Source of the DNA: an uncultured Flavobacteriaceae bacterium
GTDB taxonomy: Bacteria > Bacteroidota > Bacteroidia > Flavobacteriales > Flavobacteriaceae
Length of the DNA stretch: 64,000 nt
Direction: 5' to 3'
Assembly: GCA_947495135.1 (NCBI GenBank)
Contig: CANLXN010000012.1
Coordinates: 1-64,000 of the forward strand
This document shows, piece after piece, positions 1 through 64,000 of this stretch. The translations under genes and the position numbers were made by a program. Numbering within the stretch: the stretch's first letter is position 1; every line of letters begins with the position of its first letter. The notes beneath the pieces are model-generated. The model was given only the letters and a program-made list of their open reading frames with translations. It was not told the DNA's origin and ran no database searches.

Positions 1-480
1 GTAGAGCCCGTATCTACTCCTGTTGAACTTCCAGTGACTTTTGAAGACACCACTGCCAATTATGTTATCACAGGTTTTGAAGGAGCAGATTCTGCCGTAG
101 AAGCAAATCCAGATACTTCTGGAATCAACACTAGTGCAACCGTTGTAAGAACCATCAAAACGGTAGGTGCACAATTCTTTGCAGGAACTATTCTCGACTT
201 AGATGTGCCTATCGACTTTACTACTTCGGAAATGATCTCCATTAAAACATGGTCGCCTAAAGCAGATATCCCGGTAAGATTAAAACTGGAAAATGCAGAC
301 GGAAGTCAGTTTGTAGAACTCGATGTAAACACCACCGTGGAAAATCAATGGGAAGAACTAACATGGGACTTCACAGGAACGACCGCTGGAATCGATTTTA
401 CAAAAGTGATCGTGTTCTTCGAATTTATTGACGGACTAGCAGGCGACGGATCTACTTATTACTATGACGACATCGCAGTT
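1..480 (+). repeat. 480-bp in-frame tandem repeat, copy A
   Basis: This block matches 481-960 at the same offset throughout. Bases 1-76, 78-212 and about 290-457 are identical to the second copy. Differences cluster at about 213-274 and 458-480. The unit is exactly 160 codons. Further copies may lie upstream, because the window starts at the repeat boundary. Confidence 0.97.
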
Positions 481-1224
481 GTAGAGCCCGTATCTACTCC
501 TGTTGAACTTCCAGTGACTTTTGAAGACACCACTGCCAATTATGTTATCACAGGTTTCGAAGGAGCAGATTCTGCCGTAGAAGCAAATCCAGATACTTCT
601 GGAATCAACACTAGTGCAACCGTTGTAAGAACCATCAAAACGGTAGGTGCACAATTCTTTGCAGGAACTATTCTCGACTTAGATGTGCCTATTGATTTCT
701 CTTCTTTTGAAACGATTTCTATCAAAACATGGTCACCTAAAGCAGATATCCCTGTAAGATTAAAACTGGAAAATGCAGACGGAAGTCAGTTTGTAGAACT
801 CGATGTAAACACCACCGTGGAAAATCAATGGGAAGAACTAACATGGGACTTCACAGGAACGACCGCTGGAATCGATTTTACAAAAGTGATCGTGTTCTTC
901 GAATTTATTGACGGACTAGCAGGCGACGGATCTACTTACTACTACGATGACATTATAATTGCCGAACCAACTGCTGGTGTAAGCGAAAATGCTCTTATTC
1001 AAGTACAGTCTTATCCTAATCCAGTTACTTCTTTATGGAATATAACTTCTGAAGACACGATTAACGAGATTTCTATTTTCAATGTGCTTGGAGAAAGAGT
1101 ACTATCTGTTAAACCAAATACGGTTAACTACAGTATCGATCTAAGTGAACTAAGCACTGGAATGTACATCGCAAAAGTGACTGTAAACGAAGGAAGTAAA
1201 AGCATCAGGCTTCTAAAAAAATAA
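1..1224 (+). CDS. Secreted T9SS protein with tandem carbohydrate-binding-like repeats (5' end missing)
   Basis: The reading frame is open from base 1, so the gene starts before the window; 407 residues are visible. Two almost identical 160-residue modules (about residues 1-160 and 161-320) are joined by a Val-Glu-Pro-Val-Ser-Thr-Pro linker. Each module is rich in beta-strand-like stretches and contains 'TWSPKADIPVRLKLEN', a pattern I associate with jelly-roll carbohydrate-binding modules attached to flavobacterial glycoside hydrolases. The last 75 residues form a type IX secretion sorting domain, beginning 'SYPNPV' and ending 'IRLLKK'. The protein is therefore exported and attached to, or released from, the cell surface. 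A catalytic domain may lie upstream of the window. Function of the modules is inferred; the T9SS tail is clear. Confidence 0.85.
   Translation, partial: VEPVSTPVELPVTFEDTTANYVITGFEGADSAVEANPDTSGINTSATVVRTIKTVGAQFFAGTILDLDVPIDFTTSEMISIKTWSPKADIPVRLKLENADGSQFVELDVNTTVENQWEELTWDFTGTTAGIDFTKVIVFFEFIDGLAGDGSTYYYDDIAVVEPVSTPVELPVTFEDTTANYVITGFEGADSAVEANPDTSGINTSATVVRTIKTVGAQFFAGTILDLDVPIDFSSFETISIKTWSPKADIPVRLKLENADGSQFVELDVNTTVENQWEELTWDFTGTTAGIDFTKVIVFFEFIDGLAGDGSTYYYDDIIIAEPTAGVSENALIQVQSYPNPVTSLWNITSEDTINEISIFNVLGERVLSVKPNTVNYSIDLSELSTGMYIAKVTVNEGSKSIRLLKK
481..960 (+). repeat. 480-bp in-frame tandem repeat, copy B
   Basis: Second copy of the unit at 1-480. It is followed directly by the linker into the T9SS sorting domain. 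The near-identity at synonymous positions points to recent duplication or gene conversion. Confidence 0.97.
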
Positions 1225-1230
1225 AACTAA

Positions 1231-1263
1231 TGCTGCTTGTGGAAATGGTTTCCACAAGCAGCA
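1231..1263 (+). terminator. 15-bp hairpin after the repeat-bearing gene
   Basis: TGCTGCTTGTGGAAA (1231-1245) pairs perfectly with 1249-1263 around a 3-base loop, 7 bases after the stop codon. There is no T-run after it, so it may stabilise the mRNA end rather than act as a classical intrinsic terminator. Confidence 0.7.
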
Positions 1264-1323
1264 CACTATTAATAATTCATCAAAAACAACTAAAAATAAT
1301 TTAACTACTAAAATTACATTATC

Positions 1324-2184
1324 ATGAAACAATTTTATTCTTTTTTATTTATTGCGCTAGGCCTTGTTTTTACAAGTCAGGCCCAAAATACTGTAGAGGT
1401 TGATGCCAATGCAGAATTTCTAGGATTTGCAAATGTATTTGAAACTCCCGCTAATGGTGGAGGATTTGTATTTGGCGACTTCTGGGGCGTTCCAGATCTT
1501 AAAACAACAGTAGATGCGGGTGCAGGGACCGTTACTTTACAGCCTAATTTTAACACCTACGCAGATAATCCAACAGATCCTTTTTGGGTAGATCAAACTA
1601 CTGGTGAAGGGAACAAAACTTTTGAAGGAAACACCTTTTTAGAAGACAATACACTTGTAGGAAGTGAATTAACTTTCAACGGTTACTGTGAGAGTAATAC
1701 TTTGGATGCTGGTTATGAAGTAGCTGCATTTATCAAGGTATTTAATTCGGATTTTTCAGTATTAAAACTTGAAACAGCCGATTTAGTAGCTGGGCAAAAT
1801 TTCAGTGTAAACTATACCAACGTGGAAGGAACAGATACCGTTGTTCAATATGGATTTTTCGTTAGAGGAATTAATGCCAACCCTGCAAATGAAGGTGCTT
1901 TAGGAAGTGTTGTAGTCGCTGCTCCAAATCTTGGAGTAAACGATTTTGAAACTCTGAACGTTTCTGCTTTCCCAAATCCTTCTAATAGTGATTGGAACAT
2001 CAGCACAGGAAATCAAACAATGACTTCTATTGAAGTTTATGATACTTTAGGGAAGAAAGTTCGCGCTATCTCTGTTAACTCAAATAAAGCCGCCATAAGC
2101 ACTAATGGTTTAGCTAGCGGGTTATACATTGCCAATGTATCAACTCCTTCAGGACAGAAAACCATTCAATTGGTTAAAAAGTAA
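1324..2184 (+). CDS. Secreted protein with T9SS sorting domain
   Basis: 286 residues. A signal peptide (about residues 1-20, ending 'SQA' before 'QNTVEV') precedes an uncharacterised beta-rich region (about 21-205). The C-terminal type IX sorting domain begins near residue 212 ('SAFPNPSNSDWNIS') and ends 'IQLVKK'. The middle region has no motif I can assign to an enzyme. It lies 100 bases downstream of another T9SS protein and 155 bases before a sugar-type symporter, so a role in extracellular polysaccharide binding is plausible but inferred. Confidence 0.8.
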   Translation: MKQFYSFLFIALGLVFTSQAQNTVEVDANAEFLGFANVFETPANGGGFVFGDFWGVPDLKTTVDAGAGTVTLQPNFNTYADNPTDPFWVDQTTGEGNKTFEGNTFLEDNTLVGSELTFNGYCESNTLDAGYEVAAFIKVFNSDFSVLKLETADLVAGQNFSVNYTNVEGTDTVVQYGFFVRGINANPANEGALGSVVVAAPNLGVNDFETLNVSAFPNPSNSDWNISTGNQTMTSIEVYDTLGKKVRAISVNSNKAAISTNGLASGLYIANVSTPSGQKTIQLVKK

Positions 2185-2215
2185 TTTCAATTAGAATTAT
2201 TTAGTTTTCGGAAAG

Positions 2216-2249
2216 AGGAGGTCGTAGTTATTTATGATCTCCTTTTTTA
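2216..2249 (+). terminator. Intrinsic terminator after the secreted protein gene
   Basis: AGGAGGTC (2216-2223) pairs with GATCTCCT (2236-2243), with one G-U pair and a 12-base loop, followed by a run of T (2244-2248). Confidence 0.65.
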
Positions 2250-2284
2250 TGTTAATTGTTCATCTAACTTGAAAGTCATCAATA

Positions 2285-2326
2285 CATCTTAGCGATAAGA
2301 TGCTTCTTACAAGAACGCTCATCTTA
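2285..2326 (+). promoter_or_regulatory. Alternative hairpins before the symporter gene
   Basis: CATCTTA (2285-2291), loop GCGA (2292-2295, a GNRA tetraloop) and TAAGATG (2296-2302) form a perfect 7-bp hairpin. A second CATCTTA at 2320-2326 can pair with the same TAAGATG instead. The two pairings exclude each other, and the second ends 13 bases before the start codon. This could be a leader switch or a double operator. Confidence 0.4.
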
Positions 2327-2339
2327 AAAAATTAATATT

Positions 2340-3986
2340 GTGGTTTTATTCTCCTTTATTGCCTTTACACTGCTCGTTGCAGCTGTAGCTTATTTCGCAA
2401 CTCGAAAAACGAACGAAAGTACATCTGATGGATATTTTCTAGCGGGCCGCAGCCTTACTGCTGGGGTGATAGCTGGATCACTATTACTCACCAATCTTTC
2501 TACAGAACAAATTGTTGGACTGAACGGATCTGCATATTCTGAGGGGATTCTGGTAATGGCATGGGAGACATTAGCTGCTATTGCCATTGTGGTAACGGCA
2601 CTCTTTTTATTACCACGCTATCTCAAGGGAGGACTTACAACGGTTCCCTCCTTTCTTGCGAGACGATTCGATATTACCACTAAAACACTCACGTCTGGTT
2701 TATTCTTAACTGGTTACGTTGTAGTGTTGCTCCCCGTAATATTATACTCTGGGTCACTAGCCTTAAGTGGCATGTTCGACGTTCCATCTCTTTTAAATAT
2801 TTCTGAAAAGCAATCGCTTGTATTATGCGTTTGGGGGATTGGGATTATTGGTTCTATATATGCTGTATTTGGGGGATTAAAAGCCGTTGCTGTATCGGAT
2901 ACCATTAACGCAATTGGCTTACTCATTGGCGGTATTATGATCCCAATATTTGGTCTAATGGCCATTGGAGATGGCAGCATTATGAGTGGTATAGATGTAT
3001 TAACAACAAATCATCCTGAAAAGTTCGATGCAATTGGAGGCAAGACGGCATCTATTCCATTTCATACTATTTTCACCGGAATGATGTTAGTACAACTTTT
3101 CTACTGGGGAACCAATCAACAAATTATTCAGAGAGCGTTGGGAGCTAAAAATCTGAAAGAAGGACAAAAAGGACTTATGCTAGCCGCGGCTATCAAAATA
3201 TTAGGCCCCGTCATTGTAGTCCTCCCAGGAATTATAGCTTACCATATGTTCGAAGGAGGATTAGAAACCGCAGATGCTGCTTATCCTGCGTTAGTAAATA
3301 AAGTATTGCCAGCTTCATTGCTAGGTTTCTTTGCCGCAGTTATATTTGGAGCCATCTTAAGTTCATTTAATAGCGTACTTAATAGTTCTGTAACCCTTTT
3401 CGGAATCGACATCTACAAACAACATATTAATAAAGATGCGGACGAGAAGACAGTGGTTAAATACGGAAAGTACTTTGGATTATTCTTAGCATTCGCAGCA
3501 ATGTTTTTAGCTCCTTTAGTTGCAAAAGCAGGTAGTCTTTTTGCCTATCTCCAAGAAGTTAACGGAATCTATAGTATTCCTATTCTCACCATTATAATAG
3601 TTGGATACCTCACAAAACATGTGCCTGCAATAGCAGCGAAGGTTGCACTATTATCGGGTTCTCTCCTTTATGTAGTAAGTCAGTTTATAGCCAAACCATA
3701 TTTTGAAAAAAAGGCCTTGGCAGAAGCGGCAGCCAACGGAATTACGGATGAGTTAGTCCTAGCTGAAGTGAAAGTGGATGCCTATTTGCCCTATTTGGAT
3801 GTAATGGCTCTTCTCTTTGTTGCTAATGTGGGACTCATGCTTATTATTGGAATGATAAAGCCCAGAAAGGAAGCCTATCTTCAAAAATATACTGAGCAAG
3901 TCGATATAACTCCATGGAAATTTGTAAAGCCGGCTGGAGCAATCATTGTTGCAATTGTGGTCGCTTCTTATATGTATTTTAGATAG
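2340..3986 (+). CDS. Sodium:solute symporter (SSS/SLC5 family)
   Basis: 548-residue polytopic membrane protein with about 14 hydrophobic segments. It has SSS-family hallmarks such as 'DGYFLAGRSL' near residue 31, followed by 'GSLLLTNLSTEQIVGLNG', and 'FYWGTNQQIIQRALGAKN' near residue 260. The family couples sodium entry to uptake of sugars, myo-inositol or similar solutes across the inner membrane. The SglT-like pattern and the upstream secreted proteins favour a sugar. The start is GTG at 2340; the family usually begins right at this first helix. The substrate cannot be fixed from sequence. Confidence 0.88.
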   Translation: MVLFSFIAFTLLVAAVAYFATRKTNESTSDGYFLAGRSLTAGVIAGSLLLTNLSTEQIVGLNGSAYSEGILVMAWETLAAIAIVVTALFLLPRYLKGGLTTVPSFLARRFDITTKTLTSGLFLTGYVVVLLPVILYSGSLALSGMFDVPSLLNISEKQSLVLCVWGIGIIGSIYAVFGGLKAVAVSDTINAIGLLIGGIMIPIFGLMAIGDGSIMSGIDVLTTNHPEKFDAIGGKTASIPFHTIFTGMMLVQLFYWGTNQQIIQRALGAKNLKEGQKGLMLAAAIKILGPVIVVLPGIIAYHMFEGGLETADAAYPALVNKVLPASLLGFFAAVIFGAILSSFNSVLNSSVTLFGIDIYKQHINKDADEKTVVKYGKYFGLFLAFAAMFLAPLVAKAGSLFAYLQEVNGIYSIPILTIIIVGYLTKHVPAIAAKVALLSGSLLYVVSQFIAKPYFEKKALAEAAANGITDELVLAEVKVDAYLPYLDVMALLFVANVGLMLIIGMIKPRKEAYLQKYTEQVDITPWKFVKPAGAIIVAIVVASYMYFR

Positions 3987-4006
3987 TCAGCACTCTTTTT
4001 TTCTGA

Positions 4007-4045
4007 AATGTAATTTATTCTTGAGGAGAATTTATACATTACATT
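4007..4045 (+). terminator. Hairpin after the symporter gene
   Basis: AATGTAAT (4007-4014) pairs with ATTACATT (4038-4045), and inside it ATTCT (4017-4021) pairs with AGAAT (4027-4031). There is no T-run, so function as a terminator is uncertain. Confidence 0.4.
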
Positions 4046-4093
4046 CATTATTTACCGTGCAATGAGCGTATTCAAGGAAAACTCAAACTATTA

Positions 4094-4552
4094 ATGACGT
4101 ATAAGCAATTACAACCCACTCCTATAATTAAAGTCATTTTCGCTTTTGTGCTTACCCTATTAGCAATATATTTATTTCTTGCTGGAACTCTTTTTGGAGC
4201 AGTACTATTAGGAATTGCATTAAAATTTGCACTACGCGAAGGTGTGGAAGTTGATTTTAAGAATAATCGATTCCGAAAGATTTATTCTTTCTTCGGACTA
4301 AATTTCGGTTCATGGGCAAAACTCCCCCAAATAGAATATATCTCTGTCTTTAAAACAAAAAAGAACGTTAGATCTAGGGCCCTTACTGCCGAGACAACTC
4401 GAGGCTTTGAAGTTTACAAATTGAATCTGTTTTATAACACCAATCAACACATTGAAGCTTATATCACCGACAGTAAAGAAGATGCCTTTGAAGCGGCTAA
4501 ACGCATGTCCACTGTGTTGGACGTAGAGATCTATGATGCAACAGAACAGTAA
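4094..4552 (+). CDS. Hypothetical membrane-anchored protein
   Basis: 152 residues. Two hydrophobic segments (about 11-30 and 33-47) form an N-terminal hairpin. A cytosolic-type domain with alternating strands follows, including 'EVDFKNNRFRKIYSFFG' and a C-terminal helix rich in Ala, Asp and Glu. The layout resembles small PH-like membrane proteins of Bacteroidota, but I do not recognise the family. It stands alone between the symporter and the broken MBOAT gene. Confidence 0.7.
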   Translation: MTYKQLQPTPIIKVIFAFVLTLLAIYLFLAGTLFGAVLLGIALKFALREGVEVDFKNNRFRKIYSFFGLNFGSWAKLPQIEYISVFKTKKNVRSRALTAETTRGFEVYKLNLFYNTNQHIEAYITDSKEDAFEAAKRMSTVLDVEIYDATEQ

Positions 4553-4613
4553 TTCACGATAACCGTACCATTTTATAGCAAAATAATTTTCAAGACATTG
4601 AGGTTTAAATTCC

Positions 4614-4621
4614 TACTTTTG
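4614..4621 (+). promoter_or_regulatory. Candidate -7 box for the MBOAT/SGNH genes
   Basis: TACTTTTG fits the Bacteroidota -7 consensus TAnnTTTG, 29 bases before the ATG at 4651. I see no TTG at the usual 17-23-base spacing upstream. Confidence 0.35.
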
Positions 4622-4650
4622 CTGAAAATTGAACTAATCTACTTCGAAAG

Positions 4651-6080
4651 ATGCTCTTTAACTCTATCGATTTTGCCATCTTCTTACCAATAGTATTTAT
4701 ACTCTATTGGTTGGTAAAGGAACAGTTAAAATTACAGAATTTACTCATTGTACTAGCCAGCTATATCTTTTATGGCTGGTGGGATTGGCGATTCTTGTCA
4801 CTAATTATATTTAGCTCTATTGTAGATTATTTAGTAGGATTGGGGTTGCAAAAGAAAGAAAAAAACGTAGAAAATTATTGTTGTGGGCCAGTATTCTCGT
4901 GAACCTTGGGTTTCTTGGATTCTTTAAATACTACAATTTCTTCCTGGACAATTTCACTTCTGCCTTTTCCTTTTTTGGGCAGGAAATTAACGGGAATTCC
5001 CTTGAAATTATTTTACCTGTAGGCATCAGCTTCTATACTTTTCAAACCTTGAGTTATTCCATAGATGTTTATAAAAAGAATTTAGAACCCACCAAAGATT
5101 TTATTGCCTTTGCTGCATTTGTAAGCTTTTTTCCACAACTAGTTGCTGGGCCCATTGAAAGAGCAACTAACCTCCTCCCTCAATTTTACAACAAACGAAA
5201 TTTCAATTATCCAAAAGCGATAGATGGTCTTCGGCAAATTCTATGGGGTTTGTTTAAAAAAATGGTAATTGCAGACAACTGTGCTGTTTTCGTGAATACC
5301 ATTTTCAATAATTCTGAAGATTATTCGGGTAGCACACTACTTTTGGGTGCTGTGTTATTCGCCTTCCAAATTTACGGAGACTTCTCTGGATACAGTGATA
5401 TTGCAATTGGAACCTCCAGACTCTTTGGATTCAATTTAAAGCAAAATTTTGCCTTTCCATACTTTTCTAAAGACATTGCCGAGTTTTGGCGTCGTTGGCA
5501 TATGTCACTTTCCACATGGTTCAGAGATTACTTATACATTCCCTTAGGAGGAAGTCGCGGAGGAACTTAGATGAAAGTGAGAAATACCTTCATCATTTTT
5601 GTAGTGAGTGGATTTTGGCATGGAGCCAACTGGACATTCATTGTCTGGGGTGCATTAAACGCCTTGTATTTTTTACCGTTATTATTAGCCAAGAAAAACA
5701 GAAGTAATTTAGATATCGCGGCCAAAGGAAAACTATTTCCATCAATAAAAACAATTGCAAGTATTTTTCTCACATTCAGCCTAACGGTTCTTGCATGGAT
5801 TTTCTTTAGGGCAGAAAGCGTTTCCCATGCAATCTCGTACATTACTGAAATAGGCTCTTCTTCTCTTTTAACCCTTCCAGAAATAAGACCAACATACCTC
5901 TTATTTCTCATTGCTATTTTTATGACAATAGAATGGTTGGGGCGAGAAGGACAATACGCATTGGAAAAATTGGCTCTATCTTGGAGAAAACCATTTCGGT
6001 ATGTGTTTTATTATGCACTTATTTTCGCAATTTTCTATTTTGTTAGAGAGGAACAACAGTTTATATATTTCCAGTTTTAG
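4651..6080 (+). pseudogene. Broken MBOAT O-acyltransferase (AlgI/DltB type): one frameshift and one in-frame stop
   Basis: Three fragments together make a full-length (about 476-residue) MBOAT protein. Fragment 1 (4651-4902) gives the first helices ('SYIFYGWWDWRF') and then leaves frame at a run of seven A (4859-4865). Reading one base earlier from there continues the protein as 'KLLLWASILVNLGFLGF', so one A appears to be missing. The second fragment carries 'FWRRWHMSLSTWFRDYLYIP' and stops at TAG 5568-5570, where family members usually have Trp (TGG). The third fragment (5571-6080) continues at once with 'FWHGANWTF', which holds the likely catalytic His. Intact, it would transfer acyl groups through the membrane to an exopolysaccharide or envelope polymer. 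Either the gene is dead or the assembly has errors here. Confidence 0.85.
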
Positions 6081-6082
6081 AT

Positions 6083-7030
6083 ATGAAAAGATTCGTTATT
6101 AAATTAGCATACTTTGTTCTACCTATTTTGATATTCTCGATAGGAATGGACCACTTTTTATCTAAGAATTTGAAGACTTCAAATCAATTTGCGCGAGGCG
6201 AGTATTTAGTTTGGAATGATATATATGACGGTGCAATCAACTCAGAAATTGTCATTTATGGATCATCAAGAGCTTGGGTACATATTGACCCTCAAATGAT
6301 AGAAACACAAACAGGAAAAACAACCTATAATCTAGGAATTGATGGACATGGATTCTGGCTACAATATTTGAGGCATTTGGAACTACTAAAGCACAACGAA
6401 ATTCCTGAAACTATTATAATGTCTGTAGATGCCTTTAGTTTTGGAAGAAGAAAGGAACTCTATAATAAAGAACAGTTTCTTCCCTACATATTTAACTATA
6501 ATGTTTATAAATATACTTCGGTTTATGAGGGTTTTACTTTAACAGACTATACCCTGCCTCTAGCTCGCTACGTAGGAAATAAAAACCCTGTAAGAATATC
6601 ATTTTGTCAATTTGACAAATCCTGTATTGAAGAGCCCAGTCGCATTAAGGGTTATCGAGGGGTTGAAAAGACTTGGAATTCCGATTTGTCAAAGGCGAAA
6701 AAAAAGATGAAGGGCTTTACTGTAAAATTTAATGAAGAAAGAGTAGGCTTATTTAACCAGTTTTTAAACGAATGCGACCAACTAGGAATTGAAGTCATTC
6801 TAGTCTACACTCCTGAATATATAGAAGGACAAAAGTTTATGACAAATAGAAAAGAGCTCATTACATTCTATGAAACAAAAGCAAAAGACTACAATATAAA
6901 GTTTTTAGACTATTCCAACGACGAGCTATGTTATGATAAGAAGTATTTCTATAACGCCACGCATCTCAACAAACAAGGATCTCAGTTATTTACAGCAAAA
7001 TTAATTCAAGATTTAAAACTTTCTCAATAG
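6083..7030 (+). CDS. SGNH-hydrolase-like protein, partner of the MBOAT acyltransferase
   Basis: 315 residues with one N-terminal membrane anchor (about 5-24), so most of the protein lies outside the inner membrane. 'YGSSRAW' (about 59-65) fits the GxS nucleophile block of SGNH/GDSL esterases or transferases. A late block at about 291-297, 'NATHLNK', fits the DxxH block but with Asn in place of Asp. It starts two bases after the MBOAT fragment ends, the usual pairing in AlgI/AlgX- or DltB/DltD-like O-acetylation pairs. Its frame is intact although the MBOAT gene is broken. The role in polymer O-acetylation is inferred from context. Confidence 0.68.
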   Translation: MKRFVIKLAYFVLPILIFSIGMDHFLSKNLKTSNQFARGEYLVWNDIYDGAINSEIVIYGSSRAWVHIDPQMIETQTGKTTYNLGIDGHGFWLQYLRHLELLKHNEIPETIIMSVDAFSFGRRKELYNKEQFLPYIFNYNVYKYTSVYEGFTLTDYTLPLARYVGNKNPVRISFCQFDKSCIEEPSRIKGYRGVEKTWNSDLSKAKKKMKGFTVKFNEERVGLFNQFLNECDQLGIEVILVYTPEYIEGQKFMTNRKELITFYETKAKDYNIKFLDYSNDELCYDKKYFYNATHLNKQGSQLFTAKLIQDLKLSQ

Positions 7031-7037
7031 CCTATAA

Positions 7038-7496
7038 TTAGGCTATATTGGTAATTTGAATCTCCGAACCATTAAAATAAAAGCTATCGCCAACCGCTTT
7101 CCCCTGCAACAACTTTCCAACAGGAGCTAGGGTCGAAATACAAAAATAAGTGTCACCATTCACTGTAATTGCTCCCGCAGATATACTTAAGAAGTAGGTA
7201 GCTGTTACTGTCGTCACTAAGCTCCCTAATTTTGCCAAATCCGATTTGCTGTCTAAATTAATCGCATGCACAACCCGTTCAATCTTCTCTACTTCCAAGA
7301 GCTGTTTTCCAACATTCTCACGGTCAATTTGGAGCATGGCTCTTCCCGTATGGTGTTTATCCCCCGCAGTACTTTTACCTTCTTCAAAAAGTGACTCTTC
7401 AATATTCGCAATGCTAGTTAAAATTTTTTGCTTTCGTGCTTCCACATAGCCAAAACATTTTTCCAGCAAAGCTTCTTTAATTTGATGCATCGTCAT
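7038..7496 (-). CDS. GreA/GreB-like transcription elongation factor family protein
   Basis: 152 residues. The N-terminal half (to about residue 80) is helical and charged, as expected for the Gre coiled coil. The C-terminal half ('LGSLVTTVTATYFLSISAG...' to 'GDSFYFNGSEIQITNIA') resembles the FKBP-like Gre C-terminal domain. The acidic tip that rescues backtracked polymerase is not obvious, so it may bind the polymerase without cleavage stimulation. Its start overlaps the end of mtgA by 20 bases, implying co-transcription in the order FAD oxidoreductase, mtgA, this gene. Databases often mislabel this family as 3-oxoacyl-ACP synthase. Confidence 0.6.
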   Translation of the reverse strand: MTMHQIKEALLEKCFGYVEARKQKILTSIANIEESLFEEGKSTAGDKHHTGRAMLQIDRENVGKQLLEVEKIERVVHAINLDSKSDLAKLGSLVTTVTATYFLSISAGAITVNGDTYFCISTLAPVGKLLQGKAVGDSFYFNGSEIQITNIA

Positions 7497-8172
7497 TCTT
7501 CTTAAATATTAATACACCAAAGTTATTCATTTGCCTTATGATCCATTGCTTTCTTCCCTCTAAATACGAAGTTCTTGGCGAAGCTTTGTACTTTCTTGGA
7601 TTAGGAAGAATTGCTGCAATGGAAGCTGCTTCATGTCTAGACAGGTTTTTTGCAGATGTATTGAACCAATGCGCAGCGGCAGCCTCAGCACCAAATACTC
7701 CTTCTCCCATCTCAATACTGTTGAGATATACCTCTAAAATGCGCTCCTTACCCCATATATTTTCAATTAAGAAGGTAAAATAGGCTTCGAGTCCTTTTCG
7801 AAACCAGCTTCTCCCGGGCCACAAAAATGCGTTTTTCGCGGTTTGTTGAGAAATGGTGCTTCCTCCTTTTAGTTTTTTTCCTTTTTTATTACTGATGTAT
7901 GCCTTTTCTATCGCCCTATAATCGAAGCCGTTGTGATTCAAAAATTGTTGATCCTCTGCACAAACGACAGCTAGTTGAAGTTCTTCTGAAATTTGCTCCA
8001 ACGGAATCCATTCATGTTGAGTTTGGTAGTTATCGTTACCTTTAATCGATCTAATGGCCATTAAAGGAGTATAACTCACTGGCACATATTTATACAATAC
8101 TACCCACAGTATTGTAAGTCCAAAGAACCAGAGTAGTAACTTCAATATAAATTTGGTCAGTTTACGCAGCAT
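7477..8172 (-). CDS. mtgA: Monofunctional biosynthetic peptidoglycan transglycosylase
   Basis: 231 residues from ATG 8172; a GTG four codons earlier (8184) is possible. One N-terminal transmembrane helix is followed by a GT51 domain with 'AVVCAEDQQFLNHNGFD' (the catalytic Glu lies in 'AEDQ'), 'GGSTISQQTAKNAFL' and 'KERILEVYLNSIEMGEGVFG'. It polymerises lipid II into glycan strands at the inner membrane and lacks the transpeptidase domain of class A PBPs. It lies 34-47 bases after the FAD oxidoreductase gene and overlaps the next gene. Confidence 0.92.
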   Translation of the reverse strand: MLRKLTKFILKLLLWFFGLTILWVVLYKYVPVSYTPLMAIRSIKGNDNYQTQHEWIPLEQISEELQLAVVCAEDQQFLNHNGFDYRAIEKAYISNKKGKKLKGGSTISQQTAKNAFLWPGRSWFRKGLEAYFTFLIENIWGKERILEVYLNSIEMGEGVFGAEAAAAHWFNTSAKNLSRHEAASIAAILPNPRKYKASPRTSYLEGRKQWIIRQMNNFGVLIFKKNDDASN

Positions 8173-8218
8173 TGGTAGATTCACTTACTTCCACTTCTGT
8201 CTAAGACAACAGGTCCTA

Positions 8219-9343
8219 TTAATCAGATAAATTAGCTAGAGCGGCGCCTATGGAACTTCCAATGGCAACTCCCATTCCGCCCATACGAACTCCACAATAT
8301 ACATTTGATACAAGTTCTCGCACTATAGGCTTCTTTTGAGGGCCAACACCCATAATACCACTCCAAGCAGTCTCAATTTCAAACGCTGTTTCTGGTAAAA
8401 TTGTTGTTCTCAAGAGATCTTTCAATTTATTCTGAATTAATTGAGTGGTTCCCAAAGTAGAAGTTTCCTCTCCTTCAAAATCAAGGTTTCTACCTCCACC
8501 TAAGAGAATTCGATCATCGATATTTCTGAAATAATAATAGCCTTTATCTAAATGAAAAGTTCCTTTAATATGCAGATTTTTAATCGGTTTCGTAATAAGA
8601 ACTTGGGCTCGGGCTGGTGTAACTCCTTGGTCAAGAAATTGACTTGCAAAACCATTGGTGGCTATAAAAACTTGCTTAGCAGAGATCTCATTAGAATCGT
8701 TCAAAATCAATGATACTTGTCCGTTTTTAGATGAAAATGAAGTTATTTGAGTCGAATTGAGTATAAAAATTTCACTTTTAGCGCATTTTTGAATAAGGGC
8801 CATCATCATTCTACCGGTATCTATCTGACCTTCAAACTGATTGAAAATGAGCCGGTTTTTAACTTTTTTAAACGAAAAGGAGTCACTTTTCACTGAAAAC
8901 ACTGCGTTTTCTCCTAAAAAGACTTCTTTCAATAGATTATTTATATAATCGATCTTTGAGAGACATGTTTCGTATAATTTGGTATCGTCATCACTGAATA
9001 ATTCGTATCCCCCATGCTGCTGAAAAGCGATAGGGTCATCGCCAAGATTTTTCCGAAGTAATCTTAAGCCATCCAATCTATTTCTAACCAATTGAATAAC
9101 TTCTTCTTCTGAATGGGTAGTTAAGTCGTCTAATATTTCAGACATACTGCCAAAACAAGCAAATCCTGCATTTTTTGTACTAGCTCCACTGGGTAATATT
9201 CCCTTTTCAAAAACCACAATTTTGGCCTTAGGATGTTTCTTTCGAAGTGATAGAGCACAACTTAATCCAACAATCCCGCTGCCAACAATCGCGAAGTCGA
9301 TATTAGCTAAAAAAGTCTTTTGTTCCCAGTAAGATAAATTCAT
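8219..9343 (-). CDS. FAD-dependent oxidoreductase (DAO family)
   Basis: 374 residues. The N-terminal dinucleotide-binding motif is 'DFAIVGSGIVGLSCALSLRK' (about 16-35), followed by 'VVFEKGILPSGASTKNAG'. A C-terminal 'GIMGVGPQKKPIV' and a glycine-rich end complete the D-amino-acid-oxidase-like fold. It should oxidise an amine or amino acid with FAD in the cytoplasm. The substrate is unknown. It is probably the first gene of a three-gene minus-strand unit with mtgA and the GreA-like gene. Confidence 0.82.
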   Translation of the reverse strand: MNLSYWEQKTFLANIDFAIVGSGIVGLSCALSLRKKHPKAKIVVFEKGILPSGASTKNAGFACFGSMSEILDDLTTHSEEEVIQLVRNRLDGLRLLRKNLGDDPIAFQQHGGYELFSDDDTKLYETCLSKIDYINNLLKEVFLGENAVFSVKSDSFSFKKVKNRLIFNQFEGQIDTGRMMMALIQKCAKSEIFILNSTQITSFSSKNGQVSLILNDSNEISAKQVFIATNGFASQFLDQGVTPARAQVLITKPIKNLHIKGTFHLDKGYYYFRNIDDRILLGGGRNLDFEGEETSTLGTTQLIQNKLKDLLRTTILPETAFEIETAWSGIMGVGPQKKPIVRELVSNVYCGVRMGGMGVAIGSSIGAALANLSD

Positions 9344-9423
9344 AAAACACCATTAAAAAAGCACCAGATTCCAAAGGTACTCTTTTTGGAATTTGGTGCT
9401 AATGATTTATTTTTCGAAAAAGG

Positions 9424-10776
9424 TTACTCCTCTTCTGGTTCGTTCATTTGCCAATCGTTCATCAAAGCGGTAGTATATTCTCCTTTAACGTATCTTGGAT
9501 CGTCCATGAGTTGTCTGTGAAAAGGAATAGTCGTTTTCACACCTTCAATAACGAACTCATCTAATGCGCGCTTCATTTTACTAATCGCTTCCTCACGTGT
9601 TTGTGCGGTAGTAATTAGTTTGGCGATCATAGAATCGTAATTTGGCGGTATGATGTACCCTGCGTACACATGAGTATCTAAACGAACTCCGTGCCCACCT
9701 GGAGCATGTAAAACAGTGATCCTTCCAGGAGAAGGTCTAAAGTTATTGTATGGGTCTTCGGCATTGATACGACATTCTATAGAATGAAGTTGTGGAAAGT
9801 AATTCTTTCCAGAGATTGGTACTCCCGCAGCCACTAAAATTTGCTCACGAATAAGATCGAAATCTACCACCTGTTCTGTAATTGGGTGCTCTACCTGAAT
9901 CCGTGTATTCATTTCCATAAAATAGAAATTTCGATGCTTGTCTACCAAAAACTCAACAGTTCCTGCACCTTCATATTTAATGTATTCAGCAGCTTTTACA
10001 GCAGCCGTACCCATTTGTTTACGAAGTTTATCCGTCATAAATGGGCTAGGTGTTTCTTCTGTTAATTTTTGGTGACGACGTTGAACCGAACAATCTCGTT
10101 CACTCAAATGGCATGCCTTACCACTACTATCTCCTACTATCTGAATTTCTATATGACGTGGCTCTTCGATAAGCTTTTCCATATACATATCATCATTCCC
10201 GAAAGCCGCTCTACTCTCTTGTCTAGCAGATTCCCAAGCATCTTCCAATTCGTCTTCCTTCCACACAGCACGCATTCCTTTTCCACCACCACCGGCACTT
10301 GCTTTTAGCATTACAGGATACCCTGTTTCTTTGGCTACTTTCTTGCAGGTTGGAAAGTCTGGTATTACCCCTTCACTTCCTGGAACACATGGAACTCCAG
10401 CCTCAATCATTGTCGATTTCGCCATGGCTTTATCTCCCATACGATCGATCATATCTGGAGAAGCTCCTATGAATTTTATGTTGTGTTCTTCACAAATCTT
10501 CGAGAATTTTGCATTCTCAGAGAGAAATCCATATCCTGGATGTATTGCATCAGCATTGGTAATTTCTGCTGCCGCTATAATATTTGATATTTTCAAGTAA
10601 CTCTCACTGCTTGGTGCTGGTCCTATGCAAACAGCTTCATCTGCGAAACGTACATGAAGACTTTCTGCATCAGCGGTTGAATAAACAGCAACTGTTTTAA
10701 TTCCCATCTCTTTGCAAGTACGAATAACACGTAACGCAATTTCTCCTCTATTGGCTATTAATATCTTTTTAAACAT
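9424..10776 (-). CDS. accC: Acetyl-CoA carboxylase, biotin carboxylase subunit
   Basis: 450 residues from the ATG at 10776 ('[17 protein letters not shown]'); an upstream ATG would add six unusual residues. It carries the ATP-grasp glycine loop '[11 protein letters not shown]', the '[15 protein letters not shown]' catalytic segment and the C-terminal biotin carboxylase domain. It carboxylates the biotin on AccB using ATP and bicarbonate, the first half of malonyl-CoA formation. It follows accB by 66 bases and is the last gene of fabH-accB-accC. Confidence 0.97.
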
Positions 10777-10842
10777 AATGTTATAAAATTCCATAACCCA
10801 AACACCCCTATAACTTTAGAGCGTCCGAATTAAGATTAATAC

Positions 10843-11334
10843 TTAAGATGGGTCCACCAAAAATAATGGTTGATCGAATTCAACGGGAGAAGAATCGTCT
10901 ACTAAGACCTTAACGATCTTGCCAGAAACTTCACTTTCAATTTCATTGAAAAGTTTCATTGCTTCAATTACACAAAGCACATCTCCTACAGCGACACTAT
11001 CACCCACTTCCTTAAACATAGGTTTATCTGGAGATGGTTTTCTGTAGAAAGTACCAATAATTGGTGATTTAATAGTAATAAACTTAGAGTTATCCTCTGC
11101 CGTTTCAACAGTCTCCTGTTCTGCAACAGGTGCAGTTTCAGTTGGTGGAGCAGCTGCCATCATAGGCTGTTGGGCCTGGGCCATCGCTGGAATTTGTTGA
11201 ATGTAAGTGGTTTCACCTTTCGTACCCTCTCCGGTTCGAATTGTAATTTTTACATCTTCCATTTCAAGCTTTACTTCACTGGCTCCAGATTTAGCCACAA
11301 ACTTGATGAGATTTTGAATGTCTTTAATGTCCAT
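10843..11334 (-). CDS. accB: Acetyl-CoA carboxylase biotin carboxyl carrier protein
   Basis: 163 residues. The N-terminal segment (1-45) is followed by an Ala/Pro/Gln-rich linker (about 46-80) and a biotinyl domain. The biotin attachment motif is 'EAMKLFNE', with Lys near 127. It carries carboxybiotin between AccC and the carboxyltransferase. It lies 21 bases after fabH and before accC. Confidence 0.97.
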   Translation of the reverse strand: MDIKDIQNLIKFVAKSGASEVKLEMEDVKITIRTGEGTKGETTYIQQIPAMAQAQQPMMAAAPPTETAPVAEQETVETAEDNSKFITIKSPIIGTFYRKPSPDKPMFKEVGDSVAVGDVLCVIEAMKLFNEIESEVSGKIVKVLVDDSSPVEFDQPLFLVDPS

Positions 11335-11355
11335 ATTATTGTTGTTAATTGGTCT

Positions 11356-12354
11356 TTATTTTGAATCGTAGGCCCATTTTAAGTAAATGGAGCCCCAGGT
11401 AAATCCTCCCCCGAAAGCGGCAAACACAAGGTTATCCCCCTTTTTAAGTTGCTTTTCATAATCGTTTAAACAAAGTGGTAATGTCGCGGAAGTAGTATTT
11501 CCATATTTATGAATATTCATCATCACTTTTTCCTCTGGAAGTTTCATCCTATTGGAAGTAGCGTCTATGATTCGCTTATTGGCTTGATGAGGCACTAACC
11601 AGTCCACATCTTCCCCAGTTAAAGCATTTCTTTCCATTATTTTTTCGCTCACATCTGCCATGTTAGAAACAGCAAACTTGAAAACAGTTTTACCATCTTG
11701 ATAAACAAAATGTTGCTTATTCTCAACTGTTTCAGCAGAAGCGGGCAGAATAGATCCCCCAGCATCGATTTTGAGGTGTGGTCTTCCAACACCATCTGTG
11801 CGTAAAATTTCATCCTGAATACCAAGGCCTTCAGTGTTTGGTTCAAAAAGTACTGCTCCAGCACCATCTCCAAATATTATACAAGTAGCTCGGTCTGTGT
11901 AATCAATAATAGATGACATTTTATCGGCTCCAATAAGTAATATTTTCTTGTAGCGACCAGACTCAATATATTTGGCAGCAGTAGACATTCCAAACAAGAA
12001 GCTAGAACAAGCCGCAACTAGATCATACGAAAAAGCGTTTACGGCACCTATTTCAGTGGCTACGTAAACGCCTGTGACTGCGACTGGCATATCTGGTGTG
12101 GCTGTGGCCATAATCACCATTTCAATGTCCTTAGGGTCTGTATTGCTCTTTCGAAGAAGGTCTTTGGCTGCTTGAATTGCCATATAGGAAGTTCCCTTGC
12201 CTTCTTCTTTTAAAATTCTTCGTTCTTTGATACCTGTACGACTGGTAATCCATTCATCGTTGGTATCTACCATAGTCTCCAGAATCTGGTTGGTAAGCAC
12301 GTATTCCGGGACATATGCCCCTACAGCTGTAATCGCCGCTGTGATTTTACTCAT
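11356..12354 (-). CDS. fabH: 3-oxoacyl-ACP synthase III
   Basis: 332 residues with the FabH triad: Cys near 116 in 'VAACSSFLFG', His near 256 in 'VPHQANKRI' and Asn near 286 in 'KYGNTTSA'. It condenses acetyl-CoA (or a branched primer) with malonyl-ACP to start fatty-acid synthesis. It heads the fabH-accB-accC group, and the strong terminator at 12475-12515 separates it from rpmF, so it needs its own promoter in 12355-12474. A near-consensus TACCTTTT lies there on the minus strand. Confidence 0.96.
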   Translation of the reverse strand: MSKITAAITAVGAYVPEYVLTNQILETMVDTNDEWITSRTGIKERRILKEEGKGTSYMAIQAAKDLLRKSNTDPKDIEMVIMATATPDMPVAVTGVYVATEIGAVNAFSYDLVAACSSFLFGMSTAAKYIESGRYKKILLIGADKMSSIIDYTDRATCIIFGDGAGAVLFEPNTEGLGIQDEILRTDGVGRPHLKIDAGGSILPASAETVENKQHFVYQDGKTVFKFAVSNMADVSEKIMERNALTGEDVDWLVPHQANKRIIDATSNRMKLPEEKVMMNIHKYGNTTSATLPLCLNDYEKQLKKGDNLVFAAFGGGFTWGSIYLKWAYDSK

Positions 12355-12474
12355 ATAATTGAATTAAAATTCACTAAAAAGGTATAAAACCCTTAAAAAG
12401 GACTGAAAATTACTAATTTTTAATCTAAAAAAAGCCATAATTAACTTTTTTTGCCATTTTAAAAAAATTAATAA

Positions 12475-12515
12475 AAAACTCTCACTATCCAGATCAATAG
12501 GATAGTGAGAGTTTT
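12475..12515. terminator. 16-bp bidirectional terminator between rpmF and fabH
   Basis: AAAACTCTCACTATCC (12475-12490) pairs perfectly with 12500-12515 around a 9-base loop. On the minus strand the stem is followed by TTTTTTATTAA. It should stop transcription coming from pdxA, the DUF177 gene and rpmF before fabH. Confidence 0.9.
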
Positions 12516-12535
12516 AATATTTTATGTAAGATTGT

Positions 12536-12733
12536 TTAGGCTTCTACCTCTTCAACCGCATCAATTACAATCTGACCTCTGTAGTATAATTTACCTTCAT
12601 GCCAGTGCGCTCTGTGGTACAAATGAGGCTCTCCAGTAGTTGGATCAGTCGCAATTTGAGGAACAGTCGCTTTGTAATGAGTTCTTCTTTTATCTCTTCT
12701 AGTTTTCGAGATTTTTCTTTTAGGATGTGCCAT
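12536..12733 (-). CDS. rpmF: 50S ribosomal protein L32
   Basis: 65 residues beginning '[20 protein letters not shown]', the L32 signature. The zinc-binding cysteines of C-plus L32 are absent, as in other Bacteroidota L32 proteins. It follows the DUF177 gene by eight bases, the usual pairing, and is followed by a strong terminator. Confidence 0.97.
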
Positions 12734-12741
12734 TACTTATA

Positions 12742-13278
12742 TTATTTGTCCGTTAATAGTTTTTTTAAATCGTCCCATCTTGGATCTGTGGTCTCTTCTT
12801 CGACCTCGTCTTCCATTTTGAGACTCAATTCTTCAAGTTTTTCGAGTATTTCACTTTTTAAAGTACCGTCTTCAACCCCAGGATGAACTCTACGTGTTGG
12901 CATGGCCAATACAATAGATTCGTAAATGTATTGCTGAATATTTACTTGATAGCTTCCGTGGGGAAGAATAAGAAGATCTTCGTTCTCATTGTTAAATTCA
13001 TCTCCAAATTTAACCACGAAATGATATTCTCCTTCTACCTCCTGATCGAAAGGCTCGTTAGTGGTATCGCAATTCACGTTTACCGATCCATTATAAGAAA
13101 GAGTAAACTCTAAAAGCGTAGTTTTTTTTTCCAGCAGTACATCGAGATTAATAGTTGCATCATTAAATTCGTCGTACTCAAAATGCTCAAAGAACGTATT
13201 TTTTATATCAAAATTATAGGTGTGCGCTCCAAGTTTTAATCCCACAAATGGAATAGTAAATTCTTTCAGATCCTTCAT
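12742..13278 (-). CDS. DUF177 (YceD-like) protein
   Basis: 178 residues from ATG 13278; the frame opens at GTG 13284. The sequence shows the YceD/DUF177 layout: an N-terminal beta region, 'VNCDTTNEPFDQEVEGEYHFVVKFGDE' where cysteine pairs often sit, and the C-terminal 'DPRWDDLKKLLTDK', a strong family mark. The plant and bacterial homologues are linked to 23S rRNA accumulation. It sits just before rpmF, the conserved arrangement. Confidence 0.88.
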   Translation of the reverse strand: MKDLKEFTIPFVGLKLGAHTYNFDIKNTFFEHFEYDEFNDATINLDVLLEKKTTLLEFTLSYNGSVNVNCDTTNEPFDQEVEGEYHFVVKFGDEFNNENEDLLILPHGSYQVNIQQYIYESIVLAMPTRRVHPGVEDGTLKSEILEKLEELSLKMEDEVEEETTDPRWDDLKKLLTDK

Positions 13279-13344
13279 AATCACACCTAAATTTATGCTA
13301 TAGCCTTACAAATAAGGCAACCCTGCTTTTCAGCGAGGCGGGTG

Positions 13345-13373
13345 CAAAGATAAAAAATATTTTAATACTCCAA
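13345..13373 (-). promoter_or_regulatory. Promoter for the DUF177-rpmF unit
   Basis: Read on the minus strand, TTG (13373-13371) and TATCTTTG (13352-13345) are separated by 18 bases. This fits the flavobacterial TTG-N17-23-TAnnTTTG promoter. The box lies about 67 bases before the ATG at 13278. Confidence 0.65.
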
Positions 13374-13379
13374 TTCGTT

Positions 13380-14444
13380 TTACGAATTCTTTTTCGAAAC
13401 TGGTCTTTTTCTATTTAAGGCCAAGGGATTTTTCGAAAACTCCTTGTATTCATTACGTTTACGGTAAACAGTAATTGCGGTAAAAACGGCCTCTTTAAAA
13501 GAGTCGGCGCTTGCAATATTCTTTCCAGCCACATCATAAGCTGTTCCATGGTCGGGCGATGTTCTTATCCTGTTGAGACCTGCCGTATAATTAACTCCAC
13601 TTCCAAACGCTAAGGTTTTAAAAGGAATAAGTCCTTGATCATGATAGGAAGCAATCACCACATCGAAATTCTTGTGATTTCCTGAACCAAAGAAACTGTC
13701 GGCCGCATAAGGCCCCATTACCACCTTACCATTGTTACGAAGATTATCTAATGTTGGCTTCAAAACGGTATCATCCTCATTTCCAATTACCCCATTATCT
13801 CCATTGTGCGGATTAATTCCTAGCACCGCAATTTTAGGTTTGACAATTCCAAAATCTTCGACCAGCGTCTTGTGAATTATTTTTATTTTCTTTTCGATAA
13901 GTTCTCGCGTAATATGACTTGTAACATCTTTTACTGGCACATGATCTGTTAATAGACCAACCTTCAGTTCGTCTGAAGTCATTAACATCAAGCTATCTCC
14001 TTCTAACTCTTTCGCTAAATAATCTGTATGTCCAGGAAAATTAAACGTTTCAGACTGGACATTGCTTTTATTTATTGGTGCGGTTACCAATACATCTATC
14101 TTCTCACTCTTGAGAGCAGAAACTGCTGCCTCAAGAGATTTTATTGCGTAGGCTCCAATTTTTGGGTCTTCCTTCCCAAATTTAATATCTACTTGCTCCT
14201 TCCATACATTTATAACATTGACTTTTTTGTGTACAATGTCATCAACAGATTCAATCCCGTGTAAATTAACATCCATTGAATAGGTTTTCTTGAAGAAGGA
14301 CATCAGCTTAACTGAGGCAAAAATAACTGGCGTACAAAAATCCAACATCCGAGTATCCTGAAATGTTTTTAAAACAATTTCGCTTCCTATGCCATTTAAA
14401 TCACCAATGGAAATTCCTACGATTATCTTTTCCCCTTTGCTCAT
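13380..14444 (-). CDS. pdxA: 4-hydroxythreonine-4-phosphate dehydrogenase
   Basis: 354 residues from ATG 14444; GTG 14447 is an alternative. It has 'ISIGDLNGIGSEIVLK' at the N-terminus, 'VTAPINKSNV', 'FPGHTDYLA' and 'ASYHDQGLIPFK' with the metal-binding His, and 'RTSPDHGTAYDVAGK'. It oxidises 4-phosphohydroxy-threonine in pyridoxal-phosphate biosynthesis. It is divergent from ribE with 56 bases between the two starts. Confidence 0.96.
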   Translation of the reverse strand: MSKGEKIIVGISIGDLNGIGSEIVLKTFQDTRMLDFCTPVIFASVKLMSFFKKTYSMDVNLHGIESVDDIVHKKVNVINVWKEQVDIKFGKEDPKIGAYAIKSLEAAVSALKSEKIDVLVTAPINKSNVQSETFNFPGHTDYLAKELEGDSLMLMTSDELKVGLLTDHVPVKDVTSHITRELIEKKIKIIHKTLVEDFGIVKPKIAVLGINPHNGDNGVIGNEDDTVLKPTLDNLRNNGKVVMGPYAADSFFGSGNHKNFDVVIASYHDQGLIPFKTLAFGSGVNYTAGLNRIRTSPDHGTAYDVAGKNIASADSFKEAVFTAITVYRKRNEYKEFSKNPLALNRKRPVSKKNS

Positions 14445-14466
14445 CACAAATACTCTTTTATTGTGT

Positions 14467-14474
14467 TATTTTTG
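14467..14474 (+). promoter_or_regulatory. Candidate -7 box for ribE
   Basis: TATTTTTG matches TAnnTTTG, 26 bases before the ribE ATG. The nearest upstream TTG is 27 bases away, slightly far. Confidence 0.4.
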
Positions 14475-14500
14475 TTCTACAAATGTAACTAATTGAATTC

Positions 14501-15091
14501 ATGTTTACAGGAATTATAGAGACTATCGGTGAAATTACGGACTTGCAACGGGAAGGCGAAAACCTTCATATAAAGGTAAAGAGTTCTATTACCAACGAGT
14601 TAAAGATCGATCAAAGTGTTGCTCATAATGGAGTTTGTCTCACGGTGGTTGAGAAAGATGCCAACCAGTATGTGGTAACTGCTATTAAAGAAACGTTGGA
14701 TAAAACCAATATTGGTCTTCTTGAGAAAGGAGATCAAATTAATTTGGAACGGGCAATGAAGCTAGGCGATCGTCTTGATGGTCATATGGTCCAAGGACAC
14801 GTAGACCAAAAAGGCACCTGTATTCATATCGAAGAAATGGGGGGAAGTTGGCTCTTTACTTTTTCCTACGATGATTCCTACGGAAATGTAACTATAGAAA
14901 AAGGCTCCATCACCGTAAATGGCGTGAGTCTGACTGTAGTAAACTCGAAAAAAAATGAATTTAGTGTAGCAATTATACCGTTCACGTTTGAACACACCGG
15001 TTTCAACACCTTCAAATTAGGAACGGAAGTGAACCTAGAATTTGATGTGATCGGTAAGTACTTAAAAGTGCTTAGTCAAGGATATTTCTAG
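14501..15091 (+). CDS. ribE: Riboflavin synthase, alpha chain
   Basis: 196 residues made of two similar lumazine-binding halves. The first starts 'MFTGIIETIGEI' and contains 'HNGVCLTVVE'. The second starts near residue 97 ('HMVQGHVDQKGTC') and contains 'VNGVSLTVVNS'. It converts two 6,7-dimethyl-8-ribityllumazine molecules to riboflavin. Its last 20 bases overlap the end of the convergent small gene at 15072-15293. Confidence 0.96.
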   Translation: MFTGIIETIGEITDLQREGENLHIKVKSSITNELKIDQSVAHNGVCLTVVEKDANQYVVTAIKETLDKTNIGLLEKGDQINLERAMKLGDRLDGHMVQGHVDQKGTCIHIEEMGGSWLFTFSYDDSYGNVTIEKGSITVNGVSLTVVNSKKNEFSVAIIPFTFEHTGFNTFKLGTEVNLEFDVIGKYLKVLSQGYF

Positions 15092-15293
15092 CCTTGTTTT
15101 TCATTACAATAGCATATACACCATACACAATTCCCGCAATAACAAGTAGTAAAATTCCATTGTCCAATGGTAATTCAACAGGAGTTCTTTGGGGTGGAGG
15201 GGGTGGATTCGCACCAGATTTTTGGGCGAACATAGCACTATTGCTTAAAGCAAGCAGTACAAAGGTTAATATAGTTACGATTTGGGGTCGCAT
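15072..15293 (-). CDS. Small proline-rich secreted membrane protein
   Basis: 73 residues. An N-terminal signal peptide (about 1-23, 'SAMFAQ') is followed by a short mature region with five consecutive Pro, then 'VELPLDNG', one hydrophobic helix (about 48-64) and a basic tail ('KNKAR'). The order of Pro-x-Asp motif, helix and basic residues resembles exosortase-type C-terminal sorting signals. I have seen similar small proteins in flavobacteria without a known function. It overlaps ribE tail-to-tail by 20 bases. Confidence 0.7.
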   Translation of the reverse strand: MRPQIVTILTFVLLALSNSAMFAQKSGANPPPPPQRTPVELPLDNGILLLVIAGIVYGVYAIVMKNKARNILD

Positions 15294-15627
15294 AGGGCTA
15301 AATTAGTCTTTTTTTTATAATATCAAAGAAAAAAACAAGTTATCAGAAATTTATTAACTTCTTACTTTGCCTTAATCTTTCTTTTTATTAGTAAGAGCAT
15401 TATCACTCTTAATTAATTGTAAGTTATTTATTTAAGGGTGTTTCTTAAAACAACCTCCTTATAACGTATTTTATTGTCAATTATTTTAAATCTCTCGGAA
15501 GCCTCTTCAATAGGGGTGTAAACTTCCTATTTGTCCTTTGCTTCAATCTAATTACGATTAGATTTATATTCTATTGAACCGGGCTAAACTACAACTATTA
15601 TAGTTATAGCCATCAAATTCTTTCATT

Positions 15628-15658
15628 ATGTCAAAAAAATAGTGATCCGCTTGGGCTC
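15628..15658 (-). repeat. Partial direct repeat of the tRNA 3' end and its flank
   Basis: ATGTCAAAAAA followed by a diverged stretch and then CTTGGGCTC matches 15735-15765 in 24 of 31 aligned bases. The second copy spans the end of the CAT tRNA and its downstream flank. No full tRNA can be folded here. It is a remnant of duplication or of an old insertion at the tRNA. Confidence 0.55.
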
Positions 15659-15677
15659 ACTTCGACGATGCTCTGTA

Positions 15678-15705
15678 AAAACTTTTCACCCAAGTGAAAA
15701 TTTTT
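15678..15705. terminator. Bidirectional hairpin downstream of the CAT tRNA
   Basis: TTTTCAC (15683-15689) pairs with GTGAAAA (15694-15700) around CCAA, with A-runs before and T-runs after, so either strand ends in T. It could end transcripts from the minus-strand tRNA. Confidence 0.5.
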
Positions 15706-15748
15706 ATTCCTGTTAAACTCCTCTCTGCTTCAGCATGTCAAAAAATTG

Positions 15749-15822
15749 TGGTCCCACTTGGGCTCGAACCAAGGACCCTCTGATTATGAGTCAGATGCTC
15801 TAACCAGCTGAGCTATGGGACC
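15749..15822 (-). tRNA. tRNA with CAT anticodon (elongator Met or lysidine-type Ile2)
   Basis: 74 bases. Acceptor strands GGTCCCA and TGGGACC pair fully, the D region reads 'AGCTCAGCTGGTTAGAGC', and the anticodon stem TCTGA/TCAGA encloses CTCATAA with anticodon CAT (15786-15788 complement). The T-arm contains GGTTCGAGCC. CCA is not encoded. A paired G1-C72 and an anticodon stem without three G-C pairs rule out an initiator tRNA. Met and Ile2 cannot be separated by eye. Confidence 0.93.
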
Positions 15823-15866
15823 AAAAACAGTTTGCAAAAGTACAATACTTTATTTTTTCAACAAAA

Positions 15867-16274
15867 TTATTTGTCCTTTATCTCCTGACACAGCTCTACC
15901 AGTACTCCATTAGCCGATTTAGGGTGTAAAAAAACAACCCATTTATTGTCCGCACCTCTCTTTGGAGTTTCATTTAAAACGATAAAACCTTCTTGCTGTA
16001 GTCTCTTTACTTCAGCTTCTATATCGTCTACAGCAAAAGCTATATGATGAATACCCTCCCCTCTTTTTTCTATAAATTTGGCAATTGGACTGTCTTCGTT
16101 GGTAGCTTCCAACAATTCGATTTTACTTTCTCCCAATTGAAAAAAAGAAGTGGTAACTCCTTCACTCTCTACTTTTTCCGTCTTATATTGAGTGCGCCCT
16201 AATAAACTTTCGTAGACTTTATTAGCCGCTTCAATATTCTTCACAGCGATTCCAATGTGCTCAATTTTATTCAT
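15867..16274 (-). CDS. mce: Methylmalonyl-CoA epimerase
   Basis: 135 residues of the vicinal-oxygen-chelate fold, with two beta-alpha-beta modules. It has 'KIEHIGIAVKNIEAANKVYE' at the start, 'GIHHIAFAVDDIEAEVKRL' in the middle and 'LVEL' near the end, supplying the His and Glu metal ligands. It interconverts R and S methylmalonyl-CoA in propionyl-CoA metabolism. It is divergent from rbfA, and the two promoters share one -33 palindrome. Confidence 0.92.
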   Translation of the reverse strand: MNKIEHIGIAVKNIEAANKVYESLLGRTQYKTEKVESEGVTTSFFQLGESKIELLEATNEDSPIAKFIEKRGEGIHHIAFAVDDIEAEVKRLQQEGFIVLNETPKRGADNKWVVFLHPKSANGVLVELCQEIKDK

Positions 16275-16346
16275 AGCTTGATCTATTTTATTAAGGTAAC
16301 TAGCATTTTATGAACACCTATTCTGGAAATTCACAATGCGAGTTTT

Positions 16347-16409
16347 CAAAAATAGTAAAACCCTCTGGGAACCAAATTGGTAATAGTACTATTTATTGTA
16401 GTATTTTTG
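16347..16409. promoter_or_regulatory. Interlocked divergent promoters of mce and rbfA
   Basis: The palindrome ACCAAATTGGT (16371-16381) gives a TTG on each strand. On the plus strand TTG 16377-16379 lies 22 bases before TATTTTTG (16402-16409). On the minus strand TTG 16375-16373 lies 18 bases before TATTTTTG (16354-16347). Both fit TTG-N17-23-TAnnTTTG. The plus -7 box ends five bases before the rbfA ATG, so the rbfA mRNA would have almost no leader. Confidence 0.7.
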
Positions 16410-16413
16410 CAGA

Positions 16414-16809
16414 ATGATAGAAAGCAACAGACAAAAAAAAATAGCTGGCGTACTGCAAAAAGACCTAGCTGCAATTCTTCAACAAATGCTTCGTGAGGCA
16501 GGGCAGACTGGCATTATTATTTCTGTTTCGAAAGTTACAGTAACCGTAGATTTATCGGTTGCCAAAGTATACACCAGTGTTTTTCCAGCAGATAAAGGAA
16601 ACGATGTAGTGAAGGAGCTGAACATTGTTAAGCCTCAAATAAAACATCAAATCGCATTATTGACCAAAGATCAGTTAAGAAAAATGCCAGATCTTACTTT
16701 TTACAATGACGATTCATTAGAATACATTAATAATATTGAGAAGGCCGTAAAAGGTGAAGAGGACCCTTTAAAAAATCCCGACCTACTTCCCAAGCGAAAA
16801 ACAACCTAG
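16414..16809 (+). CDS. rbfA: Ribosome-binding factor A
   Basis: 131 residues. 'QKKIAGVLQKDLAAILQQ' at the N-terminus and 'TVTVDLSVAKVYTSVFP' in the middle match the KH-like RbfA family. It helps mature the 30S subunit and process 16S rRNA. The permease gene begins three bases after its stop codon, so the two are co-transcribed. Confidence 0.95.
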   Translation: MIESNRQKKIAGVLQKDLAAILQQMLREAGQTGIIISVSKVTVTVDLSVAKVYTSVFPADKGNDVVKELNIVKPQIKHQIALLTKDQLRKMPDLTFYNDDSLEYINNIEKAVKGEEDPLKNPDLLPKRKTT

Positions 16810-16812
16810 TGT

Positions 16813-18018
16813 TTGAATCAGTCCCTATACATCGCCAAGCGGTATTTGTTTTCAAAAACCAATAAAAACGCAGTCAACATCATTTCACGGATTGCTGTTA
16901 TTGCCGTTATTATCGGTGCAATGGCTTTGTTTATTGTTCTTTCTGGTTTTGCAGGACTTAAAGATTTTGCGCTCCAATATACCAACGTATTTGACAGTGA
17001 TATTAAAGTATCCCCTATTAACGGAAAAACCCTCACCTTAACCCCCCAGCAATTTTCTTCACTACAAAACATAGAAGGAGTTGCAACGGCATCTCAAATT
17101 ATTGAGGAGCGGGTTTTTCTTCAATACAAGAACAAAAACCATATCGCCTATATTAAAGGAGTAGATGCCAATTATCAAAAAGTAACTCCCATTGATAGTA
17201 TTCTATTTTTGGGAGATTGGTTTGAAGAAGGGATGGATGAAGTTGTCATCGGATTTGGAATAGCCAATAAACTCTCTCTCCCAGCAAGAGACTACGGAAA
17301 TTTATTAGAAATATATGTTCCAAAGCCAGGAGTTGGTCAAATTAGCAGTATTGATCCAACCTCGGCATTTAAAAAACAACGCGTAGTTGCTTCGGGAGTA
17401 TACGAGATTAATGAGGACCTCAACAGCAAATACTTATTCTCAGACATTTCAAATGCCCGTTTACTTCTAGGGTTAGATTCTACAAAGATTTCCGCAATTG
17501 AATTCAAGCTTAATCCTGAGGCTTCAGAAGAGGTTGTGTTCAAGAAAATTTCAGAAATCATTCCAGTGGAAATAAGTATCAAAAATAGGATTCAGCAAAA
17601 TGACGCTCTCTACAAAATGCTTAATTCGGAAAATTTATTCACCTACCTTTTTGTGAGTCTCATTGCATCTATTGCTATTTTCAATCTGGCGGGAACCATT
17701 ATTATGGTAATCCTAGAAAAACGAAAAAACATTAGAACACTCTATTTTATGGGCTTAACAATCAAAGAAATAAGAAAAATTTTCTTTTACAACGGGATGT
17801 TAATGACCCTTATAGGAGTTGCTATTGGTCTCTTTCTAGGCACTGTGCTCATCTTATTACAGATGAAATTTGGTTTCGTTCCAATTACCCCAACCTTGCC
17901 TTATCCAGTAAAATTTAAACTCTTGAACTTACTCTTGGTATTCGTTACCATTTGCGGATTAGGCTGGATTGCTTCTAAAATGGCCTCCTTAAGAGTAACA
18001 GAAAAGTTGTTAGCTTAG
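16813..18018 (+). CDS. FtsX/LolC-like ABC transporter permease
   Basis: 401 residues. One N-terminal helix (about 22-47) is followed by a periplasmic domain (about 48-265) and three C-terminal helices (about 272-295, 315-345, 370-390), the MacB/FtsX permease layout. Lipoprotein release (LolC/E-like) is the likely role, because 'YIAKRYLFSKTNKNAVNIISRIAV' is typical of that branch. The start is TTG 16813, three bases after rbfA, and matches the family N-terminus. The ATPase partner is not in the window. Confidence 0.85.
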   Translation: MNQSLYIAKRYLFSKTNKNAVNIISRIAVIAVIIGAMALFIVLSGFAGLKDFALQYTNVFDSDIKVSPINGKTLTLTPQQFSSLQNIEGVATASQIIEERVFLQYKNKNHIAYIKGVDANYQKVTPIDSILFLGDWFEEGMDEVVIGFGIANKLSLPARDYGNLLEIYVPKPGVGQISSIDPTSAFKKQRVVASGVYEINEDLNSKYLFSDISNARLLLGLDSTKISAIEFKLNPEASEEVVFKKISEIIPVEISIKNRIQQNDALYKMLNSENLFTYLFVSLIASIAIFNLAGTIIMVILEKRKNIRTLYFMGLTIKEIRKIFFYNGMLMTLIGVAIGLFLGTVLILLQMKFGFVPITPTLPYPVKFKLLNLLLVFVTICGLGWIASKMASLRVTEKLLA

Positions 18019-18019
18019 G

Positions 18020-19012
18020 TTAGACAAACTGAAAGTCTCCAAACTTTTCCATTACCTCATCGAAAGCAGCAAAGACAGATTCGGAGTCATCGCTAGTAAC
18101 CATTTTCATTCTGTATTCTTTAAAGTTTGGGATTCCCTTAAAATAATTGGTGTAGTGCCGTCTCGTCTCAAAAACTCCCAGTCGTTCCCCCTTCCAATCG
18201 ATTGCCATTTGTAGATGACGCTTTGCAGCCTCTACGCGTTCTGGCATTGTTGGCGGTGCTAAATGAGATCCTGTTTCAAAATAATGCTTTACTTCTCTAA
18301 AAAACCAAGGATAGCCAATACTCGCTCTACCAATCATCGCACCATCCAACCCGTATTTATCCCGCATTTCCATAGCCCTTTCTGGGGAGTTTACATCTCC
18401 ATTTCCAAACACTGGAATATGCATCCGCTGATTGTTTTTTACTTCGGAAATGGGCACCCAATCGGCATCGCCCTTATACATCTGTGCTCTAGTTCTACCA
18501 TGAATAGAGATTGCTTTACAGCCCACGTCCTGAAGACGCTCGGCAACTTCCACAATTTTTATGGAATCGTGATCCCAACCCAATCTGGTTTTTACGGTTA
18601 CTGGAAGTTTGGTGTGTTTTACCATTGCTTCGGTTAAAGAAACCATAAGGTCAATATCTTTCAGAATTCCTGCGCCAGCTCCCTTACTCACCACCTTCTT
18701 CACCGGACATCCAAAATTGATGTCAATAATATCTGGGCCGCTTGCTTCCACAATCTCGACGCTCTTCAGCATAGATTCCAGCACTGCTCCAAAGATTTGA
18801 ATTCCTACCGGTCGTTCTTTTTCATAAATATCCAATTTCATGACACTTTTAGCAGCATCACGAATTAATCCTTCAGAGGAAATGAATTCCGTATAAACCA
18901 CATCTGCCCCCTGTTCTTTGCAAAGCGCACGAAAAGGAGGATCACTTACATCCTCCATGGGCGCAAGTAATAAGGGGAATTCTCCTACATCAATATCTCC
19001 AATTTTTGCCAT
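18020..19012 (-). CDS. dusB: tRNA-dihydrouridine synthase B
   Basis: 330 residues of a flavin TIM barrel: 'LLLAPMEDVSDPPFRALCKEQGADVVYTEF' at the start, 'INFGCPVKKVVSKGAGAGIL' with the catalytic Cys, 'VTVKTRLGWD' and 'GRTRAQMYKGDADW'. It reduces uridines in the tRNA D-loop. It converges on the permease gene with one base between their stops and is divergent from lepA. Confidence 0.95.
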   Translation of the reverse strand: MAKIGDIDVGEFPLLLAPMEDVSDPPFRALCKEQGADVVYTEFISSEGLIRDAAKSVMKLDIYEKERPVGIQIFGAVLESMLKSVEIVEASGPDIIDINFGCPVKKVVSKGAGAGILKDIDLMVSLTEAMVKHTKLPVTVKTRLGWDHDSIKIVEVAERLQDVGCKAISIHGRTRAQMYKGDADWVPISEVKNNQRMHIPVFGNGDVNSPERAMEMRDKYGLDGAMIGRASIGYPWFFREVKHYFETGSHLAPPTMPERVEAAKRHLQMAIDWKGERLGVFETRRHYTNYFKGIPNFKEYRMKMVTSDDSESVFAAFDEVMEKFGDFQFV

Positions 19013-19080
19013 AACTGCTGCAAAAATAATGATAAAACAACGATTGTACGCTTTGCGTCTTAAAAACTAGCTTTTTGAAG

Positions 19081-19088
19081 TATATTTG
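19081..19088 (+). promoter_or_regulatory. Candidate -7 box for lepA
   Basis: TATATTTG matches TAnnTTTG. The nearest upstream TTG is 25 bases away, just outside the usual spacing. It lies 35-50 bases before the two possible start codons. Confidence 0.45.
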
Positions 19089-19137
19089 CACCTCATCTAT
19101 CTGGTTGTACTTCGGGTAGACTATGGAAAAAGATACT

Positions 19138-20934
19138 ATGAAGAATATTCGCAATTTTTGCATTATTGCACACATTGACCACGGAAAAAGCACCTTGGCA
19201 GATCGATTATTAAGTTTTACTGGCGCTGTTACAGAGCGTGAAGAACAAGCGCAGCTATTAGACAATATGGATTTGGAGCGAGAGCGTGGAATTACTATAA
19301 AAAGTCATGCCATCCAAATGAATTATACGCATGAAGGAAAAGAATATGTTTTAAACCTTATCGACACCCCTGGTCACGTAGATTTCTCTTACGAGGTCTC
19401 CAGAAGTATTGCTGCTTGTGAAGGAGCACTGCTTGTGGTGGATGCAGCTCAAAGTATACAGGCACAAACTATTTCCAACTTATACCTTGCTCTGGAAAAT
19501 GACTTAGAAATTATTCCTGTCTTAAATAAAGTAGACCTTCCTTCTGCAAATCCTGAAGAAGTTACAGATGATATTGTGGACCTGTTAGGTTGTGATGCAG
19601 AAGAGGTGATTCCCGCTAGTGCTAAAACTGGGATTGGAATTGAAGAAATTCTTACTGCCATAATTGATCGCATTCCGGCGCCTACTGGGGAACCAGATGA
19701 ATCTTTACAGGCGTTGATCTTTGACTCTGTGTATAACCCGTTTCGTGGAGTAGAAACCTACTTTAGGGTGCTAAATGGAGAAATTAGAAAAGGACAACAC
19801 ATAAAATTTATGGCAACTGGCAAAAACTATTATGCCGATGAAGTTGGGACCCTTAACTTAAAACAAACACCTAAACAGGTTATAAAAACAGGAGATGTAG
19901 GTTACCTCATCACTGGAATTAAAGAAGCAAAAGAAGTCAAGGTTGGTGATACCATTACCGATGCGAAATCTCCTACCACTAATATGATCGAAGGTTTTGA
20001 AGATGTAAAACCAATGGTTTTTGCGGGAATCTATCCGGTGGATACGGAAGATTATGAAGAACTACGCGCTTCGATGGAAAAACTACAACTCAATGATGCT
20101 TCCTTGGTTTTTATTCCTGAAAGCAGTGCCGCTCTTGGCTTTGGTTTCCGGTGTGGGTTCTTGGGAATGTTACATCTAGAGATTATTCAAGAGCGATTAG
20201 AACGTGAGTTCGACATGACGGTTATTACCACCGTTCCTAACGTATCCTATCACGCATTTACTAATAAGAATCCAGACGAGTTGCTTCTTGTAAATAATCC
20301 AAGTGATCTTCCAGACCCCTCTAAGCTTAACCGTATGGAGGAGCCATATATTAAAGCGACCATTATTACAAAGTCGGATTTTGTTGGTCCTGTTATGTCT
20401 CTTTGTATTGAAAAGCGCGGGCAAATTACCAATCAGACTTACTTAACTACCGAGCGCGTAGAGTTGTCGTTCGATATGCCATTAGCCGAAATTGTATTCG
20501 ACTTTTACGATCGTCTAAAAACGGTTTCCAAAGGTTATGCATCGTTCGATTACGCTCCAATAGGCATGAGAGAATCGAAACTCGTGAAAGTAGACGTCTT
20601 ATTGAATGGAAACATAGTTGATGCTCTATCTGCTTTGTTACACCAAGACAATGCGTACGATATTGGTAAAAAAATGTGTGAAAAGCTGCGACAGTTAATA
20701 CCTCGCCAGCAGTTTGATATTCCGATACAGGCCGCAATTGGAGCAAAGATTATCTCCCGTGAAACAGTGAAGGCCTTGCGTAAGGATGTAACTGCAAAAT
20801 GTTATGGTGGTGATATTAGCCGAAAGCGTAAGTTGTTAGAAAAGCAGAAAAAAGGTAAAAAACGAATGCGTCAAGTAGGAAACGTAGAGATTCCACAAGA
20901 GGCATTTATGGCTGTTTTAAAACTCAACGATTAA
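19138..20934 (+). CDS. lepA: Elongation factor 4 (LepA)
   Basis: 598 residues from ATG 19138; another ATG at 19123 would add five residues, but the family starts at '[22 protein letters not shown]'. GTPase motifs: 'AHIDHGKST' (G1), 'DTPGHVDF' (G3), 'NKVDLP' (G4). The LepA-specific C-terminal domain ends '[23 protein letters not shown]'. It remodels stalled or initiating ribosomes. Length is normal for the family. Confidence 0.97.
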
Positions 20935-21001
20935 TCGTTTAAATTTTAAGCGAAGACATTCTACAATCGCTAGGATTCACTAAATTATTTCGTAAATTTA
21001 A

Positions 21002-21017
21002 GTCAGTTATAACTGAC
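21002..21017 (+). promoter_or_regulatory. Perfect 16-bp palindrome touching the glgA start codon
   Basis: GTCAGTTATAACTGAC is a perfect palindrome ending two bases before the glgA ATG (21020). As RNA it could form a 6-bp hairpin with a TATA loop over the ribosome-binding region. As DNA it has the shape of a dimer operator. A TAnnTTTA-like box lies just upstream (20993-21000). Confidence 0.5.
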
Positions 21018-21019
21018 CT

Positions 21020-22420
21020 ATGAAAATAATTCACATTACTGCTGAATGTTATCCCGTTGCTAAAGTGGGTGGTTTGGCAGATGTAGTTGGATCCCTTCCA
21101 AAATATCAAAATAATTTAGGCGAGGACAGTAGTGTGCTCATGCCTTTTTACGACACTGCGTTTACAAAAGAAAATTCATTTTCTGAAGTTTTTTCCTCCG
21201 AAATTGATTTAGACAGGACGTTTTCATTTTCTGTTCGTAAACTAGACAAAAGCACTCTTGGTTTTGAGCTTTACTTTATTGATATTCCCGAACTACTCTT
21301 TACAGAATATGTTTATTCTGAAGATGACACCCTTCGATTCTTAGCTTTTCAGATTGCAGCACTTCAATGGATTTGTGGTTTAAAAGAAAAACCCAATGTT
21401 ATTCATTGCCACGATCACCACACAGGGCTCACGCCATTTATGATGTCTTATGCGAACGATTTTGCCCAACTAAAAGACGTTCCTTCCATTCTTACTATAC
21501 ACAATGCGCAATACCAGGGTTGGTTTTCTCACGAAAAAAGCCATTTAATTCCAGAATTTGACCATCAACATTTTGGGCTTCTAGATTGGGATCATAGCAT
21601 TAATCCGTTGGCTGCAGCCATTAAATGCGCCTGGAAAGTGACTACTGTTTCACCTAGCTATATGGAAGAATTGAAACAAAATGCCAATGGACTAGAGCAA
21701 CTCTTGGCCCACGAAAGCGCTAAATGTATTGGTATACTTAACGGAATCGATGTGAACGTTTGGAATACGGAGACCGATCCATTCATTTTAAAAAATTATT
21801 CACTCTCAACTCTAGATGCTGGAAAGAAGGCTAATAAAGACTGGTTGTGCAAAGAATATGGTCTCAACCCAAAACTTCCACTCTTTGTTTTCATTGGTAG
21901 GTTAGTGGGTGAAAAGGGAGCCGACCTATTTCCAGAAATTTTCGATAAAGTTCTCAATGCTCACCAAATTTCGGTACTTTTATTAGGGTCTGGTAGTAAA
22001 GATATTGAGCTTGGCTTGAGTGAACTCAACACTAAGCATTCTGGCGCTTATAACTCTTATATTGGATATGATGAAAAACTATCTCATATTATATATGCTG
22101 GTGCAGATTTTCTATTAATGCCTTCTAGGGTCGAACCATGTGGGCTTAACCAGATGTATTCTTTGAGATATGGAACCATTCCAGTAGTAAACGCTGTTGG
22201 TGGTTTGAAAGACACCGTTATTGATCTAAACGAAGAGGGTTTCGGAATACTGCATAAAGAACTTTCGGTCGATTTAGCTGCTGAAGCCATCGCAAGAGGA
22301 GTAGAATTGTTTAAGAATCAAAAAAAGTTTAAGGAAATTCGAAAAGAGATTATGAGTATTGATCACTCATGGGATGTTTCGGCAGAGGAATACATAAAAT
22401 TATATAAATCTATAAAATAG
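21020..22420 (+). CDS. glgA: Glycogen synthase (GT5)
   Basis: 466 residues. The ADP-glucose-binding loop 'YPVAKVGGLADV' lies at about 11-22. 'CHDHHTGL' follows at about 133, and 'PSRVEPCGLNQMYSLRYGTIPVV' near residue 372 carries the GT-B Glu of the C-terminal domain. It extends alpha-1,4-glucan chains from ADP-glucose. glgC starts seven bases downstream and glgB five bases after that, so the three form one operon. Confidence 0.95.
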   Translation: MKIIHITAECYPVAKVGGLADVVGSLPKYQNNLGEDSSVLMPFYDTAFTKENSFSEVFSSEIDLDRTFSFSVRKLDKSTLGFELYFIDIPELLFTEYVYSEDDTLRFLAFQIAALQWICGLKEKPNVIHCHDHHTGLTPFMMSYANDFAQLKDVPSILTIHNAQYQGWFSHEKSHLIPEFDHQHFGLLDWDHSINPLAAAIKCAWKVTTVSPSYMEELKQNANGLEQLLAHESAKCIGILNGIDVNVWNTETDPFILKNYSLSTLDAGKKANKDWLCKEYGLNPKLPLFVFIGRLVGEKGADLFPEIFDKVLNAHQISVLLLGSGSKDIELGLSELNTKHSGAYNSYIGYDEKLSHIIYAGADFLLMPSRVEPCGLNQMYSLRYGTIPVVNAVGGLKDTVIDLNEEGFGILHKELSVDLAAEAIARGVELFKNQKKFKEIRKEIMSIDHSWDVSAEEYIKLYKSIK

Positions 22421-22427
22421 TGCAGCA

Positions 22428-23693
22428 ATGATTAACAATAAGGTTTTAGGAATTATTTTAGGTGGAGGTCAAGGATCGAGACTATACCCATTGACAGAAG
22501 AAAGATCTAAACCAGCTGTACCAATAGCTGGGAAATATCGATTGGTTGATATCCCAATCTCTAATTGTATTAATTCAGACATCAAACGAATGTTTGTTTT
22601 AACCCAATTTAATTCGGCTTCACTGAATAGGCATATTCAAAAAACATATAATTTCAGTTTTTTTAGTTCTGCTTTTGTAGATGTATTGGCTGCTGAACAA
22701 ACTATAAAAAACAAGACGTGGTTTCAAGGGACTGCAGATGCGGTAAGACAAAGTATGCACCATTTTTTACGTCACGATTTTGAGTACGCACTTATCCTTT
22801 CTGGGGACCAATTGTATCAAATGGATTTCAATGAGATGCTCGCCGCACACATTGAATCAGAAGCGAAGATTAGCATTGCTACACTTCCAGTAACAGAAAA
22901 AGAAGCCACCTCCTTTGGCATTTTAAAAACAGATGATAAGAATGTGATCACTTCATTCATTGAAAAACCGAGCAAGGATTTACTTCCAGAATGGACCTCA
23001 CAAGTTGGCGACGAAATGAAAGCTGCAGGTAGAAATCACTTGGCGTCCATGGGGATTTATATTTTTAATCGAGATTTATTGATTGAGTTAATGGACAATC
23101 CAGACACCATCGATTTCGGTAAAGAAATTATTCCACAGTCCATCGACACACACAAAACACTGAGCTATCAGTTTGAAGGTTATTGGACCGATATCGGAAA
23201 TATAGACTCTTTCTTTGATGCTAACCTCGGACTTACAGACGACATTCCTCAATTCGATTTGTATGATAGGAACAAAATGATCTATACAAGGGCTCGTATT
23301 CTTCCAACAACTAAAATGACTGGAACATCTCTAAATAAAGCTGTTATTGCAGAAGGTTGTATCATTCATGCCGCCATAATTGAACGTTCGGTAATTGGGA
23401 TACGGTCAAGAATAGGACATGAATCGACCGTGATTAATACTTATATGATGGGAAGTGACAAGCATCAAACTTGGGAAGAAATTTCAAATAAAAACAAAAG
23501 TATTCCTATTGGAATTGGAGATAGATGCTTTATCAAGAATGCCATCTTGGACAAAAATTGTTGTATCGGAGACGACGTGAGAATAAATGGAGGTCCTGGC
23601 CTTGAAGATATTGAAACAGATGCTTATTTAGTAAAAGACGGAATTGTTGTTATAAAAAAGAATGCAATTATTCCTAACGGTTTTGTTATTTAA
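22428..23693 (+). CDS. glgC: Glucose-1-phosphate adenylyltransferase
   Basis: 421 residues. The nucleotidyltransferase motif is 'GIILGGGQGSRLYPLTEERSKPAVPIAGKYRLVDI', and the C-terminus is a left-handed beta-helix ('AVIAEGCIIHAAIIERSVIGIRSRIG'). It makes ADP-glucose for GlgA, the committed step of glycogen synthesis. Confidence 0.97.
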   Translation: MINNKVLGIILGGGQGSRLYPLTEERSKPAVPIAGKYRLVDIPISNCINSDIKRMFVLTQFNSASLNRHIQKTYNFSFFSSAFVDVLAAEQTIKNKTWFQGTADAVRQSMHHFLRHDFEYALILSGDQLYQMDFNEMLAAHIESEAKISIATLPVTEKEATSFGILKTDDKNVITSFIEKPSKDLLPEWTSQVGDEMKAAGRNHLASMGIYIFNRDLLIELMDNPDTIDFGKEIIPQSIDTHKTLSYQFEGYWTDIGNIDSFFDANLGLTDDIPQFDLYDRNKMIYTRARILPTTKMTGTSLNKAVIAEGCIIHAAIIERSVIGIRSRIGHESTVINTYMMGSDKHQTWEEISNKNKSIPIGIGDRCFIKNAILDKNCCIGDDVRINGGPGLEDIETDAYLVKDGIVVIKKNAIIPNGFVI

Positions 23694-23698
23694 AATCT

Positions 23699-25609
23699 AT
23701 GCCAGAAGTTATAGCGCACAGCTTATTTACAGAATTTGACATATCGCTTTTCGCGTCGGGAAAGCACTTTAAATTGTACGAAAAATTTGGCGCTCACCCG
23801 CTTGAATTAGATGGTGTTGATGGTGTTTATTTTTCCGTTTGGGCCCCATCTGCAAAGACCGTTTCGGTAATTGGAGATTTCAACTCTTGGGATGGTAGCC
23901 AATATCAATTAAATGTTCGTTGGGATTCCTCAGGAATCTGGGAGGGCTTTATTCCGAGCGCCAAAAAAGGAATGCGTTACAAATTTCGAATAACATCGAA
24001 CAATAATGACGTAGTTACTGAAAAAATAGATCCCTATGCCTTGTTTTTTGAAGAATCTCCCAAGACCGCTTCTATTATTTGGGACATTTCAGACTATAGT
24101 TGGAATGATCGCTCCTGGATGGGTTATAGAAAAGACAAGAACAGTCTTGACAAACCATATTCGGTATATGAGATTCATGCAGGATCCTGGAAGAAAAAAG
24201 CAGAAGGAAATAAGTTTTTGTCCTATAGGGAACTAGCAGATGAATTGGTGACCTACGTAAAAGAAATGAACTTTACGCATGTAGAGTTTATGCCTATTAT
24301 GGAGTATCCTTACGATCCATCATGGGGATATCAACTCATTGGATATTTTGCCCCCACTTCCCGCTTTGGTTCTCCTCAAGATTTTATGTATTTAATAGAT
24401 GAGTTTCATAAAAATGATATTGGTGTTATCCTCGACTGGGTACCGTCTCACTTTCCTTCAGATGCACACGGATTAGGTTTTTTTGACGGTTCTCATTTAT
24501 ACGAGCACCCAGACACCAAAAAAGGGTATCATCCAGACTGGAAAAGCCTCATTTTTAATTATGAACGAAATGAAGTTCGTTCTTTCCTAATTAGTAACGC
24601 CCTGTTTTGGCTTGACAGATATCATATTGACGGACTAAGGGTTGACGCGGTGGCATCCATGATTTATTTAGATTATTCCAGAGAGCACGGCGAATGGGAT
24701 CCCAACGAATTTGGAGGTAATGAAAATTTAGCTGCTATTTCTTTTCTGAAAGATTTCAACCAAGCTGTTTACCAGAATTTTGATGGTGTACAGACTATTG
24801 CCGAAGAATCTACTGCTTTTCCAATGGTTACCAAACCAGTATCCCTAGGAGGATTAGGGTTTGGAATGAAATGGATGATGGGCTGGATGCATGACACACT
24901 CGAATACTTTGGTAAAGATCCTATTCATCGAAAACACCATCAAAACGATATCACATTTAGTCTGGCCTACGCCTTTACCGAAAATTTCATGTTGCCACTC
25001 TCGCATGATGAAGTAGTTTACGGGAAGCATTCCATTTTAGGTAGAATGCCCGGAGACGAATGGCAGCGCTTCGCCAATTTGAGATTACTTTACGGTTATA
25101 TGTTCACCCATCCCGGAACAAAAATTCTCTTTATGGGTGGTGAATTTGGTCAATACGAAGAGTGGAATTTTGAGACTAGTCTAGACTGGCATTTATTAGA
25201 TTATGAGCCGCATCAAAAACTACAGACATTTGTAAAAGACTTAAACCTTTTCTACAAATCGTATCCAGCCCTTTATGAAAAAGGGTTTAGCATAGAAGGT
25301 TTTGAATGGATTAGCTACGGAGATGAGGCTAATTCAGTAATTACCTATATGAGAAAAGGTCACGATCGAGAAAACGATCTGGTCGTAGTTTGTAACTTCA
25401 CTTCAGTAGTGCGCGAGAACTACAAAATAGGCCTTCCAAGAAAAGGTGTTCTAACCGAAGTTTTTAATAGTGACAAAACTACTTATGGAGGGAGTGGAAT
25501 TAAAAATTCTATTCCGTTAAAAGCTTCAGAAGTGCAACGAGATGGGAAACCTTTTTCAGCAGAAATCACCCTTTCTCCATTAGCTTTAATAGTATTTAGT
25601 TTTAAATAG
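23699..25609 (+). CDS. glgB: 1,4-alpha-glucan branching enzyme (GH13)
   Basis: 636 residues. A CBM48 module (about 37-120, 'VYFSVWAPSAKTVSVIGDFNSWDG') precedes the GH13 barrel. Catalytic residues are the Asp in 'GLRVDAVASM' (about 316), the Glu in 'TIAEEST' (about 369) and the Asp in 'LSHDEVVYGK' (about 437). It creates alpha-1,6 branches in glycogen. It lacks the long N1 module of some GlgB proteins. Confidence 0.96.
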   Translation: MPEVIAHSLFTEFDISLFASGKHFKLYEKFGAHPLELDGVDGVYFSVWAPSAKTVSVIGDFNSWDGSQYQLNVRWDSSGIWEGFIPSAKKGMRYKFRITSNNNDVVTEKIDPYALFFEESPKTASIIWDISDYSWNDRSWMGYRKDKNSLDKPYSVYEIHAGSWKKKAEGNKFLSYRELADELVTYVKEMNFTHVEFMPIMEYPYDPSWGYQLIGYFAPTSRFGSPQDFMYLIDEFHKNDIGVILDWVPSHFPSDAHGLGFFDGSHLYEHPDTKKGYHPDWKSLIFNYERNEVRSFLISNALFWLDRYHIDGLRVDAVASMIYLDYSREHGEWDPNEFGGNENLAAISFLKDFNQAVYQNFDGVQTIAEESTAFPMVTKPVSLGGLGFGMKWMMGWMHDTLEYFGKDPIHRKHHQNDITFSLAYAFTENFMLPLSHDEVVYGKHSILGRMPGDEWQRFANLRLLYGYMFTHPGTKILFMGGEFGQYEEWNFETSLDWHLLDYEPHQKLQTFVKDLNLFYKSYPALYEKGFSIEGFEWISYGDEANSVITYMRKGHDRENDLVVVCNFTSVVRENYKIGLPRKGVLTEVFNSDKTTYGGSGIKNSIPLKASEVQRDGKPFSAEITLSPLALIVFSFK

Positions 25610-25712
25610 GCTTTTATTGTAAAATTCGTAATAGAATGGCCTTATTTTTAAGGAATTATAACCTTCAAAAACAGTATTATTTCATATTTTTCCACCCCTA
25701 ATAAGTGAATTT

Positions 25713-28112
25713 ATGATTACCAACACAGAGCTTGAAAAAAGAGGAAATCAGTTTCCTTCAAAAATAAAATCGTATAGTAAAAACATTGATACGCTTCATT
25801 TCCAAACGGAGAATAACGTTGTATTACAGCTCACCGTTCTGAGAGATAGTGTGCTGCGTTTTCGATATTCCACTACCTCAAACTTTGACAACGATTTCTC
25901 TTACGCTATTACTAAATATGCGAGTACCGGATATAACCATTTGGTGATAACAGAAGATGATAAAAACTACATTGTTACCACACAAAAACTGATCTGCGAA
26001 ATAAGAAAAGAGGATCTAAAAGTTTCTATTTATGACGCTGTTGATAAGGCTTTAATTAGCCAAGATGAACTTGGATTTCATTGGGAAGAAAGTTATGAGT
26101 ACGGCGGCAACGTTGTAAAAATGAGTAAAACTTCCTTCACAGGAGAAAGCTACTACGGCTTGGGAGATAAACCCGTACACCCTAATTTAAAAGGGAAGCG
26201 TTTTGAAAATTGGGTAACCGATTCTTATGCCTATGGACGTAATACAGATCCCATTTATAAGACTATTCCCTTCTATACTGGCTTACACGACGGCAAATCG
26301 TATGGAATATTCTTCGACAATACCTTTAGATCCTTCTTCGACTTTGCTCACGAACGAAAGAATGTAACTAGTTTTTGGGCGCAAGGTGGTGAGATGAACT
26401 ATTACTTCATCTATGGTCCGCAAATGGTAGATGTTGTGGCAAATTACACCGACCTAACTGGGAAACCCCACCAACTACCTCCTATGTGGGCATTAGGTTA
26501 TCACCAGTGTAAATGGAGTTATTATCCCGAGTCTAAGGTGAAAGAGGTGACAAATAAATTTAGAGAACTTCAAATTCCGTGTGATGCAATCTATCTCGAC
26601 ATTGATTATATGGATGGCTTTAGATGTTTTACCTGGAACAAGGAATATTTTCCAGATCCTAAAAGAATGGTAAAGGAATTAAGCGATGATGGTTTTAAAA
26701 CCGTGGTCATCATTGATCCAGGAATTAAAATTGACCAAGAAAACGATGTTTTTAAAGAAGCACTCGAAAAAGACTATTTCTGTAAACGTGCCGACGGCCC
26801 CTACATGAAGGGGAAGGTCTGGCCAGGAGAATGTTACTTCCCAGACTTTACCAAACCCGAAGTTAGAGATTGGTGGTCTGGATTGTATAAAGAGCTAATC
26901 GAAGATATAGGGGTGAGAGGAGTTTGGAACGACATGAATGAACCTGCTGTCATGGAGGTTCCTAATAAAACCTTTCCAGACGATGTAAGACACGACTACG
27001 ACGGCAACCCTTGCAGCCATCGCAAAGCGCACAATGTATATGGAATGCAAATGGCACGAGCCACTTACCAAGGGTTGAAAAAATTTGCCTATCCTAAAAG
27101 ACCTTTTGTAATTACGAGAGCTGCCTATAGCGGAACGCAACGATACACCTCCACTTGGACAGGAGACAATGTTGCTACTTGGGAACATTTATGGATAGCT
27201 AATGTACAAGCACAGCGCTTGGCAATGTCTGGATTTTCTTTCGCCGGAAGTGATATTGGTGGTTTTGCAGAACAGCCCAACGGAGAGCTCTATGCGCGCT
27301 GGATTCAGTTAGGTGTTTTTCATCCATTTTGTAGAACACACTCTTCAGGAGATCACGGAGAACAGGAACCATGGATGTTTGGTGACGAAATCACAGGCAT
27401 TGTAAAAAAATTCATTGAATTAAGATACCAGTTGCTTCCGTATTTATACACCACCTTTTGGCAGTATTTAAAAGAGGGAACTCCTATGCTAAAATCACTT
27501 GTTTTATACGACCAAGAAGATATTCAAACGCATTATAGAACAGATGAATTTATATTTGGAGATAAGATGTTTGTTTGTCCAATCAATGAGCCTAATTCAA
27601 CAGGGCGTAGGCTTTATTTGCCGAAAGGTAATTGGTACAACTATTGGACCGATGAATTAGTAGAAGGTGGAAAAGAACTGTGGGTAGAAGCAGAATTAGA
27701 CAGTATGCCACTCTTTGTAAAAGAAGGGGCAATTATTCCGAAATATCCTATCCAACAATATGTAGGCGAAAAAGAATTCGATGAAATTACTCTCGATGTC
27801 TATTACAGTAAAGGAAAAGAAACTTCGGTTGTATACGACGATGCTCACGATGGGTACGATTATACAAAGGGAAGATATAGCCTGCGAAACTTTAAAATGA
27901 CGGGTAAGAAAAACGAACTGATTATTCAACAACACAAATCGGGTAAGTTTGAAAGTAAATACACCAAATTTAAACTACAGTTAAAGGGAATTCCCTTCCC
28001 TATCAAAACTATTCAGATAGACAACGTAGAAATTCCTTTCGAAAAAGCCAAAGTGAATGGAGATAATACGCTGCTCGTAGATAAGAATTTTTCAGAAATC
28101 CACATTATGTAA
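25713..28112 (+). CDS. Alpha-glucosidase (GH31)
   Basis: 799 residues with an N-terminal beta-sandwich, the GH31 barrel and C-terminal beta domains. The nucleophile Asp is in 'GVWNDMNEPAVME' (about 407). 'FAGSDIGGFAEQPNGELYARW' and 'FCRTHSSGDHGEQEPW' follow, as in this family. No signal peptide is visible, so it is probably cytoplasmic. It starts 103 bases after glgB and probably hydrolyses maltose or glycogen-derived oligosaccharides. Confidence 0.93.
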   Translation: MITNTELEKRGNQFPSKIKSYSKNIDTLHFQTENNVVLQLTVLRDSVLRFRYSTTSNFDNDFSYAITKYASTGYNHLVITEDDKNYIVTTQKLICEIRKEDLKVSIYDAVDKALISQDELGFHWEESYEYGGNVVKMSKTSFTGESYYGLGDKPVHPNLKGKRFENWVTDSYAYGRNTDPIYKTIPFYTGLHDGKSYGIFFDNTFRSFFDFAHERKNVTSFWAQGGEMNYYFIYGPQMVDVVANYTDLTGKPHQLPPMWALGYHQCKWSYYPESKVKEVTNKFRELQIPCDAIYLDIDYMDGFRCFTWNKEYFPDPKRMVKELSDDGFKTVVIIDPGIKIDQENDVFKEALEKDYFCKRADGPYMKGKVWPGECYFPDFTKPEVRDWWSGLYKELIEDIGVRGVWNDMNEPAVMEVPNKTFPDDVRHDYDGNPCSHRKAHNVYGMQMARATYQGLKKFAYPKRPFVITRAAYSGTQRYTSTWTGDNVATWEHLWIANVQAQRLAMSGFSFAGSDIGGFAEQPNGELYARWIQLGVFHPFCRTHSSGDHGEQEPWMFGDEITGIVKKFIELRYQLLPYLYTTFWQYLKEGTPMLKSLVLYDQEDIQTHYRTDEFIFGDKMFVCPINEPNSTGRRLYLPKGNWYNYWTDELVEGGKELWVEAELDSMPLFVKEGAIIPKYPIQQYVGEKEFDEITLDVYYSKGKETSVVYDDAHDGYDYTKGRYSLRNFKMTGKKNELIIQQHKSGKFESKYTKFKLQLKGIPFPIKTIQIDNVEIPFEKAKVNGDNTLLVDKNFSEIHIM

Positions 28113-28133
28113 TTGGATATACTGAAAAAAAGT

Positions 28134-28166
28134 AAAACCCAGACGATATTTTGTCTGGGTTTTTTA
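28134..28166 (+). terminator. Intrinsic terminator after the GH31 gene
   Basis: AAAACCCAGAC (28134-28144) pairs with GTCTGGGTTTT (28153-28163) around an 8-base loop, followed by T residues. A clear end of the glycogen gene group. Confidence 0.92.
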
Positions 28167-28218
28167 TTCTGAAATTCTATAAAACTAAAAGACTTTAGGT
28201 CCCCTAATTGAAACAGCC

Positions 28219-28446
28219 TTATCCACCACAACTGGTCCCAACCTCTTCCAATCCCTCCAAATAGAGGTCATAATCTGTACCTGTATCCTCGCCATTAATC
28301 GACGCATTCCCATTGCTCTCTCTACATAACTCAAACGCGGAAGTAACTTCACTACTGCAGGTAGTGCAACTTCGCGAATCATCCTCCTTACAGGAAAAAA
28401 GTATAACAAAATTCAGGATAAGCGAGAAAAGAAGAGTCTTTTTCAA
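28219..28446 (-). CDS. Small cysteine-containing lipoprotein
   Basis: 75 residues. A hydrophobic leader ends at the lipobox 'FSC', followed by 'KEDD', a Lys-acidic pattern like the lipoprotein export signal known in Capnocytophaga, so surface display is possible. The mature part has four more Cys, including a CTTC pair. I do not recognise a family. It lies 35 bases after the antiporter gene and probably shares its transcript. Confidence 0.65.
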   Translation of the reverse strand: MKKTLLFSLILNFVILFSCKEDDSRSCTTCSSEVTSAFELCRESNGNASINGEDTGTDYDLYLEGLEEVGTSCGG

Positions 28447-28481
28447 TATAAATGCTATTAATTATTGTTCGTTGAACGTGG

Positions 28482-30302
28482 TCATGTCAGTGGTTTCCCA
28501 AGGTATACTAAACGCCATCCTTTATCAATGGTGTCTATTTCCTTATTAAAAGACGAAATTATTTCCAATTCGCCATCCAACTTTTTAATGAATAGCGGAA
28601 TACTATCTTGATCTTTATCAGTAGTATCTATAAGTTCGTTATAATGCTCTCTATCCCGCAACTCCAATTCCAGAATGGTTGGATACTTACTCATTACCTT
28701 GTTTACCGAAGCAAAATCGTCTATATGAGAAAACAGACCTTCTTCAGCATTATTGTTTGGATCCTTCATTTCTTCCGCAGAAATAAGTCTAAAAGCTCCA
28801 TTTTCTCCAAATTGCTTCTTCAATTTATTAATGGCGTATTTATTAATTTCAGCATTTCCAGTAAGCGATAACAAATAACCCACGTCATTTAACTCGACAT
28901 TGTCCAATAAGGTGTCTGAATAGACATCTGCCGCGAAGGCTTCAATTCCCATATCTTTCGCCTTTTGAATATTACTATCATTACTATCTACTAATACTAC
29001 GTGCCTTCCATTCTTGTTGAGGTAATCACCCAATAATCTTGGAAATTTCGAAGCTCCCACAATTAAAATACCTTCCGAAGTTTTGAGAAACACCCCCACA
29101 ATTTTTGCGAAAAATCGAGCAGTGGTTGCGTTTAAAAGTACGGTTGTAAGTACCAAGCTAAACACAAGAGGTGTAATATACTCGGCTCCCACCACTCCTT
29201 TTTGCACCAATTTACTTCCAAAAAGTGATGCTATACCAGCTGCCACAATCCCTCTAGGCCCTACCCAACTAATAAATAACTTTTCGTTTGTTTTAAGTGA
29301 AGAGTTAATAGTGCTGAGAAAAACTCCTATAGGCCTAATTAAAAAGATAACGACTGCAAACAATAGTGCAGTTTGATAATTTGAAACTAACATTAAGTCG
29401 TCCAATGTGATGTTCGCCGACAATAGTATAAAAAGAATAGAAATTAACAACACACTTAACGACTCCTTGAAGTACAAGAGTTCTTTTAAATTAGGTAAGT
29501 CGCTATTCCCTAAAAACATTCCCATCACCACTACCGAAAGCAGTCCAGATTCATGGGCGAAAACATCACTTTCCACGAAAATCAACAATACCACCGAAAG
29601 AGAAACAACGTTCAGTAAATAATGAGGAATCAACTTCTTCTTGATCGCAAAGTACAAGGCATAACCTCCCGAGATCCCAAAAGAAAATCCTATTAAAATA
29701 ATTTTTCCAAATTCAACAAATGCTTGCTTTGTAAAACCTAAATCGCCTTTTACAGAAATAAATTCGAAAACCAATACTGCTACTAATGCACCAATTGGGT
29801 CAATCAAAATACCTTCCCATTTCAATACAGCTGAAATATCCTTTTTTAAGGGGATGTTTCTAAGAATTGGGGTTATTACAGTAGGTCCCGTAACAATTAT
29901 TAACGCCGCGAATAAAAAAGAAATTTTCCAACTCAATCCCATAATGAAGTAGGCCGAAACACCAGAGCCAATAAAAGTGACAAACGAACCAAGGCTTATT
30001 AGTTTACCAATAACGCCACCTACTTTTTTAACCTCTCCAAATTTTAAGGTAAGACCTCCTTCGAAAAGAATAATTCCAATGGCAAGGGAAACAAAGTAAA
30101 AGAGGCTTTCTCCGGGAAAAAGGCCCTCTTTTCCATTCCAAATGGGTTGAATCCACTGCGTGCCGTCTTCAGACATCAAGGTGGAAATAGGCCCAACAAA
30201 AAGACCAATAAGAATAAGCGGAAGAATTGCTGGTATTTTAAACCTCCATGCTGTCCATTGCGCTAATATTCCCAGTATAATAATTCCTGCTAGCTCTAAC
30301 AT
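28482..30302 (-). CDS. Cation/proton antiporter with TrkA-N domain
   Basis: 606 residues from ATG 30302 ('MLELAGIIILGILAQWTAWRFKIP'); upstream in-frame codons do not look like family sequence. About 12 helices include 'WVGPRGIVAAGIASLFGSKL', typical of CPA1-type sodium or potassium/proton antiporters. A C-terminal Rossmann domain ('GILIVGASKFPRLLGDYL', then 'HVVLVDSND') resembles TrkA-N and suggests gating by a nucleotide. The ion is not determinable. It is divergent from the UspA-like gene. Confidence 0.88.
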   Translation of the reverse strand: MLELAGIIILGILAQWTAWRFKIPAILPLILIGLFVGPISTLMSEDGTQWIQPIWNGKEGLFPGESLFYFVSLAIGIILFEGGLTLKFGEVKKVGGVIGKLISLGSFVTFIGSGVSAYFIMGLSWKISFLFAALIIVTGPTVITPILRNIPLKKDISAVLKWEGILIDPIGALVAVLVFEFISVKGDLGFTKQAFVEFGKIILIGFSFGISGGYALYFAIKKKLIPHYLLNVVSLSVVLLIFVESDVFAHESGLLSVVVMGMFLGNSDLPNLKELLYFKESLSVLLISILFILLSANITLDDLMLVSNYQTALLFAVVIFLIRPIGVFLSTINSSLKTNEKLFISWVGPRGIVAAGIASLFGSKLVQKGVVGAEYITPLVFSLVLTTVLLNATTARFFAKIVGVFLKTSEGILIVGASKFPRLLGDYLNKNGRHVVLVDSNDSNIQKAKDMGIEAFAADVYSDTLLDNVELNDVGYLLSLTGNAEINKYAINKLKKQFGENGAFRLISAEEMKDPNNNAEEGLFSHIDDFASVNKVMSKYPTILELELRDREHYNELIDTTDKDQDSIPLFIKKLDGELEIISSFNKEIDTIDKGWRLVYLGKPLT

Positions 30303-30518
30303 TGGTTTTAGATTAGTGTTCCCTGCTAAAATATTAAGAATTGTCGAGACCAAAAGACTCTTTCCTTTATAATTTACACAAAGACCAAACAAGCCAGCTC
30401 CATAAAATATAGTATCTTTCCCCGATATACATTAATTCGTAGATTTTACTATTACTGTGTATTTTCGAAAGATATTTCAACAAATCTGTGCCCAAATACA
30501 ACTTGACAACCAATCCAT

Positions 30519-31367
30519 TTGAACAATAATCAATTTAAGATCGTAGGAATTGGGGTAGCCTTTTCCCCTAATCTTAAAGCCAATTTATATGAAGCTGCAA
30601 GGCTTTCATTATTGTTCGGCTCTAGGTTATTGCTGATTCATGTGGGTGAAGCTTCGGAAGAAAAGAAACGCACTATAGATGAAATTCTTAAGCCATTTAT
30701 TGAAAAGCAATTGGACTTTGAAATTGTATTTCAGCCAGGGGATCCTGTAGAGGTTATTTTGAAAACAGTGCTGACCAAACGGGTGGATTTATTGATACTA
30801 GGAGCCCTCAAACAAGAAAACTTTTTAAAATACTATGTGGGTTCTATCGCTAGAAAAATAACTCGAAAAGCCCTGTGTTCTGTATTATTGCTTATCAAGC
30901 CATCTATCGAAAGAATTCCATGTAAACATGTTGTTGTAAATGGACTAAAAGATGATCGCACCAAACACGCTATTACAGCCGCCTTTTTTGTTGCCAATGC
31001 TTTAAAAAGTGAACAACTCACCATTGTAGAAGAAATTACGCAACAAGAGATTTCCATTAAGGTGAACGACAATAAATCTCTGAGGAAAGCAAACCTTATG
31101 AAGGAGAAATTAAAACGACGGGAAGACCTAAGAATTCAACAAATCTTAACCGAAATTCCTGAAGAACAAAAGGTTCAAATTTCTGTCAAAACTCAACCTA
31201 TTTTTGGAACACGAGGATATTCCATTGGTCATTATGCTCAAGTAGCAAGAGCAGATTTGTTGGTGATGAATGCCCCAGGAAAAGTTGGTTTTTGGGACCG
31301 TCTTTTCCCACACGACATTGAACATATTTTAACCGAACTCCCAACAGATGTACTAATTGTTCAATGA
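30519..31367 (+). CDS. Universal stress protein family (two-domain)
   Basis: 282 residues, two UspA-like halves. The first has 'VGIGVAFSPNLKANLYEAARLSLLFGSRLLLIHVGE' and ends 'VGSIARKITRKALCSVLLLIKP'. The second ends 'DIEHILTELPTDVLIVQ'. The start is TTG at 30519. It overlaps the SulP transporter gene by four bases (ATGA), so translation is coupled and the protein probably acts with the transporter, perhaps as a nucleotide-dependent regulator (inferred). Confidence 0.82.
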   Translation: MNNNQFKIVGIGVAFSPNLKANLYEAARLSLLFGSRLLLIHVGEASEEKKRTIDEILKPFIEKQLDFEIVFQPGDPVEVILKTVLTKRVDLLILGALKQENFLKYYVGSIARKITRKALCSVLLLIKPSIERIPCKHVVVNGLKDDRTKHAITAAFFVANALKSEQLTIVEEITQQEISIKVNDNKSLRKANLMKEKLKRREDLRIQQILTEIPEEQKVQISVKTQPIFGTRGYSIGHYAQVARADLLVMNAPGKVGFWDRLFPHDIEHILTELPTDVLIVQ

Positions 31368-33571
31368 GACCTAAAAAACATGGCGTAGCCAATTTCTTTA
31401 AAGCACTTCCTAAAAACATCTTTTCAGGGTTTGTGGTGAGTTTAATCGCCCTGCCATTAGGCCTCGGTCTTGCCATGGCAAGTGAGGCCCCGCCTATCGC
31501 TGGTATTATCGCCGCAGTTGTGGGCGGTTTGCTCGTATCTATCTTAGGCGGCAGCCATGTAACCATTACGGGGCCTGGAAACGGACTTGTGGGTGTTTTA
31601 TTAGTAGCGATCACAACCCTTGGTCTTGAAGGAGCTTATGCCGCAATTATTTGCTCAGGAGCACTCCTTATTATTCTTGGCTTTCTTAGAATGGGAAAAT
31701 TAGCAAATTTCTTTCCTTCCTCAGCCATTCAGGGAATGTTAGCTGCCATTGGTCTTATTATATTGGGGAAGCAATTCCACATTATGATGGGGAACAAATT
31801 GGTAATGAACGGCAGTATCGACTATTTATTAGCCATACCGAACACTGTAAAGAACGCTTTTTTCTATCAGGACAAAGGACTAACCTACGCTGCAATTGCA
31901 GGAGTCTTTTCACTAGCCATTATGTTCTTCTACGCTCGAATTCGACATAAATATTTACGCCTTATTCCTGCTCCCATGTGGATTGTTTTAATTTCAATTG
32001 GATTTAGCTATTACTTCGAATTGATTGTAAAAAAACCGCATCCTATTGATCCTAACTATATGATATCGGGCATCCCAACTGCCAACGAAATAGTCTCTCA
32101 ACTGCCAATTCCCGATTTTAGTTTTATGGGAGATCTTCCATTTTGGACCAGTGTTCTAGCGCTCACCCTTATTGCTAGCATCGAATCTTTATTGAGCATT
32201 AAGGCCGTAGATAATCTGGATCCACAAAAAAGGAGATCCAACGTAAACCGTGACTTAAAAGCGCTCGGACTTGCCACCATTGGAAGCGGATTAATTGGAG
32301 GTCTCAACGTGGTTACTGTAATCGCCCGGAGCTCTGTAAATGTAAATAACGGAGGAACAAATAGATCTGCTAATTTCAGTCATGCCGTTTTCTTAGTCAT
32401 ATTTATTGTTCTGTTTAGCACACAATTAACCCGGATTCCGTTACCAGCACTCATGGCAATTTTGGTATATACAGGATACAAACTTGCATCTCCAGCACTA
32501 ATTAGAAAGATTTTTTCAGTAGGAAAAGAGCAACTCATTATTTTCTTCACTACGCTTTTGGTAACTCTTTTTGTAGATCTCATTTCAGGAATTGTAGCAG
32601 GTGTAGTTATTACATTCGTTATTCACTTATTTATTAATAGAAGTTTTTCCTTATTCTTCAGAAATGTGATGAAACCAAATGTTCTCATGTTTCAAGAAGG
32701 ACATTCTGACGGAAATTATTACGTGAGCGTAAAACACTTTTGCACCTTTCTAAATTTCTACAAACTGAAAGAAAAGCTGGACGATATTCCCGAAAACGAA
32801 GATGTAGTAGTCGATTTTTCCATGTGCGAATTTGTAGACCACACCGTCATGGAAAACCTCAGCGGGTATCAAGATCTATTTTTAAAAAGAGATGGTCATT
32901 TTGAAGTTATTGGTTTAGACTTACATGAAACCGATTCAAAACACCCTTTTGCCCTGCGTCGTTTAATTCCAGGTCTTGGCCTTTTGCAAAACAATCTTAC
33001 CAAACGGCAAACCACACTTCAAGAAATTGCAGATGATTACAACATACACTATGAAGCAGAGAAAACACAGAACGCCCATTTTCTAGATTCGTTCTTATTT
33101 TTTAAAACAAAGCAAATTGAAGCCGTTTATAATCGACTTTACAATACCGAAAATACATTTAGGTTATTCGATATCAATTATTCGGAAGGAGAATTAATTG
33201 CCAAAGAGAATGTAAAAACGACCATGCTTCACATTAAACTTAATCGCCAAGTGCCCGAATTCACTTTAGATCGGGAGGGTTTTCTAGAACGAGTGTACGC
33301 CTTTGCGGGTTTCAAAGATATTCCCATCGCCAATCACAGAGATTTCTCAAAGCGGTTCTATCTGCTTGGAGAAAGCACAGCATACATACAGTCTTTTTTC
33401 GATGACGAGCTGGTACATTTCTTCGAAAGCAACCCATATTATCACGTGGAATCCAACGGGACGAGTTTACTAGTTTTCAGCAAAGAAAGAGTCGCTGGGA
33501 TCAAAGAAATCAAAGCGCTCTACGACTTTGGAAAACGTTTAGGCAAAGTAATTCAAGAAACTTTCGATTAA
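31364..33571 (+). CDS. SulP-family anion transporter with STAS and extra C-terminal domain
   Basis: 735 residues. The membrane part (about 1-430) has the SulP motifs 'ALPLGLGLAMASEAPPIAGIIAAVVGG' and 'SIESLLSIKAVDNLD'. A STAS domain follows (about 450-550, 'DVVVDFSMCEFVDHTVMENL'). The last 180 residues form a further domain I do not recognise, absent from plain SulP proteins. Members carry sulfate, bicarbonate or other anions. Coupling to a UspA-like gene suggests regulated transport. Confidence 0.9.
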   Translation: MRPKKHGVANFFKALPKNIFSGFVVSLIALPLGLGLAMASEAPPIAGIIAAVVGGLLVSILGGSHVTITGPGNGLVGVLLVAITTLGLEGAYAAIICSGALLIILGFLRMGKLANFFPSSAIQGMLAAIGLIILGKQFHIMMGNKLVMNGSIDYLLAIPNTVKNAFFYQDKGLTYAAIAGVFSLAIMFFYARIRHKYLRLIPAPMWIVLISIGFSYYFELIVKKPHPIDPNYMISGIPTANEIVSQLPIPDFSFMGDLPFWTSVLALTLIASIESLLSIKAVDNLDPQKRRSNVNRDLKALGLATIGSGLIGGLNVVTVIARSSVNVNNGGTNRSANFSHAVFLVIFIVLFSTQLTRIPLPALMAILVYTGYKLASPALIRKIFSVGKEQLIIFFTTLLVTLFVDLISGIVAGVVITFVIHLFINRSFSLFFRNVMKPNVLMFQEGHSDGNYYVSVKHFCTFLNFYKLKEKLDDIPENEDVVVDFSMCEFVDHTVMENLSGYQDLFLKRDGHFEVIGLDLHETDSKHPFALRRLIPGLGLLQNNLTKRQTTLQEIADDYNIHYEAEKTQNAHFLDSFLFFKTKQIEAVYNRLYNTENTFRLFDINYSEGELIAKENVKTTMLHIKLNRQVPEFTLDREGFLERVYAFAGFKDIPIANHRDFSKRFYLLGESTAYIQSFFDDELVHFFESNPYYHVESNGTSLLVFSKERVAGIKEIKALYDFGKRLGKVIQETFD

Positions 33572-33627
33572 TTCTTTTCTTCTGAAAACTCCTTGCATTT
33601 GCCCCTCTTATGAGAAATAGCCACTTC

Positions 33628-33713
33628 TTAGACCGCCTAACCTAGTTGATACTGCACGTTGGATCTAAAATATCGACATTCAAATTAAACCATTTTCAAC
33701 TAGGAAGGTCTAA
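33628..33713 (+). repeat. Two-part inverted repeat between the SulP and YHYH genes
   Basis: TTAGACC (33628-33634) pairs with GGTCTAA (33707-33713) and CCTAGTTGA (33641-33649) pairs with TCAACTAGG (33696-33704). The two stems are joined by a 6/2-base internal loop and close a 46-base loop. It could be a structured RNA or a binding site. Confidence 0.5.
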
Positions 33714-33725
33714 CTGAAGTAAATC

Positions 33726-33748
33726 AGTAACTGGAGCGTTACTTTTTT
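33726..33748 (+). terminator. Terminator of the UspA-SulP unit
   Basis: AGTAAC (33726-33731) pairs with GTTACT (33738-33743) around TGGAGC, followed by five more T. Confidence 0.55.
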
Positions 33749-33792
33749 CATATTAGGTGAAATTATTCAGGAATAACTTAACAATCAAAAAA

Positions 33793-34575
33793 ATGAAACG
33801 TCATATTCTCCCCATTTTATTTCTTTCTGGAATCTTAATTTGTTTTACATCTTGTAATAATGATGATGATGAAACTGATGAAACAGGCGGCTCATCTGCC
33901 GAAATCAGTACCCCAATATCAGCATTTGATGAATTTAATCCGGATTCGGTCACTATTTCCTTTGATGGTGATGAAATTACTATTGAATCGAATGGTTTAC
34001 CAAACCATACCTCTCCATATTGGGCCCCTACAGATCCTCTTTATATTGATCCAATTGTAGCTACACATTTAACTCCTGGTGGAATTGGGAGTGGTAGCTT
34101 TATTCTTACGGTTCCTTCTGCCCCAGAATTGGCCGCATCAAGTACCGCTACGGGATTAGGTCCCATTGGAATTTCCGTAACTGGTGTCCCTATTTTTAAT
34201 GATACCGAAGGACCAAATAGGCCATTAGAGGAAGAAATTGCAGAGTCATTTGATTATGCAGGTGCTCACAATGGACCTTCAGGATATCACTACCATGTAG
34301 AGTCTTCAGACATTCCTGAAAATACCGTTCTTTCTCATGACGACCAACAGTTGGTAGGAATAATGGCTGATGGTTTCTTGATTTATGGCAGAAAATGTAA
34401 CTCAATAGGAGATCATCCAACAGACTTAGATGTCTCAGGGGGACATAGGTCTTCAACACAACACAGCGGCGAGGAAGAGTTTTACCACTACCACATCATT
34501 AATGAATACTATTTAGGGACATTAATTGTTCTTTTTGGTGGTGATTTACAAGGCACTCCCAATACTATAATGTAG
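33793..34575 (+). CDS. YHYH-domain lipoprotein
   Basis: 260 residues from ATG 33793; an upstream in-frame start would hide the signal peptide. A leader ends at the lipobox 'FTSC', followed by 'NNDDDETDE', an acidic run typical of surface-exposed Bacteroidota lipoproteins. The YHYH domain motif 'HNGPSGYHYHVES' lies near residues 160-172, and a second 'YHYHII' near 235. The function of YHYH proteins is unknown. Confidence 0.8.
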   Translation: MKRHILPILFLSGILICFTSCNNDDDETDETGGSSAEISTPISAFDEFNPDSVTISFDGDEITIESNGLPNHTSPYWAPTDPLYIDPIVATHLTPGGIGSGSFILTVPSAPELAASSTATGLGPIGISVTGVPIFNDTEGPNRPLEEEIAESFDYAGAHNGPSGYHYHVESSDIPENTVLSHDDQQLVGIMADGFLIYGRKCNSIGDHPTDLDVSGGHRSSTQHSGEEEFYHYHIINEYYLGTLIVLFGGDLQGTPNTIM

Positions 34576-34599
34576 ATGCTGCATTTGATTTTGTTTGAA

Positions 34600-34650
34600 A
34601 AGAAACCATCTGTAAAAATTTGTTTGAATTTGCGATGGTTTCTTGTTTTA
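34600..34650 (+). terminator. Terminator after the YHYH gene
   Basis: AAGAAACCATC (34600-34610) pairs with GATGGTTTCTT (34634-34644), then GTTTTA. The loop is 23 bases. Confidence 0.6.
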
Positions 34651-34677
34651 ACAATACTAAAGTTAAAAGTTATTAAA

Positions 34678-35298
34678 ATGAAACCATCTTTTTGGATCCT
34701 TCTCTGCTTAAGCATTCTCTTGATGAGTTGTTCCCAACCAAAAAGAAAATCAACTCCAAGCGCCAATTCGAATACTCTTTTGGAGATACCAGAAAAAACA
34801 GTTTCAATAGCGGATCTTCATTACGATCATAAGCAATCCTTATGGATGTTAAACGAACTACCTTATTCTGGATTTGCCGAGAGCTATTATCCAAATCACC
34901 GTTTAATGGAAAAATTCGGAATATTAAATGGAAAAAAGCAAGGCGAATATATGCAGTGGTACTCCGACGGGCATCTTAAAAATGTTGCGAATTACTACAA
35001 TGGGAAGTTAAACGGGCAGAAAAAAATATGGTCTAAAGATTCGACGCATGTCCTAATTGCTCAATTCAATTATTATAGGGGAAAAGCACATGGAGAACAG
35101 AAGAAATGGTATACCACAGGAGAGTTGTTTAAACAATTACATTTAAACATGGGAAAAGAAGAAGGCCTTCAACAAGCATATAGAAAAAATGGTGCCCTAT
35201 TCGCTAATTACGAAGCTCGAGAAGGCAGAATTTTCGGGCTAAAGAAAGCCGCTCTTTGTTTCGGTCTAGAGGATAAAAATGATCAACTTGAAAAGTAA
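34678..35298 (+). CDS. MORN-variant repeat (YwqK-like) lipoprotein
   Basis: 206 residues from ATG 34678. The leader ends at the lipobox 'LMSC'. The body has repeats such as 'GKKQGEYMQWYSDGHLKNVANYYNGKLNGQKKIW' and 'GKAHGEQKKWYTTGELFKQ', the MORN-variant pattern of YwqK-like proteins. These are often labelled antitoxins, but I see no toxin gene nearby. Located in the envelope; role unknown. Confidence 0.75.
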   Translation: MKPSFWILLCLSILLMSCSQPKRKSTPSANSNTLLEIPEKTVSIADLHYDHKQSLWMLNELPYSGFAESYYPNHRLMEKFGILNGKKQGEYMQWYSDGHLKNVANYYNGKLNGQKKIWSKDSTHVLIAQFNYYRGKAHGEQKKWYTTGELFKQLHLNMGKEEGLQQAYRKNGALFANYEAREGRIFGLKKAALCFGLEDKNDQLEK

Positions 35299-35704
35299 TA
35301 GTATTCGTTTCAACAACGGCCATATCTCCGCTTAAAAATATTACAACAAGGGGTAACACATACAAAACAATGAGATCTATAGTTATAAACACATAAAAAT
35401 AACTATTATGAACTTGCGATTATTTAAAAAAATAAGACAACAATTAAACAAAAAAGTAAAAACCGCACAAGGAACTCCTGCAGGTGATCTTTGGAGGCTA
35501 AAAAGAGCCATCGATGGCGGTACTCTTGGTCGAAAAGGTAGAAAAGCAGCCTTACTAGGGAAAATACCTAGAGTCCATAAAGGATAAAAAATTACGACCT
35601 ACAACGAAAACCAGTAACTATACGGCTAACGCTTTCATATAAATTCTTAATAAACCCTTAACTCTCCCCTAATTTTACGGCACTTTTAGTATTTTGCGCT
35701 TTGT
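35299..35704. other. 406-base intergenic stretch holding one small gene
   Basis: Apart from the small ORF at 35408-35587, I see only AT-rich sequence. A TATTTTG box (one base short of the -7 consensus) sits shortly before the ATG at 35705. Confidence 0.5.
35408..35587 (+). CDS. 59-residue strongly basic small protein
   Basis: An ATG-to-TAA frame of 60 codons, starting 'MNLRLFKKIRQQLNKKVK' and ending 'LLGKIPRVHKG'. About 19 of 59 residues are Lys or Arg, with few acidic residues. The middle is 'GTPAGDLWRLKRAIDGGTLG', and a glycine-arginine segment follows. No signal peptide or membrane helix. The composition suggests nucleic-acid or ribosome binding, which is inference. I do not recognise a family. 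Confidence 0.55.
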   Translation: MNLRLFKKIRQQLNKKVKTAQGTPAGDLWRLKRAIDGGTLGRKGRKAALLGKIPRVHKG

Positions 35705-36565
35705 ATGACTTTATACCCAATTGAGGCGGGAAATTTTAAGTTGGACGGAGGCGCCATGTTTGGTGTTGTTCCCAAATCTTTGTGGTCTAGAACCAATCCA
35801 GCCGATTCTAATAATATGATCGATATTGCTGCGCGTTGCCTTCTTATTGAAAATGGCGATAGACTCACCCTTATCGATACGGGTATGGGCAATAAGCAAA
35901 GTGATAAATTTTACGGTTACTATTTTCCTTGGGGAGATTTTAATTTAGACGATTCTCTTAAAAAGCACGGTTTTCACAGAGACGATATTACCGATGTTTT
36001 CATGACGCACCTTCACTTTGACCATTGCGGAGGAAGTATTCAGTGGAATAGAGATCGCACTGGCTATGAGCCCGCCTTTAAAAATGCAACGTTCTGGAGC
36101 AACCAACGCCACTGGAAATGGGCCACAGAACCTAATAGAAGAGAAAGAGCGTCGTTTCTGAAGGAAAACATTATCCCCATGGAGGAAAGCGGTCAGCTGA
36201 AATTTGTTCAAGATCCTTTGACCGACTTTAGTACTGCTAAAGAATTGGATTTCGGCATCTTCTTTGCAGATGGTCACACCGAGAAACAAATGATACCTCA
36301 TATCACATATCAAGATAAAACCGTTGTTTTCATGGCAGATCTCCTGCCCACAGCAGGTCATCTACCCATTCCTTTTGTAATGGGATACGACACTAGACCT
36401 TTGCTAACCCTGCCTGAAAAAGAGAAATTTCTCCATAGGGCAGCGGACCATAAATATTACTTATTTTTAGAGCATGACGCACACAACCAGCTCATCACTT
36501 TAAAACATACAGATAAAGGCGTTCGCCTGGATCAAACTTTTACTTTTAACGAACTATTTAATTAA
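35705..36565 (+). CDS. Metallo-beta-lactamase-fold hydrolase
   Basis: 286 residues. The zinc motif 'THLHFDHCGG' (about 100-110) gives HxHxDH, with later His at 'FADGHTEKQ' and 'EHDAHN'. The overall layout resembles AttM/AiiB-type lactonases and related enzymes, but the substrate cannot be assigned. No signal peptide. The S8 protease gene starts 10 bases downstream, so the two are probably co-transcribed. Confidence 0.85.
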   Translation: MTLYPIEAGNFKLDGGAMFGVVPKSLWSRTNPADSNNMIDIAARCLLIENGDRLTLIDTGMGNKQSDKFYGYYFPWGDFNLDDSLKKHGFHRDDITDVFMTHLHFDHCGGSIQWNRDRTGYEPAFKNATFWSNQRHWKWATEPNRRERASFLKENIIPMEESGQLKFVQDPLTDFSTAKELDFGIFFADGHTEKQMIPHITYQDKTVVFMADLLPTAGHLPIPFVMGYDTRPLLTLPEKEKFLHRAADHKYYLFLEHDAHNQLITLKHTDKGVRLDQTFTFNELFN

Positions 36566-36575
36566 ATAAATACTC

Positions 36576-38246
36576 ATGACTATTTTAAAATCTTCATTTT
36601 TCGCAGCTCTAGGAATAGCTGTTTTAACAAGTTGCGGTGGCGGTGTAGCCCCTATCATTTCAACGCCTATTGCAAATATTGATGTTTTACCACTCAAAGC
36701 AGCTCCTTTAACCGATGACCAATTGAAAGATTGGGCGGCCGCAGATCTTATGACAGATACAATCCCAGGGATGAGTGTAGATAAGGCCTACGCAGAAATT
36801 TTAAAAGGTAGAAAAGGCCAAAAAGTAATTGTGGGAGTTATTGATAGTGGTGTTGATATCGAACACGAAGACCTTAAAGATGTTCTTTGGGTAAATAAAA
36901 AAGAAATTCCAGGCAATGGAAAAGATGACGATAAAAATGGATATGTAGATGATATTCATGGCTGGAACTTCCTTGGAGATATTGTGGAGGAGAACATGGA
37001 ATATGTTCGGTATATGAAAAAGCTAGGCCCAAAATTTGAAGGTCAAACAGCTGCTACAGTTTCTGCGGGAGATATGGCCGATTTTAAAATCTATGAAAAA
37101 GCAAAGGCTGAATTTGAAAAGGATTTAGCGGAAGCAAATGGAGTGATCGCTCAATACGGAGGAATCCGTGATCAGGTAAAGCCTGCACATGCAGCGATGT
37201 CTAAAAAGCTTGGAAAAGAAGATTATACCGCAGCAGACTTAGCTACGATTAAAAATCCGACAGAAGCAGAACAACAGCAAATTGGAATGTTGACACAAAT
37301 GCTCTCTTATGGAGACTCTGTCCCAGCAGTCCTTGAACAATTAAATGGTGGTATCGATTATTACCAAGGGCGTCTAGATTCCCACTTCAATTTAGAAAAA
37401 GATTTCCGTGGAGTTCTAGGAGATAATCCAGACACTATGGATATGAAATCTTACGGAAATGCAGATGTGGATGGCCCAGATGCAAAGAAAGAAGACGCAA
37501 AGCACGGTACACATGTAGCAGGAATAATTGCAGCACAAAGAAACAACGGTATCGGAATGAACGGTGTTGCTTCTAACGTTGAGATTATGGCTGTCCGCGC
37601 TGTGCCAGATGGTGATGAATACGATAAAGACATCGCTTTAGCAATTCGTTATGCAGTAGATAATGGAGCCAAAGTAATTAACACCAGTTTCGGAAAATAC
37701 TATTCGCCACACCCAGAATGGGTTTGGGATGCGTTAAAGTATGCGGCCAAAAAAGATGTTTTAATTGTAAACGCTGCAGGAAACGAAGGACTTGATTTAG
37801 ATGGGATCCAAGTATATCCAAATGACCAACAATTAACTGGATCTGAAGTTGCAGATACTTTTATTACTATTGGAGCATTGGGTTACAACTATGGAAGTGA
37901 AGTAGTTGCTAATTTCTCGAATTTCGGAAAGTCGAATGTAGATGCTTTTGCACCAGGGGTTAAAATCTGGTCTACTACACCATTAAATACATACGAATAT
38001 TTACAAGGTACCTCAATGGCCGCACCAGCAGTTGCTGGAGTTGCTGCAGTTATTCGTTCTTATTATCCATCACTTTCTGCAAAACAGGTAAAACAAATTC
38101 TTATGAATAGTGGTTTACCAACCAATGCAGAAGTAATATTAGGAGGGGACCCATCTAACAAAAAGCGATTTGGAGATATTTCTAAATCGGGTAAAATGGT
38201 CAACCTATATAACGCGCTTATCATGGCTGATCAAATGGCTAACTAA
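36576..38246 (+). CDS. S8 (subtilisin-like) serine protease lipoprotein
   Basis: 556 residues. The leader ends at the lipobox 'LTSC'. Catalytic triad: Asp in 'VGVIDSGVDIEHEDL' (about 89), His in 'KHGTHVAGIIAA' (about 309) and Ser in 'QGTSMAAPAVAGVAA' (about 480). About 170 residues, alanine- and lysine-rich, are inserted between the Asp and the His, which is common in flavobacterial S8 proteins. It should act in the periplasm or at the outer membrane. The M1 peptidase follows 14 bases later. Confidence 0.9.
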   Translation: MTILKSSFFAALGIAVLTSCGGGVAPIISTPIANIDVLPLKAAPLTDDQLKDWAAADLMTDTIPGMSVDKAYAEILKGRKGQKVIVGVIDSGVDIEHEDLKDVLWVNKKEIPGNGKDDDKNGYVDDIHGWNFLGDIVEENMEYVRYMKKLGPKFEGQTAATVSAGDMADFKIYEKAKAEFEKDLAEANGVIAQYGGIRDQVKPAHAAMSKKLGKEDYTAADLATIKNPTEAEQQQIGMLTQMLSYGDSVPAVLEQLNGGIDYYQGRLDSHFNLEKDFRGVLGDNPDTMDMKSYGNADVDGPDAKKEDAKHGTHVAGIIAAQRNNGIGMNGVASNVEIMAVRAVPDGDEYDKDIALAIRYAVDNGAKVINTSFGKYYSPHPEWVWDALKYAAKKDVLIVNAAGNEGLDLDGIQVYPNDQQLTGSEVADTFITIGALGYNYGSEVVANFSNFGKSNVDAFAPGVKIWSTTPLNTYEYLQGTSMAAPAVAGVAAVIRSYYPSLSAKQVKQILMNSGLPTNAEVILGGDPSNKKRFGDISKSGKMVNLYNALIMADQMAN

Positions 38247-38260
38247 TTCATAATACAACT

Positions 38261-40054
38261 ATGAAATTATTCCTCAAAAGCATCTTTGTCTTACTTTTTG
38301 TAAGCTCAGTTACTGCACAAAACAACACCTCCTATTGGCAACAAAAGGTGGATTATAAAATGGATATCGATGTCGACATTGATAATTGGCAATATGAAGG
38401 TTCTCAAGAACTTACTTATACCAATAATTCTCCAGACACCTTGAATCGCGTGTTCTATCATTTGTATTTTAATGCCTTTCAGCCAGGAAGTGAAATGGAC
38501 GTCCGCTCAACAACTATTGCCGATTCAGATCCTCGGGTTGGAGACCGAATTTCTAAACTATCTCCTTCTGAAATAGGCTATATTAAGCCAACATCTCTTA
38601 AACAAGATGGAAAAAAAGTGAACTACGAAGTGGTGGGGACGGTACTAGAAGTGAACTTAGACCAACCCATTCTTCCTGGGGCTAGCACTACACTCGAAAT
38701 GAAATGGGATGCTCAAGTTCCTGTTCAAATTAGACGTAGTGGAAGAAATAATGAAGAAGGGGTAGCCCTCTCTATGGCGCAATGGTATCCAAAATTAGCG
38801 GAATACGATTTTCAAGGTTGGCATGCAGATCCATACATTGCGCGTGAATTTCACGGTGTGTGGGGAGATTTTGATGTAACCATCGCTATTGATAAAGACT
38901 ATACTGTAGGTGGAACTGGTTATCCGGAAGGAAAAACAAAAAAACGTCGCGGGAAAAAGCACTGGCGCTTTCTTGCACCCAATGTGCATGATTTTACCTG
39001 GGCAGCAGACAAAGATTACATCCACGATGTGTACGATGGTCCAAACGGCGTTACTTTAAACTTTTACTACAAAGACAATCCAGAGATTAAAGAGAACTGG
39101 AAAAAATTACAACCAGTAACTGCTCAGCTTTTAGATTATTTCAATAAAAACATTGGAACCTATCCTTACAAACAGTATTCGGTGATCCAAGGTGGTGACG
39201 GAGGAATGGAGTACGCTATGTGCACCCTTATTACAGGAAACCGTAAATATGAAAGTCTAGTAGGTGTTACCGCTCACGAAATGGCTCACACCTGGTTTCA
39301 GTTTCTATTGGCAACCAATGAAGCAAAGCACGAATGGATGGATGAAGGATTCACTTCTTATATCTCTGCACACGCCATGAATGAGGTAATGAAAGGAAAA
39401 AAAGAAAATCCAAATGCTGGATCTTATCGCGGTTACAACTTTTTAGCAAATAGCGGACAGGAGCAACCCCTAACAACGCATGCAGATCGATACAATACGA
39501 ACAGGTCTTATGGAATTGCAGCATACAGCAAAGGAGCTGTTTTTATGGCTCAATTAGGCTACGTTATTGGATCACAAAATTTAAAGAAAACTATTAAGCG
39601 ATATTTCGACGAGTGGGCATTTAAACATCCTACTCCAAACGATTTTATTCGTGTGGCTGAAAAAGTTTCCGGAATGGAACTGGATTGGTACCTAATGGAT
39701 TTTGGACAAACCACTAATAAGATCGACTACGCTATTACTAGTGTGGAAACTACAAATAACACCACTAGAGTAATTTTAGAGCGCAAAGGATTAATGCCAA
39801 TGCCTTTAGATGTTGTAGTTACGTATGAAGATGACTCTAAGGAGGCTTTTTATATTCCATTACAGATGATGCGTGGAGAAAAGCCGAACGAAAACACTTC
39901 CATGAAAAGAAGTGTGTTGAAAGACTGGGCTTGGGCATATCCTACTTACGATTTTGAATTCAATAGTCGTAAAAAAGTAAAAAATGTATCGATCGATCCT
40001 TCTAAATTGATGGCAGATATAGATGCAACAAATAATTCGTTTGACGTGAAGTAA
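38261..40054 (+). CDS. M1-family metallopeptidase (secreted)
   Basis: 597 residues with a signal peptide (about 1-19, 'SVTAQ'). The exopeptidase motif appears as 'GGMEYAM' (about 315) and the zinc site as 'HEMAH' (about 339), with the third ligand Glu 19 residues on in 'DEGFTSY'. It trims peptides outside the cytoplasm, plausibly after cleavage by the S8 protease encoded just upstream. Confidence 0.92.
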   Translation: MKLFLKSIFVLLFVSSVTAQNNTSYWQQKVDYKMDIDVDIDNWQYEGSQELTYTNNSPDTLNRVFYHLYFNAFQPGSEMDVRSTTIADSDPRVGDRISKLSPSEIGYIKPTSLKQDGKKVNYEVVGTVLEVNLDQPILPGASTTLEMKWDAQVPVQIRRSGRNNEEGVALSMAQWYPKLAEYDFQGWHADPYIAREFHGVWGDFDVTIAIDKDYTVGGTGYPEGKTKKRRGKKHWRFLAPNVHDFTWAADKDYIHDVYDGPNGVTLNFYYKDNPEIKENWKKLQPVTAQLLDYFNKNIGTYPYKQYSVIQGGDGGMEYAMCTLITGNRKYESLVGVTAHEMAHTWFQFLLATNEAKHEWMDEGFTSYISAHAMNEVMKGKKENPNAGSYRGYNFLANSGQEQPLTTHADRYNTNRSYGIAAYSKGAVFMAQLGYVIGSQNLKKTIKRYFDEWAFKHPTPNDFIRVAEKVSGMELDWYLMDFGQTTNKIDYAITSVETTNNTTRVILERKGLMPMPLDVVVTYEDDSKEAFYIPLQMMRGEKPNENTSMKRSVLKDWAWAYPTYDFEFNSRKKVKNVSIDPSKLMADIDATNNSFDVK

Positions 40055-40088
40055 TTTTTCTTCGGAAATTTTCACAGAATCAAAATGG

Positions 40089-40120
40089 CCCGCCAGGTTT
40101 TAATCATGGCGGGTTTTTTT
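40089..40120. terminator. Terminator between the M1 peptidase and the convergent gene
   Basis: CCCGCCA (40089-40095) pairs with TGGCGGG (40107-40113) around an 11-base loop, followed by seven T. It serves the plus-strand unit; the minus-strand gene ends at 40129. Confidence 0.85.
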
Positions 40121-40128
40121 ATTTGAAA

Positions 40129-40455
40129 TTAAAATTCGAATGTGATTAAATGGCTTAAGAGATATAGAAATAATACTAAACCGATAGCACCTAAAATCTG
40201 AATTACAATCACCTTTTTAAGCTGAGAAGTGTCTGCTGCGCCCCCATAATCTGAGGTAATATTGATTCCCAAATCCATATTTATCTGGTCGACCTTCGCT
40301 TGATCAGTCTCTCGAAAATAAAATACCATAAACGGTTCGGCCCAATCTTCTTCTACGATAAAAACAACTCCTGCATCATCCAATGCTCGCATAAAAGAAC
40401 TGGACTCATGTGGAGCTACGTATAACCGAAAATGAGGTTCGTCTAGCATTTTCAT
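40129..40455 (-). CDS. Hypothetical protein with C-terminal membrane helix
   Basis: 108 residues. A soluble N-terminal part ('FRLYVAPHESSSFMRALDDAGVVFIVEE') resembles the small alpha-beta fold of DUF2007-type proteins, followed by one membrane helix (about 84-103). I cannot name its role. Its promoter would lie in the structured region upstream of rnpA. Confidence 0.65.
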   Translation of the reverse strand: MKMLDEPHFRLYVAPHESSSFMRALDDAGVVFIVEEDWAEPFMVFYFRETDQAKVDQINMDLGINITSDYGGAADTSQLKKVIVIQILGAIGLVLFLYLLSHLITFEF

Positions 40456-40489
40456 ACCAAAAATATACGGAGTTTGATGAACTCTTTCG

Positions 40490-40598
40490 CGTTAGGGATA
40501 GCAGCGGCATCCTTTTTACGAGTTACTGAGCGCAGCGGAGGTGAGTGGTAAAAAGATACAGCGGATAGCCCGACCGCCAAGTCTTTTCACTTGGTGGT
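40490..40598 (+). ncRNA. Structured intergenic element upstream of rnpA
   Basis: GGG (40495-40497) and CCC (40568-40570) bracket CTTTTTAC (40512-40519), which pairs perfectly with GTAAAAAG (40548-40555). Unpaired flanks hold AGCGGCATC and ACAGCGGATAG. A second hairpin follows: ACCGCCAAG (40573-40581) with CTTGGTGGT (40590-40598). The pattern recalls a repeated intergenic element I know from flavobacterial genomes, possibly the Flavo-1 RNA motif, but I cannot verify that. Confidence 0.5.
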
Positions 40599-40625
40599 AA
40601 CGCCCAAATAAGCTACTTTTAACCT

Positions 40626-40982
40626 GTGAATCTCAGCTTTAAAAAACACGAACGTCTCAAATCGCGAAAGACTATTGAGCTCCTTTTTTCGGAGGGGAAA
40701 TCGGTTACCAAATTTCCGATCAAACTATTCTATCTTAGTGCAGAAGAAGCCGAATTCACACAAGCCGCTTTTGCTGTTCCCAAACGAAGTTTTAAAACCG
40801 CTGTCTCCCGAAATCGAATCAAAAGACAACTGCGAGAAGCATATCGATTAAATAAACATATACTCGACGCGGAAAGCGGCAAGAAGTTTGCGCTATTATT
40901 TTTATATATTGGTAAAGAACAACCGCAGCATCAAAAACTGACTTCCTCCATGACAGCGCTGCTTAAAAATATATCCAAATGA
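40626..40982 (+). CDS. rnpA: Ribonuclease P protein component
   Basis: 118 residues from GTG 40626. 'SFKKHERLKSRKTIELLFSEGKS' at the N-terminus and the RNR signature 'SRNRIKRQLREAYRLN' (about 60-75) identify it. It is the protein cofactor of the tRNA 5'-end processing ribozyme. rpmH is not next to it, unlike in many bacteria. It overlaps the DUF4349 gene by four bases. Confidence 0.95.
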   Translation: MNLSFKKHERLKSRKTIELLFSEGKSVTKFPIKLFYLSAEEAEFTQAAFAVPKRSFKTAVSRNRIKRQLREAYRLNKHILDAESGKKFALLFLYIGKEQPQHQKLTSSMTALLKNISK

Positions 40983-41824
40983 AGTATTTAAGTTTATTGG
41001 CGCTAGCTGTATTAATATCCTGCTCCAACGCTGAAGAATCTAACTATGCGAAGGACCTTCCTACAAGTTATGAATATGAAGTGGGTGGTGAAATGGACAT
41101 GGTAGAGGAAGTCATGATTGCAGATAATTTTGAACCTCCCGCGCCTCCTACGAGTGAGCAAGCACCAAAGATTATTAAAAATGCAAGCCTTAGATACGAG
41201 GCTAAAGACCTACAGGCAACGCATCAACAGATTTTAAATCTCACACAATCTTTTAAGGGAATGATCACTTCCGATAATTCTGGCAAAACTTATAACCAGC
41301 TTTATCGAAATCTATCGGTTAGAATCCCAACGCAAAACTTCCAACAATTTATCGATGGCGTTTCTCAAGGGGTCGCTTATTTTGATCGAAAAGACATCAC
41401 TCAACAGGATGTAAGTGAAGAATTTGTGGACATTGAAGCGCGACTGAAAGCGAAGCGTGAGCTGGAAAAACGTTATTTGGAACTGCTGAAGCAAGCTAAA
41501 AATGTAAAGGAAATGCTCGAAATTGAGCGAGAACTTTCCAGTATACGCGAAGAAATTGAGGCAAAGCAGGGCCGGCTTAACTATCTACAAAATAAGGTGT
41601 CCCTTAGCACCGTTAACATAGAGATTTATAAATACACTGCCGAAACTGGTGTAACAGTTTCGTACGGACAAAAAATACTTAATTCCTTTCAAGAAGGATG
41701 GAATGGAATCTCGGTATTCCTTTTAGGCATCTTATCCATTTGGCCATTGCTTTTGGTGCTTATTATCGCTATTTTAGTGATTCGTAGATATTTAAGAAAA
41801 AAAAGAGCGAAGGCAAATAAATAA
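40979..41824 (+). CDS. DUF4349 lipoprotein
   Basis: 281 residues. The leader ends at the lipobox 'LISC'. The DUF4349 region includes 'IIKNASLRYEAKDLQATHQQI' and a long coiled coil (about 145-200, 'ARLKAKRELEKRYLELLKQAKNVKEML'), then one membrane helix (about 245-265) and a basic tail. Role unknown. Coupled to rnpA by ATGA, and followed by an S41 protease gene after 10 bases. Confidence 0.85.
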   Translation: MKYLSLLALAVLISCSNAEESNYAKDLPTSYEYEVGGEMDMVEEVMIADNFEPPAPPTSEQAPKIIKNASLRYEAKDLQATHQQILNLTQSFKGMITSDNSGKTYNQLYRNLSVRIPTQNFQQFIDGVSQGVAYFDRKDITQQDVSEEFVDIEARLKAKRELEKRYLELLKQAKNVKEMLEIERELSSIREEIEAKQGRLNYLQNKVSLSTVNIEIYKYTAETGVTVSYGQKILNSFQEGWNGISVFLLGILSIWPLLLVLIIAILVIRRYLRKKRAKANK

Positions 41825-41834
41825 AATTTCAGCA

Positions 41835-43457
41835 ATGAAAAAGAAACTCATTATACCCATATTGGCGATTGGAATCCTTATCTCCTCTGCTAGTTTTAAA
41901 AGCGATTTTTTTGAGATCGCTAAACAAATAGAAATTTTTACCACTCTTTTTAAAGAGCTGAACATGAATTACGTGGACGAAAATACACCCGCGACGCTCA
42001 TGGATAAGGCTATTAAAGGAATGCTATCCGATTTAGATCCATACACCGTTTACTGGAACGAACAAGCCGTTGAAGACGCACGCATCAAAAATTCTGGGGC
42101 CTACACCGGTATCGGTGCTTATGTGAGAACCTTGGATGAAAAGATCATTATTACGGAGCCATTTAAAGATTATCCTGCAGACAAAGCGGGTCTTAAAGCG
42201 GGAGATGAAATTTTAAAAGTAGGCAACATTACGTTGGCCGATTTTGAGGATGATGCCGGAGATTTATTGAAAGGAGCGGCAGGTAGCACTGTTGAGCTTA
42301 CTTATAAAAGACAGGGCAAAACAGAAACTACTACTCTTGTTAGGGAAAAAGTGGAGGTAAATGCAGTTCCTTATTATAAATTAATTCAAGAAGATATTGG
42401 GTATATCGTACTCTCAAAATTTAACAGGAAAACTACTACTGAAACCAAAGCTGCCCTTGAGGACCTTAAATCTCAGGGTGCCTCCAAGATCATTTTAGAT
42501 TTAAGAGGGAATCCAGGAGGGCTGCTTAATGAAGCCATTAGTATTGTGAATCTTTTTGTTCCAAAAGGCGAGGTGATTACTACCACTAAATCTGTGATAG
42601 AAAAATACAACAAGACTTATAAAACAAGAAATGAGCCGGTGGATACTGAAATTCCGTTAGTGGTTTTAGTGAATGGTCGCAGCGCATCTGCCAGTGAGAT
42701 TGTTTCAGGCGGTTTACAAGATTTAGATCGCGCTGTGATAGTTGGAGCAAGAAGTTTTGGAAAGGGACTCGTACAGCGCCCTAAAAAGCTTACCTACGGC
42801 ACTCAATTAAAAGTAACTATTTCTCGCTATTACACTCCTAGTGGAAGGTGTATTCAGGCATTGGATTACTGGAACCGAGATGAAAATGGCGACCCAGTTA
42901 GACTGGACCCTAAAGAATACAATAAATTTAAAACCAAAGGAGGAAGAACGGTCTATGACGGCGGAGGAATACTTCCCGACGTAGAGGTGGAGACGGCAAA
43001 ATTTAGTCCCATCACAACTGCTTTGTTGAAGGACAATGCGATTTTCGATTATGGGACGGAGTATTACTACAGTCATAAAATGACAGACTGGAAAGAATTT
43101 GAATTCACAGATGCTGATTTTCAGGATTTCACGACTTTTCTTAAGCGCAACAACTTTGACTACGAAACAAAGACCGAGAAAGAATTTGAAGAAGCAATTC
43201 GACGTGCCGAAGATGACGACCTAAAAGATGAAATTGAATCAAGCTACAATGCGCTAATGGCTTCTATTGATCGGGCCAAGGAAAAGGACTTAGTTTCCAA
43301 AAAAGCGGAGATCAAATCCTTGATTAGCGATGAAATATTAAAGAGATATTTTTACAAGCAAGGGCTCTATGACTATCAGGTAGAGAACAACTTGGAGATA
43401 TTAGAGGCCGTTTCCATCTTAAACGATGCAAATCGATATAAGAAGATCTTGAAGTAG
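41835..43457 (+). CDS. S41-family C-terminal processing protease
   Basis: 540 residues. An N-terminal hydrophobic leader is followed by a PDZ domain (about 90-175, 'YTGIGAYVRTL...AGLKAGDEILKVG') and the S41 core. The catalytic Ser is in 'NGRSASASEIVSGGLQD' (about 286) and the Lys in 'SFGKGLVQ' (about 311). 'LDLRGNPGGLLNEA' is the usual substrate-binding strand. It should degrade periplasmic proteins from their C-termini. The C-terminal 120 residues are charged and helical. Confidence 0.92.
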   Translation: MKKKLIIPILAIGILISSASFKSDFFEIAKQIEIFTTLFKELNMNYVDENTPATLMDKAIKGMLSDLDPYTVYWNEQAVEDARIKNSGAYTGIGAYVRTLDEKIIITEPFKDYPADKAGLKAGDEILKVGNITLADFEDDAGDLLKGAAGSTVELTYKRQGKTETTTLVREKVEVNAVPYYKLIQEDIGYIVLSKFNRKTTTETKAALEDLKSQGASKIILDLRGNPGGLLNEAISIVNLFVPKGEVITTTKSVIEKYNKTYKTRNEPVDTEIPLVVLVNGRSASASEIVSGGLQDLDRAVIVGARSFGKGLVQRPKKLTYGTQLKVTISRYYTPSGRCIQALDYWNRDENGDPVRLDPKEYNKFKTKGGRTVYDGGGILPDVEVETAKFSPITTALLKDNAIFDYGTEYYYSHKMTDWKEFEFTDADFQDFTTFLKRNNFDYETKTEKEFEEAIRRAEDDDLKDEIESSYNALMASIDRAKEKDLVSKKAEIKSLISDEILKRYFYKQGLYDYQVENNLEILEAVSILNDANRYKKILK

Positions 43458-43535
43458 ACTTTACATATAAACCCGCCGTTTGCTTAGTCTTTGTGGATGA
43501 GAATTCATTGCTGTTTCTCGTAATAATTAATAGGT

Positions 43536-44357
43536 ATGGATGCTTTTTTGAATTTTTTTGAAACAATGCCCACCTGGATGAAGGCTGGGTGGATATTCTT
43601 GGTGTTATCTGTTTTTTGGATATTTGAGGGTTATTACCAATTAGTGTCTTTCCAATATAAAAAGTGGAAACACGCAAAGGTCAATTTTTTTCTACTCGCT
43701 TTAGTAATGATTATCAATACCGTATTTGGTATTGCGACTATTGGTGTATTTACATGGCTAAACGATTCCCAATTTGGTTTACTTCACCTCATCCAAGCTC
43801 CAGTTTGGGTGGAACTGTTGATAGCCATACTCGTTCTCGATTTAATAGCTCAATACGGCGCTCACTTTCTTTTGCATAAAGTTCCGACGCTTTGGCGTTT
43901 GCACATTGTTCATCATAGCGACAAGCATGTGGATGCCACCACTGGAACAAGACATCACCCTATCGATTTTATTTTTAGAGAAACCCTTGCTTTGGTAGCA
44001 GTTATTATTACCGGCATGCCTATTTCTTTTTATTTTTTCTATAGAATTCTAAGCGTTCTGTTTACCTATTGGACGCATGCCAATATTTCGCTCCCTTTGA
44101 AATTAGATAAGGCACTCAGTACAATTATTGTCACTCCTAACATGCATAAGTTCCATCATCATTTTGAGCTTCCTTGGACCGATAGTAACTACGGAAATAT
44201 GCTTTCTATATGGGATCGGATCTTTGGAACTTTTCAATATGGCGACGTGTCAAAAATCCAATACGGAATTGACATTGCAGACCATACCGATGATGAAAAT
44301 ATCACCGTTCAGCTCGGGATTCCTTTTAACAAGAGCGTGAAATCTAAAAATACTTAG
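43536..44357 (+). CDS. Sterol desaturase / fatty acid hydroxylase family membrane protein
   Basis: 273 residues with about five hydrophobic segments and the di-iron histidine boxes 'HFLLH' (about 109), 'HIVHHSDKHVD' (about 121), 'RHHPIDF' and 'HKFHHHFELP' (about 205). The family oxidises lipids using oxygen; the substrate here is unknown. Its stop overlaps the end of the convergent ammonium transporter gene by four bases. Confidence 0.88.
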   Translation: MDAFLNFFETMPTWMKAGWIFLVLSVFWIFEGYYQLVSFQYKKWKHAKVNFFLLALVMIINTVFGIATIGVFTWLNDSQFGLLHLIQAPVWVELLIAILVLDLIAQYGAHFLLHKVPTLWRLHIVHHSDKHVDATTGTRHHPIDFIFRETLALVAVIITGMPISFYFFYRILSVLFTYWTHANISLPLKLDKALSTIIVTPNMHKFHHHFELPWTDSNYGNMLSIWDRIFGTFQYGDVSKIQYGIDIADHTDDENITVQLGIPFNKSVKSKNT

Positions 44358-45640
44358 TCGTATACATTTTCTCCATGTTGAGATGCATCTAAACCTCGAT
44401 CTTCTTGATCTTCCCTTACCCTAATTGGTATTAGTAAGTCTGTGATCTTATAAATACCTAAACTTCCGAAAAAGGTGAAAATTGTTACTAAAATCAATGC
44501 TAGGATATGATAAACGAACGTATTGGTCTCACCATAAATTAACCCTACATCCTTGGCTAAAACACCTGTCAAAATCATGCCGACGATACCACCCACTCCG
44601 TGACTTGGGAAAACGTCGAGGGTGTCGTCGATCTCTGATCTCTTGTGAATCTGAATAGCAAAATTGCTAACTATTGCTGCCACAAAACCAATAAATATAC
44701 TCTGTCCTATAGTTACAAAGCCAGCGGCTGGGGTAATAGCAACTAGACCTACTATAGCTCCTATACAAGCCCCTATAGCCGACATTTTTTTATTCTGAAA
44801 TCGTTCTAAAAAGATCCAAGCAATCATACTGGATGCAGAAGCTAAGTTCGTATTAGCAAATGCGATCACTGCATCCGAGTTGGCGCCAAGGGCAGAACCA
44901 GCGTTAAAGCCAAACCATCCAAACCACAGTAGGCCTGTTCCTAAGATGACGAAAGGAATATTTGCGGGTTTCTCAATCCGTTTTTTTCTTTTCCCAAGGT
45001 AAATAGCTCCAGCTAATGCCGCCAGCCCTGCTGACATGTGTACTACCGTTCCTCCAGCAAAATCGAGCACTCCCCAATTGCGAAGTAAACCTTCGGGATG
45101 CCATGTCATATGAGCTAAAGGAGCATAGATGAAAATAGAGAAAAGAACCATAAACAAAATGTAACTTCTAAAGCGAATTCGTTCAGCAAAACTTCCTGTT
45201 ATAAGAGCTGGTGTAATTATTGCAAATTTCAGTTGAAATAAAGCAAAAAGCAAAAACGGAATGGTCTCGGCAAAATCAGGATTAGGAGACACTGAAACTC
45301 CATTAAATGCAAAAAAGGTTCGCGGATCACCAATTATTCCGTATATACTGTCCCCAAAAGCGAGGCTAAAGCCTACAACTACCCAAAGAACGCTTATTAC
45401 TCCTAAGGCGACAAAGCTTTGAAGCATAGTAGAAATCACACTTTTCTTACTCACCATTCCACCATAGAAAAACGCCAGACCTGGAGTCATTAATAGAACA
45501 AATGCACTTGCAACAATCATCCAAGCGGTATCTCCTGTATCAATTTCTCCGGCAGATTCTATATACTGATATTCCGTTCCAAGTAGTAAGCAAACCAATA
45601 CTAAAATCGCGAATACAATAAAGTTTAATTTATGGCCCAT
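44354..45640 (-). CDS. amt: Ammonium transporter
   Basis: 428 residues from ATG 45640 ('MGHKLNFIVFAILVLV'); the frame extends further upstream but that part is not family-like. An extracytoplasmic leader is followed by 11 helices of the Amt/Rh family: 'DTAWMIVASAFVLLMTPGLAFFYGGM', 'DFAGGTVVHMSAGLAALAG' with the first pore His and 'FPSHGVGGIVGMILTGVLA' with the second. No glnK/glnB gene lies next to it. TAATTTTG on the minus strand (45774-45767) is a possible -7 box. Confidence 0.95.
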   Translation of the reverse strand: MGHKLNFIVFAILVLVCLLLGTEYQYIESAGEIDTGDTAWMIVASAFVLLMTPGLAFFYGGMVSKKSVISTMLQSFVALGVISVLWVVVGFSLAFGDSIYGIIGDPRTFFAFNGVSVSPNPDFAETIPFLLFALFQLKFAIITPALITGSFAERIRFRSYILFMVLFSIFIYAPLAHMTWHPEGLLRNWGVLDFAGGTVVHMSAGLAALAGAIYLGKRKKRIEKPANIPFVILGTGLLWFGWFGFNAGSALGANSDAVIAFANTNLASASSMIAWIFLERFQNKKMSAIGACIGAIVGLVAITPAAGFVTIGQSIFIGFVAAIVSNFAIQIHKRSEIDDTLDVFPSHGVGGIVGMILTGVLAKDVGLIYGETNTFVYHILALILVTIFTFFGSLGIYKITDLLIPIRVREDQEDRGLDASQHGENVYD

Positions 45641-45857
45641 AAAAGTTCGTTTTTGAAGAGTTATGAGACTAAATTTATTAAAATAAACAAGCCCGACATA
45701 TTGAAAACAAAGGTTTCTCGAAAATTTATGGACTTGACAAAAAAAGTGTAGCAAAATTTAGAATATCAAAATTAAAGCATGCTGTTTTTGAGTTTTATAT
45801 ACACTGCTTTTTTCCTAGCTATGCGGTTTTAAAGCATATAGATCTCTTGGTTAAAAA

Positions 45858-45893
45858 ATAAAAGAGCCCACTTTTATGTAAAAGCAGGCTCTT
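45858..45893 (-). terminator. Terminator of the 1785-aa secreted protein gene
   Basis: AAGAGCC (45862-45868) pairs with GGCTCTT (45887-45893), with an inner CTTTT/AAAAG stem. On the minus strand the stem runs into TTTTATTTTTT. Confidence 0.85.
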
Positions 45894-45915
45894 CTTATAT
45901 ACTTTTCCGTTTGAA

Positions 45916-48900
45916 TTATTCTTTCATAACCCTCTTTGCGACAGTGCCGCTTTCAGAAGAAATCATCAAAACATAGGTGGCACTTGCAAGGCCCTCTAAA
46001 TCTATTGTAACCTTACTCTTTTGTGGAGTAATAGTCTGTATTATTCTTCCCTGCAAATCTCTTAACTCCACTTTTGAGATGAGCTCCTCCGCTACACTAA
46101 GAATTTGAATTAAGCCAGAAGTTGGATTAGGATACACTACTAGTTTGGACGCTAGTGAATTGTCTGCTGCAGACAAGACTGCTGCTTCAAAAAACACTGT
46201 AAATCTTTCGTTATAAGATCCGACACTGCTTGTAAACGAATAACTGTCTTCACTAAGATTGGTTACTATACCCGTTGAATTATCTAACAAATATACCGTT
46301 GCGTTTTCAATATTAGGTCCTGCAACATCTTCAATACTAATTTTATAGTTATAGCCTAATTCTTCTCCCATTTGTGTAGCAAAACCCATTGGAATCTGCA
46401 TTTCGGTATCAAAAAGCCCTCTGGTTTGGATTCCTAATTCATGGCTTCCGTCATCCAAATGGGTGTAAAGAGATACGACCGTTCCCAATCTTTTGGTATC
46501 GTATCCCTCATCTAATTCTGCACTTCCTTCGACTGCAAAGGCCATTCCAGTAAATGCACCTATTCCTGTACTCGGGTTTCTAACTTCTAAAGTTAAAGTT
46601 TCTATAGGGGTGCTTTGTGGACTTCTTAAAGTGGTATTCCCGCTTGTAAGACGCATACTATTGTTAAAGCTAATGGTGCCTGTTGAACCCGCTACGCCTG
46701 CTGTTCGAATACCGAATCCCTGTCCAGTAGAAACAACATTATTAGGCGGGCTACCTCCATTGGCTGCAGCAACTCCCATGCCCATATTACGAATTGAAAT
46801 ATCATCCATATCAAAACGCAAGTTCGAGCCAGACAAACCTGTTCCTGGAGGTGTTATATGTTCCCAAAAATACAATGCTGTCAATCCGTTATTAGTCATA
46901 AAAGCATCTGCTGAAATCGCAGAAGGGTATGGATTGGAAACCACGTTTGGAGTGCCATCTGGATTAGCAGTTGGACCGTTATTTGTGTTAGTATATGAAA
47001 CAACTCCGTTATTGAACACACCTCTTTCGTGTGTAAAGTTGTAGCTCATATTTGCAGGGTCTGACCAGCCATTTTGTGGACGTACTACGTATCCTTTTCC
47101 TGGTTCAATGGAGCCCGAGGTTAAATTGTTATAAAAGTTACCATCGTCATCTGCCCAGTTAGTGCCTCCTGCTGGAACATCTGGATGTGGTAAAAAATTA
47201 GCGGGTGTAAAGCCTAAGACCATAAAAGCACTGTTGTATACTCCTGTGCGAGTTTCGTCCGTCATGGGAGTTCCCATTACCATAAAGTCTCTGGTTTTTA
47301 ACACTGGAGTAGTTAACTCCACTTGAATAGTTCCGCTCGCTCCATTCTTTGTAACCACTGCACTATCGTCTAATTGTCTAACAGTACCTTGATGGCGAAC
47401 AATTAAGCTTCCGTTGTTTACTGAAATATCTCCTTGCACATCTACATACATATTGGCTGTAACCACAAACTGCGCTCCGTCGTCTACAGTTAATTTACAG
47501 GCTTCTAGATTCCCGTTTACACTTGTGTTATAATTTCCCGTAATCATTACTTGATTGCCGCTTCCAGGAGCTCCGGTTGGTGACCAGCTCGTTCCATTCC
47601 ATGTTTTCAATGCTCCAAGACAACTTGGGACAAATGCTTCCATTGGACCAAAATAGTAGGTTCCATTTAGGCCTGTAAAATTACCTGTGAACGTCACGTT
47701 GTTTCCAAACGATCCTTCAGTTGCAACTGCCGTTTCCACAATAGCTCCACCTACTTCACGCCCAATAATCATATCTGCCGTCGTGTAAGGGGCAACCGCC
47801 GTTTCCCAACCCGAAGCTTCTACATCTGCAAAGTAAAATGTAATTGTAGTATCTCCAGACCCATTGGTGTTTGAGGGTGTTATGGTAAATGTTTTGTCCA
47901 TAACTAAGTCTGGAGAAGCACTTCCGTTATATGTCTGTGCTCCCGCTCCAGATCGTGATACAAAGGTATCTGTACATCCATAATCGAAGCTGTCATTATT
48001 ACTCATACCCATCATCACAAAATTTGAAACGGGATCACTCGAGTATGCATCACCTATTCCATTTAAATTGAGTTGATCTGGTGTTCCAGAATTAGCGGCA
48101 GTTTGAACCACTGCGTCTACTTCTGCAGTGATTTGTACATTGTCTACAGCCATACCGTAAGACCAAGCGCCTCCATCGTTATATCGAAATTGAATTCGTA
48201 CATCGGGCTGACCAATGTAGGGGTTTAAACTAAGTGTTTCCCCATAAACCCAAGGAGTAGTAAACGAACCTCCTCCGTTACTTGTTGATGTGTTTGAAAT
48301 TGTAAGTGCAGATAGAAAAGTGCTTCCCCCATCTGTACTAATTAGCACCTCTGCCGTTTCTGAACCTACATCTGCAAAAGCATGATCAAAAGAAAGAGAT
48401 GCTCCAAGATATCCTGTCGATAAATCAATTGCCGAGGTGGTTAACAAGTCGTTGCTTTTATCACAGTTACAGGCATCATCATTTGTGTAAGCAAATGTTG
48501 TTGTATTCAACCCATCAGTATTCCAATAGGTGCTTGTAGCTCCGGCTGTATCATCAAAGTTCCATGCATCACTTCCATTTCCACTTTGGTTGGTGCTTAC
48601 CTCATAAGGCGCAGTTTCCATGTCTTCCGAAAATAAAGTAACGGTACTTGTCGTAGAAAGTGGAAAGTCGTCATTAGATATTGTAAGCGTGAAAATATTA
48701 TTTGTTGAGCTCATTTCTGCATTACCTCCATTTACGTCTAAAGAAGTATTGATAATGATGGTTTCGTCCAATTCGACATATTCATCATGAAATACTCTTA
48801 CCGTCATGGTTTGAGAAGTTGTGCTACCATTCGTAAAAGTTACACTACTCGTGAGCAATTCGAAATCGGAGTTTTGTGTGGCTGTACTTGCTCCGTCCAC

Positions 48901-51273
48901 ATTAAATGTTACCTCAGCATCTGCGGAAGGTGGATTGGCAATTGTTAGTGTTATGTCGTGATCGGTAAAAGAACAATCTGTATTTTCTAATTGACTTTCA
49001 GCAATGGAAGAAAAAGAAATAACTGGGGTGGTAATATCTGGCTCTAGTGGGGATCGCCATGCTCCACGCCCATAAGTTCCAGCATAAATCTTTTCAGTTG
49101 CAAAATTAATTTCAAGCTCCGTAACTGAAACGTTGGGAAGGTTGTTCGAAAATAATTGCCATTCGGTCACTGTATCGTCGATGTAGTAAATACCATAATT
49201 CATACCTACGTATAAGCGGTTATTTACGCTGTCATCCCAAACGACAGAAAGGGCAGAAAAATTTGGTAGATTAAGTCGTTTTTGAGTCCATGTTGCTCCA
49301 CCGTCTTGGGTGACATACACTTTGTTTGAATCTGTTGTAACCAGTGCAACAACATCCTCATTATTAGGGTGGATGGCTATGCTATTAATAACTCCGCCAA
49401 AGCCTGATGGGGTCGACCAGGACGCGGTAGCACCACCATTGGTTGTTTTATATAGAGTTTCACCAGCAGAAGCATATATCACTTGGTTATTTGTTGGAGC
49501 GATCTTCATTTCGTCCAAATTTCCAGAAACGTTATTAGATATTGCACCCCAACTAGAACCTCCATTGGTCGATTTATACACTTCGCCATAGCCTACGTAA
49601 ATAACATTACTTGTTACAGGGTCCTGTTCAAATGGTGTTACCCAGTTTCCACTGCCAGGAGGAGTAGCTAAGTTGGAACGACTTGCACCTCCATCGACAG
49701 ATTTATACAAAGTTCCTCCTTGGCTTGTTCCATAAAATATATTGCTATTATTCTTGTCGATAAAGCCCTCCATTCCGTCGGCTCCTAACCAATCGAACCA
49801 ATTTCCAGAAGTATTATAAAAAGAGCTTCCGTTGTCTTGGGACCCTCCCACTAGTATTTCTGGATCGGTTTGTGAAACCCCTATTTTATAAAACTGACGT
49901 ATTCCCAGCCCCGCTGTTAAATCGGTATACATATTAAGATCTATAGTGCCATCAGAATCAGGGTTTACAAACAAGCCTCCGTCGCTTCCTACGTATAAGT
50001 CATTTCCTATGAAAGCCATAATATCTACATCTGCATGACAATAACCAACATTTCTAGAAGTTGCCCCTCCTATTGACCAATAGGAGGTCAAGTCAAAACT
50101 AACTCCTCCATTGAGTGACCTCCAAGTGTGTATTCCGGCAATATGAACCTCTTGAACATCGTTTGGAGCAACTACGATGTCCATGTCTCTTGGGGCTTGA
50201 CCACTTGAGTCATTTCCAGTGTCGCTATATCCAAAGTAATTTGCCGAATGGGATAATTCTGTAAATGTTTGTCCGCTGTCTGTAGACTTATAAAGCCCTC
50301 CAAAAATACCATTGTTTTCTTCTACCACATATACAGTGGTTGTACTTCCAGATCCACCATTCACGGTTGAAACGCCTATCATTTTAGTTTGTCCTGCTGT
50401 AAAAGGAGAAGAAATTTGTGCAAAAGATGTTCCGCCATTTGTGGATCTATAGAAGTTATTTCCTGTAGCGTAAATAGTATTAGTATCTCCAGGTTTGAAC
50501 TCAATATCATATCCTGTGGATTCACTAGTAAGTGCGGAAGACCATGATGCTCCTGCATTTGTGCTTCTAAAAATTCCTCCCCCTGCAATACTACAAAACA
50601 TAATATCTGGGGTGGTTGGATGGATTAATATTTTATTGACACTTCCTCCTGGTAGGTTTACCAGCTCATTCCATGTTGTTCCCGCATCTGTCGTAATAAA
50701 AATGACCCCAGAAGTGGAACCCCAATAATAAGTATCTTTATTCACTGGATGAATCGCTAATGCATATACATCCATATTGATAAAGTCGTCTGTTAAAACG
50801 GTCCATGTCGATCCTCCTGTGGTTGTCCTCCATACTCCTCCAGAAGGAGACCCTATAACAATGTGATCCTGATCACTTGGATCTACATCAAAAGAGGTAA
50901 CCCGTCCTACCCCTGGGTTCCAACCAGAAGTTGCGTTCCACGTGGTAGGCCCCATTTCTTCCCAGTTACTAGCTGCGGACATTCTACTTTCTTGAAAGTT
51001 GGCTTTAACAAGCTGAAATTCTTTTAATAAATCTTCAGTAGGTGTAAGAAAGCCTTGCTCATTCATTTTACGACGAGCCATGTACTGCCAACGCTTAAAT
51101 TGTTTGTATCCCGTTCCTTTTCCTTTTCCACGGATCTCGAAATAAGCTTCTGCATTTTCAGAAATTTGAGCGACAGTATAATTTCCTGAGGTAATCATTT
51201 CCTTAAATTCTTGCGCGTTGGACGCAACGGTAGTCGCAAAAAGGATTACAAAAGAAAGTAGGAATTTTTTCAT
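45916..51273 (-). CDS. Giant secreted protein: Asp-box repeats, Calx-beta-like domain, T9SS sorting domain
   Basis: 1785 residues from ATG 51273 ('MKKFLLSFVILFATTVASNAQ' signal peptide); 21 upstream in-frame residues are unlikely. About residues 100-760 hold at least nine Asp-box motifs (for example 'STDAGTTW', 'STNGGSSW', 'TQDGGATW') of a VPS10/sialidase-like propeller. A Calx-beta-like domain follows ('EYVELDETIIINTSL'), then jelly-roll modules, a beta-helix-like stretch ('GDISVNNGSLIVRHQG') and the T9SS sorting domain ('VVYPNPTSGLIQIL' to 'KRVMKE'). No catalytic site is visible; an adhesin-like or glycan-binding surface role is inferred. Confidence 0.9.
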   Translation of the reverse strand: MKKFLLSFVILFATTVASNAQEFKEMITSGNYTVAQISENAEAYFEIRGKGKGTGYKQFKRWQYMARRKMNEQGFLTPTEDLLKEFQLVKANFQESRMSAASNWEEMGPTTWNATSGWNPGVGRVTSFDVDPSDQDHIVIGSPSGGVWRTTTGGSTWTVLTDDFINMDVYALAIHPVNKDTYYWGSTSGVIFITTDAGTTWNELVNLPGGSVNKILIHPTTPDIMFCSIAGGGIFRSTNAGASWSSALTSESTGYDIEFKPGDTNTIYATGNNFYRSTNGGTSFAQISSPFTAGQTKMIGVSTVNGGSGSTTTVYVVEENNGIFGGLYKSTDSGQTFTELSHSANYFGYSDTGNDSSGQAPRDMDIVVAPNDVQEVHIAGIHTWRSLNGGVSFDLTSYWSIGGATSRNVGYCHADVDIMAFIGNDLYVGSDGGLFVNPDSDGTIDLNMYTDLTAGLGIRQFYKIGVSQTDPEILVGGSQDNGSSFYNTSGNWFDWLGADGMEGFIDKNNSNIFYGTSQGGTLYKSVDGGASRSNLATPPGSGNWVTPFEQDPVTSNVIYVGYGEVYKSTNGGSSWGAISNNVSGNLDEMKIAPTNNQVIYASAGETLYKTTNGGATASWSTPSGFGGVINSIAIHPNNEDVVALVTTDSNKVYVTQDGGATWTQKRLNLPNFSALSVVWDDSVNNRLYVGMNYGIYYIDDTVTEWQLFSNNLPNVSVTELEINFATEKIYAGTYGRGAWRSPLEPDITTPVISFSSIAESQLENTDCSFTDHDITLTIANPPSADAEVTFNVDGASTATQNSDFELLTSSVTFTNGSTTSQTMTVRVFHDEYVELDETIIINTSLDVNGGNAEMSSTNNIFTLTISNDDFPLSTTSTVTLFSEDMETAPYEVSTNQSGNGSDAWNFDDTAGATSTYWNTDGLNTTTFAYTNDDACNCDKSNDLLTTSAIDLSTGYLGASLSFDHAFADVGSETAEVLISTDGGSTFLSALTISNTSTSNGGGSFTTPWVYGETLSLNPYIGQPDVRIQFRYNDGGAWSYGMAVDNVQITAEVDAVVQTAANSGTPDQLNLNGIGDAYSSDPVSNFVMMGMSNNDSFDYGCTDTFVSRSGAGAQTYNGSASPDLVMDKTFTITPSNTNGSGDTTITFYFADVEASGWETAVAPYTTADMIIGREVGGAIVETAVATEGSFGNNVTFTGNFTGLNGTYYFGPMEAFVPSCLGALKTWNGTSWSPTGAPGSGNQVMITGNYNTSVNGNLEACKLTVDDGAQFVVTANMYVDVQGDISVNNGSLIVRHQGTVRQLDDSAVVTKNGASGTIQVELTTPVLKTRDFMVMGTPMTDETRTGVYNSAFMVLGFTPANFLPHPDVPAGGTNWADDDGNFYNNLTSGSIEPGKGYVVRPQNGWSDPANMSYNFTHERGVFNNGVVSYTNTNNGPTANPDGTPNVVSNPYPSAISADAFMTNNGLTALYFWEHITPPGTGLSGSNLRFDMDDISIRNMGMGVAAANGGSPPNNVVSTGQGFGIRTAGVAGSTGTISFNNSMRLTSGNTTLRSPQSTPIETLTLEVRNPSTGIGAFTGMAFAVEGSAELDEGYDTKRLGTVVSLYTHLDDGSHELGIQTRGLFDTEMQIPMGFATQMGEELGYNYKISIEDVAGPNIENATVYLLDNSTGIVTNLSEDSYSFTSSVGSYNERFTVFFEAAVLSAADNSLASKLVVYPNPTSGLIQILSVAEELISKVELRDLQGRIIQTITPQKSKVTIDLEGLASATYVLMISSESGTVAKRVMKE

Positions 51274-51427
51274 GGTAGTTATTTTTTTGGTGCTTTTTTT
51301 CTTTAAGTAAAGCACATTAATTATCCCCATCTTCATTTCAAATAAAGAAGATAGTTCTCATAAATAGGTTTTTGAGGCGGGTAAATATAAAAAAATTACT
51401 GACTGTAAGTCGTTTTTGATTTATAAA

Positions 51428-51868
51428 TCAGTTCTTTATCATGAGCACATGAGGAATTCCGTCTTCTAGATATCCTTCACCAACTTGTTTAAAACCGTGG
51501 GCATTATAAAATTTTATGAGGTGTTTTTGTCCAGATAAAGCAATACGTTCTTCATTGTAATGTTCTTTTATCGCTTTAATAGAGGCTTTCATTATATCGT
51601 GCCCGTATCCGTATTTTCTTTGAGTCTTCGGAACAACCACCCTTCCTATTGCGGCTTCTTCAAAATAAATACCTGGCTCAAAACATCGTGTATATGCCAC
51701 TATTTCTCCCTCTTTTTTCGCAAGAACGTGTAATCCTTTTTTATCTTTACCATCAATATCTTGATATACACAGTCTTGTTCAACTACAAATACTTCAGAC
51801 CTTAGTTGAAGTAGATCGTGCAATTCATAAATTGTTAATTCGTAGAATTTTTTTACTGAAATTTCCAT
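51428..51868 (-). CDS. GNAT-family acetyltransferase (ElaA-like)
   Basis: 146 residues. 'LHDLLQLRSEVFVVEQDCVYQDIDGKD' at the N-terminus is the ElaA pattern, and the acetyl-CoA motif is 'IGRVVVPKTQRKYGYGHDIM' (about 74-93). The C-terminal 'KFYNAHGFKQVGEGYLEDGIPHVLM' completes the fold. The acceptor is unknown. It follows the CDF gene by nine bases. Confidence 0.9.
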   Translation of the reverse strand: MEISVKKFYELTIYELHDLLQLRSEVFVVEQDCVYQDIDGKDKKGLHVLAKKEGEIVAYTRCFEPGIYFEEAAIGRVVVPKTQRKYGYGHDIMKASIKAIKEHYNEERIALSGQKHLIKFYNAHGFKQVGEGYLEDGIPHVLMIKN

Positions 51869-51877
51869 ACAGCCGTA

Positions 51878-52789
51878 TTAGTCTTGAACAATAATATCCT
51901 TAGGGTCATCTTTATTATATTCGGGTTGAATGTTAACATGATTAATATTGAAATCGTGATACAGCACTTCTTCTACTTCATTTAAAATTTCATCAAATCT
52001 AGAAAGAGAAATATCCTTGTTAAAATCGATGTGAGCCTCTAAATGCGTTTCTTTCTCGTTCAGCTGCCAAATATGAATATGATGTACATTATTTATTTCA
52101 GGGTGTTTTGAAATTGCTTCTCTCAGTTTTTCAAGTGAAATATCGTCTGGGGTGAAGAGCATTAGAATTTTGAAAGAGCTTTTCAGAAGGTCATATCCCA
52201 TATAGACTAAATAAATAGCAATTAAGACTGTAAGTAAGCTATCCACCCAAAACCATCCAAAATATTTCATTAATAAACCGCCAATAAGTACTGCTACGGA
52301 AGCGGACATATCGGTAAGTAAATGTAAATATGCACTCCGCATATTCATGTTTTCTTTAGCATTCTTCTTTAATAAAAGGACACTAAATCCGTTGGCAATT
52401 ATACCTAACAGTGCCAACCAAATAACTAATGTGCTTTCTATTTCTTGCGGATTCAAAAATCGTTCTACCGCTTCAAACACTAAATAAACTGCTACAACAA
52501 TAAGCGTAGAAGCATTCACAAAAGCTGCAATAATTTCGGCTCGTTTATATCCAAAAGTCTTATCAAAAGAGGCTTCTTTTTTAGAGTATTTGTCTGCGAT
52601 ATAACTTACAATTAATGAAAGAACATCGCTAAAATTATGCAATGCATCGCTAAGTAATGCCAAGCTACCAGAGACAATTCCTCCAATTACTTGAGCAACG
52701 GTAATAATAATATTAAGGAGAATGGAAATAAGCAGATTTCTCCCTTTCAAGTCTGGATGATCATGAGAATGGGAGTGCGAATGTGCCAT
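51878..52789 (-). CDS. Cation diffusion facilitator (zinc/cobalt/cadmium efflux)
   Basis: 303 residues. The N-terminus is His-rich ('HSHSHSHDHPD'). Six helices carry 'SDALHNFSDVLSL' (about 46-58) and 'HLLTDMSASVAVL' (about 155), which supply the transport-site His and Asp. The C-terminal cytosolic domain has 'VHHIHIWQLNEKETHLEAHIDF'. It exports divalent metal, most likely zinc, against protons. It follows rpiB by 12 bases. Confidence 0.93.
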   Translation of the reverse strand: MAHSHSHSHDHPDLKGRNLLISILLNIIITVAQVIGGIVSGSLALLSDALHNFSDVLSLIVSYIADKYSKKEASFDKTFGYKRAEIIAAFVNASTLIVVAVYLVFEAVERFLNPQEIESTLVIWLALLGIIANGFSVLLLKKNAKENMNMRSAYLHLLTDMSASVAVLIGGLLMKYFGWFWVDSLLTVLIAIYLVYMGYDLLKSSFKILMLFTPDDISLEKLREAISKHPEINNVHHIHIWQLNEKETHLEAHIDFNKDISLSRFDEILNEVEEVLYHDFNINHVNIQPEYNKDDPKDIIVQD

Positions 52790-52801
52790 TAAATAAACAA
52801 A

Positions 52802-53233
52802 TTATGAGCAGGCTATTTTATCTACTCGGTTTTGATGTCGTCCACCTTCGAATTGGGTATTTAAAAATGTTTCTACCATTTTCAAAGCCTGGGGAATTGC
52901 CGTAAATCTTGCAGGAATGCACAGAATATTAGCATCATTATGAAGACGAATAAGTTCCACTATTTCGTTGGTCCAACAAATTCCTGCGCGTACTTCGGCG
53001 TATTTATTAGCAGTCATTGCTACACCATTTGCGCTTCCACAAATAAGAATTCCTCTATCCACTGAGCCGTTGGCAACAGCCTTAGCAACTGGGTGTACAA
53101 AATCTGGATAGTCTACACTATCTAATGTATCGGTTCCATGGTTTTCTACTTCTATACCTTTCGATTTTAACAATTCAACAATTGCAAATTTGTAATCGGG
53201 TCCTGCATGATCGTTTCCTATAGCTATTTTCAT
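52802..53233 (-). CDS. rpiB: Ribose-5-phosphate isomerase B
   Basis: 143 residues from ATG 53233; GTG 53239 is an alternative. It has 'IAIGNDHAGPDYKFAIVELLKSKG', the active-site 'CGSANGVAMTANKYAEVRAGICW' and 'RLHNDANILCIPARF'. It interconverts ribose-5-phosphate and ribulose-5-phosphate. First gene of a minus-strand run that begins at the candidate origin. Confidence 0.94.
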   Translation of the reverse strand: MKIAIGNDHAGPDYKFAIVELLKSKGIEVENHGTDTLDSVDYPDFVHPVAKAVANGSVDRGILICGSANGVAMTANKYAEVRAGICWTNEIVELIRLHNDANILCIPARFTAIPQALKMVETFLNTQFEGGRHQNRVDKIACS

Positions 53234-53239
53234 CTTCAC

Positions 53240-53842
53240 TTAGTTTGTTACAAATATAATGACTCTTGTTGATCCATTTTCATATTGTGATTGTTAATAC
53301 AATTACATACCACATAGTTATTAACTTTAGGTATTTATTTGATAATTATAACTTTATATTTTTCAACTTAGAGTTGTCAATTTAGTTAACAAGTATGTTC
53401 ATATTTAAACACTCAAAAAAGATAGAAATATTTGGTAAAATGATTCAAAAAACGAATAGCAAAAATTTAATGGTCTTCACAAATTTTTTAGAGCTCACTT
53501 GTTGTCAACTTATCTTCTAAAATTTTACAGTTAGGAACAAATATGGAGTAAATACTTGTTAAAAAAAGGTTGTTAACTTCGGTTGTTGACAACTGTGAAT
53601 GAAACACTCAATTTACTTATTTATCAGTCTACTAGTATTTTTATATCTTGTTCATAAGCAGACCAAAAAAAAGTATAACTCTTATTCAAAATAAACTATC
53701 AAAAAGTTATACTACATTTCAACACCCCATCATCATCATCATTTTATTTTTAAAATTTATAAAAAAACAAATGATGTATATAATATATGTTGATAACTGT
53801 TATTTTGAATTTGAAAATTTCAGAATTACTTAGAAAGAAGAA
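53240..53842. other. Candidate replication origin (oriC-like AT-rich region)
   Basis: 603 bases without a credible gene. They hold a perfect TGTTGATAA (53788-53796) and several near copies: TGTTGATCC (53267-53275), TGTTAATAC (53292-53300), GTTATTAAC (53318-53326), TGTTGTCAA (53500-53508), TGTTAACTT (53571-53579) and TGTTGACAA (53584-53592). These differ by one or a few bases from the DnaA box TGTGGATAA. An AT-rich stretch (53690-53820) could unwind. Genes diverge around it, and G/C skew changes sign here. Alternatively it is only an AT-rich spacer. Confidence 0.55.
53251..53258 (-). promoter_or_regulatory. Candidate -7 box for rpiB
   Basis: TATATTTG on the minus strand matches TAnnTTTG, 18 bases before the ATG at 53233. 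No TTG at the usual spacing. Confidence 0.4.
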
Positions 53843-54085
53843 TTAAACAATTCGTAGATCTGACGAATTATTTAAATGATCTATAATACCTTCTGCGGCC
53901 GCGATATCATCCAAATGAACCTTTAAAAGGATGCCTCCTAATGCATTGGAGTGAAAAGGAAGTACACTGATCATAGTTTCGTTTTGAAAAACAAAACGTA
54001 TATTGCGCTGCTGTAGCAGGTGTTTGAGCACCGCATACTCGCTTGGGTAGGTAAATATTGCTATAGTTTTGTAGTCTTCCATCAT
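53843..54085 (-). CDS. DUF2007-type putative signal-transducing protein
   Basis: 80 residues; ATG 54085 or 54082, or GTG 54088. 'IAIFTYPSEYAVLKHLLQQRNIRFVFQNE' and 'GGILLKVHLDDIAAAEGIIDHL' match the DUF2007 pattern of a small alpha-beta domain. Cytoplasmic, role unknown. It stands alone between the candidate origin and rnr. Confidence 0.8.
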   Translation of the reverse strand: MMEDYKTIAIFTYPSEYAVLKHLLQQRNIRFVFQNETMISVLPFHSNALGGILLKVHLDDIAAAEGIIDHLNNSSDLRIV

Positions 54086-54271
54086 CACTAAATTACAAAA
54101 ATTTTAAACCCTAAAATTAAAGGGAACAATTATTCACGTTTATTAAATCTATTAGACTATTTACAAGATTAAGTCATTAATGGAAATCACTTTAACAAAT
54201 TAACAAACTTTAGAAATAGTTAAAGACCATTTACTTAATAAACGTATTTTTAAATATTATAATAAATAACT

Positions 54272-56488
54272 ATGCCGAAAAGACATAAAAGCAGAAAGAA
54301 AACACAACACCCAGAAGGATTATCACAAAAGATTTTAGAAATACTTAGAAAAGACAGATCCCAAGGATTTAATTATAAACAGATTTCAGCAAAACTTAAA
54401 CTAGACGATGCTAGTAGTAGAAATCAAATCATAAAAAATTTAAAGAATTTACAAGGAAAAGGAACACTTCAAGAAATTGACAGAGGAAAATATATTCTTG
54501 CTCCGTCTATGAATTACCATACCGGTATCCTCGATGTTAACTCACGAGGCACTGGATATGTAATAGTAGAAGGAATGGAAAAAGACATTTTCGTCAATAC
54601 CAAAAATTTAAACAAAGGTCTTAAAGGAGATGTAGTAGAAGTTTACGTATTTAAACGAAAAAAGAGTGGTAAAATCGAAGGAGAAATCACTAAAATTTTA
54701 GAAAGAAAAAGAACAGAATTTGTTGGAACTATTAGTATTTCAGACCGATTTGCGTTTGTAGAATGTACTGGATATAATATGTATACCGATATATTCATTC
54801 CTAAGAGCCAAATTAATAAAGCAGAAAACGGTGATAAGGTCCTAGTTAAAATGGAGGGTTGGGAAGAAAATAGTGATTCTCCGATAGGAACAGTACTTAA
54901 AGTACTTGGAAAACCTGGAGAACACAATACGGAGATTCATTCGATTTTAGCTCAATATGGATTGCCATATGAGTTTCCACCTGAAGTGGAAGCATATGCA
55001 GATAACTTGGATACTTCAATTCAACCTTCAGAAATAAAGAAAAGAAGGGATATGCGTAAAACGCTCACCTTTACAATAGATCCAAAAGATGCGAAAGATT
55101 TTGATGATGCATTGTCTTTTGAAAAGTTGGAAAATGGAAATTATGAAATAGGAATTCATATTGCCGATGTTTCACATTACCTAGTTCCAGGAACGGTATT
55201 AGACGATGAAGCTTTCGAACGAGCCACCTCTGTTTATCTAGTAGATCGAGTGGTTCCAATGTTACCAGAAGTATTATCTAACAATGCGTGTTCATTAAGA
55301 CCTCATGAGGAAAAATATACATTCTCTGCCGTTTTTGAAATGAACCATAAAGCAGAAGTTGTTGATAAGTGGTTTGGAAGAACTGTTACTTATAGTGATG
55401 CCAGATTTGCGTATGAAGAGGCGCAACATTTAATAGAAAATCCAAAAAGTTTAACGATTCCGAAAGATATTTCAATTACGGATAAAGCCTATGATGTAGA
55501 TCCTGCAATTGCCGAAGCAACCTTGGAATTGGATCGTTTAGCAAAAGTATTACGTTCTAAACGAATGCGAGCTGGAGCCATTTCTTTTGATAAGGTGGAA
55601 GTTAAATTTCGTTTGGATGAACATAATGAACCAGAAGGAGTTTATTTCAAAGAAAGTAAGGATGCCAATAAGCTAATTGAAGAGTTTATGCTTTTAGCAA
55701 ATAGAAGTGTAGCAGAATTTATAGGAAAACAAAGCCCTACTAAAACTTTTGTTTACCGTGTTCACGATGAGCCGGATGATGAAAAAATTGCGGCTTTAGA
55801 GAATATTATTCGCAGATTTGGATATAAGTTAAACACTCAGGATAAAAATTCTACTTCTCAATCTTTGAATAAACTTTTGAAAGATGTAAACGGAAAAAAA
55901 GAGCAGAATTTGATTGATACACTGGCAATAAGAAGTATGAGCAAGGCTGTTTATACTACCAATAATATTGGTCATTACGGACTAGCATTCGATTATTATT
56001 CTCATTTCACATCTCCAATTAGACGTTATCCCGATGTGATGGTGCATCGATTATTACAGCATTATTTGGATGGTGGAAAAAATGCAGATTCTTCAGAATA
56101 CGAAGATAAGTGTAAACATTCCAGCGATATGGAATATTTAGCTTCCAGTGCAGAAAGGGATAGTATTAAGTATATGCAGGTGAAGTATATGATGGATCAT
56201 CAGGACCAGGATTTCTTAGGAGTTATTTCTGGTGTTACTGAATGGGGAATTTATATAGAAATTATATCAAATAAATGTGAAGGAATGGTGCGTCTTGGAG
56301 ATCTTCAGGGTGATCATTTTACTTTCGATAAAGAAGAATATGCTGTAGTCGGAGATAGAACAGGAAAAAAATTCACATTGGGAGATGAAGTCTATGTTAA
56401 AGTGAAAAATGCCGATTTAGTAAAGAAGAATTTAGATTTTACCATGTTGGGATCTAAGGAAGAATATACACCTAAAGATATGTATTAG
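54272..56488 (+). CDS. rnr: Ribonuclease R
   Basis: 738 residues. An N-terminal winged-helix-like part (about 10-75) is followed by cold-shock domains, the RNB domain ('TFTIDPKDAKDFDDALSFE', about 267-285, with the catalytic Asp residues) and a C-terminal S1 domain ('GVISGVTEWGIYIEI', about 650). It degrades structured RNA from the 3' end. Confidence 0.96.
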   Translation: MPKRHKSRKKTQHPEGLSQKILEILRKDRSQGFNYKQISAKLKLDDASSRNQIIKNLKNLQGKGTLQEIDRGKYILAPSMNYHTGILDVNSRGTGYVIVEGMEKDIFVNTKNLNKGLKGDVVEVYVFKRKKSGKIEGEITKILERKRTEFVGTISISDRFAFVECTGYNMYTDIFIPKSQINKAENGDKVLVKMEGWEENSDSPIGTVLKVLGKPGEHNTEIHSILAQYGLPYEFPPEVEAYADNLDTSIQPSEIKKRRDMRKTLTFTIDPKDAKDFDDALSFEKLENGNYEIGIHIADVSHYLVPGTVLDDEAFERATSVYLVDRVVPMLPEVLSNNACSLRPHEEKYTFSAVFEMNHKAEVVDKWFGRTVTYSDARFAYEEAQHLIENPKSLTIPKDISITDKAYDVDPAIAEATLELDRLAKVLRSKRMRAGAISFDKVEVKFRLDEHNEPEGVYFKESKDANKLIEEFMLLANRSVAEFIGKQSPTKTFVYRVHDEPDDEKIAALENIIRRFGYKLNTQDKNSTSQSLNKLLKDVNGKKEQNLIDTLAIRSMSKAVYTTNNIGHYGLAFDYYSHFTSPIRRYPDVMVHRLLQHYLDGGKNADSSEYEDKCKHSSDMEYLASSAERDSIKYMQVKYMMDHQDQDFLGVISGVTEWGIYIEIISNKCEGMVRLGDLQGDHFTFDKEEYAVVGDRTGKKFTLGDEVYVKVKNADLVKKNLDFTMLGSKEEYTPKDMY

Positions 56489-56582
56489 GTTTACTATTTA
56501 TTAAATAATTGGTTTAACACAGCTTTAAAACTGTAACATTTATTAAAAATTAGACTCTTTAGGTAAATAAAAACACAATACC

Positions 56583-57257
56583 ATGAAACTAATAACTACT
56601 CTTTGCCTTACAATTATTTCTCTTTCAGCATTTTCTCAGCGCACCATTACAAAAGAGGTTGGTGAATTTGATACATTGAAAGTATACGATTTAATGGAGG
56701 TAAATCTTATTCAGTCTAATGAAAATAAGGTGGTAATTAAAGGCGAAAAAACCTATGAGGTTTTAGTAATTAATGACGATGGAAAATTAAAACTTAGAAT
56801 GGAAACCGATACACGTTTTCAGGGCGAGGACACTTATATTGAAGTTTATTTTACCAATATTAAAACTATTGATGCAAACGAAGGATCTGAGATAGTTGGG
56901 AATGCCCTTATCGAACAGGAAAGTATTGAATTAAAAGCGCAAGAAGGTGGTAAGATTAAGGTCGGTTTAGATGTTAATCACACAAAAATTAAAGCGGTTA
57001 CTGGGGGTATTGTTGAAGCATCAGGTTTATCTAAAAGTCAGACCATTAAATTAAATACTGGAGGAATTTTCGAAGGAAGAGAATTAAAAACGTTGGAAAC
57101 AAAAATTGGGGTTACGGCTGCTGGAGAAGCGGAAGTTTATGCTAGTGATAAAGTAGAGGTAAGTGTAACTGCTGGAGGAGACGTTGATATTTTTGGAAAT
57201 CCGAAAGAGGTAAAAGAAAAGAAATTTGCAGGAGGTAGAGTTCGGATCATGAATTAA
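56583..57257 (+). CDS. DUF2807 (head GIN domain) secreted protein
   Basis: 224 residues with a signal peptide (about 1-18, 'AFSQ'). The body is a right-handed beta-helix-like array ('FDTLKVYDLMEVNLIQSNENKVVIKG', 'GGIVEASGLSKSQTIKLNTGG', 'GVTAAGEAEVYASDKVEVSVTAGGDV') typical of DUF2807. Probably in the periplasm or outer membrane; no known activity. Confidence 0.88.
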   Translation: MKLITTLCLTIISLSAFSQRTITKEVGEFDTLKVYDLMEVNLIQSNENKVVIKGEKTYEVLVINDDGKLKLRMETDTRFQGEDTYIEVYFTNIKTIDANEGSEIVGNALIEQESIELKAQEGGKIKVGLDVNHTKIKAVTGGIVEASGLSKSQTIKLNTGGIFEGRELKTLETKIGVTAAGEAEVYASDKVEVSVTAGGDVDIFGNPKEVKEKKFAGGRVRIMN

Positions 57258-57321
57258 ACTGCAATCTAAAACTCACAACAAACCATCAAGCAAGCCAAAA
57301 GTAATTTGTACTTTTACGTTA

Positions 57322-58014
57322 ATGTTTGATGGTTTGTTATATGCGGCTTTTTATGGTTTCGTCCTGGCTTTTGCTGTGGGCCCTGTCTTTTTTACTTTAA
57401 TTGAAACCAGTATAACAAAGGGTTTTCGTGCTGGAGTATTCTTCGATTTAGGTGCGATGTTTGCCGATATCATCTTTATTCTTATTGCTTATTACAGTAC
57501 CAGCCATATTTTAGATCGAGTAAAAGATGATCCAGGTTTATTGATTTTTGGTGGTGCTATTCTCATTGTTTATGGCGTTATTTCTTACATACGGACATCA
57601 CGATCTTTTATAAAGATAGTACGGGAACACTATGCAGTTAATGTAAAGAAGAATTTAGGAGGATTATTTCTGAAAGGTTTTCTTCTCAATTTTGTTAATT
57701 TCGGGGTACTGGCTGGCTGGATTGCAACTATTATCATGGCTAATGCATTAACCACGAGCCCTAATGGAGTCTTTTTCTTTTTAGCTACTGTTTTAATTGT
57801 GTTCTTTCTAACAGATTTACTTAAGATTATGCTGGCGAAGAAGTTGAAAAATAAAATGACTCCGCGTTTTATTTTTAAAACAAAAAAATGGGTAAGTATT
57901 TTAATAGTAGGATTTGGTATTTTGTTGCTTTTAGAAGGGATTTTCCCGAGTCAGGTGCAGAAAGGTTTGGATAAAATTCCAAATACAAATTTACCGGCCG
58001 ATGTGACCGAGTAA
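57322..58014 (+). CDS. LysE-family amino acid exporter
   Basis: 230 residues, about six helices. 'AFAVGPVFFTLIETSITKGFRAGVFFDLGAMFADIIFIL' is the LysE/RhtB N-terminal signature. It exports amino acids or similar solutes; substrate unknown. It starts 64 bases after the DUF2807 gene. Confidence 0.88.
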   Translation: MFDGLLYAAFYGFVLAFAVGPVFFTLIETSITKGFRAGVFFDLGAMFADIIFILIAYYSTSHILDRVKDDPGLLIFGGAILIVYGVISYIRTSRSFIKIVREHYAVNVKKNLGGLFLKGFLLNFVNFGVLAGWIATIIMANALTTSPNGVFFFLATVLIVFFLTDLLKIMLAKKLKNKMTPRFIFKTKKWVSILIVGFGILLLLEGIFPSQVQKGLDKIPNTNLPADVTE

Positions 58015-58100
58015 GATAAAAATAGTAAAGACGAGCTTAACTTTCTTTCAACCTTATTTAGAAATTATATTACTTGAAATATAATTGGGCCTTAAAACAA

Positions 58101-58130
58101 AAAACCAGCCCTTTTAAAAAAGACTGGTTT
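58101..58130. terminator. Hairpin downstream of tRNA-Cys
   Basis: AAACCAG (58102-58108) pairs with CTGGTTT (58124-58130). The loop contains CTTTT and AAAAG, which can extend the stem. On the minus strand the stem ends in TTTTTTG, so it fits a terminator for the tRNA. Confidence 0.75.
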
Positions 58131-58133
58131 AGT

Positions 58134-58207
58134 TGGAGGCGTCTAGCGGATTCGAACCGCTGTACGAGCTTTTGCAGAGCTCTGCCTAGCCGCTCGGCCA
58201 AGACGCC
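58134..58207 (-). tRNA. tRNA-Cys (GCA)
   Basis: Acceptor strands GGCGTCT and AGACGCC pair fully, the discriminator is T as expected for tRNA-Cys, and CCA is encoded (58136-58134 complement). The anticodon loop gives GCA within 'GCTCTGCAAAAGC', and the T-arm contains GGTTCGAATCC. Confidence 0.95.
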
Positions 58208-58314
58208 ATTTTGAATGAGCAAATATAAAAGATTAACTTTTAATTTCCCTATTTAAATAATAGAGATTTTAATAAAGTGAATTCCTATCGCTTCTTTGTT
58301 TTTAATCATAAAAA

Positions 58315-58680
58315 TTATACAGTAGGGCGTTTGGATTTCATAGTTACACTTACCTCTTTGATATCTCCTCCAATAGGCGGATTTAATTTTGAAATAGTCA
58401 CTTCTGCTGTATTTACAAGACTAATTTCTTTAAAAATCCTATCAATAATGCGTTGTCCTACGTGTTCCAACAGTTTAGATCTTATAGACATTTCATTCTT
58501 TACAATATATTGAAGGTGTACATAATCCACAGTGTCTTTGAGCTGATCTGAGTTGGCAGCAGTAGATAAATCGGCTTTCACCTTTAGATTAACTAGGTAG
58601 TCACTTCCTATTTTTTCTTCTTCAATTAAACAACCATGGTTGGTAAAAATGCGAATGTTTTTAAGCCGAATAGTACTCAT
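58315..58680 (-). CDS. folB: Dihydroneopterin aldolase
   Basis: 121 residues. 'RLKNIRIFTNHGCLIEEEKIGSDYLVNLKVKADL' at the N-terminus with the conserved Glu, and 'DTVDYVHLQYIVKNEM' in the middle, identify the family. It cleaves dihydroneopterin in folate synthesis. It is divergent from glnS. Confidence 0.92.
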   Translation of the reverse strand: MSTIRLKNIRIFTNHGCLIEEEKIGSDYLVNLKVKADLSTAANSDQLKDTVDYVHLQYIVKNEMSIRSKLLEHVGQRIIDRIFKEISLVNTAEVTISKLNPPIGGDIKEVSVTMKSKRPTV

Positions 58681-58721
58681 GTAATTAGTTTTTGTAAAGA
58701 TACTTTTTTCAGTTTATTAGT

Positions 58722-58729
58722 TACCTTTG
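58722..58729 (+). promoter_or_regulatory. Candidate -7 box for glnS
   Basis: TACCTTTG matches TAnnTTTG, 50 bases before the glnS ATG; the nearest upstream TTG is 27 bases away. Confidence 0.4.
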
Positions 58730-58778
58730 TGTTGTTATAAGTTGTCCGTTTGAACGGACAGAATAGAGAATTACAACT

Positions 58779-60809
58779 ATGTCTGAAGAAAGAGAATCAC
58801 TCCATTTTATTGAGCACATCATAGAAAACGACCTAAAGAACGGAATGGATCCAAAACAGCTCCGTTTTAGATTTCCGCCAGAGCCCAATGGCTATCTTCA
58901 TATTGGCCATACCAAAGCGATCGGTATCAGTTTTGGATTAGGAGAACGCTATAATGCGCCTGTCAACCTAAGGTTCGATGATACCAATCCAGCCAAGGAA
59001 GAACAGGAATATGTCGACGCTATTAAAGAAGACATTAGTTGGTTAGGTTATACGTGGGCCAACGAGCTTTATTCTTCAGACTATTTTCAGATTTTGTACA
59101 ATTGGGCCGTTTTGATGATAAAAAATGGAAAGGCCTATGTAGATTCTCAAACTTCGGAAGAGATGCGAGAACAAAAAGGAACCCCAACACAAGTTGGTAC
59201 TAATAGTCCTTATCGAGATCGCTCAGTAGAAGAAAACTTGGATCTTTTTACAAGAATGAAGGATGGAGAGTTTGACGAAGGAACACATGTTTTACGTGCT
59301 AAGATCGACATGGAGGATCCTAATATGTTGATGCGCGATCCATTAATGTATCGTATTTTAAAGAAGTCACATCACAGAACAGGAAACGATTGGTGTATCT
59401 ACCCAATGTACGACTGGACACATGGTGAAAGCGATTATATTGAACAAATCTCACACTCTCTTTGCTCATTAGAGTTTAAGCCACATCGTAAATTATACGA
59501 CTGGTTTAAAAACGAAGTATACCCGTATGGTAAGGATCAATACCCTAATCTTCCCAACCAGACAGAATTCGCCCGCTTAAATTTGAGCTATACCATTATG
59601 AGTAAGCGGAAGTTGCTTCAGTTGGTAGAAGAAGGAATTGTGAATGGGTGGGACGACCCGCGCATGCCAACCATATCGGGTCTTAGAAGAAGAGGATATA
59701 CCCCAACATCTATTAGAAAGTTTATAGAAACAGTGGGAGTGGCTAAAAGAGAAAATGTAATTGACGTGTCGCTATTGGAGTTTTGTATTAGACAAGATCT
59801 AAACTTAAAAGCGAATCGAGTAATGGCTGTTTTAGACCCTGTAAAATTGGTAATAACTAATTATCCAGAAGGAAAAGAAGAGTTTTTTGATGCAGAAAAT
59901 AATCCGGAAGATCCAAATGCAGGGTCACACAAAGTTCCATTTTCGCGGGAATTGTTTATTGAAAAAGAAGATTTCAAAGAGGATGCTGGCAATAAGTTTT
60001 TTAGATTGACATTGGGTTCTGAGGTTCGCCTTAAAAATGCATTTATCATAAAAGGAGAAGGTGTTGTTAAAGACAAGAATGGACAAATAACAGAGATTCA
60101 TTGTACCTACGATCCAGATAGTTTAAGCGGTAGTGGAACCGAAGCAAGCTTGAGAAAGGTAAAAGGAACCTTGCATTGGGTGTCTATTAAGCATGCTATA
60201 AAAGGAGAAGTAAGAGTGTATGATCGTTTGTTTAGTGATGAAGCTCCAGATAGCCACAAGGATAAATCGTTTATGGATTTTGTAAATCCAGACTCTCTAC
60301 ATATTTCAGAGGCCTTTTTGGAACCAGTTTTAGCGTCTGCAAAGCCTGGAGATAGTTTTCAGTTTCAGCGTATTGGTTATTTTAATGTAGACGACGAGAG
60401 TACAGAAGGTAGACTAGTTTTTAATAAAACGGTAGGGTTAAGAGATTCTTGGGCAAAAGTGAAACCAAAGCCAAATGGCGGTCAATCCAAGCCTCAACAA
60501 TCCAATGAACGACCTCCTATTGAAGAGATCAAACGTCTTGGAAAAAAATACACCAATCTACCTGAAGAAAAACAACTTGCAGCCAAAGCAGCCATTCAAG
60601 AGTTTGCTAAAAAAGTAGCTTACGAAGATTTGGAGCCATTATTTGGTACAGCTGTAAAGAAGGCAGGAACTAGAATCGCAGTTATGATAGCTCTTGGTGT
60701 TTTATTAGAAAATGGACAAGAAAGATCCGATGAGGTGAATGCATTCATTACAACAGCAAGTGGGGATAAAAATGAACTACTTGTTGCCGAAGCGAATGCA
60801 CTCTTGTAA
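58779..60809 (+). CDS. glnS: Glutamine-tRNA ligase with C-terminal extension
   Basis: 676 residues, about 110 more than typical GlnRS. The class I motifs are 'PNGYLHIGHTKAIGI' (HIGH, about 38-45) and 'TIMSKRKLL' (KMSKS-like, about 270). 'RFDDTNPAKEEQEYVDAIKEDISWLG' is GlnRS-specific. The catalytic and anticodon parts end near residue 562 ('VGLRDSWAKVK'). A Pro/Gln/Asn-rich linker follows, then a helical domain of about 95 residues, partly like tRNA-binding appended domains (for example YqeY in other GlnRS), which is inference. Confidence 0.93.
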   Translation: MSEERESLHFIEHIIENDLKNGMDPKQLRFRFPPEPNGYLHIGHTKAIGISFGLGERYNAPVNLRFDDTNPAKEEQEYVDAIKEDISWLGYTWANELYSSDYFQILYNWAVLMIKNGKAYVDSQTSEEMREQKGTPTQVGTNSPYRDRSVEENLDLFTRMKDGEFDEGTHVLRAKIDMEDPNMLMRDPLMYRILKKSHHRTGNDWCIYPMYDWTHGESDYIEQISHSLCSLEFKPHRKLYDWFKNEVYPYGKDQYPNLPNQTEFARLNLSYTIMSKRKLLQLVEEGIVNGWDDPRMPTISGLRRRGYTPTSIRKFIETVGVAKRENVIDVSLLEFCIRQDLNLKANRVMAVLDPVKLVITNYPEGKEEFFDAENNPEDPNAGSHKVPFSRELFIEKEDFKEDAGNKFFRLTLGSEVRLKNAFIIKGEGVVKDKNGQITEIHCTYDPDSLSGSGTEASLRKVKGTLHWVSIKHAIKGEVRVYDRLFSDEAPDSHKDKSFMDFVNPDSLHISEAFLEPVLASAKPGDSFQFQRIGYFNVDDESTEGRLVFNKTVGLRDSWAKVKPKPNGGQSKPQQSNERPPIEEIKRLGKKYTNLPEEKQLAAKAAIQEFAKKVAYEDLEPLFGTAVKKAGTRIAVMIALGVLLENGQERSDEVNAFITTASGDKNELLVAEANALL

Positions 60810-60822
60810 GTTTTGTAAATAG

Positions 60823-61539
60823 TTAATAGAAAAGTATAGGTACGGCTGCAATGAGATTGCCAGTTATATGGAAGATAATACTAAGCCAAAGGTTGCCTGT
60901 TTTTAACTTCATTGTAGACATAAATAGGCCAATCAAGAATATGTAGGCCATTATTATGAGGTTGTATTGCAAATGGAGCACTGCAAACAATAAGGAGGTA
61001 ATAAAAATTGCAACCCATTGTTTTTTTTCTGAAAGTAGAATACTCATTCTTGACAATAGAAAGCCCCTAAAGAGTAATTCTTCAAAAACAGGGGCAAAAA
61101 CAACCAACCCTAAGACCAATAACGACTTTTTTGTGATGGTGTTGGCAGTTATAAGTACTGTTGGTTTAAGATCAAATATTTCTAAAAGTAAGGTGCCTAC
61201 ACCTAAAATAATAGCGCCATATATCAACCACTTGTAATGTTCTCTTTTTATCTTTTTGAAACCAAGGAAACCGTATGGATCTTGGTACATAATAAGTTTT
61301 GTTGTTAAGAGAATCATGATTCCAATAATTGTTGAACTAACAATGGTAGCCATATAAAACTCTGGAAGGTCCCATATTTGATAGGGAGTGTTGTCTATGG
61401 TTACATTTAAACCGTTTAGATCAATAGATTTACCCGAGTTGTTAAATGTTAATAGCGCAAGTGCTGTACATACGATTTGTAGAAGAATATATCCTCCAAA
61501 TAGAAAAAAGAAAGTATAGTATAAAACGAGCCATTTCAT
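60823..61539 (-). CDS. CPBP-family intramembrane glutamic endopeptidase
   Basis: 238 residues from ATG 61539; a TTG at 61578 would add 13 residues. About eight helices. The catalytic 'EELLFRGFLL' (about 175) and 'FAVLHLQYN' (about 206) are the EExxxR and His motifs of the ABI/CPBP protease family, and 'IIFHITGNLIA' follows. Homologues process peptides or act as bacteriocin self-immunity proteins. It follows the Cys/His-rich secreted protein gene by about 50 bases, probably in one transcript. Confidence 0.88.
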   Translation of the reverse strand: MKWLVLYYTFFFLFGGYILLQIVCTALALLTFNNSGKSIDLNGLNVTIDNTPYQIWDLPEFYMATIVSSTIIGIMILLTTKLIMYQDPYGFLGFKKIKREHYKWLIYGAIILGVGTLLLEIFDLKPTVLITANTITKKSLLVLGLVVFAPVFEELLFRGFLLSRMSILLSEKKQWVAIFITSLLFAVLHLQYNLIIMAYIFLIGLFMSTMKLKTGNLWLSIIFHITGNLIAAVPILFY

Positions 61540-61588
61540 AGCTATACTTTCTCTTATTTTTTTTATCAATTTTTTCAAGACGGTGAAT

Positions 61589-62083
61589 TTAGTTTTGACC
61601 CGGCTGACAATTACTACAGGACCATTCCCACGTGTTTGCAGGGGGACCAATATGAATGTGTACGCAGCAAATGTGCAGCACTAAGCACCATACGCCACAT
61701 CGCTGATTGGACAATTCGGATAGGTTTACTGCTTTGAGCAACCCGTCTTTTCCTACAAACCGAATCGTAGTATTGGGTTGGATATCTTGTAAATCTTCCA
61801 CTTTTGCCGCCACAGCAAATCTATTGTCCTCCAACTTTTTTACTCGAAAGGTGTAGGGTGTTCCCACTGCATCCCGCATTTCAACGTAGGTGGATTGCCC
61901 CAGGCCGAGCCTGGTTAGGTCCAGATTGGTTCCAGCGTTAGGATTAATAACTGTTTGGCTGTCGGGTTTAACAATTAGCGTTGGCCCGCCAAGTACCTGT
62001 TGCGCAAATGCGTCGTGATTTCCGAAAGAAGAGAAAACCCCCAATAACAATGTCAAAATAAATGTTCTTACATAATGTCTCAT
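61589..62083 (-). CDS. Secreted protein with Cys/His-rich C-terminus
   Basis: 164 residues. A signal peptide (about 1-28, 'DAFAQQ') is followed by a mature region of 100 residues without Cys. The last 36 residues hold six Cys: Cys129, Cys133, the pair 139-140, 156 and 159, together with His137, His142 and His144. The spacing (CxxxC, CC, HxH, CxxC) suggests metal binding or disulfides. I do not recognise the family. It is divergent from an XRE regulator and followed by a CPBP protease gene. Confidence 0.7.
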   Translation of the reverse strand: MRHYVRTFILTLLLGVFSSFGNHDAFAQQVLGGPTLIVKPDSQTVINPNAGTNLDLTRLGLGQSTYVEMRDAVGTPYTFRVKKLEDNRFAVAAKVEDLQDIQPNTTIRFVGKDGLLKAVNLSELSNQRCGVWCLVLHICCVHIHIGPPANTWEWSCSNCQPGQN

Positions 62084-62162
62084 AATTAAAATTTAATGGT
62101 GAATATTTAAAGCCTGCTAGGGAGCATTCTCGAGACGTATTGGTGTAAATGTACCTCCAGAA

Positions 62163-62233
62163 GCAACAACTGTTTATTCTTCAGGGGTATAAATTATACG
62201 CATGAGGAAACACCTTAATAAGACAGTTGTTGC
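62163..62233. promoter_or_regulatory. Large inverted repeat before the XRE regulator
   Basis: GCAACAACTGT plus TTATT (62163-62178) pairs with AATAA, one bulged G, and ACAGTTGTTGC (62217-62233). The palindrome GTATAAATTATAC (62187-62199) lies inside the loop. It sits between the two divergent starts (62083 and 62358), where operators would be. A small mobile-element remnant is also possible. Confidence 0.5.
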
Positions 62234-62357
62234 GAGAACCGTGAATTCTTGAATTGAGACCACAAAAGACATTTTTAAAGAATTAAAAAACGAATATAAA
62301 TGTAGAATTGAACTAATTTGAACTGCAATTTGAGTAGTAAATGAATCTATAAATGAA

Positions 62358-62696
62358 ATGAAAGTAGGAGCAAACATTAGAAAGATCCGAATACTTAAAG
62401 GCTACAGTCAAGAGTACGTGGCAGACTCACTGGATATTTCGCAAAAGACGTATAGTCATTTGGAGAACGATAAGTCTAAAATTAGCTTAACCAGACTCTC
62501 TCAAATTGCCAAATTGTTTGAGGTAAATGTGATCCAGATATTAACAACAACTGGTCTGGTAGATGATGATGTTTTGGACCTCAAGAATGAGCTCGAGGAT
62601 TTTCAAGAAACTAGACTTTATTCCAAGCTGATCAATGTGAACCGTCAACTAGAAAACTTAATTGAAGAAATTAAATTATGGAAAGACCAGCAGTAG
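62358..62696 (+). CDS. XRE-family helix-turn-helix regulator
   Basis: 112 residues. The HTH (about 5-58) reads 'NIRKIRILKGYSQEYVADSLDISQKTYSHLENDKSKISLTRLSQIAKLF'. The rest is a short coiled coil (about 70-108), likely for dimerisation. It is divergent from the Cys/His-rich secreted protein gene and may control it through the inverted repeat between them. Confidence 0.88.
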   Translation: MKVGANIRKIRILKGYSQEYVADSLDISQKTYSHLENDKSKISLTRLSQIAKLFEVNVIQILTTTGLVDDDVLDLKNELEDFQETRLYSKLINVNRQLENLIEEIKLWKDQQ

Positions 62697-62754
62697 ACAT
62701 CAAATATTCCCCTTAAAAATCATAAGTTGTACCAATTTCATATATTTTCGTAAG

Positions 62755-63747
62755 ATGGATAAAAGAAAAGGGTGGATTGATCAAGCTCGTGGTCTCTCCA
62801 TATTTATGGTAGTATACGGACATAATTTCCCCTCGGTGGAACCTTATATTTACAGTTTTCACGTTCCTTTATTTTTTTTTATTGCTGGAATGTTCCATCC
62901 TTCAAAAGTAAACTTGTCTGTGATAAAAAGAAGAACAAAAATGATCTTGGTTCCTTATTTTTTCTGGGCATCTACCTTGTTTTTATTTTGGTTCTTTTTG
63001 GGTCGAAAATTTGGAAAAAGCAGCGATTTAGAGCTATCTGCCACGGATAACTTTCTTGGAATATTTTATGCGCAAGGTGGTCAACAGTTTATGGATTGGG
63101 GAATTCCTCTGTGGTTTCTTCCGTGCATTTTTATGGTGTTTTTGCTGTTCTCATTAATAAGAAAAATACCCAATAGAATTGTTTCCAATGCAGCGCTGTT
63201 CTTGGTTATTGCTGTCGGATTTATTTGGCCAAGGCTTACAGGGATTAATCTGCCATGGAGTATGGACGTAGCGATGGTGGCGCTTTCTTTTTATTTCTTC
63301 GGAAATATCCTCAAAACAGCAATTTTCAGCATTAAAAAACCCCAACTCTACATCGCTTTGCTAGTTTTGTTTGCTGTTCATTTTACAGCCTTCTATTTCA
63401 ATACGTTAAAAGTGGATATGTATCGTGCGCTGTATGGAGAGGAAGCCTTGTTTTTTATCAGTGGTCTTGCTGGAGCCATGTTCTATGTTCTACTTTTTAA
63501 AGCAATACCTTTATTTAAGTTTTTAGAATATATCGGAAAACACACCATAGTCATACTTGCAACTCATTTAAGAGCTTTGACTGTTATTAAATTAGGTTTG
63601 ATGTTGATAGTGGGCACTACAGTTTTTAATTTTTCTGAACCAGAGCGGTTTCTGTTGGCAATAGGACAAATTATCATCATTATTCCGGTAATCTGGTTAG
63701 TTAATAAATTTGCACCCGTATTAGATGGTAAAGTTAAAAAAGCATAA
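62755..63747 (+). CDS. Acyltransferase-3 family membrane protein
   Basis: 330 residues from ATG 62755; the frame extends upstream but the family starts at 'RKGWIDQARGLSIFMVVYGHNFPS', with the conserved Arg and His in helix 1. About ten helices, for example 'PLFFFIAGMFHP' and 'IGKHTIVILATHLRAL'. It acylates a cell-surface sugar or other envelope component. The following gene starts inside its last codons. Confidence 0.88.
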   Translation: MDKRKGWIDQARGLSIFMVVYGHNFPSVEPYIYSFHVPLFFFIAGMFHPSKVNLSVIKRRTKMILVPYFFWASTLFLFWFFLGRKFGKSSDLELSATDNFLGIFYAQGGQQFMDWGIPLWFLPCIFMVFLLFSLIRKIPNRIVSNAALFLVIAVGFIWPRLTGINLPWSMDVAMVALSFYFFGNILKTAIFSIKKPQLYIALLVLFAVHFTAFYFNTLKVDMYRALYGEEALFFISGLAGAMFYVLLFKAIPLFKFLEYIGKHTIVILATHLRALTVIKLGLMLIVGTTVFNFSEPERFLLAIGQIIIIIPVIWLVNKFAPVLDGKVKKA

Positions 63748-64000
63748 AAAAATAATTCTTTTTCACTTATTGGTGAATGTATTGGTCGTGCTTTTTATAA
63801 CAGGAGCATCCTATATTCATGTTCCGCTAGAGGGTTTTAAAGACACCGCTATTTATTTGGTTCATCTTTGTGTACTGCAAATAACAGTAGCTGGGTTTAT
63901 ATATTTCTTAAGTTTATTTAAGTGGGTTTTTAGAGTTCTTTTCTCCTTTTTGTTTGTGTTGTACTGTTTGTTCTCTTTTTGGGCTTACACACAGGATATG
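63725..64000 (+). CDS. Membrane protein N-terminus, probably sulfatase/EptA-like transferase (truncated by window end)
   Basis: 92 codons from ATG 63725 run open to the end of the window and overlap the acyltransferase gene by 23 bases. At least three hydrophobic segments are visible ('KKIILFHLLVNVLVVLFI', 'AIYLVHLCVLQITVAGFIY', 'VFRVLFSFLFVLYCLFSFW'). The layout, with 'AYTQDM' after the last helix, resembles phosphoethanolamine-transferase (EptA-like) N-termini, but the catalytic part is outside the window. Confidence 0.5.
   Translation, partial: MVKLKKHKKIILFHLLVNVLVVLFITGASYIHVPLEGFKDTAIYLVHLCVLQITVAGFIYFLSLFKWVFRVLFSFLFVLYCLFSFWAYTQDM

What the first reader, a model, noticed from the sequence alone, without database searches (positions are those of the whole stretch)
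53240..53842. Likely chromosomal replication origin between rpiB and rnr, without dnaA nearby
This AT-rich gap holds a perfect TGTTGATAA (53788-53796) and at least six near copies (positions in the feature entry), one base or a few away from the DnaA box TGTGGATAA. Genes left of it run mostly on the minus strand for 9 kb, genes right of it mostly on the plus strand. I counted G and C in single 60-base lines: plus-strand genes on the left show C above G (line 42421 G12/C14; line 43741 G9/C15), and the right shows G well above C (56161 G16/C6; 57421 G15/C9; 59581 G17/C6), even inside a minus-strand gene (61261 G13/C7). This is the pattern of an origin. rnpA, often near origins, is 13 kb away.
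Basis: partly seen in the sequence, partly recalled or inferred. Interest (0 to 1): 0.7.

Follow-up and report, generated by a model that had tools for sequence, protein, structure and literature searches.

The report
Chromosome replication origin beside rpiB and rnr
This short AT-rich gap is almost certainly where this marine bacterium starts copying its chromosome, far from the gene for the starter protein DnaA; it holds a roughly 100-letter core shared by most of the relatives examined, which may show how the DNA is opened.

Summary
The window comes from a Flavobacteriaceae draft genome (nearest named Rnr match Aureisphaera galaxeae, 83%). The 151-kb contig's cumulative GC-skew minimum is at 54,545. 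In three complete relatives sampled skew changes sign at or near rpiB. The genome's only exact parS-type site is 20 kb away. dnaA is on another contig; in 20 of 20 complete relatives it lies 0.20-0.48 of the circle from rpiB. The gap holds a 108-bp core (53698-53805), aligned in 90 of 101 sequences, single at high score in the own genome and in 19 of 20 complete relatives: boxes pointing right, five A-centred trinucleotides, 45 bp at 7% GC, one box pointing left. The mnmG site named for two other Flavobacteriaceae does not fit the skew here. That Bacteroidetes oriC lies far from dnaA is in print; the listings of my nine paper searches showed nothing on this core. Least certain: the trinucleotide array is better conserved on the strand opposite to that of the DnaA-trio model. 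DnaA binding and origin activity are inferred, not shown.

The parts
53240..53842 (.). oriC candidate: intergenic gap, 23% GC, cluster of DnaA-box-like sites
   Evidence: 77 relatives' gaps plus the window are enriched for TATTAACA and TATCAACA
53698..53805 (+). conserved origin core (108 bp)
   Evidence: alignment A1 of 90 sequences; model R1 E=5.2e-17 here, next separate place in the genome E=0.0028; an HMM built from the other 89 rows finds it on the contig at E=3e-17
53707..53715 (+). outer left box-like site (its TTAT conserved in 93-100%), pointing right
   Evidence: column table
53716..53724 (+). inner left box, ATTTCAACA here; 59 of 90 aligned sequences match (T/C)TAT(T/C)(A/C)ACA exactly, the window does not; pointing right
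53728..53742 (+). trinucleotide array (CAT)5; over the alignment NAN x5 with A in 90-100% of sequences at 53729, 53732, 53735, 53738, 53741
53743..53787 (.). AT-rich stretch (6.7% GC), proposed DNA unwinding element
   Evidence: function inferred
53788..53796 (-). right box TGTTGATAA (TTATCAACA on the minus strand), pointing left; TGTGGATAA in 16 of 90 aligned sequences
53319..53592 (.). further box-like sites: TATTAAC 53319, GTTAACA 53385, TGTCAAC 53503, TGTTAAC 53571, TGTTGACAA 53584
52802..53239 (-). rpiB, ribose-5-phosphate isomerase B (left neighbour)
   Evidence: Pfam PF02502 E=1.9e-54
53843..54088 (-). 81-aa ORF without a Pfam match, present at this place in part of the relatives
54272..56488 (+). 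rnr, ribonuclease R (right neighbour); the contig's skew minimum 54,545 lies just inside it
   Evidence: Pfam PF00773

Best explanation
The gap is the chromosomal replication origin (oriC). Proposed working, all inferred: DnaA, made from a gene elsewhere on the chromosome, binds the lineage's boxes (commonest form (T/C)TAT(T/C)(A/C)ACA) in the gap. DnaA on the convergent left and right boxes of the 108-bp core, usually 62-64 bp apart, opens the 45-bp AT-rich stretch between them and holds one strand through the NAN array. Helicases are loaded and two forks leave, one through rnr, one through rpiB. parS sites 20-26 kb away would let ParB segregate this region. Shown here: skew transition, box cluster, conserved single core, nearby parS-type sites, dnaA elsewhere.
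For: Contig C12 (151 kb) has its cumulative-skew minimum at 54,545; skew is +0.118 from 53.8 to 73.7 kb and +0.058 to +0.107 in the three bins from 75.6 kb on, against -0.050 (40.0-53.2 kb), +0.016 (20-40 kb) and -0.059 (1-20 kb) on the left. In G050, G062 and G109 (3 of 20 complete genomes, 20 stretches of 20 kb each) the best-fitting sign change is at rpiB in two and one step (about 165 kb) off in G062, where rpiB scores slightly lower. In the 8-kb flanks of rpiB skew rises from the rpiB side to the rnr side in 19 of 20 complete genomes, in two by less than 0.01. Exact parS-type sites occur in 17 of 21 genomes and in all 17 lie within 55 kb of the best core match (in G020 that match is weak). 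rpiB and rnr face away from a shared gap in 86 of 100 loci. TATTAACA occurs 178 times in 78 gaps against 16 in shuffles. R1 has one strong place in the own genome and in 19 of 20 complete genomes, 0.37-0.64 kb upstream of rpiB in those 19. 17 of the 20 gave rows to the model, so only G085 and G115 (E 9.6e-9 and 3.6e-8) are independent strong finds among them. In G020, where rpiB and rnr have separated, the only match at E<=0.1 (weak, 0.017) sits before rnr, 5-7 kb from its three exact parS-type sites.
Against: No replication or DnaA-binding experiment exists here. G000 is a 45-contig draft, so its whole-chromosome minimum cannot be read. The rpiB side is near zero, not clearly negative, in the next 20 kb of five relatives (-0.011, +0.010, +0.028, +0.015, +0.003), negative in the 8-kb flank in only 8 of 20, and in G107 the flanks run the wrong way (+0.125 to -0.012); local minima in the 20-kb stretches scatter. 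Skew alone thus places the origin only to tens of kb. Eight of 100 loci lack the synteny although sequence is there (L055, L106-L108, L123, L125, L133, L151), and in L125 and L133 no core was found beside rnr. In G020 two searches put the weak match about 140 bp apart. The window's left boxes are degenerate. Ori-Finder put oriC at mnmG in two other Flavobacteriaceae.
Confidence: 0.92

Rival explanations
1. The origin is at mnmG, 20 kb to the right, where the parS-type sites lie; the rpiB/rnr gap is only a neighbouring regulatory region.
For: Two Flavobacteriaceae papers name the region at mnmG as oriC by Ori-Finder (passages read; a figure legend of the first swaps the oriC and ter labels). 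parS-type sites flank mnmG in 16 of the 17 genomes with exact sites.
Against: Between gap and mnmG the skew already has the rnr-side sign in 9 of 10 stretches (own genome and five relatives; the exception is -0.009 in G029). Exact boxes are rare in the 20 mnmG loci (at most 2 in 4.85 kb). In G020 mnmG is 278 kb from the parS-type sites, while rnr and the weak core match stay beside them.
Confidence: 0.05
2. The gap is a divergent promoter region with operators of an ordinary regulator of rpiB and rnr.
For: Divergent genes share it; many sites read as the near-palindrome GTTRTYAAC.
Against: The core has one strong place per genome, keeps 62-64 bp between its boxes in 87 of 90 sequences, is found before a different right-hand gene in genomes of another family (L289, L292), and coincides with the skew change and parS-type sites.
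Confidence: 0.02
3. The origin is next to dnaA, where several deposited records start.
For: In 6 of 20 complete records dnaA lies within the first 1.1 kb.
Against: dnaA is 0.20-0.48 of the circle from rpiB in 20 of 20; sampled skew changes near rpiB in three; the own 3.5-kb dnaA locus has one exact box, inside the gene.
Confidence: 0.01

Closest known systems
DnaA-dependent bacterial oriC (E. coli, B. subtilis; general features partly recalled, partly PMC13220808 passages)
   Same: DnaA-box cluster, AT-rich stretch, skew minimum, parS-type sites in the neighbourhood
   Different: not beside dnaA; commonest box (T/C)TAT(T/C)(A/C)ACA; flanked by rpiB and rnr
Bacteroidetes oriC as described for Prevotella intermedia (PMC4755523, passages read)
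   Same: oriC far from dnaA at a skew transition with DnaA boxes
   Different: the passages read describe no conserved core and no rpiB/rnr context
BUS: DnaA-boxes plus DnaA-trios (PMC8287927, part of one section and passages; PMC8235120 and PMC10721633, passages)
   Same: tandem box-like sites followed after 3-4 nt by about five NAN trinucleotides and an AT-rich stretch
   Different: the best-conserved A lies on the box strand (5 of 5 columns 90-100%), whereas on the strand the model uses the figures are 99, 100, 33, 71 and 86%; an inverted box closes the far side

Membership tests
bacterial oriC | minimum of cumulative GC skew | tested here: met
   contig minimum 54,545; three complete relatives; resolution tens of kb at best, with local exceptions such as G107
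bacterial oriC | cluster of DnaA boxes beyond chance | tested here: met
   met for the lineage form (0 of 1000 shuffles in two counts, about 40 of 1000 in two stricter ones), not for TTATCCACA itself (89 of 1000)
bacterial oriC | AT-rich unwinding element next to boxes | tested here: met
   53743-53787, 6.7% GC; unwinding itself not tested
bacterial oriC | one per chromosome | tested here: met
   one strong R1 place in the own genome and 19 of 20 complete relatives; the 20th has only a weak one
bacterial oriC | replication starts there in vivo; DnaA binds | not testable with these tools
   needs marker frequency and binding assays
DnaA-trio / BUS | at least three 3'-NAN-5' trios next to a DnaA box on the 5'-tail strand | tested here: inconclusive
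   first three A-centred on that strand in 29 of 90 sequences, on the other strand in 81 of 90; a run of three or more anywhere in the array on that strand in 30 of 90. Which strand the box orientation prescribes rests partly on recall
oriC at mnmG | skew change at mnmG | tested here: not met
   rnr-side sign already present between gap and mnmG in 9 of 10 stretches

The most novel reading that the evidence does not exclude
Class Bacteroidia shares one ancient origin core in which DnaA opens DNA from convergent boxes around an AT-rich stretch and grips a trinucleotide array on the strand opposite to that used in the BUS model, loaded either from the far right box or in reversed polarity from the left boxes, while dnaA itself sits in the late-replicating part of the chromosome.
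Probability: 0.25. Interest if true: 0.65.

Novelty: new variant of a known kind. Interest (0 to 1): 0.42.

Why it matters
If right, a one-copy sequence signature finds the origin in draft Flavobacteriaceae genomes without dnaA or a complete skew curve, questions records and papers that place it at dnaA or mnmG, and helps replication-rate estimates from metagenome coverage. The strand of the trinucleotide array gives a direct test of how general the DnaA-trio loading rule is.

Tried and rejected
A first pass over rpiB loci ignored strand: loci of the genome search come in contig orientation; those counts were dropped and redone. Local 20-kb skew in single relatives was too noisy to place the origin, hence chromosome-wide sampling. 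A symmetric EM motif gave a palindrome partly because both strands were counted; single k-mers such as CTATTAACA show that the site is directional. mnmG, dnaA and a plain promoter region were considered and rejected as above. I expected a canonical DnaA-trio; column counts put the best-conserved A on the other strand. The label 'duf2007' in my scripts for the 81-aa ORF is recalled and found no Pfam match; the labels gnat, czcD, lysE and folB are mine, with Pfam support. The DnaA-box and parS consensus patterns, the orientation of box R1 in E. coli, the organism of structure 8btg and the role of the Thr of the DH-T-TV motif are recalled.

Dropped rows: 9 of 86 gaps longer than 1600 bp from the motif counts; 11 of 101 sequences from the alignment: four matched more weakly than E=1e-6 (L066, L072, L137, L151) and seven not at all (L055, L110, L114, L117, L125, L133, L134; four of these end within 0.3 kb of rnr). 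Loci L002-L032 repeat genomes used elsewhere and were left out of the alignment.

Full report
What was claimed.

Source. The window is contig C12, bases 1-64000, of a 45-contig, 4.29-Mb draft. The nearest named relative by Rnr among the 80 loci returned is Aureisphaera galaxeae (83%), others being Ulvibacter and Aquimarina: family Flavobacteriaceae. dnaA is on contig C6; its product matches solved DnaA chains over domain I and over the AAA+ and DNA-binding part.

Checking the observation. The gap is 23.2% GC. All quoted line counts are exact, but the statement that left-hand plus-strand genes have C above G fails for the region as a whole. The contig's cumulative skew minimum is nevertheless at 54,545 over 151 kb. 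Box-like sites are not enriched against TTATCCACA (6 against 3.1; 89 of 1000 shuffles reach it). They are weakly so against TTATCAACA with one mismatch (3 against 0.8; 41 of 1000) and exact TTRTYMACA (2 against 0.3; 42 of 1000), and clearly so against TTATCAACA with two mismatches (20 against 7.5; 0 of 1000) and the 7-mer TRTYMAC (7 against 1.3; 0 of 1000).

Relatives. rpiB was found in 118 of 120 family genomes. Of 100 loci with flanks (20 single-contig genomes, 80 contigs of genome contigs), 86 hold rpiB and rnr divergent around a gap. Of the other 14, six are cut by the end of the record near rnr or rpiB (L056, L110, L114, L117, L134, L137) and in eight one gene is not in the stretch (L055, L106-L108, L123, L125, L133, L151). 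In 78 gaps of at most 1600 bp (77 relatives and the window) TATTAACA occurs 178 times against 16 expected from dinucleotide shuffles, in 74 of 78 gaps. Exact TTATYAACA or TTATCCACA is 17 times denser in the gaps than in the rest of the loci, which is mostly coding and less AT-rich, so part of that ratio is composition.

Chromosome-wide tests. In 3 of the 20 complete relatives I sampled 20 stretches of 20 kb each around the circle. Going up in coordinates from rpiB the first half is positive in 8, 9 and 6 of 10 stretches and the second half negative in 9, 10 and 9 of 10 (G050, G062, G109); the best boundary is at rpiB in two and one step away in G062. In the 8-kb flanks skew rises from the rpiB side to the rnr side in 19 of 20 genomes, but is negative on the rpiB side in only 8, and in G107 it falls. 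dnaA lies 0.20-0.48 of the circle from rpiB in 20 of 20 (median 0.34). Exact parS-type sites (pattern recalled) exist in 17 of 21 genomes, in these within 55 kb of the best core match; in the own genome the only exact site and three of the four sites with at most one mismatch are at C12 73.7-80.1 kb, the fourth is on contig C1.

mnmG as rival. Two papers place oriC at mnmG by Ori-Finder in Flavobacteriaceae (PMC11278836, PMC12843772; passages read). In the genomes tested mnmG lies on the rnr side of the gap; parS-type sites lie at its ends in 16 of the 17 genomes with exact sites. The interval between gap and mnmG already carries rnr-side skew in 9 of 10 stretches over six genomes. In G020 mnmG is 278 kb from the parS-type sites, while rnr and a weak core match stay 5-7 kb from them. 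The two papers' mnmG label may simply be the nearest indicator gene.

The core. Aligning the gaps showed a conserved block near their rnr end. Ninety of 101 sequences gave alignment A1. Its commonest layout on the plus strand: AAAAAGTTATACC, then (T/C)TAT(T/C)(A/C)ACA (59 of 90 exactly), 3 bases, five trinucleotides with central A in 100, 100, 90, 99 and 100% of sequences, an AT-rich stretch, and TGT(T/G)(G/A)ATAA. The two boxes are 62-64 bases apart in 87 of 90. The right box is exactly TGTGGATAA in 16 of 90 and the left exactly CTATCCACA in 4, which ties the lineage form to the classical DnaA box. A sequence-only model (R1) finds the window's core at E=5.2e-17; its reverse reading of the same place has 5.8e-4 and the next separate place 0.0028. 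In 20 complete genomes the best match is 0.37-0.64 kb upstream of rpiB in 19 (E 6e-18 to 4e-8) and before rnr in G020 (E=0.017); all other matches are 0.0026 or worse, some of them the same core on the other strand. E-values come from a shortened calibration. An HMM built from the 89 other rows finds the window's core on C12 at 3e-17. In L125 and L133, where rpiB is not beside rnr, no core was found.

Spread. In an order sample 46 of 146 genomes match at E<=0.001; the 28 family members among the listed rows all match, but 80 genomes without a match are not listed. In a class sample 12 of 149 match, four of them family members. Of the 29 best order loci fetched besides the window's own, 28 hold rpiB or rnr within 1.5 kb, including three from another family; L286 does not; the weaker matches were not fetched. 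Of six class loci, two (L295, L298) lie beside rpiB; L294 and L297 lie between an RNA-methyltransferase-like and a quinolinate-synthase-like ORF (names recalled from the sequences); L296 and L299 near neither. The weak class matches are suggestive only.

The trinucleotide array. In the BUS model DnaA bound at boxes grips 3'-NAN-5' trios on the 5'-tail strand next to the box (PMC8287927, first part of one section and passages; PMC8235120, passages, which report that reversing the array's polarity blocked opening in H. pylori). Here the first three trinucleotides are A-centred on that strand in 29 of 90 sequences and on the box strand in 81 of 90; all five in 19 and 80. Either DnaA uses the box strand, or loads from the right box across the AT-rich stretch, or the array serves another factor, or the ordinary strand is used with a degenerate array. 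This is unresolved, and the assignment of strand to box orientation rests partly on recall.

DnaA. All 21 DnaA loci read here (own and 20 relatives) have DHATV where the solved DnaA 8btg has DHTTV in the DNA-binding domain. That this change goes with the altered box is an inference.

Literature. That Bacteroidetes oriC commonly lies far from dnaA is in print (PMC4755523, passages). The Blattabacterium Bge paper reports neither boxes nor dnaA and an origin by skew in dapB (PMC2768785, passages). Passages were also read in PMC5219744, PMC10225481, PMC10721633, PMC13220808, PMC5771137 and PMC4070872; none describes this core. Searches for Bacteroidetes with oriC and rpiB, and for ribose 5-phosphate isomerase B with replication origin and oriC, returned nothing; the listings of the other seven showed no paper on this core. 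DoriC itself could not be consulted and may hold these gaps as predicted origins.

Verdict. The gap is the origin (0.92). That it is far from dnaA is a known trait of the phylum; the shared core and the strand of its array look new to me.

Noticed in passing
20 complete relatives: dnaA lies in the terminus-ward part of the circle: more than 0.3 of the circle from rpiB in 18 of 20 genera. Relatedness was not corrected for.
   Followed up: partly
C12 73,701-75,620 (outside the window) and relatives: parS-type sites sit directly at the ends of mnmG in 16 of the 17 genomes that have exact sites; G020 is the exception.
   Followed up: partly
L294 and L297: Core-like sites in distant class members lie in a shared different place, before a quinolinate-synthase-like ORF: possibly the origin of another order.
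   Followed up: no
L298, about 1480-1600: The array there is (CAA)5, which keeps A in the middle but has no T, favouring the box-strand reading.
   Followed up: no
window 45916-51336: 1806-aa secreted-looking protein with what looks like a C-terminal sorting domain, on the minus strand near the origin; judged by eye, no search run.
   Followed up: no
G000 C4:389523-389631 (L263): Weak second match to the core (E=0.0028) in what reads like a transporter ATPase gene; probably chance.
   Followed up: no
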